DNA from: Pseudomonas putida
GTDB taxonomy: Bacteria > Pseudomonadota > Gammaproteobacteria > Pseudomonadales > Pseudomonadaceae
Direction: 5' to 3'
NCBI RefSeq assembly: GCF_005080685.1
Contig: NZ_CP039371.1
Span: 4,526,001 to 4,590,000, forward strand
Length of the DNA: 64,000 bases
Part shown: piece after piece, positions 1-64,000 of the stretch
Layout of the letters: every line of letters begins with the position of its first letter
Numbering within the stretch: the stretch's first letter is position 1
Notes under the pieces: generated by a model
Seen by the model: only the letters and a program-made list of their open reading frames with translations
Database searches by the model: none
What the model was told of the DNA's origin: nothing
Made by a program: the position numbers and the translations under genes

Positions 1-2065
1 CCTGGTACCGAGCGACAGCGCACAGGCCGATGGCACGGTAAACCTCGCGCCCACCCAGATCCAGTTCCAACTGGCGCAGGCCAACGGCCAAAGCGTCGGC
101 TATCAGGCCAAGCCGGCCGCCAGCACGACCCGCCTGGGCCTCAGTGACCGGGAAACGCCCCAGGCGATTTCCAGCGTGACCCGCGAGCAGATCGACGACT
201 TCAAGCTCAACAGCGTCAAGGATGCCCTGCGCAACGCCCCCACCGTCACCGTCGAGCAATTCGAGACCGACCGCACCGCCTTCACCTCACGCGGCTTCGT
301 CATCGACAATTTCGAATACGACGGCATGGGCATGCCGTTTTCCTCCGGCGTGCTGCTGGGCGACCAGGACCTGGCCGAGTTCGAGCAGATCGACGTGCTG
401 CACGGTGCCAACGGCCTGATGAGCGGCGCCGGCAACCCATCGGCGACGGTCAACTTCGTGCGCAAGCGGCCCACCGAGACTTTCCAGGCGCGCATCGACA
501 CCAGCGTCGGCTCGTGGGACAACCGTCGCGTGGCCGTCGATGTCGGTGGCCCGTTGACCGACAACGGCAAGGTCCGCGGGCGCTTCATCTACGCCCACGA
601 CAAGGGCAACTCGTACCTCGACCAGTACAGCCACGAAATCAATGTCATGGCTGGCCTGCTGGCGTTCGACCTGTCCGATGCCGACACCCTGACCGTAGGA
701 TTTTCCGAGCAACGCAGCGACTCCAACGGCAGCACCTGGGGCGCGTTGCCCATGGCCGACTACGCCGGCAACCCGATTCACTACAGCAGCCGCAGTTCGA
801 GCATCGGCCAACCCTGGACCTACTGGAACATCCACACCCAACGGGCCTTCGCCGAACTGGCGCATGATTTTGGTGGCGGCTGGCAAGGCAAGCTGAGCGT
901 GACCGGGACCAACCAGCATCAGGACACCCAGATGCTCTATGCGATCCCGGCCACGGCGACGTCCGTCTATGCCTACATGAACCGCACCACCAGTACCGAG
1001 CACCAGTACACCGGTGAAGCGCAGTTGTCCGGCCCATTCTCGTTGTTCGGCCGCGAGCATGAACTGACCGTGGGCGCCAACTATGGCCGCAGCCGCCACG
1101 ACGAGCGCGGCCACTACTATGACGCCTCCGGCTACCAGATCGTCAGTTTGGAAGATGCGCTGGCCGGCAATGTGGTCAAACCGCCGTTCGACTACACCGA
1201 CGAGCTCAACACCCAGCACTTCACCGACCGCCAGAAGAGCCTGTACGCCGGCGCCCGCTTCAGCCTCACCGACGACCTGCACTGGATCGCCGGGGCGCGC
1301 ATGCTCAGCGCCGATGGCGAAGGCATGGGCTATGGCTCGGCACAGGACACCCGCGTGCACGGCAAGGTCACGCCCTACACCGGGCTGGTCTACGACCTGA
1401 CCGCGCAGTGGAGCCTGTACGCCAGCTGGACCGAAATCTTCAAGCCGCAGTACCTGCGCAGCACCGCCGGCGGCGTGATCGAGCCGCTGGAAGGCAAGAG
1501 CACCGAGGTCGGCGTGAAGGGCAGCCTGCTCGAGGATCGCCTCACCGTCAGCGCGGCGCTGTTCAAGACCGAGCAGCAGAACGTGGCGGTCACCACGGGC
1601 GAAATCATCGGTGGCCAGTACGCCTATCGCGGCGAGGACAACAAAAGCCACGGCGTGGAGCTGGAAGCCTCCGGCGAAGCCATGCCCGGCCTGGACCTGG
1701 CCGCTGGCTACACCTATGTGCACATCGAGGATGGAGATGGCGATAAGACCCGCCGCTACGTGCCCAGCCACAGCGTGCGCGGCAGCGTGACTTATCGCCT
1801 GCCCAGTATGCCGCAGGCTCGGGTGGGTACCCGGGTGCAATGGCAGAGTGCGACCGAGGCCGATGGCAACCACCGGGTCCGCCAGGAAGCCTATGCGCTG
1901 GTCGATCTGATGGGCAGCTATGATTTCGACGCCAACTGGAGCGCGTCGCTGAACCTGAACAACGTGTTCGATCGCAAGTATCTGCTGTCGCTGTATCAGT
2001 CGGCGGGGTCTACCAACTATGGTGCGCCGCGTAACCTGACAGCTTCGGTGACTTGGAAGTACTGA
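1..2065 (+). CDS. TonB-dependent siderophore receptor, 5' end outside window
   Basis: Outer-membrane gated channel that imports a ferric siderophore using TonB/ExbBD energy. The frame is open from base 2, giving about 687 visible residues, so the signal peptide and any N-terminal signalling (STN) domain lie to the left. The visible start has the plug entry motif with RETPQAISSVT, followed by the conserved plug segments (GFVIDNFEYDG, DVLHGANGLMSGAGNPSATVN). A 22-strand-type barrel follows, and the protein ends in an aromatic residue (TWKY), as outer-membrane barrels usually do. The overall pattern is FpvA/FhuE-like, which suggests a hydroxamate or pyoverdine-type ligand; that is inference. Whether it belongs to a FecI/FecR-type surface-signalling system cannot be judged without the missing N-terminus. 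The stop codon lies in a tandem 14-bp repeat. Confidence 0.93.
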   Translation, partial: LVPSDSAQADGTVNLAPTQIQFQLAQANGQSVGYQAKPAASTTRLGLSDRETPQAISSVTREQIDDFKLNSVKDALRNAPTVTVEQFETDRTAFTSRGFVIDNFEYDGMGMPFSSGVLLGDQDLAEFEQIDVLHGANGLMSGAGNPSATVNFVRKRPTETFQARIDTSVGSWDNRRVAVDVGGPLTDNGKVRGRFIYAHDKGNSYLDQYSHEINVMAGLLAFDLSDADTLTVGFSEQRSDSNGSTWGALPMADYAGNPIHYSSRSSSIGQPWTYWNIHTQRAFAELAHDFGGGWQGKLSVTGTNQHQDTQMLYAIPATATSVYAYMNRTTSTEHQYTGEAQLSGPFSLFGREHELTVGANYGRSRHDERGHYYDASGYQIVSLEDALAGNVVKPPFDYTDELNTQHFTDRQKSLYAGARFSLTDDLHWIAGARMLSADGEGMGYGSAQDTRVHGKVTPYTGLVYDLTAQWSLYASWTEIFKPQYLRSTAGGVIEPLEGKSTEVGVKGSLLEDRLTVSAALFKTEQQNVAVTTGEIIGGQYAYRGEDNKSHGVELEASGEAMPGLDLAAGYTYVHIEDGDGDKTRRYVPSHSVRGSVTYRLPSMPQARVGTRVQWQSATEADGNHRVRQEAYALVDLMGSYDFDANWSASLNLNNVFDRKYLLSLYQSAGSTNYGAPRNLTASVTWKY

Positions 2066-2096
2066 TCGGGAAGTACTGATCGGGAAGTATTGATCG
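2055..2096. repeat. Three tandem copies of a 14-bp unit over the receptor stop codon
   Basis: The unit GGAAGTACTGATCG occurs at 2055-2068 and 2069-2082, and with one substitution at 2083-2096. The first copy encodes the last two residues and the TGA of the receptor. It ends directly next to a REP palindrome. Confidence 0.9.
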
Positions 2097-2098
2097 AT

Positions 2099-2148
2099 CT
2101 CATCGCCGGCAAGCCGGCTCGTGTAGGAGCCGGCTTGCCGGCGATGAG
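2099..2148. repeat. REP palindrome, perfect 22-bp arms
   Basis: Perfect inverted repeat with arms 2099-2120 and 2127-2148 and a 6-nt loop (GTGTAG). The core CGCCGGCAAGCCGG is the same as in the element at 42213-42281. It lies between the convergent receptor and AI-2E permease genes, the usual position of Pseudomonas REP elements, and could also act as a transcription stop. Confidence 0.9.
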
Positions 2149-2159
2149 GCCATCAAACA

Positions 2160-3212
2160 TCACAAATGAGGCTTGTGCTGCTCCGCGTTGCGGCTCCAGT
2201 CCAACAACAGGCTGTAGCCCACCGCCAGCAAGGTCGGCCCGATGAACAGGCCGATGAAGCCGAAGGCCAGCAAGCCACCGAACACACCGAGCAGGACGAT
2301 CACCAGCGGCAGGTTGCCGCCACGGCTGATCAGGTAGGGCTTGAGCACGTTGTCCACGCCGCTGATGACGAACGTGCCCCAGATGCCGAGAAACACCGCC
2401 ATGCCGTATTCGCCCTTCCACACCAGCCAACCGGTCGCCGGGATCCACGCCAGCGGCGGACCCATGGGGATCAGGCTGAGCATGAAGGTGACCAGCCCCA
2501 GCACGATCGCCCCCGGCACCCCCGCGATCAGGAAACCGATCAGCGCCAGCAGGCCCTGCGCCGCCGCAGTACCGATCACACCGTTGACCACCCGCTGCAC
2601 GGTCCCGGCCACCAGGTCGAGGTAGTAGTCGGCGCGTTCGCCCACCAGGCGATGCAGCAAACGCAGCACGAAGGCCGACAACCGAGGGCCATCGCGATAG
2701 AAGAAGAACACGAACACCAGGCTCAGGGTCAACTCCAGCACCCCACTGCCGATCTGTGCGCTGCGCGCCAGCAACCAGTTGCCGACCTGCCCCAGGTGCG
2801 GTTTGATCGAGGCGATCAAGGCCGCGCCCTGCTGGTCCAGAGACTCCCACCAGTGCACCAGCCGCTCGCCGATGAACGGCATGTTGGCCACCCAGGCCGG
2901 CGCATCGGGCAAGCCATCGACCTGGATATCGCGCACGAAGGCCGTGGCATCGCGGATATGGTCGGCCAGGTTGAAGCCGAGCCACACCAGCGGCAGCGCC
3001 ACGATCAGGATCCAGGCCGTGGTCAGCAGGCTGGCCGCCAACGTCTCGCGCCCACCCAGCACCCGGGTGAGCAAACGCATCAATGGCCAGCTGGCAAACG
3101 CCAGGATCGCCCCCCACAACAGCGCCGACATGAACGGCGCCATCACCCACAATGCCGCGCCCAACAGGGTCAGCAGAAGTATTTGAATCAGTAGCCGATC
3201 GTTATTGACCAT
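2160..3212 (-). CDS. AI-2E family transporter (YdiK/PerM-type permease)
   Basis: Inner-membrane protein of 350 residues with about seven or eight hydrophobic segments, a normal length for the AI-2E exporter/PerM family. The paired N-terminal helices (ILLLTLLGAALWVMAPFMS, ALLWGAILAFASWPL) and the C-terminal block with GSWLVWKG-like and GIWGTFVISGVDN segments are typical. The family includes TqsA (autoinducer-2 export) and many members of unknown substrate, so the name does not prove autoinducer transport. The C-terminal tail is short and charged. It is followed on the same strand, across a 12-bp gap, by nothing but the DUF4892 gene upstream, so the two may be cotranscribed. Confidence 0.85.
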   Translation of the reverse strand: MVNNDRLLIQILLLTLLGAALWVMAPFMSALLWGAILAFASWPLMRLLTRVLGGRETLAASLLTTAWILIVALPLVWLGFNLADHIRDATAFVRDIQVDGLPDAPAWVANMPFIGERLVHWWESLDQQGAALIASIKPHLGQVGNWLLARSAQIGSGVLELTLSLVFVFFFYRDGPRLSAFVLRLLHRLVGERADYYLDLVAGTVQRVVNGVIGTAAAQGLLALIGFLIAGVPGAIVLGLVTFMLSLIPMGPPLAWIPATGWLVWKGEYGMAVFLGIWGTFVISGVDNVLKPYLISRGGNLPLVIVLLGVFGGLLAFGFIGLFIGPTLLAVGYSLLLDWSRNAEQHKPHL

Positions 3213-3224
3213 GACGGTGCCCGC

Positions 3225-4019
3225 TCAACGAATCAACTCCAGGTGCAGGCCTTCGGTAGGGGCAGCGCCAACTTCGAGACGGCTGCTGCGAACCCCCGCT
3301 TTCACCAGCGCCTCGCGCCAGGCTTCGGCCTCGGCGCCGCTGAGGCTGGCACGCAGGGTGCTGTCGAGGTTGAGGCTGCGCCCGAGCAAGGTCACCCAGG
3401 CCGGCTGTGGCGCTTTCAGATCAGGGTAGTCGAGCTTGCCGGTATCGCGCATTTCCCGCAGCACCGTGGCTGCGGTCGGCAGGATTTCGCCCAGCGGACT
3501 GCCAGCGACGAACTCCTCGACATGCAGGTAGCCGCGTCGGGTACCCCGGGTCACGCTGTACAGTGCCACCAGGGTGTCGGCCTCCTCGGCCGAACGGCGC
3601 AGGAGGATGAACGCCTGCTGTTCGTCGCCGCCGTTGAGCCGCGCGTTGCCGAACACCTCGTTGGCCCACAGGCTGGCCTCGCCGCAATCGCGGCCCTGAC
3701 ACCAGAACAGCGGGTAACCGCCATCGCGTTGCAACGCTTCGCGGGCACTGGTGAAGGCTTCTCGGGCGGTACGCTCGATCGGCAACTGATAGGTGACCGA
3801 ACTGACCTGACCATGGCCTTCGATCTTGCTTTCCAGGCGCAGGCGGCCACTGATTCGGCGCAGCGGGCCAAGCGGGTAGAAGCGTTCCTGCTCCACCGCC
3901 GGACGCTGGTCGACCACCGTGGCATCATCCGGTACCGGCAGGCTGCCGGCCCAGGCCGAGGCGCCAATCAGCGCCAGGCAGCCGGCGAGAAACGTACGGA
4001 TACAAGCGGGTGCGCTCAT
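3225..4019 (-). CDS. DUF4892 domain-containing periplasmic/outer membrane-associated protein
   Basis: Protein of 264 residues with a clear signal peptide (cleavage near ASAWA-GS, residue 24). The body matches the DUF4892 family pattern as I know it: an N-terminal stretch on a sugar- or OmpA-like fold (YPLGPLRRISGRL), a CQGRDCGEASLWANEVF motif with two cysteines, and a C-terminal OmpA-like segment (WREALVKAGV) of the kind seen in proteins that bind envelope structures. The biochemical role is unknown. Its ATG overlaps the stop of a possible 20-codon upstream ORF by 4 bp (ATGA), and the AI-2E permease follows 12 bp downstream. Confidence 0.82.
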   Translation of the reverse strand: MSAPACIRTFLAGCLALIGASAWAGSLPVPDDATVVDQRPAVEQERFYPLGPLRRISGRLRLESKIEGHGQVSSVTYQLPIERTAREAFTSAREALQRDGGYPLFWCQGRDCGEASLWANEVFGNARLNGGDEQQAFILLRRSAEEADTLVALYSVTRGTRRGYLHVEEFVAGSPLGEILPTAATVLREMRDTGKLDYPDLKAPQPAWVTLLGRSLNLDSTLRASLSGAEAEAWREALVKAGVRSSRLEVGAAPTEGLHLELIR

Positions 4020-4078
4020 TGGCCACCCATGCGGCGATCAGCGCCGAGGTAGTACTCCAGGATGTCTGGCAATTGCAT
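4016..4078 (-). CDS. Possible 20-codon ORF coupled to the DUF4892 gene
   Basis: Reads MQLPDILEYYLGADRRMGGQ and stops. It has a good Shine-Dalgarno (AGGGAGA, 6 nt before the ATG), and its TGA overlaps the ATG of the DUF4892 gene in an ATGA arrangement. That suggests translational coupling. I do not recognise the peptide. It could be a real microprotein, a leader for coupling, or an accidental frame. Confidence 0.5.
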   Translation of the reverse strand: MQLPDILEYYLGADRRMGGQ

Positions 4079-4128
4079 GGTTGTCTCCCTGTTCAACCCG
4101 CCAAGCCTCGGTACTTGTCCGGTGCAAG

Positions 4129-4983
4129 TCAAGCAAAGCCAAAAAAGCGATTGAAACAGTCTGCGACAAGGGCCGCGCCGTGTTCATCGTTGAGATGCAG
4201 GTGGTGGCCGCCGGGAAGCGTCACCTGCTCAAAGGGTAGCTGCTCCAGCAGCTCAGTGTTGCGCGCGAGCATGCCATCGGCTGCCACCACTAGGCAGCTC
4301 GGGCATTGCACCCGGTGCACGAAGGCCATGGCCTGGGCCTGGCTGAGGCGCATCGGCGATGGCAGGGTCAGGCGGCTGTCGCTGCGCCAACTGTAGCCGC
4401 CGGGCACCGGCATCAGGCCCCGCTGGGCAAGCAGCTCGGCGGCTTCGCGGCTCACTGCGACCATGCCCTTCATGCGGGCTCGCACGCCATCTTCCAATGT
4501 GGCGTACACGGATTTGCGCTTTCCATCGAGGCGCAGTTGCGCCTGCAAGGCCAGCCCCAGGCGCTCGCCAGCATCGACCTCCGGGCCTGAGGGCGGCACC
4601 ACGCCATCGATCAGCGCCAGGTGGCTGACCCGCTCCGGCAAGGCGCCGGCCAGTTGCACCGAGATGATCGCGCCAAGCGAGTGGCCAAGCAGGGCAAAGC
4701 GCTGCCAGCCCAGTTGCTCGGCAACCCGCAGCACGTCGTGGGCGTAGTCGGCCAGGGCGTACCCCGCCCCTGCCGGACGGTGCGCCGAATAACCATGCCC
4801 GGCCAAATCGAGGGCGACTATGCGCAACCCTCGCAGGCGCGGCGCCAGGAGGGCGAAGCTGTTAGCGTTGTCCAGCCAGCCGTGCAGGGCGATCACGGGG
4901 AGCCCATCCGCAGGGCCGAACAGGTGGGCGGCCAGTTCGATGTGCCCGAGGGTCAGGCGGATTTCCTCTACGTGTGTGGACAT
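4129..4983 (-). CDS. Alpha/beta hydrolase
   Basis: Protein of 284 residues from the ATG at 4983, which has GGAG six bases upstream; an ATG at 4995 has no Shine-Dalgarno. It has the alpha/beta hydrolase fold with the oxyanion-hole motif ALHGWLDN, the nucleophile elbow GHSLG and a C-terminal histidine in PGGHHLHL. The likely activity is ester or thioester hydrolysis, with unknown substrate. It overlaps the end of the next upstream hydrolase gene by 16 bp, so the two are probably made together. The pair is not closely alike and looks like two separate subfamilies, not a recent duplication. Confidence 0.88.
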   Translation of the reverse strand: MSTHVEEIRLTLGHIELAAHLFGPADGLPVIALHGWLDNANSFALLAPRLRGLRIVALDLAGHGYSAHRPAGAGYALADYAHDVLRVAEQLGWQRFALLGHSLGAIISVQLAGALPERVSHLALIDGVVPPSGPEVDAGERLGLALQAQLRLDGKRKSVYATLEDGVRARMKGMVAVSREAAELLAQRGLMPVPGGYSWRSDSRLTLPSPMRLSQAQAMAFVHRVQCPSCLVVAADGMLARNTELLEQLPFEQVTLPGGHHLHLNDEHGAALVADCFNRFFGFA

Positions 4984-5768
4984 GCCTGGCTCCATCGATC
5001 GAACAGCCCCTTGATCAGGCTGGCGGTGTCCACGGGCCGCTCCAGGGGGAACATGTGGCCGCCTGGCACGCTGTGGTACTCACCCTGCGCCATGCCCCGA
5101 ATGGCGAACGCATGATGGCGGCGGATCACCCTGCTGCGCTCGCCGCGGACCATCGCCAAGGGCACCTGCAACTGATGCGCGGGTGCCGGGCTCAGGTGCG
5201 GGATACTGCGGTAGATGCTGATTTCGGTAGCGGCGTCGAAACGCAGGCGCAAGCCGTCATCCGACGTTTGCAGGCCATGCTCGAGGTAGGCCTCCAGGCA
5301 GTCGCGGTCGAAGTGGCGGAACAGGGTCTTGCCGCTGAAGTAGTCACGTGCGCTGTCGCGATCGGCGAAGGCCTCGCGTCGCCCTAGCGTGCGCCCTGCG
5401 GGGGTGATGCGGTCGATGAAGCCGAAACGCTTGGCGGCACGGATCAGCCACTGGTCGGCGCGGGTCAGCACCGGGGAGTCGAGCATCACCACGCCTCGAT
5501 AGTATTCAGGGCGACGAAGCGCGGCGTGCAGGTGCAGTACCCCACCCAGCGAATGACCAACCCCCCAGACCGGTGCGTCCTGCTGGCTCAAGTGGTGCAG
5601 CAGTTCATCGACAAGGTTCAGCCAATTGTCATCCACCGGAAAGCGCGGATCGTGGGCGTGCTGTGCCAGGTGGCGCACCTGATAGTCCGGTGCCAGTGCG
5701 GCGAACAGCTTGCCATAGGTGGCCGAGGGGAAGCCGTTGGCGTGAGCGAAGAAGATCTGCTGCGACAT
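4968..5768 (-). CDS. Alpha/beta hydrolase
   Basis: Protein of 266 residues starting at MSQQIFFAHANGF. The FAHANGFP motif takes the place of the usual oxyanion-hole HG, the nucleophile elbow is GHSLGG, and PGGHMFPLERP holds the catalytic histidine. A longer frame upstream exists but lacks family conservation. This is the type of hydrolase annotated simply as alpha/beta hydrolase in Pseudomonas next to SixA. The substrate is unknown. The following hydrolase gene starts before this one ends. Confidence 0.87.
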   Translation of the reverse strand: MSQQIFFAHANGFPSATYGKLFAALAPDYQVRHLAQHAHDPRFPVDDNWLNLVDELLHHLSQQDAPVWGVGHSLGGVLHLHAALRRPEYYRGVVMLDSPVLTRADQWLIRAAKRFGFIDRITPAGRTLGRREAFADRDSARDYFSGKTLFRHFDRDCLEAYLEHGLQTSDDGLRLRFDAATEISIYRSIPHLSPAPAHQLQVPLAMVRGERSRVIRRHHAFAIRGMAQGEYHSVPGGHMFPLERPVDTASLIKGLFDRWSQACPHT

Positions 5769-5880
5769 GGCGGCGGGTCCGCGACTGGAATGATGGCTCA
5801 TTGTCGGTAACCGCCGAGCTCCAGGCAACGTCCGGAAAGGTCATCGCCGAGGGCTATCAGGTCATCCTCCGGGCATCGCC

Positions 5881-6339
5881 TCACGGGGCATGGTACAGCG
5901 CGCGCAAGCTCATGAGGCCAGCCAACGGCCAATCTGCTTCGAGTTCGGCCAGGCTGGCCGTGCTCATCGGCGCCGGTTGCTGCAAGTGGCCATGCTCCAG
6001 CAATCCAACCAACGCACCTACCAGCGGCTGATGGCTGACCAGCAGCACATGCTCCAGCCCCAGGCGCTCGATTTCGCCGAGTACCTGTTGCGGATCGCTC
6101 TCCGGTGTCAACCAGGGCACGGTGCGTACTGGCTCGGCAAAACCGAGCGTGTCGTGCACCAGGGCCGCCGTTTGTTGCGCCCGCACGTAGGGGCTGGCGA
6201 TGATTGCCTGCAGGGGCTGCCCCAGCAAATGGGCGGCACTGTGCAGCACCTGCTCGCGACCATGGCCGGTCAGGCGCCGTTCGGCATCGGTATTGGCCCG
6301 CGGCTCTGCCTCGCCGTGGCGCAGCACCCAGAGCTTCAC
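5881..6339 (-). CDS. sixA: Phosphohistidine phosphatase SixA
   Basis: Protein of 152 residues in the histidine phosphatase (phosphoglycerate mutase-like) superfamily, the normal size for SixA. It has the catalytic LRHGEAE motif (His8), the GREQ segment, SPYVRAQQTA with the second phosphate-binding arginine, and the second catalytic histidine in VSHQPLVG. SixA removes phosphate from histidine on phosphotransfer proteins: ArcB in E. coli, and the nitrogen phosphotransferase system is also proposed. The target here is unknown. The ATG overlaps the stop of the DUF4389 gene by 4 bp (ATGA), so the two are translationally coupled. Confidence 0.93.
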   Translation of the reverse strand: MKLWVLRHGEAEPRANTDAERRLTGHGREQVLHSAAHLLGQPLQAIIASPYVRAQQTAALVHDTLGFAEPVRTVPWLTPESDPQQVLGEIERLGLEHVLLVSHQPLVGALVGLLEHGHLQQPAPMSTASLAELEADWPLAGLMSLRALYHAP

Positions 6340-6683
6340 AGCTTGGGCTCCTCGTCACGCACAGGGTGCGGCGCCGGGGCCACGGCATGCGGCGCTTCGC
6401 CTTCGGGCGCGCGCGGCGCCGGCCAGTCGGCGAACGGCCAGGGTTTCTGGTCGCTGTGGAAGCTGCCGAAGCGGCCGATCTGCGCCAGGTACTGGCTGAG
6501 GCTATCGCCGAAGTTCATCAAGCTCGCGCTGGGCGAGCCATACACCAGGCGGTAGATCAGTTGCACCAGCACCAGGCCGCCGAGCAGCAGCTCGGCCAAC
6601 TGCCATACCACCAGGAACACCAGCATCCACAGTACCCGCAGGATGATGGACTCGCGCTGGGCACGCTCCGGGGAATCGTTCAT
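6336..6683 (-). CDS. DUF4389 domain-containing membrane protein
   Basis: Small protein of 115 residues with one long or two closely packed membrane helices (ILRVLWMLVFLVVWQLAELL and LGGLVLVQLIYRLVYG). The motif with SLMNFGDSLSQYLAQIGRF is typical of DUF4389. A proline- and alanine-rich cytoplasmic tail follows. Function unknown. It lies between gpsA (36 bp upstream) and sixA (4-bp overlap), which suggests a gpsA-DUF4389-sixA operon. Confidence 0.85.
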   Translation of the reverse strand: MNDSPERAQRESIILRVLWMLVFLVVWQLAELLLGGLVLVQLIYRLVYGSPSASLMNFGDSLSQYLAQIGRFGSFHSDQKPWPFADWPAPRAPEGEAPHAVAPAPHPVRDEEPKL

Positions 6684-6719
6684 GTGTCGCTCCTTGCTGG
6701 GGTCAGGGCCGCTTGCGGC

Positions 6720-7745
6720 TCAGTTGAAACCGCTGATGGAAATGAAATCGACGTCGGTCTTGGGTTCGGCGCGCATCAAGTGTTCGATCACCTGCTCCAG
6801 GGTACGGCCCTCGAACAGGATGGCATGCAGGCCCGCCACCAGCGGCATGTACACCTGCACCTCCTGGGCCTTGGTCTTGAGCACCTTGAGGGTATTGACC
6901 CCTTCGGCCACCTCGCCCAGGCGGCTGACCGCCTCGTCCAGGCTAAGGCCCTGGCCCAGGGCGTGACCGACCTGGTAGTTGCGGCTCTTGGGCGAGGAGC
7001 AGGTGACGATCAGGTCGCCGACCCCGGCAAGGCCCAGGAAGGTCATGGGGTTGGCGCCAAGGCTGACGGCGAAGCGGGTCATTTCCGCCAGCGCACGGGT
7101 GATCAGCATGCTCTTGGTGTTCTCGCCCATGCCCAGCGCCACGGCCATGCCGGCGATGATCGCGTAGACGTTCTTCAGCGCCCCGCCCAGCTCCACGCCG
7201 AAGCGGTCGCTGCTGGCGTAGACGCGGAACGTGCGCCCGTGCAGCACGGCCTGCACCCGTTGGCACAGGTCTTCGTCTTCACTGGCGACCACCGTGGCGG
7301 TCAATGCATGCTCGGCGATCTCGCGGGCGAGGTTGGGCCCGGAAAGCACGCCGATGCGCGCCTGGGGCGCGATTTCTTCGAGGATCTGGCTCATCAGCTT
7401 GAAGCTGTGCGCCTCGATGCCCTTGGTCAGGCTGACCAGGCATTTGCCGCGCAGCAGTTCGGCATGGGGCGCCAGCACGCTGCGCAGGGCGCTCGAAGGC
7501 AGGGCGACGAAAATCAGATCGCTGGCCTGCAGCGTTGCCAGCAGGTCGTTGACCGGCTCGACCCCATCGTGCACCCGGATACCCTTGAGGTAGCGCGGGT
7601 TCTCGCGATTGACGCGCATCGCCTCGGCCTGCTCGGGATCGCGCATCCATTGGCGCACGGGCACGCCATTTTCGGCCAGCAGGTTCGCCACGGCGGTGCC
7701 GAAGCTGCCGCCTCCCAGAACCGCAACAGGTTGCTGTTCAGTCAT
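6720..7745 (-). CDS. gpsA: NAD(P)-dependent glycerol-3-phosphate dehydrogenase
   Basis: Makes sn-glycerol-3-phosphate from dihydroxyacetone phosphate for phospholipid synthesis; cytosolic. It has 341 residues, the standard length. The N-terminal dinucleotide-binding motif is [10 protein letters not shown] (residues 9-18), followed by LVSLTKGIE, the family signature [15 protein letters not shown], the catalytic-region lysine in [10 protein letters not shown] and [12 protein letters not shown]. Nothing is missing. It is divergent from the TonB receptor operon. Confidence 0.97.
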
Positions 7746-7891
7746 ATCCAGTCCGTTAAAGCCAAAAATTAAGTGGCGACCGAGCCATTATACGGCTCGC
7801 CCGCCCTGCGCCAAGCCGACATCACCGATCACTGGCAAAAGCCGCACGGTCGGTTAACATGCCTGACTCATTATCGGAACAAGGCCGTACC

Positions 7892-10015
7892 GTGTTTCCT
7901 GGCACGCCCCCCTACCCTCGCCTGTTGTTGTTGACCGCGCTGCTCGGTGGCCCGGCCATGGCCGACGACTTGTTCATCGACAACACCGACCTGCCCCAGG
8001 TTCTGACCGCCACCCGCCTGAAACAATCCCCGGCGGCGGTGCCAGGCAGCATGACCGTGCTCGACAGCGAGCTGATCCGCCCCAGTGGTGCGCGAGACAT
8101 TCCCGAGCTGCTGCGCCTGGTGCCGGGCATGATGATCGGCTACAGCGCCGGCAACCAGGCCACGGTCAACTACCACGGCAGCAACGTCAGCGAAGCGCGG
8201 CGCATGCAGGTGCTGATCGATGGCCGTTCGGTGTACCGCGCGGGCCTCGCCACGGTGGACTGGAGCGACATTCCGGTGGCCATCGAGGACATCGAACGCA
8301 TCGAAGTCTTCCGCGGCCCCAACACCGTCAGCTACGGCGCCAACGCGCTGATGGCGGTGGTCAACATCCTCACCCGCAACCCGGCAGACAGCCACGGCAC
8401 GCGAATGAAGCTCACCCGTGGCCAGGATGGCATCAACGACTATTACCTCAGCCACGGCTTCGGCTGGGACGGCGGCGACCTGCGCCTGTCGGTGTCGGGC
8501 CAGCAGGACGATGGCTTCGACCAGGACCAGTTCGGCAACGACTACCGCGACAGCCGCCGCCTCAACCGCTTCAACCTCAGTGTCAGCCACACCCTGGCCC
8601 CCGACCAGACCCTGGAGTGGCAACTGGCGGCCAAGGAAGGCAGCAACCAGCGCCCGTATACCTACCAGCCGGTGTTCGGCAGCTACCAGGCGGGCGACAA
8701 TGCCGACGTAAATGCCAAGGACTACGCAGGCTCGGTGCGCTGGAACATCGACTTCAACCCTGAACACAGCCTTTATGTGCAGGGTTCGGCGCAGCACTTC
8801 GACCGCCAGCAGGTCTGGCGCGCCTGTGATGCCGCGCTGGCGTTCAGCCCGGAGCTGACCCGGCTGTGGCAGTTGAACCCGAACCTGGCCGAAAAGGTTG
8901 CCCGCAATGCCGGCTCGCCGCCTGCCGGCAGCAACCCGGTCGAACAGGGGTTGATCAACGCGATCAGCCAGCAGTGGAACAACCCGGGTAGCCCACTCAA
9001 CGGCAGGCAGACCGTCTGTGGCGACGTCGACCAGAGCACCCGCGAGACCCGCTACGACCTGGAAATCCAGGACACGCTCAGCCTGACCGACAGCCTGCGG
9101 CTGCTCAGCGGCATGAACTACCGCTATGATCGGGCCGACTCGCAGACCTACTTCAACGGCAGCATCGACGACCAGACCTGGCGCCTGTTCGGCCAGCTGG
9201 AGTGGCGCGCCGATGAACACTGGATCGTCCAGGGCGGCGCGATGTTCGAGGATTCGCGCCTCTCCGGCAGTTCGCTGACGCCACGCATGGCGGTGAACTA
9301 CCTGATCACCCCGCGCCATGGTCTGCGGGCGGTGTATTCCGAAGCGATCCGCTCGCCGGACATGTTCGAGAACAACGTCAACTGGAGCTACACGGTCAAG
9401 AACCTCACGCCCAACCTGTATGGCCTGCGAGACGGCCAATACTTCGTCAAGACCCGTGGTCCGGGCGACCTCGACCAGGAACGCATGCGCTCGCGCGAGC
9501 TGGGCTACAACGGCTCGTTCAGCGACATCGACCTGAACATGGATGTAAAGCTGTTCTACGACGAGATCACAGGAATGATCAGCGAGCCCCTGAAGAACAA
9601 CCAGTACATTGCCAGCAATGCCAACAAGGCCCGCTTCAGCGGCAGCGAAGCCCAGCTGGACTGGCGTGCGACGCGGCGCGACCGCCTGCGCCTGACCTAC
9701 GCCTACGTCGATGCCTGGGCCAGCAACCCCGCCGACAGCCGCCTCACCGCCCGCAACAGCGGCTCGGCCGGATGGATGCGCGAATGGGGCGACAACTGGT
9801 CGAGCGCGCTGTTCTATTACGGCGACGACGCCCTCAACGGCTACCGCTACCAGCGCCTCGACCTGCGCGTAGCCAAGCGCTTTCGCATCCAGGGCAGCAA
9901 CCTGGAGCTTGCCGCGCTGTGGCAACAGCGCCTGGACGACCAACCGACCACCCTGGTGCAAAACCGTTACGACAGCCGTCACCGCCTGAGCGTCAGCGCG
10001 GAGCTGGAATTCTGA
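7892..10015 (+). CDS. TonB-dependent receptor, first gene of a receptor-binding protein-kinase operon
   Basis: Outer-membrane receptor of about 707 residues from a GTG at 7892, which has AAGG seven bases upstream and gives a compact signal peptide ending GPAMA. An in-frame ATG at 7859 lacks a Shine-Dalgarno. The plug has the TonB-box-like LPQVLTATRLKQ, RDIPELLRLVPGM, VLIDGRSVY and IERIEVFRGPNTVSYGANA, which is closest in style to colicin I/vitamin B12-type receptors. The barrel ends with ELEF, a terminal aromatic. The ligand is unknown and I see no Fur box ahead of it, so iron need not be the substrate. The TGA overlaps the next ATG by one base (TGATG). Confidence 0.9.
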   Translation: MFPGTPPYPRLLLLTALLGGPAMADDLFIDNTDLPQVLTATRLKQSPAAVPGSMTVLDSELIRPSGARDIPELLRLVPGMMIGYSAGNQATVNYHGSNVSEARRMQVLIDGRSVYRAGLATVDWSDIPVAIEDIERIEVFRGPNTVSYGANALMAVVNILTRNPADSHGTRMKLTRGQDGINDYYLSHGFGWDGGDLRLSVSGQQDDGFDQDQFGNDYRDSRRLNRFNLSVSHTLAPDQTLEWQLAAKEGSNQRPYTYQPVFGSYQAGDNADVNAKDYAGSVRWNIDFNPEHSLYVQGSAQHFDRQQVWRACDAALAFSPELTRLWQLNPNLAEKVARNAGSPPAGSNPVEQGLINAISQQWNNPGSPLNGRQTVCGDVDQSTRETRYDLEIQDTLSLTDSLRLLSGMNYRYDRADSQTYFNGSIDDQTWRLFGQLEWRADEHWIVQGGAMFEDSRLSGSSLTPRMAVNYLITPRHGLRAVYSEAIRSPDMFENNVNWSYTVKNLTPNLYGLRDGQYFVKTRGPGDLDQERMRSRELGYNGSFSDIDLNMDVKLFYDEITGMISEPLKNNQYIASNANKARFSGSEAQLDWRATRRDRLRLTYAYVDAWASNPADSRLTARNSGSAGWMREWGDNWSSALFYYGDDALNGYRYQRLDLRVAKRFRIQGSNLELAALWQQRLDDQPTTLVQNRYDSRHRLSVSAELEF

Positions 10016-10905
10016 TGGTGCGCTTGCTGCACCTGCTGCTGTTCTGCCTGTGGCCGTTGGGCACGCTATCGGCCAGCGAAATCCTCCTGGTCGGTGGCGA
10101 AGACCAACCGGGCATCCGCAGCTTCGTCACTGCCCTGGCCGATCGGCGCCAGCACGATCAGGTGCGTTTCATGGCCCTGGCAGAGCTACCGAAACCCAGC
10201 CAACTCAAGGCCGACACGCGTCTGGTGCTGCTCGACAATGCGGCGCTGGAATGGCGCCTGGGTGAAAACGCCGGGCCACCCGCCCTGGCCATGCGCATCA
10301 GCCGGGTACAGGCGCAGCAACGCCTGGGAAAGTCGCGCCCCGGGCACCTGACCCTGCTGTGGAGCGACCCACCCCTGGCACGGCAACTGCGTCTGACCCG
10401 CTACCTGTTGCCGCAGGCCCAGCGCATCGGTGTGCTATATGGCGAACATAGCCAGTTCCTGCTCGACGAACTGCGTCAGGCCGCCCGGCCTCTGGGCCTG
10501 GAAATCATCGCCCAGGACTGGCCTGACCTGCGTGACAGCCGCCCGCTGCAGAACCTGCTGGCCAGCAGCGACGTCCTGCTCGGCCTCGACGACCCCGACC
10601 TGTACAACTCCAAGACGGCTAAAAACCTCTTGCTCAGCAGCTACAGCCGGCAGATGGCACTGGTCGGCCCCAACGTCGGATTCGTCCGTGCCGGCGCCCT
10701 GGCCAGCACCTACAGCGACCAGGACGACTGGCTGGCGGTGCTGGACCGCTTGCTCGACCAACCCCCGGCACACTGGCCGCGCAGCCTTTACCCAGCGCAT
10801 TTCGGCGTCAGTGGCAACCAGCAGGTAGCCCGCGCCCTGGGCCTGGAACCGATCGATCCGAACGCCGCCGTCAAGGCCCTGGCCGAAGGAGCCCCCCTGC
10901 CATGA
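10015..10905 (+). CDS. Periplasmic ABC-type substrate-binding protein without a transporter
   Basis: Protein of 296 residues with a signal peptide (cleavage near TLSA-SE) and the pattern of the ABC_sub_bind family: an N-terminal [13 protein letters not shown] strand-loop, an [10 protein letters not shown] segment, [11 protein letters not shown] and [16 protein letters not shown], all common to two-lobed binding proteins. No permease or ATPase gene is nearby. It overlaps the receptor gene by one base and the kinase gene by four (ATGA). That supports a role in handing a periplasmic ligand to the kinase sensor domain, not in uptake; this is inference. Confidence 0.82.
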
Positions 10906-12830
10906 GCAAGCGCCTGAGCTGGGATATCCATACCCGCACCCAGATCATCAGCCTGGGGCCTGCGTTGCTGTTGACCCTGCTGTTGATCAGCTTCTTCACC
11001 TTCGTGCGCATCCAGGACTTGCGCCAGGAGCTCAACCACACCGGGCAACTGATCGCCAACCAGTTGGCGCCGGCGTCCGAATACGGGGTGATTTCGGGCA
11101 ACAACGAGGTGCTCGAGGGGCTGATGAGGGCCACCCTGAGCATTCCCCACGTGCGCTTCCTGGAAGTCCAGGACAGCCGCAATCACATCCTCGTGTATGT
11201 CGAGCAGTCCAACGAGAGCGCCAACCGCGCGCAACGGGTGGAGGTGTTCCAGGCGCCCATTCGCCTGCAGCAGATACGCCTGGACAGCGACTTCCTGCAG
11301 CAAGGCAAGGCGCCGACGCCGGCCATCGGTGACGACTACCTGGGGCGGGTGATCGTCGGCATGTCCGACGATGCGTTCAGCCAGCGCCAGCAGGAAATCG
11401 TCATCAAGGCCGGCATCCTCGCCCTGTTCGCCCTGTTGTTCACCTTCCTTCTCGCCCGCCGCCTGGCCTTGAGCCTGGCCAAGCCGATCAGCGACATGGG
11501 CCACGCAGTCCGGGCTATCCAGCAGGGTGAGTACAACACGCCGCTGCCGGTGGTCGACGACAGTGAATTGGGCCACCTGGCGCGCCACATCAACAACCTG
11601 GCCAGCGCCCTGGAGCAGGCCAGCGCCGAGCAGAAACAAGCCATCGCGCAATTGACCCAGGCACGCGAGGAGGCAGAGCAGGCCAACCGCGCCAAGTCCG
11701 AATTCCTGGCCATGATGAGCCATGAACTGCGCACGCCGATGAACGGCGTGCTGGGCATGCTGCAGTTGCTCGAAACCACGCAACTGACCAGCGAGCAGGC
11801 CGACTATGCAGCGGTGGCCAGCGAGTCGACCGGGCACCTGCTCAAGGTCATCAACGACATCCTCGACTTCTCGCGCATCGAGCGCACCACGCTCGAACTC
11901 GAACACATCGACTTCGACCTCGGCGAGCTGATCGCCAGTAGCGTGCAGTCGTTCCAGCACAGCGCCCAGCAGCGCGGTCTCGGCCTTTACCTGCACCTGC
12001 CGACCGATGCCGCGCAACCGCAGGTGGTTGGCGACCCGACGCGAATCCGCCAGATCCTGCTGAACCTGATCGGCAATGCGCTGAAGTTCACCGAGCGCGG
12101 CCAGGTCGAGGTCGAGGCGCACTGGCAACTGCTCGACCGCCAGTTGCTGTGGTTCACCTGCAGCGTGCGCGACACCGGCATCGGCATCGATGGCGAGCGC
12201 CTGGAGATGATGTTCGTCGCCTTCCAGCAGGCCGACAGCTCGATCTCGCGCCGCTATGGCGGCACCGGCCTGGGCCTGTCGATCGCGCGGACCCTGGCCG
12301 AGCGCATGGGCGGCAAGCTGCGCGGCGAAAGCCGCGAAGGCCTGGGCTCGACCTTCACCCTGGAGATCCCCCTGGCCCTGGCCAGCCCTCCTCCGGCTCC
12401 ACTGCCCATACCGGCGCCAGGCACTGTGACCATGGCCGAGCAAGGCCCGGTACTGCTGGTGGAGGACAACCCGGTCAACCAGAGCGTGATCGAGGCCATG
12501 CTGCGCAGCCTCGGCCTGCAGGTGCAGGTGGCCCAGGATGGCCTCGAGGCCGTCGAGCGGGTCGGCCAGCAGCGCTTTGCCGCGGTATTGATGGACTGCC
12601 GCCTGCCGCACATGGACGGCTACGAAGCGACCCGGCGGATTCGCCAACTGCCCGGTTGCAGTGCACTACCGATCATCGCCCTGACCGCCAACGCCCTGCA
12701 GGGCGATCGGGAGCGTTGCATGGCCGCAGGCATGAGCGATTACCTGAGCAAACCCTTTCGCCGCACGGAATTGCAGCGGATACTGCAACGCTGGCTACCC
12801 GGCCAGGCAGCGGCGACTGGCGATAAATGA
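10902..12830 (+). CDS. Hybrid sensor histidine kinase with C-terminal receiver
   Basis: Inner-membrane kinase of 642 residues. The order is TM1 (about 14-36), a periplasmic sensor region (about 37-165) resembling the BarA/GacS-type N-terminus, TM2 (about 166-188), HAMP, a short coiled coil, HisKA with phospho-acceptor His274 ([11 protein letters not shown]), a HATPase domain with DTGIGID and [10 protein letters not shown], and a receiver with Asp565 ([11 protein letters not shown]) and LTANA / KPF. No Hpt domain is visible. By neighbourhood (gpsA on one side, fabA on the other) it corresponds to P. aeruginosa PA1611, which I recall interacts with RetS and the HptB pathway. That identity is inferred from synteny. 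Confidence 0.92.
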
Positions 12831-13041
12831 TAAAGTGCGGCAGTCTTAAAGACTGGACAGGACCCATTTCGGCCCTGAAAATAGACGTTTCAGTGCACAC
12901 CTGTACTTCTTTCGCCAGGTGCGCTGTGACTTTCACCACAACGCAATAGTCTACCTGTAGGCTGCCGCCCCGGGCTCATATGCACGCCGGGCCGGCCGGG
13001 AAGATTCATCCCCTGCCACAGGGGGTTATTGAGGAGCTCGC

Positions 13042-13557
13042 ATGACCAAACAACACGCCTTTACTCGGGAAGACCTGCTGCGCTGCAGTCGCGGTGAGCT
13101 GTTCGGCCCAGGTAATGCGCAACTGCCCGCCCCGAACATGCTGATGGTCGATCGCATCACCCACATCAGCGAAGAAGGCGGCAAGTACGGCAAAGGTGAA
13201 TTGGTCGCCGAGCTGGATATCACCCCGGACCTGTGGTTCTTCGCCTGCCACTTCGAAGGCGACCCGGTGATGCCAGGCTGCCTGGGCCTCGATGCCATGT
13301 GGCAGCTGGTCGGCTTCTTCCTCGGCTGGCAAGGCCTGCCAGGCCGTGGCCGTGCGCTGGGTTCGGGTGAAGTGAAATTCTTTGGCCAGGTACTGCCCAC
13401 CGCCAAGAAAGTTACCTACAACATTCATATCAAGCGCGTCCTGAAGGGCAAGCTGAACATGGCCATCGCCGATGGCTCGGTCAGCGTCGATGGCCGCGAG
13501 ATCTACACTGCCGAAGGCCTGCGGGTCGGCGTGTTCACCTCCACTGACAATTTCTAA
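13042..13557 (+). CDS. fabA: 3-hydroxydecanoyl-ACP dehydratase/isomerase FabA
   Basis: Dehydrates 3-hydroxydecanoyl-ACP and isomerises the trans-2 product to cis-3, the entry point to unsaturated fatty acids. It has 171 residues, the exact family length, with the hot-dog helix motif [18 protein letters not shown] carrying the catalytic His ([10 protein letters not shown]) and Asp (LDAMW). The Shine-Dalgarno is GAGGAG, ahead of an ATG. fabB follows 11 bp later, the conserved fabAB operon of pseudomonads. Expression in the genus is set partly by the repressor DesT; I did not find a convincing operator in the 211-bp leader. Confidence 0.98.
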
Positions 13558-13568
13558 GGGTTATTCGC

Positions 13569-14789
13569 ATGCGCCGCGTCGTTATCACTGGTCTGGGCAT
13601 CGTTTCGTGCCTGGGCAATGACAAAGCTACCGTCACCGAAAACCTGCGCAACAGCCGTCCGGGTATCCGTTACAACCCGGAATACAAGGAACAGGGGCTG
13701 CGTAGCCAGGTTTCCGGCTCCATCGACCTCAACCTCGAAGAACTGATCGACCGCAAGGTCTACCGCTTCGTCGGTCACGCTGCGGCATACGCCTACCTGG
13801 CAATGCAGGACGCGATCAAGGACGCTGGCCTGACCGAAGAACAGGTTTCCAACCCACGTACCGGTCTGGTGGCTGGCTCCGGCGGCGCCTCGACCCTGAA
13901 CCAGATGGAAGCGCTGGACACCCTGCGCGAGAAAGGCGTCAAGCGCGTCGGCCCGTACCGCGTTACCCGCACCATGGGTAGCACCGTGTCGGCCTGCCTG
14001 GCCACTCCGTTCAAGATCAAGGGGCTGAACTACTCGATCTCGTCGGCGTGCGCCACCTCGGCACACTGCATCGGTACCGCGCTGGAGCAGATCCAGTGGG
14101 GCAAGCAGGACATCGTCTTCGCCGGTGGCGGTGAAGAAGAACACTGGAGCCAGTCGTTCCTGTTCGATGCCATGGGCGCCCTGTCGACCAAGCGCAACGA
14201 CACCCCGGAACTGGCCTCGCGCGCCTACGACGCCGACCGTGATGGCTTCGTCATCGCCGGTGGTGGCGGCATGGTCGTGGTCGAGGAGCTGGAACACGCC
14301 CTGGCCCGTGGCGCCAAGATCTACGCCGAGATCGTCGGCTACGGCGCGACCTCCGACGGCTACGACATGGTCGCCCCGAGCGGCGAAGGCGCCATCCGCT
14401 GCATGCAGCAGGCGCTGTCCACCGTCGACACCCCGATCGACTACCTGAACACCCACGGCACCTCGACTCCGGTCGGTGACGTTGCCGAGATCAAGGGTGT
14501 TCGCGCAGTGTTCGGCGACAAAGCGCCGAAGATCAGCTCGACCAAGAGCCTGTCGGGTCACTCGCTGGGCGCCGCTGGCGTGCACGAGGCGATCTACTGC
14601 CTGCTGATGATGGAGAACAACTTCATCGCCGGCTCCGCCAACATCGACGAGCTGGATCCGGAGGTCGCCGACCTGCCGATCCTGCGCAAGACCGAAGAAA
14701 ACGCCAAGATCGATACGGTCATGAGCAACAGCTTCGGCTTCGGCGGCACCAACGCCACCCTGGTGCTCAAGCGCTGGGAAGGCAAGTAA
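13569..14789 (+). CDS. fabB: 3-oxoacyl-ACP synthase I FabB
   Basis: Condensing enzyme that extends the cis-3-decenoyl product of FabA with malonyl-ACP. It has 406 residues. The active-site cysteine lies in [12 protein letters not shown], and the two histidines in [11 protein letters not shown] and [12 protein letters not shown]. The glycine-rich end [14 protein letters not shown] is intact. It is the second gene of fabAB and is followed by a strong terminator. Confidence 0.98.
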
Positions 14790-14808
14790 GACGCTGCAGC
14801 GGTAAGTG

Positions 14809-14841
14809 AAAACGCCCCGACTAGTTCGGGGCGTTTTCTTT
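14809..14841. terminator. Bidirectional terminator of fabAB and the amidohydrolase gene
   Basis: 12-bp stem AAAACGCCCCGA / TCGGGGCGTTTT (14809-14820 and 14826-14837), followed by a T-rich tail on the plus strand and an A/T run on the minus. The TAG stop of the amidohydrolase sits in the loop. Confidence 0.92.
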
Positions 14842-15852
14842 TGTGTTCGATTGTCGCCCTGACAGAACACCCAGAAAATTCTCCCGCGCCACCTTGTTCG
14901 CCACCGCTTCCGGCAACGCATCCAGAAACGGCTCGAACCCCCGCATCTGCTCACCCACGCTGCCAAACCGCCCCACCACATCCGACCCCAACATGAATCG
15001 CTCAGGATGCTGCTCCACCAGCGCCAGCCACTCCTTGCGCGGTTTCCCCTGTTCATCCAGCAGATACGGCTCGAGCACGCTCCACGACAGGTCGACATAC
15101 AAGTTCGGGTAATCCTCCAGCAACCGCGTCAACACCGGCAACAGGAAATCCATCTGCGTCTGGTGCCGATGAATCTCCATGCTGCTCCCGGCATGCGCCC
15201 AGATGAAACGGGTATGCGGGTGGTTACGCAGCGGCTCTTCGATCTCGGCCAGATACAGCGGGTTGCGCTCGCGCTTGGAGGTGATGTTGGAATGCAAAAG
15301 CACCGGCAGATCGCGCTCGGCGGCCAGGTGATAGACCCGGGTCATGGCTTCGTTGTTGGCCCGAGGGGTATCGCCGCTGGTGAGAGCGGTCAGGTCGTCA
15401 TGGCGGGTGAACACCTCGCCAATGCCTTGCCACAGCCCAGGGTGCAGGTCGAGCATGCGCTCGATATGACTGGCGGCGTTCTTGTCCACCGGATTGAAGC
15501 CAGTGAGAAACGGATGAAAGCGCTTGCGCTGTTCGGCAGGCAGCCCTTCCAGCGCCGCCGCCACATAGATGTCGGTGGCGCTGTACCAATAAGCGTCGGC
15601 ATCGTCGCCGGCGTAGTAGCGCGGACGCTTGGGTTCGTCTTCGTGCCACTTCTTGGCTACCGGAATTCCCGAGATCATCGAATGCTCGACGCCGGCCTCG
15701 TCCATGGCTGCGATCAGCGCAGGCATGCCTTCGGTTTCCTGGAAGAAGTCCACATAGTGCAGGTGCGCATCACTGTAGCGATACTCACGGGCCTGCGCGG
15801 CCTGGCAGAGCCCTGCGCACAACAACAGGCCGGCCAGCGCTTTGACGATCAT
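14821..15852 (-). CDS. Secreted amidohydrolase-family metal-dependent hydrolase
   Basis: Protein of 343 residues from an ATG with AAGGAAG eight bases upstream, starting with a signal peptide (MIVKALAGLLLCAGLCQAAQA) and so exported. It is of the amidohydrolase-2 type: the first metal-binding HxH in DAHLHYVDFF, GIGEVFTRHDD, the histidine in VLLHSN, WAHAGSS and the aspartate in MLGSDVVG. A length near 340 is normal for this family. The substrate is unknown. Its last codons (ENAPN-stop) lie inside the fabB terminator hairpin, so the terminator is also coding sequence. Confidence 0.83.
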   Translation of the reverse strand: MIVKALAGLLLCAGLCQAAQAREYRYSDAHLHYVDFFQETEGMPALIAAMDEAGVEHSMISGIPVAKKWHEDEPKRPRYYAGDDADAYWYSATDIYVAAALEGLPAEQRKRFHPFLTGFNPVDKNAASHIERMLDLHPGLWQGIGEVFTRHDDLTALTSGDTPRANNEAMTRVYHLAAERDLPVLLHSNITSKRERNPLYLAEIEEPLRNHPHTRFIWAHAGSSMEIHRHQTQMDFLLPVLTRLLEDYPNLYVDLSWSVLEPYLLDEQGKPRKEWLALVEQHPERFMLGSDVVGRFGSVGEQMRGFEPFLDALPEAVANKVARENFLGVLSGRQSNTKENAPN

Positions 15853-15967
15853 CGGCAGCTTCCTTCTTGCGGGTATGAGAAGGGTAGACATGGCGTCAAG
15901 CGCAACGGTTCAGCATTGCCAGCCAACCCGCTATGCTGGGGTGAATTCGCCTTGCCTGGAGCCCATC

Positions 15968-16831
15968 ATGAGCAGCCCCCTGGTCATCCGCCCACGCGCC
16001 GAATCGGTCGAGGGCCAACCGATCCTGCGCCCACTGCCCTCGGCCCAGTGCCGCAGCGTCGGTCCGTTCGTGTTCTTCGATCACATGCTCGAAACCGCCT
16101 ACGCGCCCGGCAGTGGCATGGACATCCGTCAGCATCCGCATATCGGCCTGTCCACGCTGACCTACTTGTTCGAAGGCGCGATCGAGCACAAGGACAGCCT
16201 GGGCTCCAACCAACGCGTGCTACCCGGCGACGTCAGCTGGATGACCGCAGGGCGCGGTGTGGCACATGTCGAGCGGACACCGGCCGATGCCCTCGCCCAC
16301 GGCTCGCGACTGCATGGCCTGCAGGTGTGGCTGGCTTCGCCGCGCGATGCCGAGCAAGGCGACCCGAGCTACAGCCATCACCCAGCCGCGAGCCTGCCGG
16401 TCAGCGACAACCTGGGCATACGCATCTGCATGATCGCCGGCACCGGTTTCTGCCTGGAGTCGCCCGTACCGGTGCTCTCCCCTACCCTGTACGCCCATGT
16501 GCAGATGCAACCAGCGACGACGTTGCTGGTACCGAACGAGCACGCCCAGCGAGCGTTGTACCTGCTCGATGGTGAACTGCTGCTGGACGATGAGGAGGTC
16601 GAGGCCTGTAGCCTGATCGTGCTGCCGGAAGGCGAGCAGGTCAGCCTGTATGCCGAAGGAGAATGCCAACTGGTGTTGATCGGGGGCGCACCGCTGGATG
16701 GGCCACGGCGGATGAACTGGAACTTTGTCGCCAGTGATCCGGAATTGATCGAGCAGGCCAGGGCGAGGTGGGCTGCGGGGGACTGGCCTGGCGTTCCAGG
16801 AGAGACTTCTAGAATCGAGTTGCCTCGTTGA
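15968..16831 (+). CDS. Pirin family protein (cupin)
   Basis: Bicupin protein of 287 residues. The N-terminal cupin has the metal ligands in GMDIRQHPHIGLSTLTY and the H-E pair in GRGVAHVERTP, with FVFFDHM before them. The C-terminal pirin domain has LYLLDGELLLDDEE. Bacterial pirins act as quercetinases or bind metabolic enzymes, and the exact role here is unknown. The frame is open further upstream, but MSSPLVIRPRAES is the family start. It is followed by a GC-rich hairpin. Confidence 0.9.
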   Translation: MSSPLVIRPRAESVEGQPILRPLPSAQCRSVGPFVFFDHMLETAYAPGSGMDIRQHPHIGLSTLTYLFEGAIEHKDSLGSNQRVLPGDVSWMTAGRGVAHVERTPADALAHGSRLHGLQVWLASPRDAEQGDPSYSHHPAASLPVSDNLGIRICMIAGTGFCLESPVPVLSPTLYAHVQMQPATTLLVPNEHAQRALYLLDGELLLDDEEVEACSLIVLPEGEQVSLYAEGECQLVLIGGAPLDGPRRMNWNFVASDPELIEQARARWAAGDWPGVPGETSRIELPR

Positions 16832-16835
16832 GCTT

Positions 16836-16857
16836 GGGGCCGCTTTGCGGCCCTTTC
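16836..16857 (+). terminator. Terminator-like hairpin after pirin gene
   Basis: Stem GGGCCGC / GCGGCCC (16837-16843, 16847-16853) with loop TTT and a short TTTC tail. The weak tail lowers confidence. Confidence 0.6.
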
Positions 16858-16921
16858 GCGCCACAAGGCCGCTCTCACGGTTGAGCGCGCACTCCTTTTG
16901 TGGGAGCGGCCTTGCGTCGCG
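16857..16921. repeat. REP-like imperfect palindrome
   Basis: Arms 16857-16878 and 16900-16921 match at about 19 of 22 positions around a core AAGGCCGCTC. This GGGAGCGGCCTTG type is a different REP subfamily from the elements at 2099 and 36870. It lies between the convergent pirin and dienelactone hydrolase genes. Confidence 0.75.
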
Positions 16922-16950
16922 ATTGGGCTGCGCAGCAGCCCCTGGCGCTA

Positions 16951-17676
16951 TCAGCGCTGGAACACTTCGCTCAACAGATTGTGCATCGAGCGGAACGCCC
17001 GCTCCGAGGTACGGCGGTCGTACTGCATCTTGCCCGGCACGTTGGCATTCGGATCGGTGAACGAATGCACCGCGCCGCCGTAGCTGAGCAGTTGCCAATC
17101 GACCTTGGCGGCATTCATCTCGTCCTCGAAGGCCGGCAGTTGCTCTTTCGGCACCAGCGGGTCGGAGGCGCCGTGCAGTACCAGCACCGAGCCCTTGATG
17201 CGCTTGGCATCCTCGGGGTTCGGCGTGTCCAGGGTGCCGTGGAACGACACCGCAGCCTTCAGGTCGGCACCGGTACGCGCCAACTCCAGCGCACAGCAGC
17301 CGCCGAAGCAGAAGCCGAACGCCGCCACCTTGCCTGGCTCGAGCAATGCCTTGGACTGGCCGAGCAATTGCGACAGGGCTTCCTGCATGCGCTTGCGCAG
17401 CTCGCCACGGTCGTTTTTCAGCGGCATCATCGCCGCCCCGGCTTCATCGGCATTGGATGGGCGCACCGATTGCCCGTACAGGTCGGCAATCAACACCACG
17501 TAACCTTTTTCCGCCACTTCCTTGGCGATGCGCTCGGCACCTTCAGCAATACCCATCCAGTTCGGTGCCATCACCAGGCCGGGTTGCGGCAACGCGCCCG
17601 GGGTATAGACCAAACGGCTTTCGTAGGTTTTGCCAGACAGGTGATAGACCAACGATTCGACGATTACCTTGCTCAT
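16951..17676 (-). CDS. Dienelactone hydrolase family protein
   Basis: Protein of 241 residues from the ATG at 17676 with AAGGAG upstream; the in-frame TTG just before it is not the start. It has the alpha/beta hydrolase fold with the dienelactone hydrolase nucleophile motif GFCFGGCCALE (cysteine nucleophile in GFCFGG), the acidic residue in GASDPLVPKEQLP, and histidine in GGAVHSFTDPNA. Dienelactone hydrolases open lactones, but many members in Pseudomonas have no known substrate. Confidence 0.9.
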   Translation of the reverse strand: MSKVIVESLVYHLSGKTYESRLVYTPGALPQPGLVMAPNWMGIAEGAERIAKEVAEKGYVVLIADLYGQSVRPSNADEAGAAMMPLKNDRGELRKRMQEALSQLLGQSKALLEPGKVAAFGFCFGGCCALELARTGADLKAAVSFHGTLDTPNPEDAKRIKGSVLVLHGASDPLVPKEQLPAFEDEMNAAKVDWQLLSYGGAVHSFTDPNANVPGKMQYDRRTSERAFRSMHNLLSEVFQR

Positions 17677-17712
17677 CAAGCACTCCTTAGGCGCTGTTCT
17701 TTCAAAGCCATG

Positions 17713-17739
17713 AAAAAAGCCCGCCGAAGCGGGCTTTCC
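17713..17739 (-). terminator. Terminator of htpG
   Basis: Hairpin AAAGCCCGC / GCGGGCTTT with CGAA loop and a run of T on the minus strand (A-run at 17713-17718 on plus), 12 bp past the htpG stop. Confidence 0.9.
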
Positions 17740-17750
17740 ATTACATCAAC

Positions 17751-19655
17751 TCAAGCAGACAGCTCGACCAACAGCTTGTTCAGGCGACGAACGTAGGCCG
17801 CCGGGTCCTTCAAGCTGTCGCCAGCTGCCAGGGCAGCCTGGTCGAAGAGGATATGCGACAGCTCGGCGAAACGGTCTTCGCTCTGCTCGCTGTCCAGCTT
17901 CTCGATCAGCGGGTGGGTCGGGTTGAACTCGAAGATCGGCTTGGACTCCGGCACCTTCTGCCCGCTGGCTTCGAGGATCTGGCGCATCTGCAGGCCCAGG
18001 TCCTGTTCGCCGATCGCCAGGATCGCCGGCGAGTCGGTCAGACGGTGGGAAACGCGCACTTCGGCGACGCTTTCACCGAGCGCACCCTTCAGGCGCTCGA
18101 CCAGGCCTTCCTTGTCCTTGGCGACTTCTTCCTGGGCCTTCTTGTCTTCCTCGGAATCCAGGTTGCCCAGGTCCAGGTCGCCACGCGCGACATCGACGAA
18201 CTGCTTGCCATCGAACTCGCTCAGGTAGCTCATCAACCACTCGTCGATGCGATCGGTGAGCAGCAGCACCTCGATGCCTTTCTTGCGGAAGACTTCCAGG
18301 TGCGGGCTGTTTTTGACCTGCGCATACGATTCACCGGTGAGGTAGTAGATCTTGTCCTGGCCTTCCTTCGCGCGCGCCAGGTAGTCAGCCAGGGCAACGC
18401 TCTGCTCGCCGCTGTCGTCCTGGGTGGAAGCGAAGCGCAGCAGGCCGGCGATCTTCTCCTTGTTGGCGAAATCTTCGGCCGGGCCTTCCTTCAGCACCTG
18501 GCCGAAGTTCTTCCAGAAGCCCTTGTATTGCTCTGGCTCGTTCTTCGCCAGCTTCTCGAGCATGTCCAGCACGCGTTTGGTCAGCGCGGTCTTCATCGAA
18601 TCGATGACCGGGTCCTTCTGCAGGATCTCGCGGGACACGTTGAGCGACAGGTCGTTGGAATCGACCACGCCCTTGATGAAGCGCAGGTACAGCGGCAGGA
18701 ACGACTCGGCCTGGTCCATGATGAACACGCGCTGCACATACAGCTTCAGGCCGCGCGGTGCTTCACGCTGGTACAGGTCGAACGGCGCACGGGCCGGCAC
18801 GTAGAGCAGCGAGCTGTATTCGAGCTTGCCTTCGACCTTGTTGTGGCTCCAGGCCAGCGGGTTTTCGAAATCATGGCCGATGTGCTTGTAGAACTCCTGG
18901 TATTCCTCGTCCTTGATCTCGGTACGCGGACGGGTCCACAGGGCGCTGGCGCGGTTGACGGTTTCCCATTCCTCGGCAGGCTGCTCCTCGCCTTCGGCGG
19001 CAGCTTGCTCCTTGGGCAGCTGGATCGGCAGGGCAATGTGATCGGAGTACTTCTTGACCACGTTGCGCAGGCGCCAGCCATCGGCGAACTCCTGCTCGTC
19101 CTTCTTCAGGTGCAGGACGATGCGGGTGCCGCGCTGTGGCTTGTCGATGGTGGCGACTTCGAACTCGCCCTCGCCCTTGGAGGACCAGTGCACGCCTTCG
19201 GCGGCTGGCTGACCAGCACGACGGCTGTACACGTCAACCTGGTCGGCGACGATGAAGGCCGAGTAGAAGCCGACGCCGAACTGGCCGATCAGGTGCGAGT
19301 CTTTTTTCTGGTCACCGGTCAGGTTCTTCATGAAGTCGGCGGTGCCGGACTTGGCGATGGTGCCCAGGTGGGTGATGACGTCTTCGCGGCTCATGCCGAT
19401 GCCGTTGTCCTCGAGGGTCACGGTACCGGCTTCCTTGTCGAAGCTCAGGCGGATCTTCAGGTCGGCGTCACCCTCGAACAGCTCCGGTTTGGCCAAGGCC
19501 TCGAAGCGCAGCTTGTCGGCGGCGTCGGAAGCGTTGGAGATCAGTTCGCGAAGGAAGATCTCCTTGTTCGAATACAGGGAATGGATCATGAGGTGCAGCA
19601 GTTGCTTCACCTCGGTCTGGAAGCCCAGTGTTTCTTTTTGAGTTTCCGCACTCAT
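17751..19655 (-). CDS. htpG: Molecular chaperone HtpG (Hsp90)
   Basis: ATP-dependent dimeric chaperone in the cytosol. It has 634 residues from [13 protein letters not shown], the usual length. The N-terminal ATP-binding GHKL domain has [22 protein letters not shown] and [15 protein letters not shown]; the middle domain has [23 protein letters not shown] sequence and the C-terminal dimerisation domain follows. I saw no sigma-32 promoter that I would defend, although regulation by heat shock is usual in the family. Confidence 0.98.
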
Positions 19656-19726
19656 GGTCTTCAAAACTCCGATCTGATGGCAGTTATCGCCTGGCAGCCC
19701 CAGCGGCCTGCTTTAACGGCGGGATG

Positions 19727-20209
19727 TCATGCAGATGGGGGCTGCCCGGACGATTTCAAGGGCTTTTGCGGTTCGACCTTGAAATGCGCCCGCGCCGTGG
19801 CGATCGGCGCGCCTGGGTCGGCTTGCCAGGCGGTGATGGCGACATTGGTCACGCGCCGCCCCTGGCGCCACAGCTGGCACTGGGCGTAGGTGTCACGCAA
19901 ATGGCCGGCGCGCAGGTAGTCGATGGAGAAGTCGATGATCTTCGGAATGCTCGCGCTATCGCTGTAGATCAACAGGTACAGCGCGGCGCTGAGTTCCATG
20001 AAGCCTGCGATGACCCCGCCATGCAGGGCGGGCAGCAAAGGGTTGCCGACGTTGTCCTGACTGGCCGGCAGGCGAAACAGCAGGTCATCGCCCTGGCGCT
20101 GGCATTCGATGCCGATCAGGCCGGCGTAGGGAATCAGCGCCAGCAACGGCCGGTAGTCACCCTGGGCGTGGGCCTGATCGAGTTGCTGACGGACCGCCGC
20201 CGGGATCAT
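19727..20209 (-). CDS. PaaI-type hot-dog thioesterase (second of a pair)
   Basis: Protein of 160 residues with the hot-dog fold segments GNPLLPALHGGVIAGFMELSAALYL and TNVAITAWQADPG. The LHGG motif holds the usual active-site environment of PaaI/YbgC-like acyl-CoA thioesterases. Its ATG overlaps the stop of the other thioesterase gene by four bases (ATGA), so the two are cotranslated and may form a hetero-oligomer. Substrate unknown. Confidence 0.87.
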   Translation of the reverse strand: MIPAAVRQQLDQAHAQGDYRPLLALIPYAGLIGIECQRQGDDLLFRLPASQDNVGNPLLPALHGGVIAGFMELSAALYLLIYSDSASIPKIIDFSIDYLRAGHLRDTYAQCQLWRQGRRVTNVAITAWQADPGAPIATARAHFKVEPQKPLKSSGQPPSA

Positions 20210-20682
20210 GCCTGGTCCTCCTTGAGCCGCGCGCCGAAGCCGATGCCACCGCGCACGTCGTGCCCCAGGCGCATGAACGTCCCGACCACCTGGCAGATCG
20301 GCCGTGCCGGGTCGTCCTGGTAGGCACTGCCACGGGTGAAGATCACATCGCGGGTCACCCGATAGCACTGGGCATGGCCAAAGATGTCCTTGCCCTGCTC
20401 CGCCGGGTGCATGTAGTCGATGCGCAGGTCCAGGGTCGGGCATACCTCGAAGCGCGGCAACGCGCACAGCGTGGCCATGCCGCACGTGGTGTCCAGCAAC
20501 GTGGTCAGGGCACCACCATGGACCGCGCCGGTCTGCGGGTTGCCAACGATCCGCTGCGACCATGGCAGCACCAGGGTCATACCCTCGGCATCGGCGTGGG
20601 TGACGCGCATTTGCAACATTTGGCAATGTTTCAATGCGCCAAGAAAGCGCTCAGCCATGGCCATCAAACTTGTTGTATTCAT
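20206..20682 (-). CDS. PaaI-type hot-dog thioesterase (first of a pair)
   Basis: Protein of 158 residues with the hot-dog pattern GAVHGGALTTLLDTTCGMA and LDLRIDYMHPA. HGG marks the thioesterase active-site loop. It shares only the general fold with its partner gene, so this is an old pair of paralogues and not a recent duplication. The substrate is probably an acyl- or aryl-CoA. Confidence 0.87.
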   Translation of the reverse strand: MNTTSLMAMAERFLGALKHCQMLQMRVTHADAEGMTLVLPWSQRIVGNPQTGAVHGGALTTLLDTTCGMATLCALPRFEVCPTLDLRIDYMHPAEQGKDIFGHAQCYRVTRDVIFTRGSAYQDDPARPICQVVGTFMRLGHDVRGGIGFGARLKEDQA

Positions 20683-20851
20683 GCTGACACTTCCATGATT
20701 GCATTAGCCCCTGCTTACGAAGCTGCATAAATCCCGAAAAAAGTCCATATAGAATAGGACGTTATATATTTGTAATTTTTCCGGAACTTCTGTCGTATCA
20801 TAGCGCTCCAAGGATCAAGTCACAGTTATTCCACCAAGGAGAGACACCCCC

Positions 20852-21127
20852 ATGCGTAAACCTTTTGCTTTTGCTCTGATGCTGGCCGCTGCCATGGGTC
20901 TGGCCGCTTGCGATAAAGCAAGCGAAGACAAAGCCCAGGACGCACAGCAACACGCCGAGCAAGCCCAGGAGAAGATGGGCGAAGCTCAGGATAAAGTGAA
21001 CGAGGCTGCCAAGGAAAACGCCGAAGCCGCCAAAGATCAGGCTGAAGCCGAGCAGAAGGCTGCCGAAGAAGCCGCTCCGGCTACTCCGGCTCCGGAAACT
21101 GCCCCAGCCGAGCCTGCCAAGCAGTAA
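20852..21127 (+). CDS. Small alanine-rich lipoprotein
   Basis: Protein of 91 residues with a lipoprotein signal peptide and lipobox LAAC at Cys20, followed by a 55-residue heptad-like helix rich in Ala, Glu, Gln and Lys (KASEDKAQDAQQHAEQAQEK) and a Pro/Ala tail. It resembles the Lpp-like or 'entericidin-like' small lipoproteins that sit between membranes, but no family is certain. The Asp at position +2 after the Cys would favour inner-membrane retention by the E. coli Lol rule. It is monocistronic with its own terminator. Confidence 0.83.
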   Translation: MRKPFAFALMLAAAMGLAACDKASEDKAQDAQQHAEQAQEKMGEAQDKVNEAAKENAEAAKDQAEAEQKAAEEAAPATPAPETAPAEPAKQ

Positions 21128-21141
21128 TTCCAAGCCGTACG

Positions 21142-21169
21142 AAAAAACCCGACTTCGTCGGGTTTTTTT
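21142..21169 (+). terminator. Rho-independent terminator of the small lipoprotein gene
   Basis: AAAAAACCCGAC / GTCGGGTTTTTTT hairpin with a long T tail, 15 bp past the stop. Confidence 0.95.
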
Positions 21170-21196
21170 GTATCTGCCATAAATCGATTAAACGTT

Positions 21197-21943
21197 TCAG
21201 GCGTTCTCGCTGCTCGCTTCCCGAATCGGCTCCGCGACACTTTCAGTGGGTGTGAATACCATCACTTCCAACACGGCGGAATGGAACTCGCGGCGATACA
21301 GGATCAATACCACGCCGACACTCACCGCCATGAACAACCCAGGGCTGATGAACCAGGTCAACATGGCCATGCCGAAGTAATAAGAGCGCAATCCCAAGTT
21401 GAATTGGTTGGCCGCCAGCGATAACACCCGGGCGGCACGCGAGGCAAATGCCTTACGCTCCATCTCGTTGACCAGGCGCTCGCCGATCATGGGCGCCGAG
21501 CCCACCAGCACCGCCGCGAAGTTGTATTGGCGCATGCACCAGCTGAAGGTAAAGAACGCGTAGACGAAGACCATGGCCAGGCACAGCAGCTTGATCTCCG
21601 ACATGCCTTGCGACGCCTGCTGCACCAGCGGCAGGTCCGCCAGCAGCGACAGTGCGCGGTCAGAAGCGCCCAGGACGGTGAGGATGCCCGCCAGGATGAT
21701 CAGGGTGCTGGAGGCAAAGAACGAGGCGTTGCGCTCGAGATTGCCGATCACGCTGGCATCGGCGATGCGGTTGTCGCGCAGCAGCATGCGGCGCATCCAG
21801 TCCTCGCGATACAGATGCAGGACGCTGGCCAGGCATGCCGTGTCGCGGCCCTTCCAGATGGCGTAGCGGGTGTATCCACCCCAACACAGGGCGAACCAAC
21901 AAACGGCCAGGAGGTTGTAGAGGTTGCTTTGAATGAAGTTCAT
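21197..21943 (-). CDS. DUF599 family membrane protein
   Basis: Protein of 248 residues starting at MNFIQSNLYNLLAVCWFALC (ATG at 21943) with four hydrophobic stretches: residues about 8-25, about 75-95, about 120-145 (LLCLAMVFVYAFFTFSWCMR) and about 190-215. The pattern WMRRMLLRDNRIADASVIGNLERNASFFASS belongs to the DUF599 family of unknown function. The longer upstream frame has no family support. It is isolated from its neighbours by terminators. Confidence 0.87.
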   Translation of the reverse strand: MNFIQSNLYNLLAVCWFALCWGGYTRYAIWKGRDTACLASVLHLYREDWMRRMLLRDNRIADASVIGNLERNASFFASSTLIILAGILTVLGASDRALSLLADLPLVQQASQGMSEIKLLCLAMVFVYAFFTFSWCMRQYNFAAVLVGSAPMIGERLVNEMERKAFASRAARVLSLAANQFNLGLRSYYFGMAMLTWFISPGLFMAVSVGVVLILYRREFHSAVLEVMVFTPTESVAEPIREASSENA

Positions 21944-22054
21944 GCAGGATTCCCGAGGGCCAGGCGTACATAGGGACGAGTGACCGCATTTCGACGCCCG
22001 ATGAATGCAAAAGGCACACGTCGATTCCAAAAAATTCGCCCGCTACAGACAAAC

Positions 22055-22089
22055 AAAAAGCCCCGCATCCTTCCGGATACGGGGCTTTT
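22055..22089 (-). terminator. Terminator of brnQ
   Basis: Stem AAAAGCCCCG / CGGGGCTTTT with an internal GGATCC-like extension and TTCC loop, then a T run on the minus strand. It lies 66 bp past the brnQ stop. Confidence 0.92.
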
Positions 22090-22154
22090 GGCATCTAGAC
22101 CTTTGGTGGCTGCCCTACGGCTTGTGGCCGACAGCTACCGCTGGCTTCGACACA

Positions 22155-23468
22155 TCAGGCCAGCGCTTCGCGCGGCTTGCCAAGCAGGCGGTCACACGCC
22201 ACCGCGCCCACCAGGGCCACTACCGAAGGTACCAGCCAGGCCAGGCCCTGATCGCTCAGCGGCAGGTGCGCCATGAAATCTGGCAGCACATGGGCGACGC
22301 TGCTGCCCTTGATCGCATCGACGATGCCGAACACCAGCGAAACCAGCATCACCGGCGCCAGGATGCGCGTCGGCGAGTTCCACAGGTCTTTCACGAAGCT
22401 CAAGCCGACGACCACGATGCATGGCGGGTAGATGGCCGTGAGCACCGGAATCGAGAACATGATCAGCTTGGTCAGGCCCAGGTTCGAAATCAGCAGCGAG
22501 AAGCCGGCCAGGATCACTACCAGAGCACGATACGACAGCGGCAGGATCTGGCTGAAATACTCGGCGCAGGCACAGGTCAGGCCAACCGCGGTCACCAGGC
22601 AGGCCAGCGCGATCAATACCGCGAGGAAACCGCTGCCCAGCGAACCGAAGGTGTGCTGCACATAGGCATGCAATACCGCCGCACCGTTGGTGGCGTCGGC
22701 CGCGATGGCGTGGCTACCGGCACCCAGACGGAACAGGCTGATGTACACCAGGGCCAGGCCGACACCCGCGATAAGGCCGGCGATGATGGCGTAGCGGGTG
22801 ATCAACTTCGGCGATTCGACACCGCGCGAGCGGATGGCATTGACGATGACGATACCGAACACCAGGGCACCCAAGGTATCCATGGTCAGGTAACCGTCGG
22901 AGAAGCCCTTGGAGAACGCGGCTGCGGCATAGGCCGGCTGGGCCTCGCCGATGGTACCGGCAGGCAGCGCGAAGGCAGCGATACCCAGCACGGCCAGGGC
23001 GATGATCTTCAGCGGCGCGAGGAAGCGACCCACGGTATCGAGCAACTTGCCCGGGTACATGGACACCGCCAGCACCACGGCAAAATACACCAGGCTGTAG
23101 ATGAACAATGCCGTTGGGCTTTCACCGGTCAGCGGCGCGACGCCCACTTCGAACGATACGGTGGCGGTACGCGGCGTCGCGAACAGCGGACCGACCGAAA
23201 GGTAGCACACGGCCGCCAGCAAGCCACCGAAGAACTTGCCGATCGGGCTGCTCAGGGCATCCATGCCGCCACCGACCTTGGCCAGGGCGACCACGGTGAT
23301 GACCGGCAGACCGACTGCGGTCACCAGGAAGCCGAGAGCGGCCATCCACACATGCGGACCGGACTGCAGGCCGACAATGGGCGGAAAGATGATGTTGCCT
23401 GCACCTACGAAAAGCGCAAATGTCATAAAGCCAAGCGCCAGGATATCCTGGCCTTTAAGAACTTTCAT
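22155..23468 (-). CDS. brnQ: Branched-chain amino acid transporter BrnQ (LIV-II)
   Basis: Sodium- or proton-coupled symporter for leucine, isoleucine and valine in the inner membrane. It has 437 residues, about twelve helices, the family start [20 protein letters not shown], the signature [11 protein letters not shown] and the middle [17 protein letters not shown]. No defects seen. The 361-bp region upstream contains repeated TTTGTC half-sites. Confidence 0.95.
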
Positions 23469-23625
23469 TTAGGGTAGTACCACACTGCTGAAATCGGGAT
23501 TCGAGAGGGGATTTCCCCATGGGTGAGGGAAATGCTGCCCGGCTTGGTGAGCCAGACCCGTTTAGCGTGTCGTTCCCTTTTGGGGCACGGGCACAGAGTG
23601 AACGCGTAGATTAACCGTTTTACCC

Positions 23626-23676
23626 GACAAACGCACTGTAACGGACCCGTTTGTCCGATGTATGAACCGGTTTGTC
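23626..23676. promoter_or_regulatory. Possible operator: three TTTGTC half-sites upstream of brnQ
   Basis: GACAAACG at 23626-23633 and CGTTTGTC at 23648-23655 form an 8-bp inverted repeat with a 14-bp spacer. A third copy, GGTTTGTC, begins 21 bp later at 23669. Phasing by two helical turns suggests a protein binding several sites on one face. The regulator is not identified. Confidence 0.4.
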
Positions 23677-23771
23677 GTCTGTGTGACCGAGGACGCGACC
23701 ATTATCGAAAGCAAAAGAAGCGCCGTCTCTCAGAAAATTCCTATTAAACCCATCGAAAAAACCTCGCCCTG

Positions 23772-23806
23772 CAAAAACGACAAAGGCCACCCGAAGGTGG
23801 CCTCTG
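23772..23806 (-). terminator. Terminator after sucD
   Basis: Stem GGCCACC / GGTGGCC (23785-23791, 23796-23802) with CGAA loop, followed on the minus strand by TTTGTCGTTTTT. It closes the suc operon. Confidence 0.88.
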
Positions 23807-23829
23807 TGCGCGTGAGGGGTGTAGCAGTA

Positions 23830-24713
<884 letters not shown>

Positions 24714-24714
<1 letters not shown>

Positions 24715-25880
24715 TACTTGCCCTCCGCAGCTTTGACAACTTGTTGAGCAGCGTCGGTCAGGCTGGTGGCCGCAATGATGTTCAAACCGCTTTCTGCCAG
24801 TACTTTAGCGCCCAGTTCGGCGTTGTTGCCTTCGAGGCGAACGACGACCGGAACCTTGACGCCGACTTCTTTCACTGCACCGATGATGCCTTCGGCAATC
24901 ATGTCGCAGCGCACGATGCCGCCGAAGATGTTGACCAGTACGGCCGCGACATTGCTGTCGGACAGAATGATCTTGAACGCTTCGGTAACGCGCTCTTTGG
25001 TAGCGCCGCCGCCAACGTCGAGGAAGTTGGCTGGCTTGCCGCCGTGCAGGTTGACGATGTCCATGGTACCCATGGCCAGGCCGGCACCGTTGACCATGCA
25101 GCCGATGTTGCCTTCGAGGGCAACGTAGTTCAGTTCGAACTTGGCAGCGTGGGCTTCACGGGCGTCGTCCTGCGACGGGTCGTGGAAAGTCTTCAGCTTA
25201 GGCTGACGGTACATGGCGTTGGCGTCGATGTTGATCTTGGCATCGAGGCAGTGCAGGTCGCCATCGGCCTTGATCACCAGCGGGTTCACTTCCAGCAGGG
25301 CCAGGTCGTGATCCTTGAACAGCTTGGCCAGACCTACGAAGATCTTGGCGAACTGTTGAACTTGCTTGCCTTCCAGACCCAGCTGGAAAGCCAGCTCGCG
25401 ACCCTGGAACGGCTGAGCGCCGACCAGTGGGTCGATGGTAGCCTTGAGGATCTTCTCGGGAGTTTCGTGAGCGACTTTCTCGATGTCCACGCCACCTTCG
25501 GTGGAAGCCATGAACACGATACGGCGGCTCGAACGGTCCACTACAGCGCCCAGGTACAGCTCTTTGGCGATGTCAGTGCAGGACTCGACCAGGATCTTGG
25601 AAACTGGTTGACCGTTGGCATCGGTCTGGTAGGTGACCAGATTCTTGCCCAACCACTGCGCAGCGAACGCCTTGGCGTCTTCCTTGCTGCGAACCAGCTT
25701 GACGCCGCCCGCTTTACCGCGACCACCAGCGTGGACCTGGGCTTTGACCACCCACTCCGAACCGCCGATCTTGTCGCAGGCTTCTGCCGCTTGCTCAGGG
25801 GTATCGACAGCGAAACCCTTGGATACTGGCAGGCCGTACTCAGCGAACAGCTGCTTACCCTGATACTCGTGAAGATTCAT
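24714..25880 (-). CDS. sucC: Succinyl-CoA synthetase beta subunit SucC
   Basis: Nucleotide-binding subunit, 388 residues, starting [18 protein letters not shown]. The ATP-grasp domain is intact ([20 protein letters not shown]), and the C-terminal ligase domain has [16 protein letters not shown]. The frame runs on upstream, but there is no family sequence there. sucD is coupled directly downstream. Confidence 0.98.
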
Positions 25881-25985
25881 GCTTTTTACCGTCTTCGTTA
25901 GGTACTGCGCTTCGGTGCTGCGCCAGAACTGGCGCCGCACCACCTGTGACCGTTGTGACCCTGGGTTATCCCTTGTGATCCGGTC

Positions 25986-26041
25986 CGGCGGACGTTCCGC
26001 GGTGAGTCATGCACGCAAGACTCACGACGGGCAATCCGCCG
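25986..26041. repeat. Nested inverted repeats between lpd and sucC
   Basis: Outer arms CGGCGGA (25986-25992) and TCCGCCG (26035-26041) enclose inner arms GTGAGTC (26002-26008) and GACTCAC (26019-26025). On the minus strand, the operon strand, there is no T run after it, so it looks like a processing or stabilising structure inside the transcript and not a terminator. Confidence 0.7.
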
Positions 26042-26053
26042 TGGTTTTTATAA

Positions 26054-27586
<1,533 letters not shown>

Positions 27587-28804
27587 TTAGATGTCCAGCA
27601 GCAGGCGAGACGGATCTTCCAGCAGGTTCTTGATGGTGACGAGGAAGGTCACGGCTTCCTTGCCATCGATCAGGCGGTGGTCGTAGGACAGCGCCAGGTA
27701 CATCATCGGGCGAATGACCACTTGGCCGTTGATCGCCATCGGACGCTGGATGATGTTGTGCATACCCAGGATGGCAGCCTGCGGCGGGTTGACGATCGGG
27801 GTCGACATCATCGAACCGAATGTACCACCGTTGGTGATGGTGAAGGTACCACCGGTCATTTCTTCGATGGCCAGTTTGCCGTCACGGGCCTTCTTGCCGA
27901 AGGTGGCGATGCCGTTCTCGATTTCTGCCAGGCTCATCGACTCGGCGTTACGCAGCACCGGTACCACCAGGCCACGGTCGCTGGACACGGCAACGCCGAC
28001 GTCGGCATAGCCGTGGTAGACAATGTCGTTGCCGTCGATCGAGGCGTTGACTGCCGGGAAGCGCTTCAGGGCTTCGGTGGCGGCCTTGACGAAGAACGAC
28101 ATGAAGCCCAGGCGTACGCCGTTGTGGGTCTTTTCGAACAGGTCCTTGTACTTCGAACGCAGAGCCATGACTTCGGTCATGTCGACTTCGTTGAAGGTGG
28201 TCAGCATGGCCATGCTCGACTGGGCTTCGACCAGACGCTCGGCGATCTTGGCACGCAGACGGGTCATCGGCACGCGCTTCTCGGTGCGATCGCCAGCGGC
28301 GACGACAACGGCAGCGGCAGCAGCGGCGGCAGGCTTGGCAGCCGGAGCCGGAGCGGCTTTCTTGTTGGCGACGGCAGCTACCACGTCTTCCTTGGTGACG
28401 CGACCGCCTTTGCCGGTACCGGCAACGCTAGCCAGGTCGATGCCGTTCTCTTCAGCCAGCTTGCGCGCGGCTGGAGCGGCAACCGGGTCGTCTTCGCCAG
28501 CGTCGGCGGCAGCGGCAGCCGGGGCAGCTGCGGCCGGAGCGGCAGCTGGAGCGGCGGCAGCGGCGCCGCCTTCAACGATCGAACCCAGCACTTCGTCGGA
28601 CAGGACGGTGTCGCCCTCGCCCTTGACGATCGCGCCCAGCACGCCGTCGGCGGTGGCCAGCACTTCCAGGACGACCTTGTCGGTCTCGATGTCGACGATC
28701 AGCTCGTCACGCTTGACGGCATCGCCCGGCTGCTTGTGCCAGGTGGCAACGGTGCCGTCGGCAACCGATTCCGGGAAGGTTGGGGCTTTGATCTCGATAG
28801 CCAT
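27587..28804 (-). CDS. sucB: Dihydrolipoyl succinyltransferase (E2) SucB
   Basis: Core of the 2-oxoglutarate dehydrogenase complex. It has 405 residues. The N-terminal lipoyl domain has the lipoylated lysine in [11 protein letters not shown], a long Ala/Pro linker follows, then the peripheral subunit-binding domain ([29 protein letters not shown], around residues 110-145), a second linker and the catalytic domain ending with the active-site DHRLIDG. All parts are present. Confidence 0.98.
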
Positions 28805-28846
28805 TATCAGTGTTTCCTTAAATTCGGTTTCAGGTGCGCGAAGGCG

Positions 28847-31678
28847 TTAGACAGTAAAGGCATCTTGCAGCAGTTTTTCCTGCTGTTCGGCGCTCTTCGA
28901 TGCGTAACCACAAGCAGGCGCGGCGGAAGCGTCGCGACCGGCGTATTCCAGGACCAGCGCCTTGTCGTGGCGGCCCAGGATACGGCGCATGTGGTGCTGG
29001 CTGCTGTACCAGGCGCCCTGGTTCATCGGTTCTTCCTGGCACCAGACCGCATGCTTGAGGTTGGTGTATTGCGCCAGGATTTCGACCAGGTCGTCCTCAG
29101 GGAACGGATACAGCTGCTCGATACGCAGGATCGCGATGTCTTCGCGGCCTTCGGCACGGCGTTTTTCCAGCAGATCGTAGTAGACCTTGCCGCTGCACAT
29201 GACCAGGCGTTCGACCTTGGCCGGATCGATCGCGTCGATTTCCGGGATCACGGTCTGGAACGAGCCTTCGGCCAGGTCTTCCAAGGTCGAGATGGCCAGC
29301 TTGTGGCGCAGCAGCGACTTCGGCGTCAGTACGACCAGCGGCTTGCGCAGCGGACGGATGACCTGACGACGCAGCAGGTGGTAGATCTGTGCCGGCGTGG
29401 TCGGTACGCAAACCTGGATGTTGTGCTCGGCGCACAGTTGCAGGTAACGCTCCAGACGCGCGGAGGAGTGCTCCGGCCCCTGGCCTTCATAACCGTGTGG
29501 CAGCAGCATGGTCAGACCGCACAGACGGCCCCACTTGTGCTCGCCGCTGGTGATGAACTGGTCGATCACGACCTGCGCACCGTTGGCGAAGTCGCCGAAC
29601 TGCGCCTCCCAGATCACCAGCGCGTTCGGCGTGGTGGTCGAGTAGCCGTATTCGAACGCCAGTACCGCTTCTTCCGACAGGAAGGAGTCGTACAGGTCGA
29701 AACGTGGCTGGCCCGGGAACAGGTTCTGCAGCGGCACGTAGGTGCTGGCGTCCTTCTGGTTGTGCAGCACCGCGTGACGGTGCGAGAAGGTGCCACGGCC
29801 GATGTCCTGGCCGGTCATGCGGATCGGGTGACCTTCGAATTGCAGAGTGGCGTAGGCCATGGTCTCTGCGTAACCCCAGTTGATCGGCAAGCCACCGGCC
29901 TGCATCTTCTGGCGGTCTTCGTAGATCTTGGCGACCTGGCGCTGGACGACGAAGCCTTCCGGCAGCTCGAGCAGCTTGGCCGACAGTTCCTGCAGGGTCT
30001 TGAGGTCGAAACGGGTGTCGTGACGCGCGGTCCAGGCATGGCCCAGGTATGGGCGCCAGTCCACGAACAGCTCGCGGTTCGGCTCCTTGACCAGGCTCTT
30101 GACCACGTGCAGGCCGTTGTCCAGGGCGTTGCGGTACTCGTCGACCTTGGCCTGGGCGCGTTCGGCGTCGATGCGACCGGACTGGATCAGGGCCTCGGCG
30201 TACAGCTCACGGGTGGTGCGCTGCTTGCTGATCTGCTGGTACATCAACGGCTGGGTGCCGTTGGGCTCGTCGGCCTCGTTGTGGCCGCGACGACGGTAGC
30301 AGACCAGGTCGATGACCACGTCACGCTTGAACTGCATGCGGTAGTCGACGGCCAGTTGGGTCACGAACAGGACCGCTTCCGGATCGTCGCCGTTCACGTG
30401 CAGGATCGGCGCCTGGATCATCTTGGCAACGTCGGTGGCGTACTCGGTGGAGCGCGAGTCCAGCGGGTTGCTGATGGTGAAACCGACCTGGTTGTTGATC
30501 ACGATGTGCACGGTACCGCCGGTCTTGAAACCGCGGGTCTGCGACATCTGGAAGGTTTCCATGACCACGCCCTGACCTGCGAACGCAGCGTCACCGTGGA
30601 TCGAGATCGGCAGGACCTTGTCGCCGACCGTGTCGTTGCGACGGTCTTGGCGAGCACGTACCGAACCTTCCACCACTGGCGAGACGATTTCCAGGTGGGA
30701 CGGGTTGAACGCCATGGCCAGGTGGACTTCGCCGCCCGGGGTCATGACGTTGGAGGAGAAGCCCTGGTGGTACTTGACGTCACCGGAGCCCAACTCGTTC
30801 ATCTTCTTGCCTTCGAACTCGTCGAACAGCTCACGCGGGTTCTTGCCGAAGGTGTTGACCAGGACGTTGAGACGGCCGCGGTGGGCCATGCCAATGACCA
30901 CTTCCTTGGTGCCGTACGAGCCGGAGCGCTGGATCATTTCGTCCAGCATCGGGATCAGGCTTTCGCCACCCTCCAGGCCAAAGCGCTTGGTGCCCGGGTA
31001 CTTGGTGCCCAGGTACTTCTCAAGGCCTTCACCGGCGGTCACGCGCTCGAGCAGGTGAGCCTGCACGTCGGCAGAAAACTCCGGACGGCCGCGCACGCTT
31101 TCGAGGCGTTGCTGGAACCAGCTGCGCTGCTCGGAATCGGTGATGTGGGTGAACTCGGCGCCAATGGTGCGACAATATGTCTTCTGGAGCGCCTCGAAGA
31201 TCTCGCGTAGGCTCGCTTCCTCTTTGCCGATGAACAGGTCGCCGGCACGGAAGGTCGAATCAAGATCGGCATTGGTCAAGCCGTAGTGATTGATCGACAG
31301 GTCTACGGGCGCAGGGCGCTGCCACAACCCCAACGGGTCGAGCTTGGCAGCCTGATGACCGCGCATACGATAGGCCTGGATCAGTCGCAGAACTTCAACC
31401 TGCTTCTTCTCGTGTTCACTGCTCACGCTCCCGGCAGATACCGGTTGGGCGCGGCGCTGGTTCTTTGCCAGCAGTACGAAATGGTCGCGGATTGTAGAGT
31501 GCGATACATCGGTAGCGGTGCTGCCGTCGGCGGGCAACTTCTGGAAGTAGGTGCGCCACTCTTCTGGCACAGCGTTAGGGTCGTGCAGGTAGAGCTCGTA
31601 GAGTTCTTCCACATATGCAGCGTTACCACCTGAAAGGTGGGCGCTATCCCACATGCGCTGCATCACGCTTTCTTGCAT
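28847..31678 (-). CDS. sucA: 2-oxoglutarate dehydrogenase E1 component SucA
   Basis: Thiamine diphosphate-dependent decarboxylase, 943 residues, the standard length. It starts MQESVMQRMWDSAHLSGGN. The ThDP/Mg2+ site is HGDAAFAGQGVV, with GMAHRGRLNVLVN and the C-terminal ERLVMCSGKVYYDLLEKR. It shares the operon with SucB (42-bp gap). The gap to sdhB upstream is 243 bp and contains hairpins. Confidence 0.98.
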   Translation of the reverse strand: MQESVMQRMWDSAHLSGGNAAYVEELYELYLHDPNAVPEEWRTYFQKLPADGSTATDVSHSTIRDHFVLLAKNQRRAQPVSAGSVSSEHEKKQVEVLRLIQAYRMRGHQAAKLDPLGLWQRPAPVDLSINHYGLTNADLDSTFRAGDLFIGKEEASLREIFEALQKTYCRTIGAEFTHITDSEQRSWFQQRLESVRGRPEFSADVQAHLLERVTAGEGLEKYLGTKYPGTKRFGLEGGESLIPMLDEMIQRSGSYGTKEVVIGMAHRGRLNVLVNTFGKNPRELFDEFEGKKMNELGSGDVKYHQGFSSNVMTPGGEVHLAMAFNPSHLEIVSPVVEGSVRARQDRRNDTVGDKVLPISIHGDAAFAGQGVVMETFQMSQTRGFKTGGTVHIVINNQVGFTISNPLDSRSTEYATDVAKMIQAPILHVNGDDPEAVLFVTQLAVDYRMQFKRDVVIDLVCYRRRGHNEADEPNGTQPLMYQQISKQRTTRELYAEALIQSGRIDAERAQAKVDEYRNALDNGLHVVKSLVKEPNRELFVDWRPYLGHAWTARHDTRFDLKTLQELSAKLLELPEGFVVQRQVAKIYEDRQKMQAGGLPINWGYAETMAYATLQFEGHPIRMTGQDIGRGTFSHRHAVLHNQKDASTYVPLQNLFPGQPRFDLYDSFLSEEAVLAFEYGYSTTTPNALVIWEAQFGDFANGAQVVIDQFITSGEHKWGRLCGLTMLLPHGYEGQGPEHSSARLERYLQLCAEHNIQVCVPTTPAQIYHLLRRQVIRPLRKPLVVLTPKSLLRHKLAISTLEDLAEGSFQTVIPEIDAIDPAKVERLVMCSGKVYYDLLEKRRAEGREDIAILRIEQLYPFPEDDLVEILAQYTNLKHAVWCQEEPMNQGAWYSSQHHMRRILGRHDKALVLEYAGRDASAAPACGYASKSAEQQEKLLQDAFTV

Positions 31679-31921
31679 GCTTGGTCACCCTCGGTTAGGG
31701 GACTGATCGGCGAGAGCCACAGCAAACCTGGAAAAGTCCGAGCAAAGCGACTGAACCACGCCACCTGGATCCTGCTGATTTTCCGGGTACCAGCCCGGAA
31801 GCCCCTGCTGGTCTCATCTTCATAGGTAATGAGCGCGGGCTTTGTGGGCCCTTGCTCGGGTTTTACCTCAGTGCGGGCTCACCACCCGCACCTCGGCTTA
31901 CTGCAGGTACAACGCTTTGTA
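31679..31921. other. Leader region between sdhB and sucA with hairpins
   Basis: Contains TTCCGGG / CCCGGAA (31781-31800) and GTGCGGG / CCCGCAC (31871-31891), both short strong hairpins, in the stretch where sdh transcripts read into sucA. Neither has a T run on the minus strand, so I would not call a terminator. I see no gene here. Confidence 0.65.
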
Positions 31922-32626
31922 TCAGGTGCCGCTTTGCAGCAGCATGTTACGTACGTGACCGATTGCCTTGGTCGGGTTCAGACCCTTCGGGCAAACGTTT
32001 ACGCAGTTCATGATCCCGCGGCAGCGGAATACGCTGAACGGGTCATCCAGGGACGCCAGGCGCTCCTGGGTCTTGGTGTCACGGCTGTCGGCCAGGAAGC
32101 GATAGGCCTGCAGCAGCGCGGCGGGGCCCAGGAACTTATCCGGGTTCCACCAGAACGATGGGCAGGAGGTCGAGCAGCAAGCGCACAGGATGCACTCGTA
32201 CAGGCCGTCCAGCTTGTCACGATCTTCTGGCGACTGCAGGCGCTCGATGGCCGGCGCCGGGGTGTCGTTCTGCAGGAACGGCTTCACCTTCTCGTACTGC
32301 TTGTAGAAGATGCTCATGTCGACGACCAGGTCACGAATGACCGGCAGGCCCGGCAGCGGACGCAGGACCAGCTTGTTGCCCTTGACCACACCCGACAGCG
32401 GGGTGATGCAGGCCAGGCCGTTCTTGCCGTTCATGTTCATGCCATCGGAACCGCAAACGCCTTCACGGCAGGAACGACGATACGAGAAACCTTCGTCCTT
32501 TTCCTTGATCAGCGCCAGTACATCGAGAACCATCAGGTCCTTGCCACCGGTATCGACGTCGAACGACTCCATCTTGGGCGCCGCGTCGGTGTCCGGGTTG
32601 TAACGATAAACTTCGACTTTCAACAT
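31922..32626 (-). CDS. sdhB: Succinate dehydrogenase iron-sulfur subunit SdhB
   Basis: Electron-transfer subunit on the inner face of the inner membrane, 234 residues from the ATG at 32626 (AAGGGTGG upstream). A GTG nine bases further up is also possible. Iron-sulfur ligands: [2Fe-2S] in CREGVCGSDGMNMNG, [4Fe-4S] in CILCACCSTSCP, [3Fe-4S] in CRGIMNCVNVCPKGLNP. All present. Confidence 0.97.
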   Translation of the reverse strand: MLKVEVYRYNPDTDAAPKMESFDVDTGGKDLMVLDVLALIKEKDEGFSYRRSCREGVCGSDGMNMNGKNGLACITPLSGVVKGNKLVLRPLPGLPVIRDLVVDMSIFYKQYEKVKPFLQNDTPAPAIERLQSPEDRDKLDGLYECILCACCSTSCPSFWWNPDKFLGPAALLQAYRFLADSRDTKTQERLASLDDPFSVFRCRGIMNCVNVCPKGLNPTKAIGHVRNMLLQSGT

Positions 32627-32637
32627 AGCAGCCACCC

Positions 32638-34410
32638 TTAGTAAGTCCGGACTTTTGGTTCGAAGGCTGGAACAGTCTTCGGCGCAAAGTTGACGCCACG
32701 CTTGGCAACGCGCTTCTCACCCGGGTAGTACAGGGTGTGGCACAGCCAGTTCTCGTCGTCACGGTCTTCGAAGTCTTCACGGGCGTGCGCGCCGCGGGAC
32801 TCTTTACGGGCTTCGGCCGCGATGGCGGTAGCTTCGGCGACTTCCAGCAGGTTCTGCAGCTCCAGCGCTTCGATACGCGCGGTGTTGAAGGCCTGGGACT
32901 TGTCGTTGATCTTGACGTTGGCGATGCGCTCACGCAGGCCAGCCAGCTGCTCGATACCCTTCTGCATGTATTCGCCGGTACGGAATACACCGAAGTAGTT
33001 CTGCATGCAGCTCTGCAGCTCGCGCTTGAGGCTGGCGACGTCTTCGCCAGTGGTACGCTCGTTGAGCTTGTTCAGGCGATTCAGGGCAACGTCGACGTCG
33101 GTGTCGCTGGCGTCGCGGTATTCCACGCCTTCGCTCAGCGCTTTTTCCAGATGCAGACCGGCAGCACGACCGAAGACCACCAGGTCGAGCAGCGAGTTGC
33201 CGCCCAGGCGGTTGGCACCGTGAACCGATACGCACGCCACTTCACCTACGGCGAACAGGCCTGGGATGATCTGATCCTTGCCTTCGGCGTCCATGGTGAT
33301 GGCCTGGCCATGAATGTTGGTGGCAACGCCGCCCATCATGTAGTGGCAGGTCGGTACGACCGGTACCGGTGCGACCACCGGGTCGACGTGGGCAAAGGTC
33401 TTGGACAGCTCGCAGATACCTGGCAGGCGGCTGTGCAGCACCTCCTCGCCCAGGTGGTCCAGCTTCAGCAGTACGTGATCCTTGTTTGGGCCCACACCGT
33501 TGCCGGCGATGATTTCCTTGACCATGGAACGGGCGACTACGTCGCGGCCAGCCAGGTCCTTCGCGTTCGGCGCGTAACGCTCCATGAAGCGCTCGCCGTG
33601 GGCGTTGATCAGGTAGCCACCCTCACCGCGGCAGCCCTCGGTCACGAGAACGCCGGCGCCGGCGATACCGGTCGGGTGGAACTGCCACATCTCGATGTCC
33701 TGTACCGGAACGCCTGCACGCAGGGCCATGCCGATACCGTCACCGGTGTTGATCAGGGCGTTGGTGGTCGAGGCGTAGATACGGCCCGCACCGCCAGTGG
33801 CCAGCACGGTGGCCTTGGACTTGATGTACAGGGTTTCGCCGGTTTCGATGCAGATCGCGATCACACCGACGAACGCGCCGTCCTGGTTCTTCACCAGGTC
33901 AACGGCGTAGTACTCGTTGAGGAAGGTAGTACCGGCTTTTAGGTTGCCCTGGTACAGGGTGTGCAGCAGCGCGTGACCGGTACGGTCGGATGCCGCGCAG
34001 GTACGGGCAGCCTGGCCACCCTTGCCGAAGTCCTTGGACTGGCCACCGAACGGACGCTGGTAGATACGACCGGTTTCGGTACGCGAGAACGGCAGGCCCA
34101 TGTGGTCCAGCTCGAAGACCGCAGCCGGGCCTTCCTGACACATGTACTCGATAGCGTCCTGGTCACCGATGTAGTCGGAACCCTTGACGGTATCGTACAT
34201 GTGCCAGCGCCAATCGTCGTTCGGGTCGGCCGAAGCGATGGCGCAGGTGATGCCGCCCTGGGCGGATACGGTGTGCGAACGGGTCGGGAAGACCTTGGTG
34301 ACCACGGCTGTCTTGTGACCGCCCTGGGCCAGCTGCAGCGCTGCGCGCATGCCGGCACCGCCGCCACCGATGATGATGGCGTCGAAGGAAATAGTAGGAA
34401 TGCTAGCCAT
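32638..34410 (-). CDS. sdhA: Succinate dehydrogenase flavoprotein subunit SdhA
   Basis: Oxidises succinate to fumarate; covalently FAD-linked through the histidine in [11 protein letters not shown]. It has 590 residues, with the N-terminal FAD site [28 protein letters not shown] and ARSMVKEI. It is followed after 11 bp by sdhB and preceded after 3 bp by sdhD. Confidence 0.98.
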
Positions 34411-34413
34411 GGA

Positions 34414-34782
34414 TCAGATACCCCAGAGAATCTGCACACCCCAGACGAAGTAAGCGAACATCGCAACGCCGCATACCGCCTGGAACAGGAAACGAATCGC
34501 AGTCGCCGACTTGCCGAACGACATCGGCGTCAGGTAGTCGGTGGCGATGGTCCACATGCCGACCCAGGCGTGGGCGCCCAGGGCAACGAGGGCCAGCAGA
34601 CTGAAGATCCGCATCGCGTTGTTGGAGAACAGACCATGCCACTGGGTGTAGTCGATGCCGGGGTGGCAGACCACGTAGCCGATCAGGAAAATGAAGTAAG
34701 CCGCGAGAACGACCGCCGATACGCGCTGCGCCATCCAGTCATAGAGGCCCGAACGCGACAGGTTCGTGACATTGGTTACCAT
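34414..34782 (-). CDS. sdhD: Succinate dehydrogenase membrane anchor SdhD
   Basis: Heme b-binding membrane anchor, 122 residues, starting MVTNVTNLSRSGLYDWMAQR with three transmembrane helices. The ATG follows the sdhC stop closely: the sdhC TAA at 34776-34778 lies inside the sdhD coding start, an overlap of 7 bp. An in-frame TTG six bases upstream is not a likely start. Confidence 0.96.
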   Translation of the reverse strand: MVTNVTNLSRSGLYDWMAQRVSAVVLAAYFIFLIGYVVCHPGIDYTQWHGLFSNNAMRIFSLLALVALGAHAWVGMWTIATDYLTPMSFGKSATAIRFLFQAVCGVAMFAYFVWGVQILWGI

Positions 34783-35162
34783 ACCCAAACTCCCACCAGA
34801 ACGATCAGCACCACGGAGATGACGATCACGATTTTCGAGCCCAGCTTGCCGCCTTCCAGCGTCTCACCGATACCCATGTCCATGATCAGGTGGCGTACAC
34901 CTGCCACGAGGTGATAAAGCAGGGCGGACAGCAGGCCCCAGGTCACGAACTTGGCCAGCGGGCTGGTCAGACACGCCTTCACCTCACCGAAGCCTTCCTC
35001 GGAACCCAGCGACTTGCCCAGTGCATAAAGCATGATGGCAAGGCCCAGGAACAGGATGACGCCGGAGATACGGTGCAGAATGGACGTGTACGCAGTGACA
35101 GGAAGCTTGATGGTCCTTAGGTCTAGGTTTACAGGTCGTTGGCTTTTCACGGCTTTTTTCAC
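34776..35162 (-). CDS. sdhC: Succinate dehydrogenase cytochrome b556 subunit SdhC
   Basis: First gene of sdhCDAB, 128 residues, starting with GTG. It has QRPVNLDLRTIKLPVTAYTS followed by HRISG, the quinone/heme region typical of SdhC, and three helices. It is transcribed from the promoter at 35286-35314. Confidence 0.95.
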   Translation of the reverse strand: MKKAVKSQRPVNLDLRTIKLPVTAYTSILHRISGVILFLGLAIMLYALGKSLGSEEGFGEVKACLTSPLAKFVTWGLLSALLYHLVAGVRHLIMDMGIGETLEGGKLGSKIVIVISVVLIVLVGVWVW

Positions 35163-35285
35163 ACTGAAGAGCCCCTAGCGAATCAGGGCAAAGTTGTTGG
35201 TAAGTGTACTGGTCAGGTACCCACCACCCAGGGAACGGCGACCCCCAGCAGTTCGGGCTTGCAAGCCCCTGGCGGTCGGCTGCCG

Positions 35286-35314
35286 AGTATAGACAGTTAG
35301 GCTGCTTATGACAA
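35286..35314 (-). promoter_or_regulatory. Promoter of sdhCDAB
   Basis: On the minus strand TTGTCA (35309-35314), a 17-bp spacer and TATACT (35286-35291), near-consensus sigma-70. The leader would be about 117 nt. Confidence 0.75.
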
Positions 35315-35428
35315 CGTGATGGGCTAGCCCAAATAGCGCATTGCCTTTAATGAACAAAAGGCGTAAACGGGCGAGAAATTCGTGAAAAATCAGGCCTGCG
35401 GGGCGGTTTCAACCAGCCTTTAGGCAAA

Positions 35429-35456
35429 TTGACATTCGAATTTATCCCTCTATAGT
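35429..35456 (+). promoter_or_regulatory. Promoter of gltA
   Basis: Perfect -35 TTGACA (35429-35434), 16-bp spacer and -10 TATAGT (35451-35456). The transcript would start near 35463, about 50 nt before the gltA ATG, which is preceded by AGGAGG. Confidence 0.85.
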
Positions 35457-35514
35457 GGTGCGGGCCCTGCGTGGGGGGTCTGTCTGATGATTTCAAGCAT
35501 TAATAGGAGGCCAC

Positions 35515-36804
35515 ATGGCTGACAAAAAAGCGCAGTTGGTCATCGAGGGCGCTGCCCCCGTCGAGCTGCCCATTTTAACCGGCACCGTTGGTCCTGATGT
35601 AATCGACGTCCGCGGGTTGGGGGCCACTGGTCACTTCACCTTCGACCCAGGTTTCATGGCGACCGCCTCGTGCGAGTCGAAGATCACCTACATCGATGGC
35701 GACAAGGGCGTGCTGCTGCACCGCGGCTACCCGATCGAACAACTCGCCGAGAAATCGGACTACCTCGAAACCTGCTACCTGCTGCTCAACGGCGAACTGC
35801 CGAATGCCGAGCAGAAGGCCCAGTTCGTCAGCACCGTGAAAAACCACACCATGGTTCACGAGCAGCTGAAGTCCTTCTTCAATGGCTTCCGCCGCGACGC
35901 TCACCCGATGGCGGTGATGTGCGGCGTGGTCGGCGCCCTGTCGGCGTTCTATCACGACTCCCTGGACATCAATAACCCGCAACACCGCGAGATCTCCGCG
36001 GTGCGCCTGGTCGCCAAGATGCCGACCCTGGCCGCGATGGTTTACAAGTATTCCATGGGCCAGCCGATGATGTATCCGCGCAACGACCTGTCGTACGCGG
36101 AAAACTTCCTGCACATGATGTTCAACACCCCGTGCGAGATCAAACCGATCAGCCCGGTACTGGCCAAGGCAATGGACCGGATCTTCATCCTCCACGCCGA
36201 CCACGAGCAGAACGCCTCCACCTCCACCGTGCGCCTGGCAGGCTCCTCGGGCGCCAACCCGTTCGCCTGTATCGCCGCCGGTATCGCCGCACTGTGGGGC
36301 CCGGCCCACGGCGGTGCGAACGAAGCCGTACTGACCATGCTCGATGAAATTGGCGATGTCTCCAACATCGACAAGTACATCGCCAAGGCCAAGGACAAGA
36401 ACGACCCGTTCAAGCTGATGGGCTTCGGTCACCGCGTGTACAAGAACCGCGACCCGCGCGCCACCGTGATGAAGCAGACCTGCGACGAAGTCCTGGGCGA
36501 GCTGGGCATCAAGAACGACCCGCAGCTGGAACTGGCCATGCGCCTGGAAGAGATCGCCCTCACCGATCCTTACTTCATCGAGCGCTCGCTGTACCCGAAC
36601 GTCGACTTCTACTCGGGGATCATCCTCAAGGCGATCGGCATTCCGACCAGCATGTTCACCGTGATCTTTGCCCTGGCGCGTACCGTAGGCTGGATCTCGC
36701 ACTGGAAAGAAATGCTCTCCAGCCCGTACAAGATCGGCCGTCCGCGCCAGCTGTACACCGGCGAGCTGCAACGCGACATCGCCGAGCTGAAAGACCGCAA
36801 GTAA
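35515..36804 (+). CDS. gltA: Citrate synthase GltA (type II)
   Basis: Condenses acetyl-CoA with oxaloacetate. It has 429 residues, the length of the hexameric NADH-sensitive type. Catalytic residues lie in [11 protein letters not shown] and [11 protein letters not shown]. It starts at an ATG four bases after AGGAGG. Divergent from sdhC and monocistronic, with its own terminator. Confidence 0.98.
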
Positions 36805-36822
36805 GCTCTTCGAGCCCAACGC

Positions 36823-36853
36823 AAAAAGGCTGCCCTCGGGCAGCCTTTTTTAT
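36823..36853 (+). terminator. Terminator of gltA
   Basis: AAAAAGGCTGCCC / GGGCAGCCTTTTTT hairpin with a T tail, 18 bp past the stop. Confidence 0.94.
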
Positions 36854-36869
36854 TCGCACAGCCTGTACA

Positions 36870-36963
36870 GGCCTCTTCGCGGGCAAGCCCGCTCCCACTG
36901 GAGCCTCACAGGCTCCAGGGCTTGTGCCGTACCTGTGGGAGCGGGCTTGCCCGCGAAGAGGCC
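36870..36963. repeat. Paired REP elements, perfect 29-bp arms
   Basis: Arms 36870-36898 and 36935-36963 are perfect complements with the core CGCGGGCAAGCCCGC. The loop contains a second hairpin (CTGGAGCC / GGCTCCAG, 8 bp). It lies between the convergent gltA and START-protein genes. Confidence 0.92.
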
Positions 36964-36984
36964 AGCACAGACACCCAATGAACC

Positions 36985-37590
36985 TCAGTTCTTCTCGGCC
37001 CGCTCGCGCAACCCTTTCAAGGTATTGAACGGCGAATCGACCACGAACTTGTTGGCCACCATTGCAGGCACGCTACCCCCTGGCTCCGTGTGCACCTGAT
37101 AGGTCACCTCGGTGCTTTCACCCTTGGGCACCAGCTTCCAGAAGCCCTGCACCTTCGCCACCCGCACAAAGCCCTTTTCTTCCGGAATATAGGTCGGCTC
37201 TTCGACCAGAGTGCGGGTCAGGCTGCCGTCAGCCTCCTTGACGGTGGTGATATGCAGCACCGAATCGCGCGGCGTCACCGGCCATGGCGTGTTGAACCGG
37301 GTGTAGGTCCAGCTCTGGTCGCCTTCGTGCTTGAGCAGCTTCTGCGACTGGCATTCGTGTATCCAGGCACAGGCGCCCGCGACATCCTCCTGCAGCGCCA
37401 GGACCCTGGCCAGCGGCGCCTTGATCAGCGTCACACCGCGATAAGCCTTGTACTTGGAGCCCGCCACTTCACTGAGGGACACCTTGATGCCCTCCTCGTC
37501 CTTGGCCACCTGCCAGTCCTCGGCCCAGGCCACTGGCGCCAGCAGGACGCCGATGCCACACAGCAGTGCAATACGCTTGATCGATCTCAT
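36985..37590 (-). CDS. START domain-containing periplasmic protein
   Basis: Protein of 201 residues with a signal peptide (MRSIKRIALLCGIGVLLAPVAWA) and a START/SRPBCC-type lipid-binding fold: KAYRGVTLIKAPLARVLALQ-like segment, RFNTPWPVTPRDSVLH, and EVTYQVHTEPGGSVPAMVANKF. It probably binds a hydrophobic ligand in the periplasm. There are two possible ATGs in a row (37593 and 37590); the second has the better Shine-Dalgarno spacing. The protein is common in pseudomonads, function unknown. Confidence 0.85.
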   Translation of the reverse strand: MRSIKRIALLCGIGVLLAPVAWAEDWQVAKDEEGIKVSLSEVAGSKYKAYRGVTLIKAPLARVLALQEDVAGACAWIHECQSQKLLKHEGDQSWTYTRFNTPWPVTPRDSVLHITTVKEADGSLTRTLVEEPTYIPEEKGFVRVAKVQGFWKLVPKGESTEVTYQVHTEPGGSVPAMVANKFVVDSPFNTLKGLRERAEKN

Positions 37591-37622
37591 CATCTTTATC
37601 CTTGTTGTCGAAGAGCCAACCG

Positions 37623-37877
37623 TCACGCCGCCGTCACTTGCTCCAACCAACCGAGAATCCTGATCGCCTCGTCGCGGTCACTGCCGCATACCTCGGCATC
37701 GGCCTTGAAACCCCCGCACACCGCCGGACGCTCGGGCTTACCGAACAGGTCGCAGAGGTTTGCCGCAGTGAGGTGCAGGCAGCGCATCCCTGCCGGCTTG
37801 CCCTGGGGCATACGCGGCATGGCGGAGGTAATGGACGGCGCGATGCAGCAAGCACCGCAACCCTCACGACAATTCAT
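37623..37877 (-). CDS. YkgJ/UPF0153 family cysteine-cluster protein
   Basis: Small protein of 84 residues with Cys at 3, 7, 10, 11, 33, 42, 54 and 64 (start CREGCGACC), the arrangement of the zinc/iron-chelating CxxCxxCC family. Role unknown. A 16-bp perfect palindrome lies 66-81 bp upstream of its ATG. Confidence 0.88.
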   Translation of the reverse strand: MNCREGCGACCIAPSITSAMPRMPQGKPAGMRCLHLTAANLCDLFGKPERPAVCGGFKADAEVCGSDRDEAIRILGWLEQVTAA

Positions 37878-37942
37878 GGCGCTTCACCAAGATCAGGACT
37901 CCCTGGAACAGAACGGGACGAACGTCCCTGGATAGTAACGGC

Positions 37943-37958
37943 TCAAACATATGTTTGA
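37943..37958. promoter_or_regulatory. Perfect palindrome TCAAACATATGTTTGA, PsrA-like
   Basis: Exact 16-bp palindrome fitting the pattern CAAAC-N4-GTTTG known for the fatty acid sensor PsrA. It lies between the YkgJ-type gene (start 37877) and the 3' end of the Lys-rich protein gene, so it can only control the YkgJ-type gene on the minus strand. Confidence 0.5.
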
Positions 37959-38009
37959 AATTGCCGTCCGGATGAAATCTGCCGTGACCCGGCAGTCAGT
38001 TGACCGGCG

Positions 38010-38489
38010 CTACTGGCGATACTCGAATTCGATCGCAGCCCCTTCCACGTCCCGGCGGCTGTCGTTGCGCAATTGAAGCTGCATTTCATTGCTGATGAGC
38101 CGACCGTTCAACTGGAAAGGGCTGTCGTCCACGACCGGCTTGCTGGGAAACATCGCAGGCAGCAAAGGTTTGCGGCGCACGACCTTGCCACCGACGTTCG
38201 GCTCGAGATCATTGACCATTTCCACCGGCAGACTGAGGTCGAGCTTGGGCTTGGGTAGCGGCTTGGCGACCGACTTGCTGATCGGCTTGGCTGCCGCCTT
38301 GCGCTGGGTGGCGGCGGGCTTTTTCGCCTGCTTGCGCACCGGCTGGGGCTTTTTCTGCGCCGCTTTCTGTACCGGCTTGGCCTTGGCCGCTGCTGGCTGG
38401 GCCGCAGGTTGCGCGGCCACGGCCGTACCACCTGACAGGCAGAGCGGCACAAGGCACATGGCTAGGGCAAAAGCGCGCAACAGATTCAT
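38010..38489 (-). CDS. Exported lysine/alanine/proline-rich protein
   Basis: Protein of 159 residues. Signal peptide (residues 1-25, end GGTAVAA), then a low-complexity basic linker (residues about 26-85) of Lys, Ala, Pro and Gln, for example KAAQKKPQPVRKQAKKPAAT, then a C-terminal folded part (LSLPVEMVNDLEPNVGGKVV to VEGAAIEFEYRQ). I do not recognise the family. The basic linker could bind nucleic acid, peptidoglycan or LPS; that is a guess from composition only. Confidence 0.75.
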   Translation of the reverse strand: MNLLRAFALAMCLVPLCLSGGTAVAAQPAAQPAAAKAKPVQKAAQKKPQPVRKQAKKPAATQRKAAAKPISKSVAKPLPKPKLDLSLPVEMVNDLEPNVGGKVVRRKPLLPAMFPSKPVVDDSPFQLNGRLISNEMQLQLRNDSRRDVEGAAIEFEYRQ

Positions 38490-38551
38490 GGTTACCGACG
38501 GGCAGGCTGGAAAAGTGCGTATGCTCTCCGTTCCGCGGCCCGCTGGCAAGC

Positions 38552-39994
38552 CTACAAAAGCGAACCTGTCGACTCCCTGCACAATTGCTGGGCCAACAGG
38601 CCAAGGGTGATCACCGCACGCTCGGCTTCCTTGTTCCACGGAATACCGCAGTTGAGGCGGATACAGTGGTTGAACTGCTCGGTGTTGCTGAAGATCAACC
38701 CCGGCGCGATGCTGATGCCCTGCTCCAGCGCCCGGACGTGCAGTTCCTGGGTATTGACCCGCCCCGGCAGGCTCACCCAGAGGATGAATCCGCCGGTAGG
38801 CCGGGTCATCTGCGTACCTTCGGGGAAATGCTGCTGCACCGCCAACTGGTAGGCACTGAGGTTCTTGCGGTACTCTTGGCGGATGTAGCGCAGGTGACGG
38901 TCGTAGCCGCCATTTTCCAGATAGGCCGCGACACCCATCTGGGTGACGCTGCACGCCGAATGAGTGGTGAACGTCTGCAGCCGCTGGATCTCGTCCTGAT
39001 AGCGCCCCGCGACCATCCAGCCAACCCGCACGCCGGGTGACAAGGTCTTGGAGAAACTCGAGCAGTAGATGACCCGATCCAACCGATCGAAAGCCTTTAG
39101 CGCCTTGGTCTTGCCCTGCTCGAACATCAACTCGCCGTAGATATCGTCCTCGACGATCTGAATGTCGTAGTCCGAGGCCAGCCGCAGCAATTGCTTCTGC
39201 CGCTCTTCCGGCACGGTGCCGCCCAGCGGGTTGCTCAAGCGCGTGGTCAACACCAGCGCCTTGATCGACCACTGGTTGGCCGCCAGTTGCAGCGCCTCCA
39301 GGCTGATACCCGTGGAAGGGTCACTGGGAATCTCGATCACCTTCAGGCCGAGCAGATCGGCCAGTTGCAGCAAACCATAGTAGGTCGGCGACTCGGCAGC
39401 GATCAGGTCGCCTGGCCGCGTCAGCACTCGCAACGACATCTGCAGGGCATCGACGCAGCCATGGGTGACTACCACTTCACGGGGGTCGACCAGCACCCCG
39501 GCATCGCGCATGCGAATCGCGATCTGCCGACGCAGCGGCTCGAAGCCCGGGCTGAACATGTAGCTGAACGCTCGCGGGCTATGGAAACGGGTAACCTTTG
39601 CGATCTGCTGATGCAGCGCTCGCACAGGCAGGTAGTCGACATGCGGCACCGCCGCACCGAACGGAAACACGCCATCGCGCCGCGCCTCGGTGAGCACTTG
39701 CTGGATGATGCTCGCGCGAGTCACCAGCCCAGGCCGCTCGACGCGGGCGATGTCCGGGGTTTGCGCGGTCAGGGCCGGGGTCTGGTGCACGTAGTAGCCC
39801 GACTGCGGGCGCGCGCGGATCAGCCCCTGGTCCTCCAGGTTGGCATAGGCTTGCAGCACCGTAGCGTGGCTGACGTTGAGCTGGGCGCTCATCTTGCGCA
39901 CCGAGGGCACTCGCTCGCCGGGCTGGTAGACACCCCGACGGATGTCATCGGCCAGTTGCTGGGCGATACGCTGGTAGAGCAGCAGGTTGGTCAT
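38552..39994 (-). CDS. MocR-type (GntR/aminotransferase-like) transcriptional regulator
   Basis: Protein of 480 residues from MTNLLLYQRIAQQLADDI. The N-terminal GntR winged helix (GERVPSVRKMSAQLNVSHATVLQAY, residues about 30-55) is fused to a fold type I aminotransferase-like domain with EDDIYGELMFEQG, the PLP lysine in CSSFSKTLSPG and RVGWMVAG. Members bind PLP or amine ligands and usually activate or repress a neighbouring metabolic gene. Here the neighbour is only the Lys-rich protein, so the target is not clear. Confidence 0.88.
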   Translation of the reverse strand: MTNLLLYQRIAQQLADDIRRGVYQPGERVPSVRKMSAQLNVSHATVLQAYANLEDQGLIRARPQSGYYVHQTPALTAQTPDIARVERPGLVTRASIIQQVLTEARRDGVFPFGAAVPHVDYLPVRALHQQIAKVTRFHSPRAFSYMFSPGFEPLRRQIAIRMRDAGVLVDPREVVVTHGCVDALQMSLRVLTRPGDLIAAESPTYYGLLQLADLLGLKVIEIPSDPSTGISLEALQLAANQWSIKALVLTTRLSNPLGGTVPEERQKQLLRLASDYDIQIVEDDIYGELMFEQGKTKALKAFDRLDRVIYCSSFSKTLSPGVRVGWMVAGRYQDEIQRLQTFTTHSACSVTQMGVAAYLENGGYDRHLRYIRQEYRKNLSAYQLAVQQHFPEGTQMTRPTGGFILWVSLPGRVNTQELHVRALEQGISIAPGLIFSNTEQFNHCIRLNCGIPWNKEAERAVITLGLLAQQLCRESTGSLL

Positions 39995-40056
39995 GGCGAT
40001 ATCTCGACGCGCAGACGGGCTCGTTGTTCTTGTGTGATTCACTGACGGCAGAGAAT

Positions 40057-40114
40057 ACCGTAACAGTTGCAAAGTGTACTGGCACAGATTGCAGAATAGC
40101 CAACCGTACAGTTA
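40057..40114. promoter_or_regulatory. Related CCGTAACAGTT / CCGTACAGTT sites upstream of the MocR gene
   Basis: ACCGTAACAGTT at 40057-40068 and ACCGTACAGTTA at 40103-40114 lie 46 bp apart in the 195-bp gap between the MocR gene and the OmpA gene. MocR regulators often bind pairs of such sites. This is a weak proposal. Confidence 0.3.
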
Positions 40115-40189
40115 CCAGGCAACGAACGAGACGAGTGACACGCCGAGGATCGGAGCAGGCCCTCTCGTGAGAAAGCCCACCCCATAGGG

Positions 40190-41002
40190 TCAACGCGCCG
40201 GGGCGAGCCTGCCCTTGTCATCGGAGAACACGATCTCCACCCGGCGATTCTGCGCCCTGCCCCGCTCCGAGGCATTGGCCTCGATCGGGTACTGGTCGCC
40301 ATAGCCTTCGACCTGCAGGCGCTTCTCGTCTATGCCCAGGTCAACGAGCATGTCGGCCACGGCCTGGGCGCGGTCACGCGACAGCTTGAGGTTGTCTTCC
40401 GGCGCGCGGGTGCTGTCGGTGTAACCCTCGATGCGCACCACGCGACGCGGGTTGAGCTGGAGGAACTGAACCAACTTGAGCACGGTACGGCTGGCGGAGT
40501 TTCTCAAGTCGGCACGGCCTGTATCGAACAGCACATCACCCAGCGTCATCACCAGGCCACGGTCGGCCTGCTCGGAAGCCAGCGCGGCGATCTGCGACTC
40601 GACCCACTTGCCCTGCTGCTGCACGCTGGCCAGCTTGGCCTCGCGCAGGGCCAACTGCAGGCGCTGGCGTTCGAGGTCGAGCTTGGTCCGGCGCTCCTGG
40701 TTCAGCGCCAGCTTGGCGTGCTCGCTGGCGATCTCGCTATAACGCTGGCTCAGATAGGCGTAGTGGCGCACATCGGCGCCCGTGCCCACGTAGCTGGACA
40801 GGCGCTCGGCCCGACCCAGCGACTCACCCGCACGGATCACGTCACGTGGCGCGCTGCGCAGCACATCGGCATCGTCCTTGACCTTCTGGAAGCTGGCCGT
40901 GGCCTCATCCAGGGCCGCCTCGCTACGCTGGCTGGCGCAGCCTTGCAAGCCCGCCGTCAACGCCAGCAGCGTCAGCGCAACCATCGGCTTGATACCCATC
41001 AT
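40190..41002 (-). CDS. OmpA-family lipoprotein with DUF4398-type N-terminus
   Basis: Protein of 270 residues. Lipobox LQGC with Cys22, a long helical region (residues about 25-145, with DUF4398-like ALDEATASFQKVKDDADVL), then an OmpA/MotB peptidoglycan-binding domain (VLFDTGRADLRNSASRTV, RIEGYTDSTRAPEDNLKLSRDRAQAV, GYGDQYPIEANASERGRAQNRRVEIV). It likely anchors the outer membrane to peptidoglycan. The first ATG (41002) has GGAGG seven bases upstream and overlaps the upstream stop by four bases. Confidence 0.92.
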   Translation of the reverse strand: MMGIKPMVALTLLALTAGLQGCASQRSEAALDEATASFQKVKDDADVLRSAPRDVIRAGESLGRAERLSSYVGTGADVRHYAYLSQRYSEIASEHAKLALNQERRTKLDLERQRLQLALREAKLASVQQQGKWVESQIAALASEQADRGLVMTLGDVLFDTGRADLRNSASRTVLKLVQFLQLNPRRVVRIEGYTDSTRAPEDNLKLSRDRAQAVADMLVDLGIDEKRLQVEGYGDQYPIEANASERGRAQNRRVEIVFSDDKGRLAPAR

Positions 41003-41352
41003 GGCTGCACCTCCAACTGCTTGCGCAGCCGCTTGACCCGCGATTGCAGCAGTTCAAGCTGTTCGTCGCTCTTCTGGTTGAGCACCTGCGCCTCGGCCAG
41101 GCGGGCATCCAGCTCGGCTTGCTCGGCACGCATGCGTGCGTCGCGATAGCTTTCACCGAGCATGTTGCTCTTGGCGCGGTCGAGCTTCTCGCTAGCCATC
41201 TTGAACGCCGGGTTTTCCTCAGTGGCGCCAACCGCCTTGGCCTGCTCCAGCGCTTGCTCGGCAATGCGCAGTTGTTCATTGGGCGCCGGGTCGTTGGCGC
41301 AGCCGGCGAGGCCGAACATGGCCGCGGCAAGGATCAGTGATTGGGTTCTCAC
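40999..41352 (-). CDS. DUF4398 lipoprotein
   Basis: Protein of 117 residues, lipobox LAGC (Cys18), followed by an all-helical DUF4398 body (EQLRIAEQALEQAKAVGATE). It shares the same DUF with the OmpA partner, which starts inside its stop codon (ATGA). Probably helps the OmpA lipoprotein at the envelope. Function not established. Confidence 0.87.
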   Translation of the reverse strand: MRTQSLILAAAMFGLAGCANDPAPNEQLRIAEQALEQAKAVGATEENPAFKMASEKLDRAKSNMLGESYRDARMRAEQAELDARLAEAQVLNQKSDEQLELLQSRVKRLRKQLEVQP

Positions 41353-41361
41353 ACACGCTTC

Positions 41362-42183
41362 CTACTGTTTGGGGGCGTCCGGCGAAAGCTGCATCTGCGC
41401 CTTCCAGCGCTCGACGTTGCGCTGCAACACGGCTTCGGACGTACCGGAGATCGGCAATTCTGTCAGTTTTTTCGCCAGCTGCCCACGCAGCCAGCTGTCA
41501 TTGCATGCCGAGTTATGCGAAACGGCCAAGTAAAGGCCCGGACGATCCACCGGCAGGCCACGGGCGATCAGGTCATTGCTCATGCCCAGGCTCTGGGTCA
41601 TGGCCATGCCTGAATAGCGACCGGCCAACACATAGTCGACCTGGCCCAACACCAGTTTCTGGAAGGCCTGGGTCAGGTTCTGCGCCGCTACCAAGTGCAA
41701 CTGGGCCCTGGCAAACGCATCGAAGGCCGGGGTCAGCCGCGCTCGTTCCGAGATACTGCCCTGGTAGCGCGCCAGATCGGCCGGGCCGTCGAACACCAGC
41801 TGTCCGTCATGACGGGTCCATACCAGATACTCGTTGAGCTGCAATGGCGGATGGATGTAGTCCAGTGCGGTCAGTTGCTCGACTTGCATGGGCGTATCGA
41901 GCAACAGATCGATACGACCGCTGCGGACTTCCTCAAGGGCCTGGTCGCGCTTGCCGGCATGCAGCACCTCGACCTTGATACCGAGCTCGCCGGCCACCTG
42001 GCGCAGCAGGTCGACGTTGGCCCCGATCAGGTGACGGGGGTCCTTGGGGTCTTGCCAGGAGTAAGGCGGTGCATCCGGGCTGCCGGTGGCGACCAGGCGC
42101 TCGCATTTGCCTGCCGCCATGGCCAGGGGCGACAGCAGCGCTGTCATGCATGCCAGCAGCCTGCCCGCTTTGGATAACACCAT
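41362..42183 (-). CDS. Periplasmic solute-binding protein (SBP_bac_3 type)
   Basis: Protein of 273 residues with a signal peptide (cleavage after PLAMA) and a type II bacterial amino acid-binding-protein fold: DAPPYSWQDPKDPRHLIGANVDLLRQVAGELGIKVE, GRIDLLLDTPMQVEQL, GQVDYVLAGRYSG. It has no transporter partner; it precedes the DUF4398 gene by 9 bp, in an operon of three envelope proteins. This suggests a signalling or sensor function, not uptake. Confidence 0.85.
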   Translation of the reverse strand: MVLSKAGRLLACMTALLSPLAMAAGKCERLVATGSPDAPPYSWQDPKDPRHLIGANVDLLRQVAGELGIKVEVLHAGKRDQALEEVRSGRIDLLLDTPMQVEQLTALDYIHPPLQLNEYLVWTRHDGQLVFDGPADLARYQGSISERARLTPAFDAFARAQLHLVAAQNLTQAFQKLVLGQVDYVLAGRYSGMAMTQSLGMSNDLIARGLPVDRPGLYLAVSHNSACNDSWLRGQLAKKLTELPISGTSEAVLQRNVERWKAQMQLSPDAPKQ

Positions 42184-42212
42184 CCTTCACTCCTTGTTTT
42201 GTATTCACTGGC

Positions 42213-42281
42213 CTCATCGCCGGCAAGCCGACTCCTACCGGGTTGCGTCGAACCTGTAGGAGCCGGCTTGCCGGCGATGAG
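42213..42281. repeat. REP palindrome
   Basis: Arms 42213-42238 and 42256-42281 match except one position. Same core (CATCGCCGGCAAGCCG) as the element at 2099. Lies upstream of the solute-binding protein gene and just past the etfA terminator. Confidence 0.9.
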
Positions 42282-42298
42282 ACCGGTGCGGATACCGC

Positions 42299-42331
42299 AA
42301 AAAAAACCCGGCCCTCATGACGAGGGCCGGG
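42299..42331 (-). terminator. Terminator of etfBA
   Basis: Stem CCCGGCCCTC / GAGGGCCGGG (42307-42316, 42322-42331) followed on the minus strand by TTTTTTTT. Confidence 0.93.
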
Positions 42332-42356
42332 CTTCTTTATAAGTGAAGCAGACGGA

Positions 42357-43286
42357 TCAGACCAGCTTTTCCAGCTCCGGCACGGCTTCGAACAGGTCGG
42401 CGACCAGTCCGTAGTCGGCCACCTGGAAGATCGGTGCCTCTTCGTCCTTGTTGATCGCAACGATCACTTTCGAGTCCTTCATGCCCGCCAGGTGCTGGAT
42501 CGCGCCGGAGATACCGACGGCGATGTACAGCTGCGGGGCGACGATCTTGCCGGTCTGGCCGACCTGCATGTCGTTGGGCACGAAGCCTGCGTCGACTGCG
42601 GCGCGCGAGGCACCGACGGCAGCGCCGAGCTTGTCGGCCAGGCTGTACAGGTGGCTGAAGTTGTCGCCGTTGCCCATGCCGCGGCCGCCGGAGACGACGA
42701 TCTTGGCAGCGGTCAGCTCTGGGCGGTCCGACTTGGCCAGCTCTTCGCCGACGAAGGCCGAGATACCGGCGTCGTGAGCAGCGCCGACCGCTTCGACGGC
42801 AGCCGAGCCACCTTCGGCGGCCACGGCGTCGAAGCCGGTGGTACGCACGGTGATGACCTTGACCGCAGCGCTCGATTGCACGGTGGCGATGGCGTTACCG
42901 GCATAGATCGGGCGCTTGAAGGTGTCGGCGGACTCGACCGAGATGATCTCGGAGATCTGGTCCACGTCCAGCAGCGCGGCAACGCGTGGCAGGATGTTCT
43001 TGCCATTGGTAGTGGCCGGGGCCAGCACGTGGCTGTAGCCCTTAGCCAGCTCGACGATCAGCGGCGCGACGTTTTCTGGCAGCACATGGGCGTAGGCCGC
43101 GTTATCGGCGACCAGCACCTTGGCCACGCCAGCGATCTTGGCAGCGGATTCGGCGACGCCGCCCACATTCTGGCCAGCGACCAGGACATGGATATCACCA
43201 CCGATCTTGGCGGCAGCGGCGACGGTGTTCAGGGTGGCCGGGGCTACGGCACCGTTTTCGTATTCAGCGACAACCAGGATAGTCAT
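42357..43286 (-). CDS. etfA: Electron transfer flavoprotein alpha subunit
   Basis: FAD-binding subunit, 309 residues. Takes electrons from acyl-CoA dehydrogenases and passes them to ETF-QO. The C-terminal FAD domain has [37 protein letters not shown], the ETF alpha signature. Starts immediately after etfB (the stop and ATG abut). Confidence 0.97.
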
Positions 43287-44036
43287 TTAGATTACCTTCG
43301 CTTCGTTCTTCAGCTTCTCGACCAGTTCGGCCACCGACTTGACCTTGATGCCTGCGCTGCGAGCAGCCGGGGCTTCGACTTTCACGGTCTTGTTGGTGGA
43401 GGTCAGCGATACGCCCAGCGCGTCCGGAGTTACGGTCTCCAGCGGCTTCTTCTTGGCCTTCATGATGTTCGGCAGCGACGCGTAGCGTGGCTCGTTCAGG
43501 CGCAGGTCGGTGGTGACGATGGCTGGCAGGTTCAGCGAAACGGTCTGCAGGCCGCCATCGATTTCACGGGTGACGTTGAGTTTGTCGCCAGCGACCTCGA
43601 CCTTGGAGGCGAAGGTGCCCTGGGCGTAGCCGGTCAGCGCGGCCAGCATCTGGCCGGTCTGGTTGTTGTCACTGTCGATGGCCTGCTTGCCGAGGATCAC
43701 CAGCTGCGGCTGCTCTTTGTCGACGACGGCCTTGAGCGCCTTGGCCACGGCCAGGGAGTTCAGCTCGTCAGCGGCTTCGACCAGGACGGCACGGTCGGCA
43801 CCCAGGGCCAGGGCGGTACGCAGTTGCTCCTGGGCCGCGGTCGGGCCGATGGTAACGACAACGATCTCGCTGGCCACGCCTTTCTCTTTCAGGCGTACGG
43901 CTTCTTCCACGGCGATTTCGCAGAAGGGGTTCATGGACATCTTGACGTTTGCAAGGTCGACGCCGGAGTTATCCGCCTTTACGCGAACCTTGACGTTGTA
44001 GTCGACCACTCGTTTGACAGCTACAAGAACCTTCAT
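43287..44036 (-). CDS. etfB: Electron transfer flavoprotein beta subunit
   Basis: AMP-binding subunit, 249 residues, starting [20 protein letters not shown], with the ETF beta signature VEARAVTLKAKKKP-like segment (here [19 protein letters not shown]). First gene of etfBA. Confidence 0.97.
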
Positions 44037-44326
44037 GGATTCCTCGTTACTCTCCGGTGAATAGAATGTCGCCTGGGGCCATGCCCTGGCGATGCGCGTG
44101 GGTACAAGGGCACCTCTAAAAACGAACCGGACGGAGCGAACTTCACGATGACCGAACAGTCTGCGTTCGACTGCTGCGGCAAAAACCCGCGAGTCATTTT
44201 CTGTCGTGGCGTGTAGACTCCACTACAAAATGCGTTCTGGCCCAAACAGCCTGCTCCACGCCTGGTCTTTAGGGGTACGCCTGCGCCCGACGATCAGCCT
44301 ACGGCGAGCGTTAAACCGCTCGTATC

Positions 44327-44352
44327 TTGACCGTAACACCCCATCCGGTCAA
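44327..44352. repeat. Inverted repeat TTGACCG / CGGTCAA
   Basis: 7-bp arms 44327-44333 and 44346-44352 with a 12-bp spacer, in the etfB side of the divergent region. May be an operator. Confidence 0.35.
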
Positions 44353-44415
44353 TACGGCAAATCGGTCACCCTCTAGCCGCCTTCCTGTGATTTTACTGGC
44401 CTGCGGCAAATTCAA

Positions 44416-44427
44416 ACAAACGTTTGT
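44416..44427. promoter_or_regulatory. PsrA-like palindrome ACAAACGTTTGT
   Basis: Perfect 12-bp palindrome, two bases ahead of the -35 of the ETF-QO promoter (44429). The core CAAAC-GTTTG matches the reported PsrA recognition pattern. PsrA, as I recall, represses ETF and ETF-QO genes in P. aeruginosa until long-chain fatty acids bind it. Confidence 0.6.
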
Positions 44428-44428
44428 A

Positions 44429-44457
44429 TTGGACCCGCCACGTGGTGTAGATATAAT
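44429..44457 (+). promoter_or_regulatory. Promoter of ETF-QO gene
   Basis: TTGGAC (44429-44434), 17-bp spacer, TATAAT (44452-44457). The leader is about 140 nt. Confidence 0.8.
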
Positions 44458-44605
44458 GCGCGCCAGGACAAAAACGGTGTAGTCCGTCTTTTTCGCAGCT
44501 ACAGCCAGGCCCCGATGCAGGGCGCTGCCGCCAAGCGCGCATGACCGTCCAACACCCAATAAGACCAAAGCAACAGCACGAGCCTTGATGAGTAGGAGAG
44601 AACCA

Positions 44606-46270
44606 GTGGAACGCGAATACATGGAATTCGACGTGGTCATCGTCGGCGCCGGCCCGGCGGGCCTGTCCGCCGCCTGCCGCCTGAAGCAGAAGGCCGCCGA
44701 AGCCGGTAGCGAGATCAGCGTCTGCGTGGTCGAAAAAGGTTCGGAAGTGGGCGCACATATTCTCTCCGGCGCGGTGTTCGAGCCACGCGCCCTGAACGAA
44801 TTGTTCCCCGACTGGAAAGAACTGGGCGCGCCGCTCAATACCGAGGTCAAGCGCGACGACATCTATGTGCTCAAGGATGCCGGCAGCTCGAGCAAAGTCC
44901 CCGACATGTTCGTGCCCAAGACCATGCACAACCAGGGCAACTACATCATCTCGCTGGGCAACCTGTGCCGCTGGCTGGCCCAGCAGGCCGAAAACCTCGG
45001 CGTCGAGATCTACCCGGGCTTCGCCGCCCAGGAAGCGCTGTTCGACGAGAACGGCGTGGTGCGCGGCATCGTCACCGGCGACCTGGGCGTCGACCGCGAA
45101 GGCAATCCCAAGGACGGCCTGTACACCCCCGGCATGGAACTGCGCGCCAAGTACACCCTGTTCGCCGAAGGCTGCCGTGGCCACATCGGCAAGCAACTGA
45201 TCAAGCGCTTCGACCTCGACAACGAGTCGGACGTCCAGCACTACGGCATCGGCCTCAAGGAAATCTGGGAAATCGACCCGGCCAAGCATGAGCAAGGCCT
45301 GGTGGTGCACACCGCCGGCTGGCCGCTGGATGTGATGAGCGCCGAGAACACCGGCGGCTCGTTCCTCTATCACCTGGAAAACAACCAGGTGGTGGTCGGC
45401 CTGATCGTCGACCTGTCGTACTCCAACCCTTACCTGTCGCCATTCGATGAGTTCCAGCGCCTCAAGCACCACCCGGTGATGAGCCAGTACCTCGAAGGCG
45501 GCAAGCGCATCAGCTACGGCGCCCGCGCCATCTGCAAGGGTGGCCTGAACTCGCTGCCGAAGATGGTCTTCAACGGTGGCGCGCTGATCGGCTGCGACCT
45601 CGGCACCCTGAACTTCTCCAAGATCAAGGGCAGCCACACCGCGATGAAATCCGGCATGCTCGCCGCCGACGCCGTGGCCGACGCCCTGATCGCCGGCAGC
45701 GAGGGTGGCGACCTGCTCAATGGCTACGTCAGTGCCTTCAAGGCCAGCTGGTTGTACGAAGAGCTGTTCGCCAGCCGCAACTTCGGCCCGGCGCTGCACA
45801 AGTTCGGTCCACTGCTGGGCGGTGCGTTCAACTACGTCGACCAGAACTGGTTCGGTGGCAAGCTGCCGTTCACCCTGCACGACACCAAGCCGGACTATGC
45901 CTGCCTCAAGCTTGCGGCCGACTCGAAAAAGATCGACTACCCCAAGCCGGACGGCAAGCTCAGCTTCGACAAGCTCAGCTCGGTATTCCTCTCCAGCACC
46001 AACCATGAAGAGGAACAACCCTGCCACCTGAAGCTGACCGATCCGAACGTTCCGATCGCCACTAACCTGCCGCTGTACGACGAGCCGGCCCAGCGCTACT
46101 GCCCGGCGGGCGTATACGAGGTGGTCAGCCAGGAAGACGGCAGCAAGCGCTTCCAGATCAACGCGCAGAACTGTGTGCACTGCAAGACCTGCGACATCAA
46201 GGACCCGGCCCAGAACATCACCTGGGTGACTCCTGAAGGCGCCGGCGGGCCGAACTACCCGAACATGTAA
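44606..46270 (+). CDS. Electron transfer flavoprotein-ubiquinone oxidoreductase
   Basis: Membrane-associated FAD / [4Fe-4S] protein of 554 residues that passes electrons from ETF to ubiquinone. Start is GTG (44606) with TAGGAG upstream, giving VEREYMEFDVVIVGAGPAGLS. An earlier in-frame ATG at 44588 has no family support. FAD motif at the N-terminus, middle GGLNSLPKMVFNGGALIGCDLG, C-terminal Fe-S ligands in CPAGVYEV, CVHCKTCDIKDP. Complete and monocistronic. Confidence 0.97.
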   Translation: MEREYMEFDVVIVGAGPAGLSAACRLKQKAAEAGSEISVCVVEKGSEVGAHILSGAVFEPRALNELFPDWKELGAPLNTEVKRDDIYVLKDAGSSSKVPDMFVPKTMHNQGNYIISLGNLCRWLAQQAENLGVEIYPGFAAQEALFDENGVVRGIVTGDLGVDREGNPKDGLYTPGMELRAKYTLFAEGCRGHIGKQLIKRFDLDNESDVQHYGIGLKEIWEIDPAKHEQGLVVHTAGWPLDVMSAENTGGSFLYHLENNQVVVGLIVDLSYSNPYLSPFDEFQRLKHHPVMSQYLEGGKRISYGARAICKGGLNSLPKMVFNGGALIGCDLGTLNFSKIKGSHTAMKSGMLAADAVADALIAGSEGGDLLNGYVSAFKASWLYEELFASRNFGPALHKFGPLLGGAFNYVDQNWFGGKLPFTLHDTKPDYACLKLAADSKKIDYPKPDGKLSFDKLSSVFLSSTNHEEEQPCHLKLTDPNVPIATNLPLYDEPAQRYCPAGVYEVVSQEDGSKRFQINAQNCVHCKTCDIKDPAQNITWVTPEGAGGPNYPNM

Positions 46271-46283
46271 GGCTGGCGCTACT

Positions 46284-46318
46284 AAAAGCCCCCGTCTCGC
46301 GAGAGCTGGGGGCTTTTT
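46284..46318 (+). terminator. Terminator of the ETF-QO gene
   Basis: AAAAGCCCCC / GGGGGCTTTTT hairpin with T tail. Confidence 0.92.
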
Positions 46319-46379
46319 CGTGGGCCATGGATTGTTGGGGAGCTGGCTTGGCATTTAGATCGTGAGCTGATCCATTGTG

Positions 46380-47036
46380 TGTAGCGGCGCTACTGGCCCC
46401 TTCCGCCTTTACGGCGGGCTCCTTTGTTCTTGGACAAAGGAGCGCAAAACCGCTCGCTCCTGCATCCGGCCCTCCGCTTCGCTACGGGTCCCCTCGCTAC
46501 GGCGCCTTCCGGGCCCGCGCGGCCTACGACTTGCTCCGCAAGTCTACATCTCGCGCCTTCGGCTACGCCGAAGGGTGCTGCGCACCTGGCCCTACAGGCG
46601 CCTACGCTCGGCCTCCTGACGTCGCGAAGTTAGGGGCGGCGCCTGCAATGGCGTTATCTTCGAAAGAGACACCGCGCTATCCGCTACAACACAAAGCGAT
46701 AGGTAAACCGCGAGAGCGCAGCGATTCGCCTGCCGTTGCTCTGGCTGTTGATCTTGCTCTGGCTGTTGATCTTGATCTTGATCTACCCGCGACCTCAGGA
46801 GGCCGAGCGTAGGCGGCTGGAGGGCCAGGTGCGCAGCACCCTCCGGCGTAGCCGGAGGCGCGAGACGTAGACTTGCGGAGCAAGTCGTAGGCCGCGCGGG
46901 CCCGCAAGCCGCCGGAGCGAGGGAACCCCGAAGCGCAGCGTAGGGGCCGTATGTGGGAGCAAGCGGTTTTGCGCTCCTTTGTCCAAGAACAAAGGAGCCC
47001 GCCGTAAAGGCGGAAGGGGCCGGTAGCGCCGCTACA
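46380..47036. repeat. Large inverted repeat: two ~247-bp arms around a 162-bp centre
   Basis: Left arm 46380-46626 and right arm 46789-47036 are near-complementary over their whole lengths (I estimate roughly 90 percent; not computed). Each arm is a series of small palindromes: GTAGCG-G-CGCTAC, CTCCTTTGT / ACAAAGGAG, GACTTGC-TCC-GCAAGTC and CCTTCGGC-TAC-GCCGAAGG. The latter appears as CCTCCGGC / GCCGGAGG in the right arm, with both strands of the small stem changed together. The centre (46627-46788) contains an 18-bp tandem duplication. No transposase, no target duplication seen. Confidence 0.9.
46737..46784. repeat. 18-bp tandem duplication and TTGATC units in the centre of the element
   Basis: TTGCTCTGGCTGTTGATC occurs at 46737-46754 and 46755-46772, followed by TTGATC twice (46773-46784). 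Confidence 0.9.
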
Positions 47037-47075
47037 CCTCTCGGACCAACCACCCAACCCCAAGCCCCAACCCCA

Positions 47076-47111
47076 AGCCCCAGCCCCAGCCCCAGCCCCA
47101 GCCCCAGCCCC
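47076..47111. repeat. AGCCCC hexamer, six tandem copies
   Basis: Six perfect copies, flanked on the left by variant units (AAGCCCC, AACCCC), just outside the right arm of the large inverted repeat and 24 bp from the end of the MFS gene. A candidate for strand slippage. Confidence 0.92.
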
Positions 47112-47134
47112 CAAGAATCCGTGAAGATCCTTTG

Positions 47135-48448
47135 TCACTTAGCCAGCACGACCTCACCAGCGAAGCCCAGCGTCTCACGGCGCCCAAAGTACAAAGCCGT
47201 CAACAACCCAACCGTGCCCATGATCAGGCAAAAACCAACACACACCCAAGGGCTCCAAGGCATCAACGCAATCAGCGCCAGCGGCGTGGTACTGGCCCAC
47301 AACGCATAGGCAACGTTGTAGGTAAACGAGATCCCCGATACCCGAATCTGCGCCGGGAACAAACCAACCATGACCGACGGCACCACCCCCACCACACCGC
47401 AGGACAGACCGGCCAGTGCATAGGCTAGCCAAGTCGCGCCCCACTGTCCGACCAGGCTTGCGTAGAGCGCGCCGATGCCCAAAGGCAGCAGCAGGCTGTA
47501 GAGCATGAGCGCCCGCCAGGCCCCGATGCGGTCCACCAGCATGCCGGCCAGCACGCAGCCAAGGTTGAGGAACACGATGCCGACACTGCTAAGGGCAAAG
47601 GTGTGCCCAGCGCTCATGCCGAAGCGCTGCTGCATCAGCGTCGGAGTGATCACCACCAACACCACCACTGCCGAGGTCAACACGCAGGTCAACAGCGCGG
47701 CCGGGATCAGCGCCTGGCGGTGCTCGCCCAACACCTGGCGCAGCGGGAAGGCCACCGGCTGCTCCTGGCGCTCGCGCAGTGCCAGGAACACCGGCGTCTC
47801 ACTCAACCAGCGGCGCAGCCATACACCGATCACACCGAACACGCCACCGAGCAAGAACGGATACCGCCAGGCGTAGTCGAGGATTTCCTGCGGCGTGAAC
47901 AACTGGGCCAGCAAGGTAGCGATCAAGGCCCCCAGCAGGTAGCCGAAGGTCAACCCGGCCTGCAGGAAGCCCAGGGCATAACCACGCCGCCCTGCTGGGG
48001 CATGCTCGGCGACGAAGGTCCAGGCACTGGGTACTTCCCCACCGACTGCCGCGCCTTGCAGGATGCGCAGGGCCAGCAGGATGAGGGGCGCGGCGTAACC
48101 GATGTCGGCATAGGTCGGCATCACGCCGATCAGCAGACAGGGCAGCGCCATCATCAGGATGCTCAAGCTGAATACCCGCTTGCGCCCGAGGTGGTCGGCG
48201 AAGTGGGCCATGAGAATGCCGCCCAGTGGCCGTGCCAGATAGCCGGTGACGAAAATCCCGAAACTCTGCAGCAGGCGCAACCACTCGGGCATTTCCGGCG
48301 GAAAGAACAACTGGCTGAGGGTCAGGGCGAAGAATACGAAGATGATGAAATCGTAGATTTCCAGGGCGCCGCCCAGTGCCGCCAGACCCAGGGTCCGGTG
48401 GTCGCCGCGGCTGAACCGGGGCTGGCGAGCGGTATCGATGGCAGTCAT
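47135..48448 (-). CDS. MFS transporter (metabolite:H+ symporter type)
   Basis: Inner-membrane transporter of 437 residues with about twelve helices. Motifs of the MHS/sugar-transporter-like subfamily: IYDFIIFVFFALTLSQLFFP (helix 1), RPLGGILMAHFADHLGRKR (loop 2-3, the DRxGRR-type motif), RILQGAAVGGEVPSAWTFVAEHAP. Similar proteins carry dicarboxylates, citrate or osmolytes; the substrate is unknown. The ATG at 48448 gives MTAIDTARQPRFSRGDHRTLG; a TTG start ten codons upstream is possible. Confidence 0.9.
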   Translation of the reverse strand: MTAIDTARQPRFSRGDHRTLGLAALGGALEIYDFIIFVFFALTLSQLFFPPEMPEWLRLLQSFGIFVTGYLARPLGGILMAHFADHLGRKRVFSLSILMMALPCLLIGVMPTYADIGYAAPLILLALRILQGAAVGGEVPSAWTFVAEHAPAGRRGYALGFLQAGLTFGYLLGALIATLLAQLFTPQEILDYAWRYPFLLGGVFGVIGVWLRRWLSETPVFLALRERQEQPVAFPLRQVLGEHRQALIPAALLTCVLTSAVVVLVVITPTLMQQRFGMSAGHTFALSSVGIVFLNLGCVLAGMLVDRIGAWRALMLYSLLLPLGIGALYASLVGQWGATWLAYALAGLSCGVVGVVPSVMVGLFPAQIRVSGISFTYNVAYALWASTTPLALIALMPWSPWVCVGFCLIMGTVGLLTALYFGRRETLGFAGEVVLAK

Positions 48449-48523
48449 GGCAGGGTCCGCAAGATCGGCAAAGGCCAAGAGGATAGCAAATGCCGAGGGG
48501 CCGGTGCCCGCTGTCGCCCTGCC

Positions 48524-49003
48524 CTAGCGGTTGAACACCGTATGGCCCATGCGTGCGCCCTGCCGTGGATAGTCCGCACGACCTGCAACGGCAGGCGGCA
48601 CCTCCAGCGTACCGATCAGCATCGGCGCGTCGATGATCGCCATGAACGACTCCAATGCGTCGTTATCCGGTGCCTGCGGCAGACTCACGCTCACAGACTG
48701 ACGCTGCCCCGGCGCAACGGCAGGGACCGTCACATGCTGTGGGTGATACAACAAGGCATGCTGGATTTGCGCATTGACCCGACAGAAGCGCGCCATGTCG
48801 ACCCCGGCGTGGGTGCCCAGTTCGATACTCCCGAGCAACAGGTTGAACGGTTGCAGGGCGCACTGCACCAGACGCTGCAACTCCTCGAAACTTTCCACCG
48901 GCGCGATGCGGTAATAGCCCAGCCGGTTGAGCATCTTCTCCAGCTGCAGGCGCTGCCCCGGATGTTCTTCGGCAATGAGGATGCGCAAGGACTTGTTCGT
49001 CAT
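48524..49003 (-). CDS. Degenerate receiver-domain protein
   Basis: Protein of 159 residues. The N-terminal part has the CheY-like pattern LRILIAEEHPGQRLQLEKML and a receiver-type helix, but the phospho-acceptor Asp position reads LLLGSIEL (Gly-Ser instead of Asp) and the conserved Lys near the end is not visible. There is no output domain; the C-terminal 60 residues are unrecognised. It probably acts by protein contact. It is 166 bp downstream of the sigma factor gene on the same strand. Confidence 0.8.
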   Translation of the reverse strand: MTNKSLRILIAEEHPGQRLQLEKMLNRLGYYRIAPVESFEELQRLVQCALQPFNLLLGSIELGTHAGVDMARFCRVNAQIQHALLYHPQHVTVPAVAPGQRQSVSVSLPQAPDNDALESFMAIIDAPMLIGTLEVPPAVAGRADYPRQGARMGHTVFNR

Positions 49004-49169
49004 GATCGGGCCTGGCAGTAAGGTGTGAGCGAAACTCCTTGACCTGAACTGCGCCCGTGCAGGCTACCGGCCGGCGGTGCCCGGCGGGGTCATCATTGAT
49101 AGTTGTCGGGAAACAGGTAGAACGCAAGTTGCAGGCAGACTAATTTTCGATTCGCGTTTACAACCCGCT

Positions 49170-49646
49170 TTACGAGTCCCACTGGCGCATGCGCAGGCGG
49201 CAATGCTTCATGGCATTGACGATGTGCTTCTCCACCAGGCTGCGGGAAATGCCCAGCCGATCGGCGATCTGCTGGTGCGACAGGCCATCGAGCTTGCGCA
49301 GCACAAAGCAGTCGCGACAAGGCCCGCTCAGTTCATCCAGGGCTTTGCGCATCAACGCCAGGCGCTGATCTTGCTGCATCTTAAGAGTCGGCGCCGGGCT
49401 ATGCCACTGCTCATCATGATCGAGCACGTCCAGGGATTCGGCATGGCGCACCTGATGCCTGCGATGGCGGTCAATCACCAGGTTGAGCGCGGTGCGATAC
49501 AAGAAGGCGCGTGGGTGTTCGATCTGCTGCGTCGCGGTACGTTCCAGCACCCGCAGGTAGGCATCGTGAGCAACGTCCTCGGCCGCCTGGCGGTTACCCA
49601 GGCGCGAGGAAAGAAAGCTCACCAATTCGCGATAGTAATGTTCCAC
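49170..49646 (-). CDS. FecI-type ECF sigma factor, no adjacent FecR
   Basis: ECF sigma of 158 residues, start GTG with AGGTG upstream. Sigma-2 (RLGNRQAAEDVAHDAYLRVL, PRAFLYRTALNLVIDRHRR) and sigma-4 (DELSGPCRDCFVLRKLDGLSHQQIADRLGISRSLVEKHI) domains are complete. The FecI group controls iron-siderophore receptors with a FecR anti-sigma and a receptor, usually next door. Neither is present here. Its position next to the DsbRS genes and the degenerate receiver may be relevant. Confidence 0.93.
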   Translation of the reverse strand: MEHYYRELVSFLSSRLGNRQAAEDVAHDAYLRVLERTATQQIEHPRAFLYRTALNLVIDRHRRHQVRHAESLDVLDHDEQWHSPAPTLKMQQDQRLALMRKALDELSGPCRDCFVLRKLDGLSHQQIADRLGISRSLVEKHIVNAMKHCRLRMRQWDS

Positions 49647-49787
49647 GATTGCACCTGGCGTCGCCCTGCCCGACGTCGAATGCAGGGGTGCGGGACTAAG
49701 TGATATCAGCGTGCAATCTTACAAACTATGAATATTGCCAGCAACCGCCCCCCAGCACGTCCCATACGCCCCGAGCCACGCCGGGGC

Positions 49788-51110
49788 TCAGTTGGCCGAC
49801 CGCGCCGGCACCTGCAGCAGCACCCGCAAGCCATCGCCCTGGCTGTCGAACCGCAGACTGCCGGCACAGCGCTGGACGATGGCCTGGACGATCGCCAAGC
49901 CCAACCCGCAGCCACCACTCTGGCCATTGCGCCAGAATCGCTCGGTCAGATGTTGCAGATCGGCTTCGGCAATCCCCGGCCCATGATCGCGGACCATGAA
50001 CCCTACCTGCCCATCGGCCATCTGCACATCGAGCTCCACCGCGCTGTCGCCGCCATGGCGCAGGGCGTTGTCCAGCAGGTTGCGCAGCGCCGCCACCGCC
50101 AGCGGCGCCGGCATGCCCAGGTAGATACGTGCAGCCTGCTCGGGTAGGTGCAGGACGATACGCCGGTTGTCGCCACCGCCGGCATCTTCCACCGCCTGCA
50201 GGGCCACCTGCTCGGCGCTGCATTGCACGCCGTCCTCGAACGACAGGCTGCCCTCCACCCGGGCCAGCATAAGCAGTTGCTCCAAAGTCCGGTGCATCCG
50301 GTCGGCGCCCTGTTCTGCATGCTCCAGGGCCTGCTCGCGCAGGTGCCCGTCGGTCATGCGGGCGACTTGCAGGTGGGTCTTGATCGCGGTCAACGGGCTG
50401 CGCAGTTCGTGGGCGGCATCGTCGGTCAGGCGGCGCTCGCGCTCGATGGTCTGGGCGATGCGCAGGAAAAGCTGGTTCTGGGTGTCGAGCAGCGGTTGCA
50501 ACTCACTGGGCAGGCCGGCCACCTGCAGCGGCTCGACGCTGTCGGCGCGCCGCCTTCGCAGGGCGTCGCGCATTCGGTTGAGCGGTTCCAGCCCCTTGCC
50601 CAGGCCGATCCAGACCAGGCCAAGGCTGCCAAGCAGGGCCATCAGCACCGGTGCCGAGGCTGCCAGCAGGATCGACTGGTTCAGCGCCTCGCGCTCCTGG
50701 TGGCGATCGGCAGTGGTGATGCGCACATCGCCATGGTTGTAGGTGAAGGTGCGCCATGATGCACCATCGATGGTCTGGTCGCGAAAACCGCTGCGCTCGT
50801 CATCCATGGCGCCGTCATGCTTGTGGTTGCTGGCGAGGATCTCGCCGCGCAGCGAGCTGACCTGACAGGCCATGCCATCCGGCACGCTGAATTGATCGGC
50901 AGAAAAGTGCGCGTCCTCGCCCTTTGCCGCCAGGGGTTGCGGCAGTTGGTCGATGAGCCCGGCAACCATGCGCGCCGAAGCCACCAGGCGTTGGTCGAGG
51001 GAGAACATCATCTGCTGACGCAGGTCGCGCAACATCCAGGCCGCAGCGAGCACCCAGATGATCACGAAGGCACTGCCGAGGATCAGGCTCAGGCGTACGC
51101 GCAGGCTCAT
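49788..51110 (-). CDS. dsbS: Sensor histidine kinase DsbS (copper/thiol sensing, inferred)
   Basis: Inner-membrane kinase of 440 residues from MSLRVRLSLILGSAFVIIWVL, with two helices (about 8-28, about 150-172), a periplasmic domain with one Cys (GMACQVSSLRGE), HAMP-like linker, HisKA (DDAAHELRSPLTAIKTHL) and HATPase with LLDNALRHGG, DHGPGIAEADL and GCGLGLAIV. Synteny with the P. aeruginosa dsbRS-dsbDEG locus supports the name; I recall DsbS responding to Cu(I). Overlaps the response regulator gene by four bases (ATGA). Confidence 0.85.
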   Translation of the reverse strand: MSLRVRLSLILGSAFVIIWVLAAAWMLRDLRQQMMFSLDQRLVASARMVAGLIDQLPQPLAAKGEDAHFSADQFSVPDGMACQVSSLRGEILASNHKHDGAMDDERSGFRDQTIDGASWRTFTYNHGDVRITTADRHQEREALNQSILLAASAPVLMALLGSLGLVWIGLGKGLEPLNRMRDALRRRRADSVEPLQVAGLPSELQPLLDTQNQLFLRIAQTIERERRLTDDAAHELRSPLTAIKTHLQVARMTDGHLREQALEHAEQGADRMHRTLEQLLMLARVEGSLSFEDGVQCSAEQVALQAVEDAGGGDNRRIVLHLPEQAARIYLGMPAPLAVAALRNLLDNALRHGGDSAVELDVQMADGQVGFMVRDHGPGIAEADLQHLTERFWRNGQSGGCGLGLAIVQAIVQRCAGSLRFDSQGDGLRVLLQVPARSAN

Positions 51111-51790
51111 GGCGCCACCTGCCCCGGTGCCTGGGCAGGGCCAAGGCGATAACCCAGGCCGCGCACGGTCTCGACGATGCCGTTGCCGAGCTTGCGTCGC
51201 AGGTGGTGGATATGCACGTTGAGGGCGTTGCTCTCGACTTCGTCGCCAAAGCCGTACACGCAATCCTTGAGCTGCTCGCTGGAAAGCACCCGGCCTGGAT
51301 TCTGCAACAGGGCCTGGAGCAGGGCCTGTTCGCGTCGCGACAAATCGACGGGCTGGCCGGCCAAGGTTGCCTCGCAGCTACTGGGGTCGTATAGCAACGG
51401 GCCATGCTCGATCACGTTCACCGCGCGCCCGGCCACCCGACGCAACAGGGTATGCAGGCGCGCGGCCAATTCGCGCAGGTCGAAAGGCTTGAGCAGGTAG
51501 TCGTCGGCACCGGCCTGCAGGCCATCGACCCGGTCGGTGACCGCATCGCGGGCGGTCAGCACCAGCACGGGCAGGGTCTCGCCCTGCTGGCGCAGGCGGC
51601 GCAGCAGCTTCAGGCCATCTTCGTCGGGTAAACCCAGGTCGAGGATCATCACGTCGAACTGCGCAGCCTGGAGCATGGCCCGCGCACTGGCGGCATTGGC
51701 GACCCGGTCCACGGTCAGACCCTGGGCGGTGAGGCCGGCGCAGATGCCGCTGGCGATCAGGTCGTCGTCCTCGCAGAGCAGAACGTGCAT
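51107..51790 (-). CDS. dsbR: OmpR-type response regulator DsbR
   Basis: Protein of 227 residues: receiver (MHVLLCEDDD, Asp51 in MILDLGLP, Lys in YLLKPFD) and C-terminal winged helix (SRREQALLQALLQNPGRVLSSEQL, VHIHHLRRKLGNGIVETVRGLGYRL). Pairs with the kinase gene and is divergent from dsbD. A GGTTAA direct repeat lies 50 bp ahead of dsbD and is its likely operator. Confidence 0.9.
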   Translation of the reverse strand: MHVLLCEDDDLIASGICAGLTAQGLTVDRVANAASARAMLQAAQFDVMILDLGLPDEDGLKLLRRLRQQGETLPVLVLTARDAVTDRVDGLQAGADDYLLKPFDLRELAARLHTLLRRVAGRAVNVIEHGPLLYDPSSCEATLAGQPVDLSRREQALLQALLQNPGRVLSSEQLKDCVYGFGDEVESNALNVHIHHLRRKLGNGIVETVRGLGYRLGPAQAPGQVAP

Positions 51791-51929
51791 GGTGAAAAGC
51801 TCCCAGGGTGATGTTAAGGGCATTGCACTATGAGCGGATTAAGGGGGGATTATGGACCTTTGCCAAGGTTGGCGGGATAGGCAACGTCGGATGGTTCGGA
51901 CGGCTTTCCACGTCACAGCTGTAAGACCG

Positions 51930-51946
51930 GGTTAACCTTGGGTTAA
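51930..51946 (+). promoter_or_regulatory. Direct repeat GGTTAA-N5-GGTTAA, likely DsbR operator
   Basis: GGTTAA at 51930-51935 and 51941-51946, 11 bp start to start, one helical turn. OmpR-family dimers bind such repeats. It lies in the 205-bp divergent region between dsbR and dsbD, 50 bp before the dsbD ATG. Confidence 0.65.
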
Positions 51947-51995
51947 TCAGCCCCGGCCAGGATGGCCTGACTTCCAGCATTGCCAAGGCGAAGAC

Positions 51996-53717
51996 ATGCG
52001 CGTCCTCCTGCTCTTTCTGACATTCCTCCTGGCCGGCCCGCTGCAGGCCAACCCATTCGATGTCAAACCCGACTTCCTGCCGGTCAACGAGGCCTTCGTG
52101 CTCAGCCACGACCGCCAGGCGGACGGCCAGGTGCGCCTGTACTTCCAGATCAAGCAAGGCTACTACCTGTACCAAAAGCGTCTGAAGTTCGACGGCCTGC
52201 CCACAGAGCAACACCCGCAATTGCCTGCCGGGCAAAACCACCACGACGAATTCTTCGGCGACAGCACCGTGTATCGCGACCAGCTCGAACTGCTGGTTCC
52301 CGCCAGCGCCAAGGGCGAACTGCGCCTGGGTTGGCAAGGCTGCGCCGATGCCGGTCTGTGCTACCCGCCGCAGACCACCGTGATCGATCTGGGCGGTGGT
52401 GCCGCCACGGTCGTTGCGCCAGCCAGCGAGCAAGCCAGCGACCAGGCCCTGGCCAGCGACCTGCAGCGTGCCTCCCTGGCCTGGAGCCTGGTGGCCTTCT
52501 TCGGCCTCGGCCTGTTGCTGGCGTTCACCCCCTGCTCGTTGCCGATGTTGCCGATCCTCGCCGGGCTGGTGCTCGGCAACGGCGCCAGCGCCCGGCGCGG
52601 CTGGCTGCTGGCCGGGGTCTACGTGCTGAGCATGGCGCTGGTCTATGCCGGGCTGGGGGTGGTCGCCGCGTTGCTGGGTGCCAGCCTGCAGGCCTGGCTG
52701 CAGCAACCCTGGCTGCTGGGCAGCCTCGCCGGATTGTTCGTGATGCTCGCCCTGCCGATGTTCGGCGCCTTCGAACTGCAGTTGCCGGCTGCCGTGCGCG
52801 ACCGGCTGGACCGCGCCGGGCAAGGTACCCGTGGTGGCAACCTGTATGGCGCGGCGCTGCTCGGGGCGCTGTCCGGGCTACTGCTAGGACCGTGCATGAC
52901 CGCGCCACTCGCCGGTGCGCTGCTCTATATCGCACAGAGCGGCGATGTACTGCAGGGCGCGCTGGTGCTGTTCAGCCTGGGCCTGGGCATGGGCCTGCCG
53001 CTGTTGTTGCTGGTGACCCTGGGCAACCGTTACCTGCCCCGCCCAGGCGCCTGGATGAACAGGGTCAAGGGCGTATTCGGCTTCGTGTTCCTGGCCATGG
53101 CGCTGTACACCGTGCGCAGCCTGATCAGCGCGCCGCTGCTGCTGGCCTTGAGTGGCGCCTGGCTGATCGCGCTGGGCTGGGCCGCCTGGCCAGCCCTTCA
53201 GCGCCTGCCTGCGCTTCGTGCAGTGCCGCTGCTCGGCGCCCTGTGGGGCGGCCTGCTGCTGGTCGGTGCCGCCGCCGGAGGCGACGACCTCTGGCAGCCA
53301 CTGCGCCCGTTTGCCGGTACGGCACCGGCGGCGCTCGCGCACAAGGAGGACAGCTTCGTCACCGTCAGCCACCCGCAGGAGCTGCAACGCCAGCTGGATG
53401 ATGCCAAGGCCCAAGGCCAGTGGGTGATGCTCGACTACTATGCCGATTGGTGCGTGGCCTGCAAGGCGATGGAAAAGAACGTGTTCGCGCAACCCGAAGT
53501 ACAGGCCAGCCTCGCCGGGGTGCGCCTGCTGCGCCTGGACGTGACCGCCGACGTCCCGGCCAGCCGCGAGCTGCTGCAACGCTACCAGGTCCCCGGGCCG
53601 CCAAGCATCCTGTGGATCGGGCCGCAAGGCGAGGAGCGCCGGGCACGGCGCATCACCGGGGAGGTGGATGCACGGACCTTCCTCGACCATTGGAACCAGA
53701 CCCGGAGCCAAGGCTGA
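51996..53717 (+). CDS. dsbD: Thiol:disulfide interchange protein DsbD
   Basis: Carries reducing power from cytosolic thioredoxin to periplasmic proteins. It has 573 residues: signal peptide, N-terminal immunoglobulin-like domain with the two Cys in WQGCADAGLCYPP, membrane domain with Cys in LAFTPCSLPM and LLGPCMTAP, and C-terminal thioredoxin domain with WCVACK (Cys486/489). A complete three-domain DsbD, second copy type (dsbD2) in pseudomonads. Overlaps the next gene by one base (TGATG). Confidence 0.95.
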   Translation: MRVLLLFLTFLLAGPLQANPFDVKPDFLPVNEAFVLSHDRQADGQVRLYFQIKQGYYLYQKRLKFDGLPTEQHPQLPAGQNHHDEFFGDSTVYRDQLELLVPASAKGELRLGWQGCADAGLCYPPQTTVIDLGGGAATVVAPASEQASDQALASDLQRASLAWSLVAFFGLGLLLAFTPCSLPMLPILAGLVLGNGASARRGWLLAGVYVLSMALVYAGLGVVAALLGASLQAWLQQPWLLGSLAGLFVMLALPMFGAFELQLPAAVRDRLDRAGQGTRGGNLYGAALLGALSGLLLGPCMTAPLAGALLYIAQSGDVLQGALVLFSLGLGMGLPLLLLVTLGNRYLPRPGAWMNRVKGVFGFVFLAMALYTVRSLISAPLLLALSGAWLIALGWAAWPALQRLPALRAVPLLGALWGGLLLVGAAAGGDDLWQPLRPFAGTAPAALAHKEDSFVTVSHPQELQRQLDDAKAQGQWVMLDYYADWCVACKAMEKNVFAQPEVQASLAGVRLLRLDVTADVPASRELLQRYQVPGPPSILWIGPQGEERRARRITGEVDARTFLDHWNQTRSQG

Positions 53718-54553
53718 TGCTGACGGTAACCCTCGGTCCATTGACCATGGCCCTCAACCACTTGCTGCTGCTCACCGCCCTCGCCATCGCCTGCGTGGTC
53801 GGCTGGTGGGTCGCCCGGCGCGGCGGCAAGAGCCCCGAATCTGCGCTGTTCAACCTGTTCCTGATCGGCCTGGTCAGCGCTCGCCTGGGCTTCGTCGTGG
53901 CGTACTGGCCGATGTACCAGGACGAGCCGCTGCAAATCATCGATATCCGCGATGGCGGCTTCCTGCTCTGGCCAGGCCTTGCCGGCCTGGTGCTGGGAGC
54001 CCTGTGGCAGGGCTGGCGACAACCCGGCCTGCGCCGCTCGCTGGCCTGGGCACTGTTCAGTGGGGCGTTGTTCTGGGGGCTGGCCAGCCTGGGTAGCCAC
54101 CTGTATGGCAAGGGCACCGAACTGCCCGACCTGAGCCTGCGCAATGCCGCCGGCCAGCCAGTGGCACTCCAGGGCTACCGCGGCCAGCCGCTGGTCATCA
54201 ACATCTGGGCCACCTGGTGCCCACCGTGCCGGCGCGAGATGCCCGTGTTGCAAAGGGCCCAGGCCGACTATCCGCATGTGCGCTTCGTGTTCGTCAACCA
54301 GGGCGAAACCCCGGAGAACGTCAGCACTTTTCTCGCCACCACGGGCCTGAGCCTGACCCATGTACTGTTCGACGGCAGCGGTCAACTGGCCCAGCGCGTC
54401 GGCTCGATGGCGTTGCCCACTACTTTGTTCTACGACGCCACCGGGCGGCTGGTCGGCAGCCACCTGGGCGAACTCTCCCGGGGCAGCCTGCGCCACGCCC
54501 TGGAACCTTTCGACCGGGCCGCAGCGCCCGCCCCTGCCGTACAAGGAAAATGA
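53717..54553 (+). CDS. dsbE: TlpA-type thiol:disulfide oxidoreductase with Lgt-like membrane half
   Basis: Protein of 278 residues. The N-terminal 135 residues have four hydrophobic stretches with a sequence reminiscent of prolipoprotein diacylglyceryl transferase (SARLGFVVAY, DIRDGGFLLWPGLAGLVLG), without the catalytic His of that enzyme (LLWPG where SFHGG would be). The C-terminal part is a TlpA/thioredoxin domain with TWCPPCRREMPVL (Cys168/171) and the cis-Pro in MALPTTLFY. It takes electrons from DsbD. Known as dsbE in the P. aeruginosa locus. The gap to dsbG is a single base. Confidence 0.9.
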   Translation: MLTVTLGPLTMALNHLLLLTALAIACVVGWWVARRGGKSPESALFNLFLIGLVSARLGFVVAYWPMYQDEPLQIIDIRDGGFLLWPGLAGLVLGALWQGWRQPGLRRSLAWALFSGALFWGLASLGSHLYGKGTELPDLSLRNAAGQPVALQGYRGQPLVINIWATWCPPCRREMPVLQRAQADYPHVRFVFVNQGETPENVSTFLATTGLSLTHVLFDGSGQLAQRVGSMALPTTLFYDATGRLVGSHLGELSRGSLRHALEPFDRAAAPAPAVQGK

Positions 54554-54554
54554 C

Positions 54555-55313
54555 ATGCGATTGACTGCACTGCTCCCCCTGACCCTGGCCGTGCTGGCCG
54601 CGCCGCACTTGCAGGCAGAAGAACTGCCCAAGGCGATCCAGCAACTGCAAGCCAAGGGCGCCGTGATCAAGGGCAGCTTCGACGCCCCCGATGGCTTGCG
54701 CGGCTATGCCGCCGAGTACCGCAACAACGGTATCGCCTTCTACCTCACGCCCGACGGCAAGCACGTATTGGTGGGCAGCCTGTTCGACGAGCAAGGCCGC
54801 GATCTGAGCGCCGAGCCGCTGCAGAAATGGGTGTACGCCCCGATGAGCAAAGCCATCTGGGCGAAGATGGAAAAAGCTGCCTGGATCGCCGACGGCAAGG
54901 CCGACGCACCGCGTGTGGTGTACCTGTTCAGCGATCCGAACTGCCCCTATTGCAACATGTTCTGGCAGCAGGCGCGGCCCTGGGTAGAGTCAGGCAAGGT
55001 CCAATTGCGGCACATCATGGTCGGCATCATCCGCGAGGACAGCCCAGGCAAATCGGCGGCGCTACTGGCGGCGAACGACCCGGCCAAAGCGCTGGCGCAA
55101 CATGAAAAGGCCGGCAAGGCGAGCACGCTCAAGGCGTTGACCACGGTGCCGGCTGCGGTGCAGGCGAAGCTTGAAGGCAATATGGCGTTGCTCGAGGAAT
55201 TAGGGCTGCAGGCAACCCCGGCGATCTTCTATCAGGATGAAAATGGCGATCTGCAGACCCAGCAGGGTGCGCCGCAGCCAGAGATGCTGGGTAAAATCCT
55301 CGGCAAGCGCTGA
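54555..55313 (+). CDS. dsbG: Thiol:disulfide interchange protein DsbG
   Basis: Periplasmic disulfide isomerase/sulfenic acid reductase of 252 residues. Signal peptide (residues 1-21), dimerisation domain, then thioredoxin-like domain with CPYC (Cys130/133; SDPNCPYCNMFWQ) and the cis-Pro in LQATPAIFYQD. DsbG-type size. Third gene of dsbDEG. Confidence 0.95.
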   Translation: MRLTALLPLTLAVLAAPHLQAEELPKAIQQLQAKGAVIKGSFDAPDGLRGYAAEYRNNGIAFYLTPDGKHVLVGSLFDEQGRDLSAEPLQKWVYAPMSKAIWAKMEKAAWIADGKADAPRVVYLFSDPNCPYCNMFWQQARPWVESGKVQLRHIMVGIIREDSPGKSAALLAANDPAKALAQHEKAGKASTLKALTTVPAAVQAKLEGNMALLEELGLQATPAIFYQDENGDLQTQQGAPQPEMLGKILGKR

Positions 55314-55390
55314 TGACGCAAGCCAGCACCGCCAGCAGCAGACGTCGACCAGCCCTTAGAACGGAAACCAATAGAAACTAATTATCTTTC

Positions 55391-55423
55391 GTATTTGACA
55401 ATCGTTATCATATTGCCTAGTTT
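55391..55423 (+). promoter_or_regulatory. Promoter of pvdS with Fur-box-like sequence
   Basis: -35 TTGACA (55395-55400), 17-bp spacer and a -10 like TAGTTT (55418-55423). The stretch 55391-55409, with GACAATCGTTATC, matches the Fur box GATAATCATTATC at 11 of 13 positions in its right part. So Fur would shut this promoter with iron. Confidence 0.65.
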
Positions 55424-55490
55424 GTCGCACGTCGTAGGAAGCTTCCCCGCCCAGGGCGCTTCCTTTACTACCAGAGACTAGGTGACTTCC

Positions 55491-56021
55491 ATGGCGGAAC
55501 AATTATCCACAAGTAAGTGCGATTCACCATTGCTCCAGGCGTTCGTCGACAACCGCAACATTCTCGTCAAGATCGCGGCACGCATCACCGGCTGCCGCTC
55601 TCGGGCCGAGGACGTGGTGCAGGATGCGTTCTTCCGACTGAGCGCAGCACCACAGATCACCTCATCGTTCAAAGCCCAGCTCAGCTACCTGTTCCAGATC
55701 GTGCGCAACCTGGCGATCGATCACTATCGCAAACAGGCGATGGAACTGAAGTATTCCGGTAGCGAAGAGGAAGGCCTGAACGTGGTCCTGCAGAACGCTT
55801 CGCCGGAAGCGACCCATATCAACCTGGCAGCCCTCGAAGGCATCGCCGAGGCCTTGAACGACCTGCCCCAACGCACACGTTACGCCTTCGAGATGTATCG
55901 CCTGCACGGTGTACCGCAGAAGGACATCGCCAAGGAACTGGGCGTGTCGCCGACGCTGGTCAACTTCATGATTCGCGATGCCCTGGTGCATTGCCGCAAG
56001 ACCGCCAACCGGCAGGGCTGA
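55491..56021 (+). CDS. pvdS: Iron-starvation sigma factor PvdS (PfrI)
   Basis: ECF sigma factor of 176 residues for pyoverdine synthesis genes. It starts MAEQLSTSKCDSPLLQAF with AGGTGA upstream; sigma-2 has RAEDVVQDAFFRLSAAPQI and NLAIDHYRKQ, sigma-4 has RTRYAFEMYRLHGVPQKDIA and GVSPTLVNFMIRDALVHCR. Near-identical in pattern to PvdS of P. aeruginosa. pvdL, usually close by, is not present here. Confidence 0.97.
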   Translation: MAEQLSTSKCDSPLLQAFVDNRNILVKIAARITGCRSRAEDVVQDAFFRLSAAPQITSSFKAQLSYLFQIVRNLAIDHYRKQAMELKYSGSEEEGLNVVLQNASPEATHINLAALEGIAEALNDLPQRTRYAFEMYRLHGVPQKDIAKELGVSPTLVNFMIRDALVHCRKTANRQG

Positions 56022-56049
56022 GGCCGCAGCGCCCTGCCTGCCCTTGCCA

Positions 56050-56667
56050 TTAGGCAAGCTTGCAATGATCGAAGTACCGCTGCCGCCCCAGGATCATCAG
56101 CGCCGCACGCTTGTGCGGGAAGTCGAATTCCTTCTCGCAATGAAAGCACTGGTCGTGCATGTAGCCGATCATCTTGCCGTTGCTGACACAGGGCTCGGCG
56201 ACCACCCGTTGGGTCCGAGGATCGTCGAGGAACAGGTAGTGCACCAGGGCCGAGAGCCAGCTGGCTACCTTGTGCGGGCCGCGGTGCGACTCCTCGCCTA
56301 CCAGCATGTGAACGCCACGATCGTAGTCGTCAGCCTTGTAGTACGACGCGATGCCGTGCTCCTTGGCCCAGTACGCCTCGAAGTAGGCGAACGGCTCATC
56401 GTCGAAGCAGCCAATCAAGGTCAGGGTGTGGGGATCGGCCTCGAGCTTGGCCAGGTATTGGCGATGCTGCTCCAACGAGCCTCCTTCCTGCCAGAACGCT
56501 TCCACCCGCGGGTTGTTTTGCCAACGACTGAAGCGATTGAGGTCGTGGGCGATCTCCAGGGTCCGCAACGAAACCCAGCTACCGAGGCGGGCATCGAAAC
56601 GCCGGTACACCTCACCTACCGGCTTGGGTGGGCGCCCGAGGGGCTGTGAAGCGGTTTCAAACGGCAT
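56050..56667 (-). CDS. pvdYII: PvdY-type siderophore acetyltransferase (N5-hydroxyornithine acetylation)
   Basis: GNAT/IucB-like protein of 205 residues. DEPFAYFEAYWAKEHGIASYY, GVHMLVGEESHRGPHKVASWLSA and VVAEPCVSNGKMIGYMHD match the siderophore acetyltransferase family. The ATG at 56667 has GGAG at eight-base spacing; the ATG at 56673 is also possible. A PvdS-type promoter box lies 43 bp upstream. The product should supply N5-acetyl-N5-hydroxyornithine for a siderophore. Confidence 0.85.
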   Translation of the reverse strand: MPFETASQPLGRPPKPVGEVYRRFDARLGSWVSLRTLEIAHDLNRFSRWQNNPRVEAFWQEGGSLEQHRQYLAKLEADPHTLTLIGCFDDEPFAYFEAYWAKEHGIASYYKADDYDRGVHMLVGEESHRGPHKVASWLSALVHYLFLDDPRTQRVVAEPCVSNGKMIGYMHDQCFHCEKEFDFPHKRAALMILGRQRYFDHCKLA

Positions 56668-56709
56668 GGTCATGGCTCCCAGGTAAGAAGAAGAGGAACT
56701 CACCTGGAA

Positions 56710-56733
56710 ACGTGACCGCTGCGAGGGAATTTA
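56710..56733 (-). promoter_or_regulatory. PvdS-dependent promoter box TAAAT-N16-CGT for pvdYII
   Basis: On the minus strand TAAAT (56729-56733), 16 bases and CGT (56710-56712), exactly the iron-starvation box consensus. It overlaps the stop codon of the upstream binding-protein gene. Confidence 0.8.
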
Positions 56734-57540
56734 GTCGTTCGGAGCCTGCACCATGATCCGATATGGCTGGAAGATCCGCGCCAGTTCGCCCGATTCACGC
56801 AGGTGACGCAGCAGCTCGGCGAAGGCCTTGTCGCTGATCGGCGCGCCGGGGCGCAGCAGTGCGTAATGGTGGTAGACCTGGTCGATACGCTCGGAGGCCA
56901 GCAGTTGGTCAAGGCTGCCCGGGTTGCGCACCAGGAAGTCGCTCAGGTACGAGCGGGTGACCAAGGCGATGTCGGCCCGACCGGCCTGGACCATCAGCAG
57001 ATTGCTGTCGTGGGAATAGGTCAGGGTGGCGTCGAATGCCTGGCGCAGATAGGCCGGGTCCGGATTGAAGTTGGCGAAGGCGTAGTGGTAGCCATTGAAA
57101 AGCGCCAAACGTTTGCCGTGCAGGTTGTCGAAATAATGCTGGTCATGCCCATCGGCTTTCTTGGCCACGAACACTTCCGCATCTTCCAGCCCCATGTCCA
57201 CGGCCTGGTGTGGAATCCGCTGCCAGCCCCATTGCGGGTTCTCGAAAATCGCCATGTCGGTGCGACCTTGCCGGAAATCGCCGAAGCGTCGCTGGATGGA
57301 GGTCGGCACGAGAATGAAACGGTAGCCGGCCTGCAGCGCGTTAAGCGCCTCGACCAACTGTGGCAGCAGGCCGCTGTCGGCACCCTGCTCGGGGCGCACG
57401 GTATACGGCGGGAAATGCGCGGCGCCGATCTTGACTTCGACTGCCTCGGCGGCCCAGGCCGGCGCGGCCAGCCATGCTGCGGCCAGCATCAACAGGGTGG
57501 ACAGGGCCTTGAGGCCGGGCGCTGGAGTCAAGACGGACAC
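56731..57540 (-). CDS. Periplasmic solute-binding protein (SBP_bac_3 type)
   Basis: Protein of 269 residues with a signal peptide (cleavage near APAWA-AE) and an amino acid-binding-type fold: KIGAAHFPPYTVRPEQGADSG, RTDMAIFENPQWGW, GRADIALVTRSYLSDF. No transporter genes are nearby. It ends inside the promoter box of the acetyltransferase gene; read-through is possible. The function is not known. Confidence 0.85.
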   Translation of the reverse strand: MSVLTPAPGLKALSTLLMLAAAWLAAPAWAAEAVEVKIGAAHFPPYTVRPEQGADSGLLPQLVEALNALQAGYRFILVPTSIQRRFGDFRQGRTDMAIFENPQWGWQRIPHQAVDMGLEDAEVFVAKKADGHDQHYFDNLHGKRLALFNGYHYAFANFNPDPAYLRQAFDATLTYSHDSNLLMVQAGRADIALVTRSYLSDFLVRNPGSLDQLLASERIDQVYHHYALLRPGAPISDKAFAELLRHLRESGELARIFQPYRIMVQAPND

Positions 57541-57692
57541 TCATCACGGTTCATACCTGGATGCGACTAAGCTAGGCGTTTTCCCTGGCTGGCACAACTA
57601 CTGGTTATGCCAAAATGAAGGCAATCTGCCACAGGGGTGCCGTGGCGCTGCGTTTTGGCTACGCTCTAACAGGATCTGCAAGGGAGCCTGGT

Positions 57693-58253
57693 ATGGGCCA
57701 TTGGTTGGTGATCGATCTGGAAGCCACCACCGACGAAGGTGGCTGGCCTGTCACAGAGATGGAAATCATTGAAATCGGCGCCAGCCTGGTGACCCGCGAA
57801 GGCCGTGAAGTCGAGCACTTCCAGCGTTTCGTGCGGCCGCGCCGGCGGCCACAACTGACCCCTTTCTGCCGCGAGCTGACCCATATCAGCCAAGCCGACG
57901 TCGATGGTGCCGACGACTTCGCCGCGGTCTCGGCATGCTTCGAGCGTTGGCTCGGGCACCACCAGGGCCAGTTGCACGCCTGGGTCAGTTGGGGTGACTA
58001 CGACCGCCAGCAACTGCTGCAGGAATGGCAGCGGCACAAGGTCGACAGCCGGCTGCGCGGCGTACCGCACATCAACCTCAAGCAACGCTTCGCCAAGGCC
58101 CGCCACCTGCAGCGACCGGCCGGGCTCAATGGCGCCTTGCAGCTGGCTGGCATGCAGTTTTGCGGGCAGCAACACCGCGCCCTGGAGGATGCACGCAACA
58201 CCGCGCGACTGCTGCCGTTGTGCCTGCCCGCGCTCGAGGTCGGCGACACCTGA
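57693..58253 (+). CDS. 3'-5' exonuclease (DEDD family, KapD/ERI-like)
   Basis: Protein of 186 residues from ATG 57693 with AAGGGAG upstream. The DEDDh-type motifs: DLEATTDEGG (Exo I, Asp-Glu), WVSWGDYDRQQLLQ (Exo II) and HRALEDARNTARLL (Exo III, His-Asp). Typical of RNA/DNA exonucleases of the RNase T / Eri1 / KapD type; it may trim small structured RNAs. Starts earlier in the frame lack a Shine-Dalgarno. Confidence 0.88.
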   Translation: MGHWLVIDLEATTDEGGWPVTEMEIIEIGASLVTREGREVEHFQRFVRPRRRPQLTPFCRELTHISQADVDGADDFAAVSACFERWLGHHQGQLHAWVSWGDYDRQQLLQEWQRHKVDSRLRGVPHINLKQRFAKARHLQRPAGLNGALQLAGMQFCGQQHRALEDARNTARLLPLCLPALEVGDT

Positions 58254-58326
58254 AAGCAGATGACGGCTCCCATGGCCTTGGGCATACTGGCCAGCCTTTT
58301 TTCATCCCTCTGTTCAGGAGTCGCCC

Positions 58327-58611
58327 ATGTTCCAGGTCAACGAGTACTTCAACGGCACCGTCAAGTCGATCGCATTCGCGGGCGAAGAAGGCCCGGCCAC
58401 CGTCGGTGTGATGGCCCCGGGTGAATATGAGTTCGGCACCGCCAAACGCGAAATCATGCACGTGGTTTCCGGCGCCCTGACCGTGAAGCTGCCAGGCAGC
58501 GACAACTGGGAAACCTTCAAGGCCGGCAGCCAGTTCAACGTACCGGCCGACAGCAAGTTCCAGCTGAAAGTGGCCGTGGACACTGCCTACCTGTGCGAGT
58601 ACCGCGACTAA
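58327..58611 (+). CDS. ppnP: Pyrimidine/purine nucleoside phosphorylase PpnP
   Basis: Small cupin of 94 residues (DUF1255 family), full length, with [17 protein letters not shown] and [22 protein letters not shown]. Phosphorolyses several nucleosides. Good Shine-Dalgarno (CAGGAG). Confidence 0.96.
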
Positions 58612-58625
58612 GCGCTAGCCTGCCC

Positions 58626-58709
58626 GGCCTCTTCGCGGGACAAGCCCGCTCCCACAGGTCCAGCACCGCCCTTGGGCTGGTGGGAGCGGGCTGGTCCCGC
58701 GAAAGAGCC
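58626..58709. repeat. REP element, paired arms
   Basis: Arms 58626-58655 and 58680-58709 are near-complementary with the core CGCGGGACAAGCCCGC. Between the convergent ppnP and hydrolase genes. Confidence 0.85.
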
Positions 58710-58713
58710 GACA

Positions 58714-59406
58714 TCAGACTGCCAGGAAACTCGCCACCCTCTCAGCCGCCGCCTGCAGGTGCTGCTCATGGCTGAACCCCGAAGCCTTCAGCGGCTTCAG
58801 ATCATGGTCCGCCGCCGCCAGCCAGCTCACCTCGATCGCAGGTGACAGCGCATACCCTTCGACCGCCTCGCGATTACCCAACGCATCACGCTCCCCTTGC
58901 ACGATCAATGTCGGCGTGCGCAATGCTGCCAGGTGTTCGACCCGTGGTTTTTCCGGTTTGCCCACTGCATAGAACGGATAACCCAGGCACACCAGAGCAT
59001 CGACGCCAAGCTCGTCGGCGAGCAGGCTGGCCATGCGCCCGCCCATCGACTTGCCGCCGATCGCCAGGCGCCCTGCGACCAGGGGTCGCACCTGCCGGTA
59101 CACCTCGCGCCAGTGCTCGAGCAGCACCTTCTGCGGATTGGGCGGCCGCTTGCCGCCGCCGACACGCCGCTCGGCCATGTACGGGAACTCGAAGCGAACA
59201 ACCGCAACGCCTTGGTGCGCCAGCCTTTGCGCCATGTCCTCCATGAACCCGCTGTCCATCGGCGCCCCCGCACCATGGGCCAGGATCAAGCACCCCGCAA
59301 CACTGCTATCCCTCTGATTTAGCGGCGGATCGCAGCGCAAGCCTGGGACATTTCCGACCTGCGCCCATTGATCCCCGTCAATACCGGCACTTTGCCCATT
59401 AATCAT
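58714..59406 (-). CDS. Alpha/beta family hydrolase (KANL3/Tex30-like)
   Basis: Protein of 230 residues from ATG 59406 with GAGG upstream. Contains LILAHGAGAPMDSGFM, GGKSMGGRMA (nucleophile elbow with a Ser) and AAADHDLKPLKASG (catalytic His). The last part of the family name is from memory. The 5' end of this gene contains the likely ANR site of the divergent ccoN1. Confidence 0.82.
   Translation of the reverse strand: MINGQSAGIDGDQWAQVGNVPGLRCDPPLNQRDSSVAGCLILAHGAGAPMDSGFMEDMAQRLAHQGVAVVRFEFPYMAERRVGGGKRPPNPQKVLLEHWREVYRQVRPLVAGRLAIGGKSMGGRMASLLADELGVDALVCLGYPFYAVGKPEKPRVEHLAALRTPTLIVQGERDALGNREAVEGYALSPAIEVSWLAAADHDLKPLKASGFSHEQHLQAAAERVASFLAV
59368..59381 (+). promoter_or_regulatory. ANR/FNR-like box TTGAT-CCCC-GTCAA upstream of ccoN1
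   Basis: Nine of ten conserved positions match TTGAT-N4-ATCAA. It lies 85 bp before the ccoN1 ATG, within the first codons of the divergent hydrolase gene. A TATAAT-like ATTAAT at 59398-59403 fits a start near 59410-59416, placing the box around -35 to -42. Confidence 0.65.
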
Positions 59407-59458
59407 GCTTGCCTCGCTGTAACGCCTGCCAAAAATAACCGTGGATGGAAACCCATAC

Positions 59459-60883
<1,425 letters not shown>

Positions 60884-60896
60884 GGAGAAGTGCCTG

Positions 60897-61505
60897 ATGA
60901 AACATGAAGTCATCGAGAAAAACGTCGGCCTGCTGGCCCTGCTGATGGTGTTTGCCGTGAGCATCGGCGGCCTGACCCAGATCGTCCCGCTGTTCTTCCA
61001 GGACGTCACCAACAAGCCGGTCGAGGGCATGAAGCCCTACACCGCGCTGCAACTCGAAGGGCGCGATATCTACATCCGCGAAGGCTGCGTCGGCTGCCAC
61101 TCGCAGATGATTCGCCCGTTCCGCGCCGAAACCGAGCGCTACGGCCACTACTCGGTCGCCGGCGAAAGCGTCTGGGATCACCCGTTCCTGTGGGGCTCCA
61201 AGCGCACTGGCCCGGACCTGGCCCGAGTCGGTGGCCGCTACTCCGACGACTGGCACCGCGCGCACCTGTACAACCCGCGCAACGTGGTGCCGGAGTCGAA
61301 GATGCCGTCCTATCCGTGGCTGGTCGCGCAACAGGTCGACAACAGCCACACCGATACCAAGATGAGCACCCTGCGCACCCTCGGCGTGCCGTACACCGAC
61401 GAAGACATCGCTGGCGCCCGCGACGCGGTCAAGGGCAAGACCGAAATGGATGCCCTGGTCGCCTACCTGCAGGTGCTGGGCACCGCCATCAAGAACAAGA
61501 GGTGA
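60897..61505 (+). CDS. ccoO: cbb3-type cytochrome c oxidase subunit II CcoO1
   Basis: Membrane-anchored mono-heme cytochrome c, 202 residues, with heme motif CVGCH (Cys64, Cys67, His68) in [12 protein letters not shown]. Shine-Dalgarno GAGGAG. Gap to ccoN 13 bp. Confidence 0.97.
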
Positions 61506-61510
61506 ATGCG

Positions 61511-61702
61511 ATGGAACTGGACATCGGCATGATCCGCGGGCTGGGCACCCTGGTGGTGCTGGTCGCCTTCATCGGCCTGACGCTGTGGGTCTTCAACCGC
61601 CGCCGCGATCGTGACTTCGCCGAAGCACGCTTGCTGCCCTTCGTCGACGACCGCCTGCCCCCTGCCGGGCAAGAACCTGCCATGAGGAAGAATCGGCAAT
61701 GA
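61511..61702 (+). CDS. ccoQ: cbb3-type cytochrome oxidase assembly/structural subunit CcoQ1
   Basis: Protein of 63 residues, one N-terminal membrane helix ([18 protein letters not shown]) followed by a basic segment and [11 protein letters not shown], the usual CcoQ pattern. Overlaps ccoP by four bases. Confidence 0.93.
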
Positions 61703-62628
61703 CCACCTTCTGGAGTACCTATATCAGCGTACTGACCATCGGCAGCCTGATCGGCCTGGCGTGGCTGTTGCTCTCGACCCGCAAGGGCCAGAGCAAGAAC
61801 ACCACCGACCAGACCATGGGCCACAGCTTCGATGGCATCGAGGAATACGACAACCCACTGCCGCGCTGGTGGTTCTGGCTGTTCGTCGGCACCCTGGTGT
61901 TCGGCGCCGGCTACCTGGTGCTGTACCCCGGCCTGGGCAACTGGAAGGGCATCCTGCCTGGCTACGAGAACGGCTGGACCGGGGCCAACGAGTGGCAAAA
62001 GGAGATGGACAAGGCCGACGCCAAGTTCGGACCGATCTTCGCCAGGTATGCCGCCATGCCCGTTGAAGAAGTGGCCAAGGACCCGCAGGCACTGAAGATG
62101 GGCAGCCGCCTGTTCGCCTCCAACTGCTCGGTGTGCCACGGCTCCGACGCCAAGGGCGCCTATGGCTTCCCCAACCTGACCGACCACGACTGGCGCTGGG
62201 GCGGCGAGCCCGAGACCATCAAGGCCTCGATCATGAACGGGCGCCATGGCGTGATGCCGGCCTGGGCCGAGGTGATCGGCGAGCAGGGCGTCGCCGATGT
62301 GGCCGCGTTCGTGGTCAGCAAGCTCGATGACCGCCGCCTGCCAGAAGGCGCCAAGGCCGATGCCGAGAACGGCGAGAAGATCTTCGCCGCCAACTGCGTG
62401 GCCTGCCACGGGCCTGAAGGCAAGGGCACACCGGCCATGGGCGCACCGGACCTGACCCACCCGCAGGCGTTCATCTACGGCTCGAACTTCGCCCAGTTGC
62501 AACAGACCATCCGCTACGGTCGCCAGGGCCAGATGCCAGCCCAGGCCGACATCCAGGGCAACGACAAGGTGCATTTGTTGGCAGCGTACGTGTACAGCCT
62601 GTCGCAAGGCAGCGCCACTTCCCAGTAA
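61699..62628 (+). CDS. ccoP: cbb3-type cytochrome c oxidase subunit III CcoP1
   Basis: Di-heme cytochrome c of 309 residues with two helices (one near residue 10, one in [20 protein letters not shown]). Heme motifs CSVCH (Cys143) and CVACH (Cys233). Receives electrons from soluble cytochrome c. Confidence 0.97.
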
Positions 62629-62645
62629 CGATCCCCCGCAACATC

Positions 62646-62671
62646 CAGGGGCCGCCTTGCGGCCCCTTTTC
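62646..62671 (+). terminator. Terminator of ccoNOQP-1
   Basis: AGGGGCCGC / GCGGCCCC hairpin with TTTT tail, about 20 bp past the stop. Confidence 0.88.
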
Positions 62672-62824
62672 CCCGCTATACCTCCTTCCTTGCACCCCCT
62701 CCGAACGGAACTAAGCTTGTTGCCACAGCGGCTGCGCTTCCAATGGGCGAAGCAGACGCGGCGTATGGCCTGACGCCGCCGGCAGAAAAAGCTTGACCGA
62801 TCGATCAGAAAAAGGCGAAAAACG

Positions 62825-62853
62825 GTACACATTACAAGCCTTTATTTGTGTAC
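62825..62853. promoter_or_regulatory. Dyad GTACACA / TGTGTAC upstream of ccoN2
   Basis: 7-bp arms (62825-62831, 62847-62853) with a 15-bp spacer in the 270-bp gap before ccoN2. TACACT at 62851-62856 could be a -10. Not an ANR box; regulator unknown. Confidence 0.4.
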
Positions 62854-62898
62854 ACTCGCCTCGTCCCAACAAGAATACCAAAACCGTGGAACCTTAGA

Positions 62899-64000
62899 AT
62901 GAGCACTGTAATCAGTCCGACCGCTTATAACTATAGGGTCGTCCGCCAGTTCGCCATCATGACGGTGGTCTGGGGGATACTGGGCATGGGCCTCGGCGTC
63001 TACATCGCCTCGCAACTGGTCTGGCCCCAACTGAACCTGGACCTGCCATGGACCAGCTTCGGTCGCCTGCGCCCACTGCACACCAATTTGGTGATCTTCG
63101 CCTTCGGGGGCTGTGCGCTGTTCGCCACCAGCTACTACGTGGTGCAGCGAACCTGCCAGACCCGGCTGATCTCCGACAGCATGGCCGCCTTCACCTTCTG
63201 GGGTTGGCAGGCAGTGATCGTCGGCGCGCTGATCACCTTGCCGATGGGCTACACCACCACCAAGGAGTACGCCGAGCTGGAATGGCCGCTGGCGATCCTC
63301 CTGGCCATCGTCTGGGTCACCTACGCGCTGGTGTTCTTCGGCACCATCGTCAAGCGCAAGACCAAGCACATCTATGTCGGCAACTGGTTCTACGGTGCCT
63401 TCATCCTGGTCACGGCGATGCTGCACATCGTCAACCACATCTCGCTGCCGGTTAGCCTGTTCAAGTCCTATTCGGCCTACGCCGGCGCCACCGACGCGAT
63501 GATCCAGTGGTGGTATGGCCACAACGCCGTGGGCTTCTTCCTCACCACCGGCTTCCTGGGCATGATGTACTACTTCGTGCCCAAGCAGGCCGAACGGCCG
63601 ATCTACTCCTATCGCCTGTCGATCGTCCACTTCTGGGCCTTGATCACCCTGTACATCTGGGCGGGGCCCCACCACCTGCACTACACCGCCCTGCCGGACT
63701 GGGCGCAGTCGCTGGGCATGGTGATGTCGATCATCCTCCTGGCACCGAGCTGGGGCGGCATGATCAACGGCATGATGACCCTCTCCGGTGCCTGGCACAA
63801 ACTGCGCACCGACCCGATCCTGCGCTTTTTGGTGGTGTCGCTGGCGTTCTACGGGATGTCCACCTTCGAAGGCCCGATGATGGCCATCAAGACGGTGAAC
63901 TCGCTGTCGCACTATACCGACTGGACCATCGGCCACGTGCATGCCGGTGCCCTCGGCTGGGTGGCGATGATTTCCATCGGCGCCGTCTACCACATGATCC
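62899..64000 (+). CDS. ccoN: cbb3-type cytochrome c oxidase subunit I CcoN2, 3' end outside window
   Basis: First 367 residues of a second Cco[19 protein letters not shown]. All ligand segments found in the first copy are present up to the window end ([47 protein letters not shown]). Much of it after about 63540 is nearly identical to ccoN1 at the DNA level (offset 3443). Starts a second ccoNOQP cluster. Confidence 0.96.

Follow-up and report, generated by a model that had tools for sequence, protein, structure and literature searches.

What is the large inverted repeat that lies between two genes in this stretch of the Pseudomonas putida chromosome, and how did it come to be there? The original prediction placed it at 46380-47036 of the window (the whole 64,000-nt stretch analyzed here) and described it as a hairpin-rich element that could be mobile and non-coding, a giant cruciform or an RNA. 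We confirmed the inverted repeat, which resolves into two pairs of ungapped inverted blocks, and these coordinates are right for the core. One pair is 46486-46626 with 46788-46928 (141 nt, 93% complementary), the other is 46379-46472 with 46944-47037 (94 nt, 95% complementary), and the inner ends of the arms are 161 bp apart. The repeat is not a product of chance, because the core recurs at 27 further places in this genome with 92-99% identity over the matched part. A larger element encloses the inverted repeat as its core and occupies approximately 46319-47130; comparison of the flanks of the copies revealed that the element extends past the core by about 60 bp leftward and about 95 bp rightward. 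There is good support for a large non-autonomous element whose ends are of the ISL3 type. We consider it quite probable that it is an ISL3-type transposon of about 0.8 kb, MITE-like and moved in trans, whose hairpin arms serve as a landing site for other insertion sequences.

Structure of the element and its copies

The window copy is about 812 bp long (46319-47130, + strand; the left edge is uncertain, as that end is eroded) and was delimited from the flanks of 28 copies and from sites without the element in relatives. It lies between the terminator of an ETF-QO gene and the 3' end of an MFS gene, both named from our reading of the ORFs. The insertion site is a terminator-like hairpin with a T tail behind the ETF-QO gene (46284-46318, + strand), and a similar terminator is present without the element in relatives. 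On the + strand, the element begins with an eroded left terminal inverted repeat (46319-46335; 6 of 17 positions mismatched to GGTTCTTCACGGATTGT), followed by a G-rich tandem array (46336-46352), which is short here and is (TTGGC)n in other copies, and by a cap conserved among copies, which we call type A (46353-46379). The left hairpin arm (46380-46620, + strand) was defined by inverted-repeat search and arm comparison. It contains hairpin H1 (46403-46417), the center of which is the target of an IS4-type element in other copies, with an 11-bp duplication; hairpin H2 (46418-46443), the stem of which differs among copies yet remains paired; and a cloverleaf-like set of three hairpins inside a closing stem (46512-46591), which shows compensatory changes. 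The center between the arms (46621-46793, + strand) has hexamer-like repeats at 46736-46783. The right hairpin arm is inverted (46794-47036, − strand) and is about 92% like the left arm in the window copy; its H2 (46973-46998, −) was found by inverted-repeat search and its H1 (46999-47013, −) from the sequence. Also on the − strand, a right cap that we label type C follows (47037-47056, from flank comparison), then a G-rich tandem array (47057-47113), which is C-rich on the + strand, and the right terminal inverted repeat (47114-47130), with 2 of 17 mismatches. Across the 28 copies the order outward from the core is a cap (type A, B or C), a G-rich tandem array with units of (TTGGC)n or (TTGGGC)n among others, and often the terminal repeat GGTTCTTCACGGATTGT. 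The number of array repeats differs widely between copies, and the array unit varies between species. In one copy, L036, the two caps have exchanged sides around the core, as would be expected if recombination between the inverted arms had flipped it. It was also observed that H1 of both arms (46402-46418, +; 47014-46998, −) looks like a terminator in a simple scan, which gave three sites in the region versus 1.3 expected.

As predicted, small palindromes follow one another along each arm, and the single-strand DNA fold of the left arm has a z of −3.9. A Pfam scan of the five ORFs over the arms gave no family match above the cut-off. None of the ORFs of the element encodes an ISL3 transposase, and thus it is not an autonomous ISL3 element. 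The suggestion that odd short database proteins resemble the arms proved correct: the translated arms gave 13 matches at E ≤ 0.001 (566 candidates); four of these proteins are called 'hypothetical protein' and a fifth 'protein of unknown function'. These odd short predicted proteins are accounted for by the element.

At least 28 copies are present in this genome (40 of 74 first-look candidates scored). Thirteen copies are intact and uninterrupted, and the remainder are split by insertion sequences or shortened. Of 298 genomes drawn from the genus, 232, this one among them, contain some match to the core at E ≤ 0.001 when two candidates are scored for each; many of these matches are short. A family therefore exists, as had been suspected from the arms, and the possibility that the element occurs only here is refuted. 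In the relatives examined, the arms follow caps and G-rich tandem arrays built from different repeat units, and some also have recognizable ends; many arms of other species have no recognizable terminal repeat. The exact 17-bp end is present in three of the 298 genomes, and in the two other than this one, a tandem array and an arm are found next to it. When ends were searched in this genome with at most two mismatches, 33 sites were obtained: 27 in the 28 copies, three in two coreless copies and three elsewhere (L082, L083, L084). In the coreless copies, which measure 134 bp (L080) and about 151 bp (L081), the terminal repeats, arrays and caps enclose nothing but a 15-bp palindrome, TGTAGCGNCGCTACA. 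Window positions 46335-47100 had no match in plasmid and phage collections; the H1-H2 motif was seen in three IMG/VR viral contigs (L261-L263). A literature search found no description of the element, and papers matching short sequence words of the arms or ends were unrelated by title.

Ends, target sites and relation to ISL3 insertion sequences

With up to four mismatches allowed, the terminal repeat was recognized at 34 of the 56 ends examined; both ends are recognizable in 12 of the 28 copies, and one or both are missing in 16. Outside the repeat, 26 of the 34 ends have T, or A, at five or more of the adjacent nine bases, whereas among 136 control stretches only 4 do. Six of the 34 ends passed a strict terminator test and 28 failed it, versus one pass among 136 controls. 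The 7-mers adjacent to the 12 two-ended copies agree with a mean of 0.69, compared with 0.386 for shuffled pairing (0 of 2000 shuffles as high), and the agreement beats all 2000 shuffled pairings at 5, 6, 7 and 8 positions. Three copies (L021, L023 and L035) have a perfect flank match over 7 bp, and none is perfect over 8. The window copy, with its eroded left end, shows no target duplication. Thus, the earlier statement that there is no obvious target duplication holds for the window copy but not for the family, in which the flanks of 12 copies match. Similarly, the arms are unlike a transposon end within 46380-47036, but the ends of the family lie further out.

Empty sites in relatives were found for two loci, L021 and the window copy. 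At L021, TTTTATT stands on both sides of the element here, and the six relatives shown have one terminator tail. At the window site, four relatives carry the same gene pair without the element; both genes are present at 64 of 80 named loci, and at 63 of the 64 the core is missing from the intervening DNA, which in 23 cases is no longer than 130 bp. The copy number, shared ends, matching flanks, target type and sites without the element support the predicted non-coding mobile element. The neighboring MFS gene has its best matches in certain Pseudomonas species, which we take to be the P. putida group. In the remaining one of the 64, Pseudomonas sp. BP8 (L160), a related core with about 72% identity over its two longest pieces lies at the window site and is perhaps an independent insertion. 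Three others (L129, L144 and L152) have gaps of about 890 bp between the ETF-QO and MFS genes, presumably filled by an MqsR/MqsA-type gene pair, judging by eye.

The resemblance of the ends of the element to those of ISL3 elements was tested. Of the 298 genomes, 33 gave a match to the ISL3 zinc ribbon at E ≤ 0.001, 30 of them above the cut-off. In six of the 30 ISL3-type loci examined (L111, L113, L115, L119, L123 and L128), both ends start with GGTTCTTCACGGA, and one end of each is identical to the end of the element for 15 bases and, for most, at 19 of 21 bases. All six are 1308 bp long and have exact 8-bp duplications in A/T tracts, for example TTATTTTT. The protein of L113 is an ISL3 transposase above the curated cut-off. 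Four of 10 ISL3 copies pass the strict terminator test at either end. The element and the ISL3 insertion sequences of Pseudomonas (1308 bp; NF033550) share the initial 15 bp of the terminal repeat, A/T tracts as targets and a short target duplication. The element differs in that it has no transposase gene, its interior has no visible relation to theirs, and its perfect duplications are 7 bp rather than 8 bp. Nothing is common with the ISL3 elements beyond the terminal 21 bp or so; the idea that the repeat comes from a known transposon holds for the outermost 20 bp or so and no further. The element resembles a MITE in that it is multicopy without a transposase gene, shares terminal inverted repeats with autonomous insertion sequences of other Pseudomonas and, as a family, has a target duplication. 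MITEs are commonly shorter than about 0.6 kb, and this element, at about 812 bp, is larger.

In this genome, no match to Zn_ribbon_ISL3 was found (22 of 74 first-look candidates scored). The sole match to DDE_Tnp_ISL3 (4 of 4 candidates scored) is in a frame that resembles a fatty-acid desaturase, an assignment made by reading, and the two families have a tail domain in common. A resident ISL3 helper is therefore not supported, as neither search yielded a transposase among the candidates scored. The ISL3 transposase as mobilizer is inferred, given that this genome yielded none and that no transposition event was seen. An ISL3-family transposase supplied in trans would recognize the GGTTCTTCACGGATT ends, and insertion would occur into A/T tracts, some of them the T tails of intrinsic terminators, with duplication of 7 or 8 bp. 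Inside, a center separates two inverted arms of small hairpins that have diverged from each other, and the hairpins persist as local stems, either under selection or through template-switch repair. Intergenic copies are probably well tolerated and would thus accumulate as safe sites, the arms being a preferred landing site for IS4-family and IS481-type insertion sequences. In this way, likely ends and a likely kind of mobilizer are now given for a widespread hairpin-repeat family of Pseudomonas.

Other non-coding repeats of Pseudomonas can be compared with the element. The P. fluorescens repeat families R0, R2, R200 and R26, some of which are MITE-like, are likewise intergenic, multicopy and non-coding, and in the available part of that report two IS elements of SBW25 are bordered by inverted repeats identical to those of R0 and R2 (PMC2718517). 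R0 and R2 are 89 and 110 bp, unlike the element of about 0.8 kb. R200 (320 bp, 47 copies in SBW25) and R26 (352 bp, 20 copies in Pf0-1) have no structure listed in that part; they were compared with the arms by description only and could be identical to them. The TIMEs of Pseudomonas are likewise non-autonomous, with AT-rich target DNA and a target duplication, but, according to the part of the paper at hand, they are derived from Tn3 and duplicate 5-6 bp (PMC4133298).

Hairpin arms as a landing site and as local stems

Other insertion sequences are found in the arms at fixed positions. All four copies of an IS4-family element in this genome are in H1, with an 11-bp duplication, and seven of the eight full copies of an IS481-type element are at one arm position; the eighth copy and a 53-bp remnant are located elsewhere. 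The IS4 assignment is above the curated cut-off and the IS481 assignment is below it (146 versus 224 bits). These eleven insertions sit in nine of the 28 elements. A search for the IS4-type element matched 13 of the 298 genomes, with 28 matches outside this genome, 26 of which were examined as loci. Twenty-one of the 26 have the 11-bp duplication, and L238, L240, L242, L243 and L259 have no assigned duplication. Among the 21 resolvable outside insertions, 19 are in H1, in seven genomes (18 by pattern and L246 by inspection); L234 and L236 are outside H1. Insertion sequences of two different families thus settle in one non-coding element, and in several species one of the two uses the same hairpin.

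This resembles the targeting of REPs by insertion sequences. In the accessible part of one report, REPs are the target of every copy of certain insertion sequences (ISPpu9, ISPpu10 and ISRm22; one of the IS4 family), and ISRm22 is in REPs in 10 of 10 cases in the table and nine in the text (PMC1525189). There, too, the target is a palindromic intergenic repeat. Here, however, it is a hairpin inside an element of about 0.8 kb, and IS481 is absent from the five families named in that part of the report. These likenesses raise the question of whether the element is itself of the REPIN/BIME type, moved by a RAYT protein. It is intergenic and palindromic, has GTAG near the arm end and is an IS target as REPs are (PMC1525189), but REPs measure 20-40 bp in the consulted part of another study (PMC3733652), and the element has ends of ISL3 type with matching flanks. 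We regard a REPIN/BIME-type element as very unlikely.

What, then, do the hairpins represent? The arms of one element are about 88-95% complementary to each other, which fits the proposed giant cruciform, in which the two arms would pair with each other. However, in the 13 intact copies, arms of the same element are no closer than arms of different elements (similarity 0.9008 in both cases; permutation p = 0.47), whereas left-left similarity is 0.970 and right-right 0.951. Because left arms resemble left arms and right arms resemble right arms, the element is copied as a whole and a giant stem is not maintained. The giant cruciform is thus not supported, and we find it scarcely credible. The local helices are conserved instead. 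This was assessed in alignment A2, whose 33 rows are six hand-chosen arms of this genome and 27 arms from other genomes with near full-length matches (shorter matches were dropped). In the 33 arms, 97.7% of the cells of the local helices are paired, compared with 41-48% in slid controls, which retain relatedness but favor a structure derived from the same data. Sixteen of 61 helix pairs change on both sides (8.4 ± 1.2 when shuffled; 0 of 500 as high), a control that related sequences without structure can also exceed. By contrast, further pair types, one of five measures, did not exceed the shuffles (268 of 500). H2 is readable in 49 of the 56 arms of this genome and has eight sequence types; by inspection, six form a perfect stem, and of the other two, each seen in a single arm, one contains a mismatch and one is clipped by the pattern.

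The paired cells and doubly changed pairs are what would be seen if the arms were a structured RNA (attenuator, stabilizer or small RNA) read through from a neighboring gene, but DNA palindromes would retain the same hairpins too, and the further pair types are within the shuffles. In addition, the element has no Rfam match at the gathering score; the scan of the window gave only sucA-II and sucC RNAs, both outside the element on the − strand (31682-31896 and 25882-25950). A search for a sigma-70-like promoter found none. G-U and A-C departures in the better helices number 7 and 6 cells by our own count, giving no sign of a preferred strand, and RNA energies are lower on the opposite strand for 33 of 33 arms. 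A structured RNA is therefore rather improbable. The hairpins could instead be functionless, their stems being kept perfect by template switching at quasi-palindromes and gene conversion between copies. Consistent with this, H2 stem types are common to left and right arms while the neighboring arm sequence stays left- or right-specific, and double changes such as C-G to G-C (17 and 16 of 33 arms at one pair) go via no wobble pair. However, compensation is also seen across the 27 arms of other genomes, and the H1 center varies in a paired way inside the IS4-type target. Functionless hairpins are a real possibility, which we nevertheless hold to be somewhat on the unlikely side.

Orientation relative to replication

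Twenty-five of the 28 copies have one orientation relative to replication (Fisher p = 7e-5), a bias noticed post hoc in one genome while the positions were being listed. On replichore 1, before the terminus, 16 of 17 copies are '−', and on replichore 2, after the terminus, 9 of 11 are '+'; the exceptions are L033, L030 and L025. The terminus was placed at 3.07-3.21 Mb of the 6.5-Mb contig by GC skew and KOPS sampling, and the origin was taken to be near the contig start, where the samples are ambiguous; across six choices of origin and terminus, p ranged from 1.4e-5 to 1.1e-3. Composition skew or KOPS was rejected as the cause, since the core has a GC skew near zero and no KOPS (six copies checked). 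The strand of flanking genes was also rejected, as it has no relation to copy orientation (p = 0.70 and 1.0) when the longest ORF passing a GC3 filter, rather than annotation, is used to define these genes. ISL3 copies show no orientation bias (17 in three genomes, p = 1), in a control that uses a different element in other genomes with the contig start as origin and omits one partial match in G052.

The replication-linked orientation is not explained by ISL3-type mobilization: an ISL3-type transposon does not predict it, and the 17 ISL3 copies show none. One may ask whether the element is a replication-polar chromosomal signal, whose orientation relative to the fork is selected, as with other polar sequences, and to which mobility only supplies copies. 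The polarity on both replichores and the lack of a relation to skew, KOPS, flanking genes or ISL3 copies speak for it. Against it, the bias is post hoc and from one genome, with the control being another element in other genomes; no core is present in 63 of 64 relatives at the one widely compared site; and eleven insertion sequences are tolerated in nine of 28 copies. We consider such a signal unlikely. It is likewise unlikely, and speculative, that a mobile, non-coding hairpin element became replication-polar, so that copies presenting one side to the fork were kept or made; in this nearly symmetric element, a directional signal might then lie in the center or caps and might be readable by replication, segregation or replication-transcription conflict. 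If the bias is upheld in other genomes, whether replication direction decides which mobile-element copies survive becomes testable. Two further observations concern numbers too few to count: two G270 loci would run counter to the bias in this genome if the origin lies at the start of their contig, and in G015 seven of eight arm hits, picked by eye, fit one polarity.
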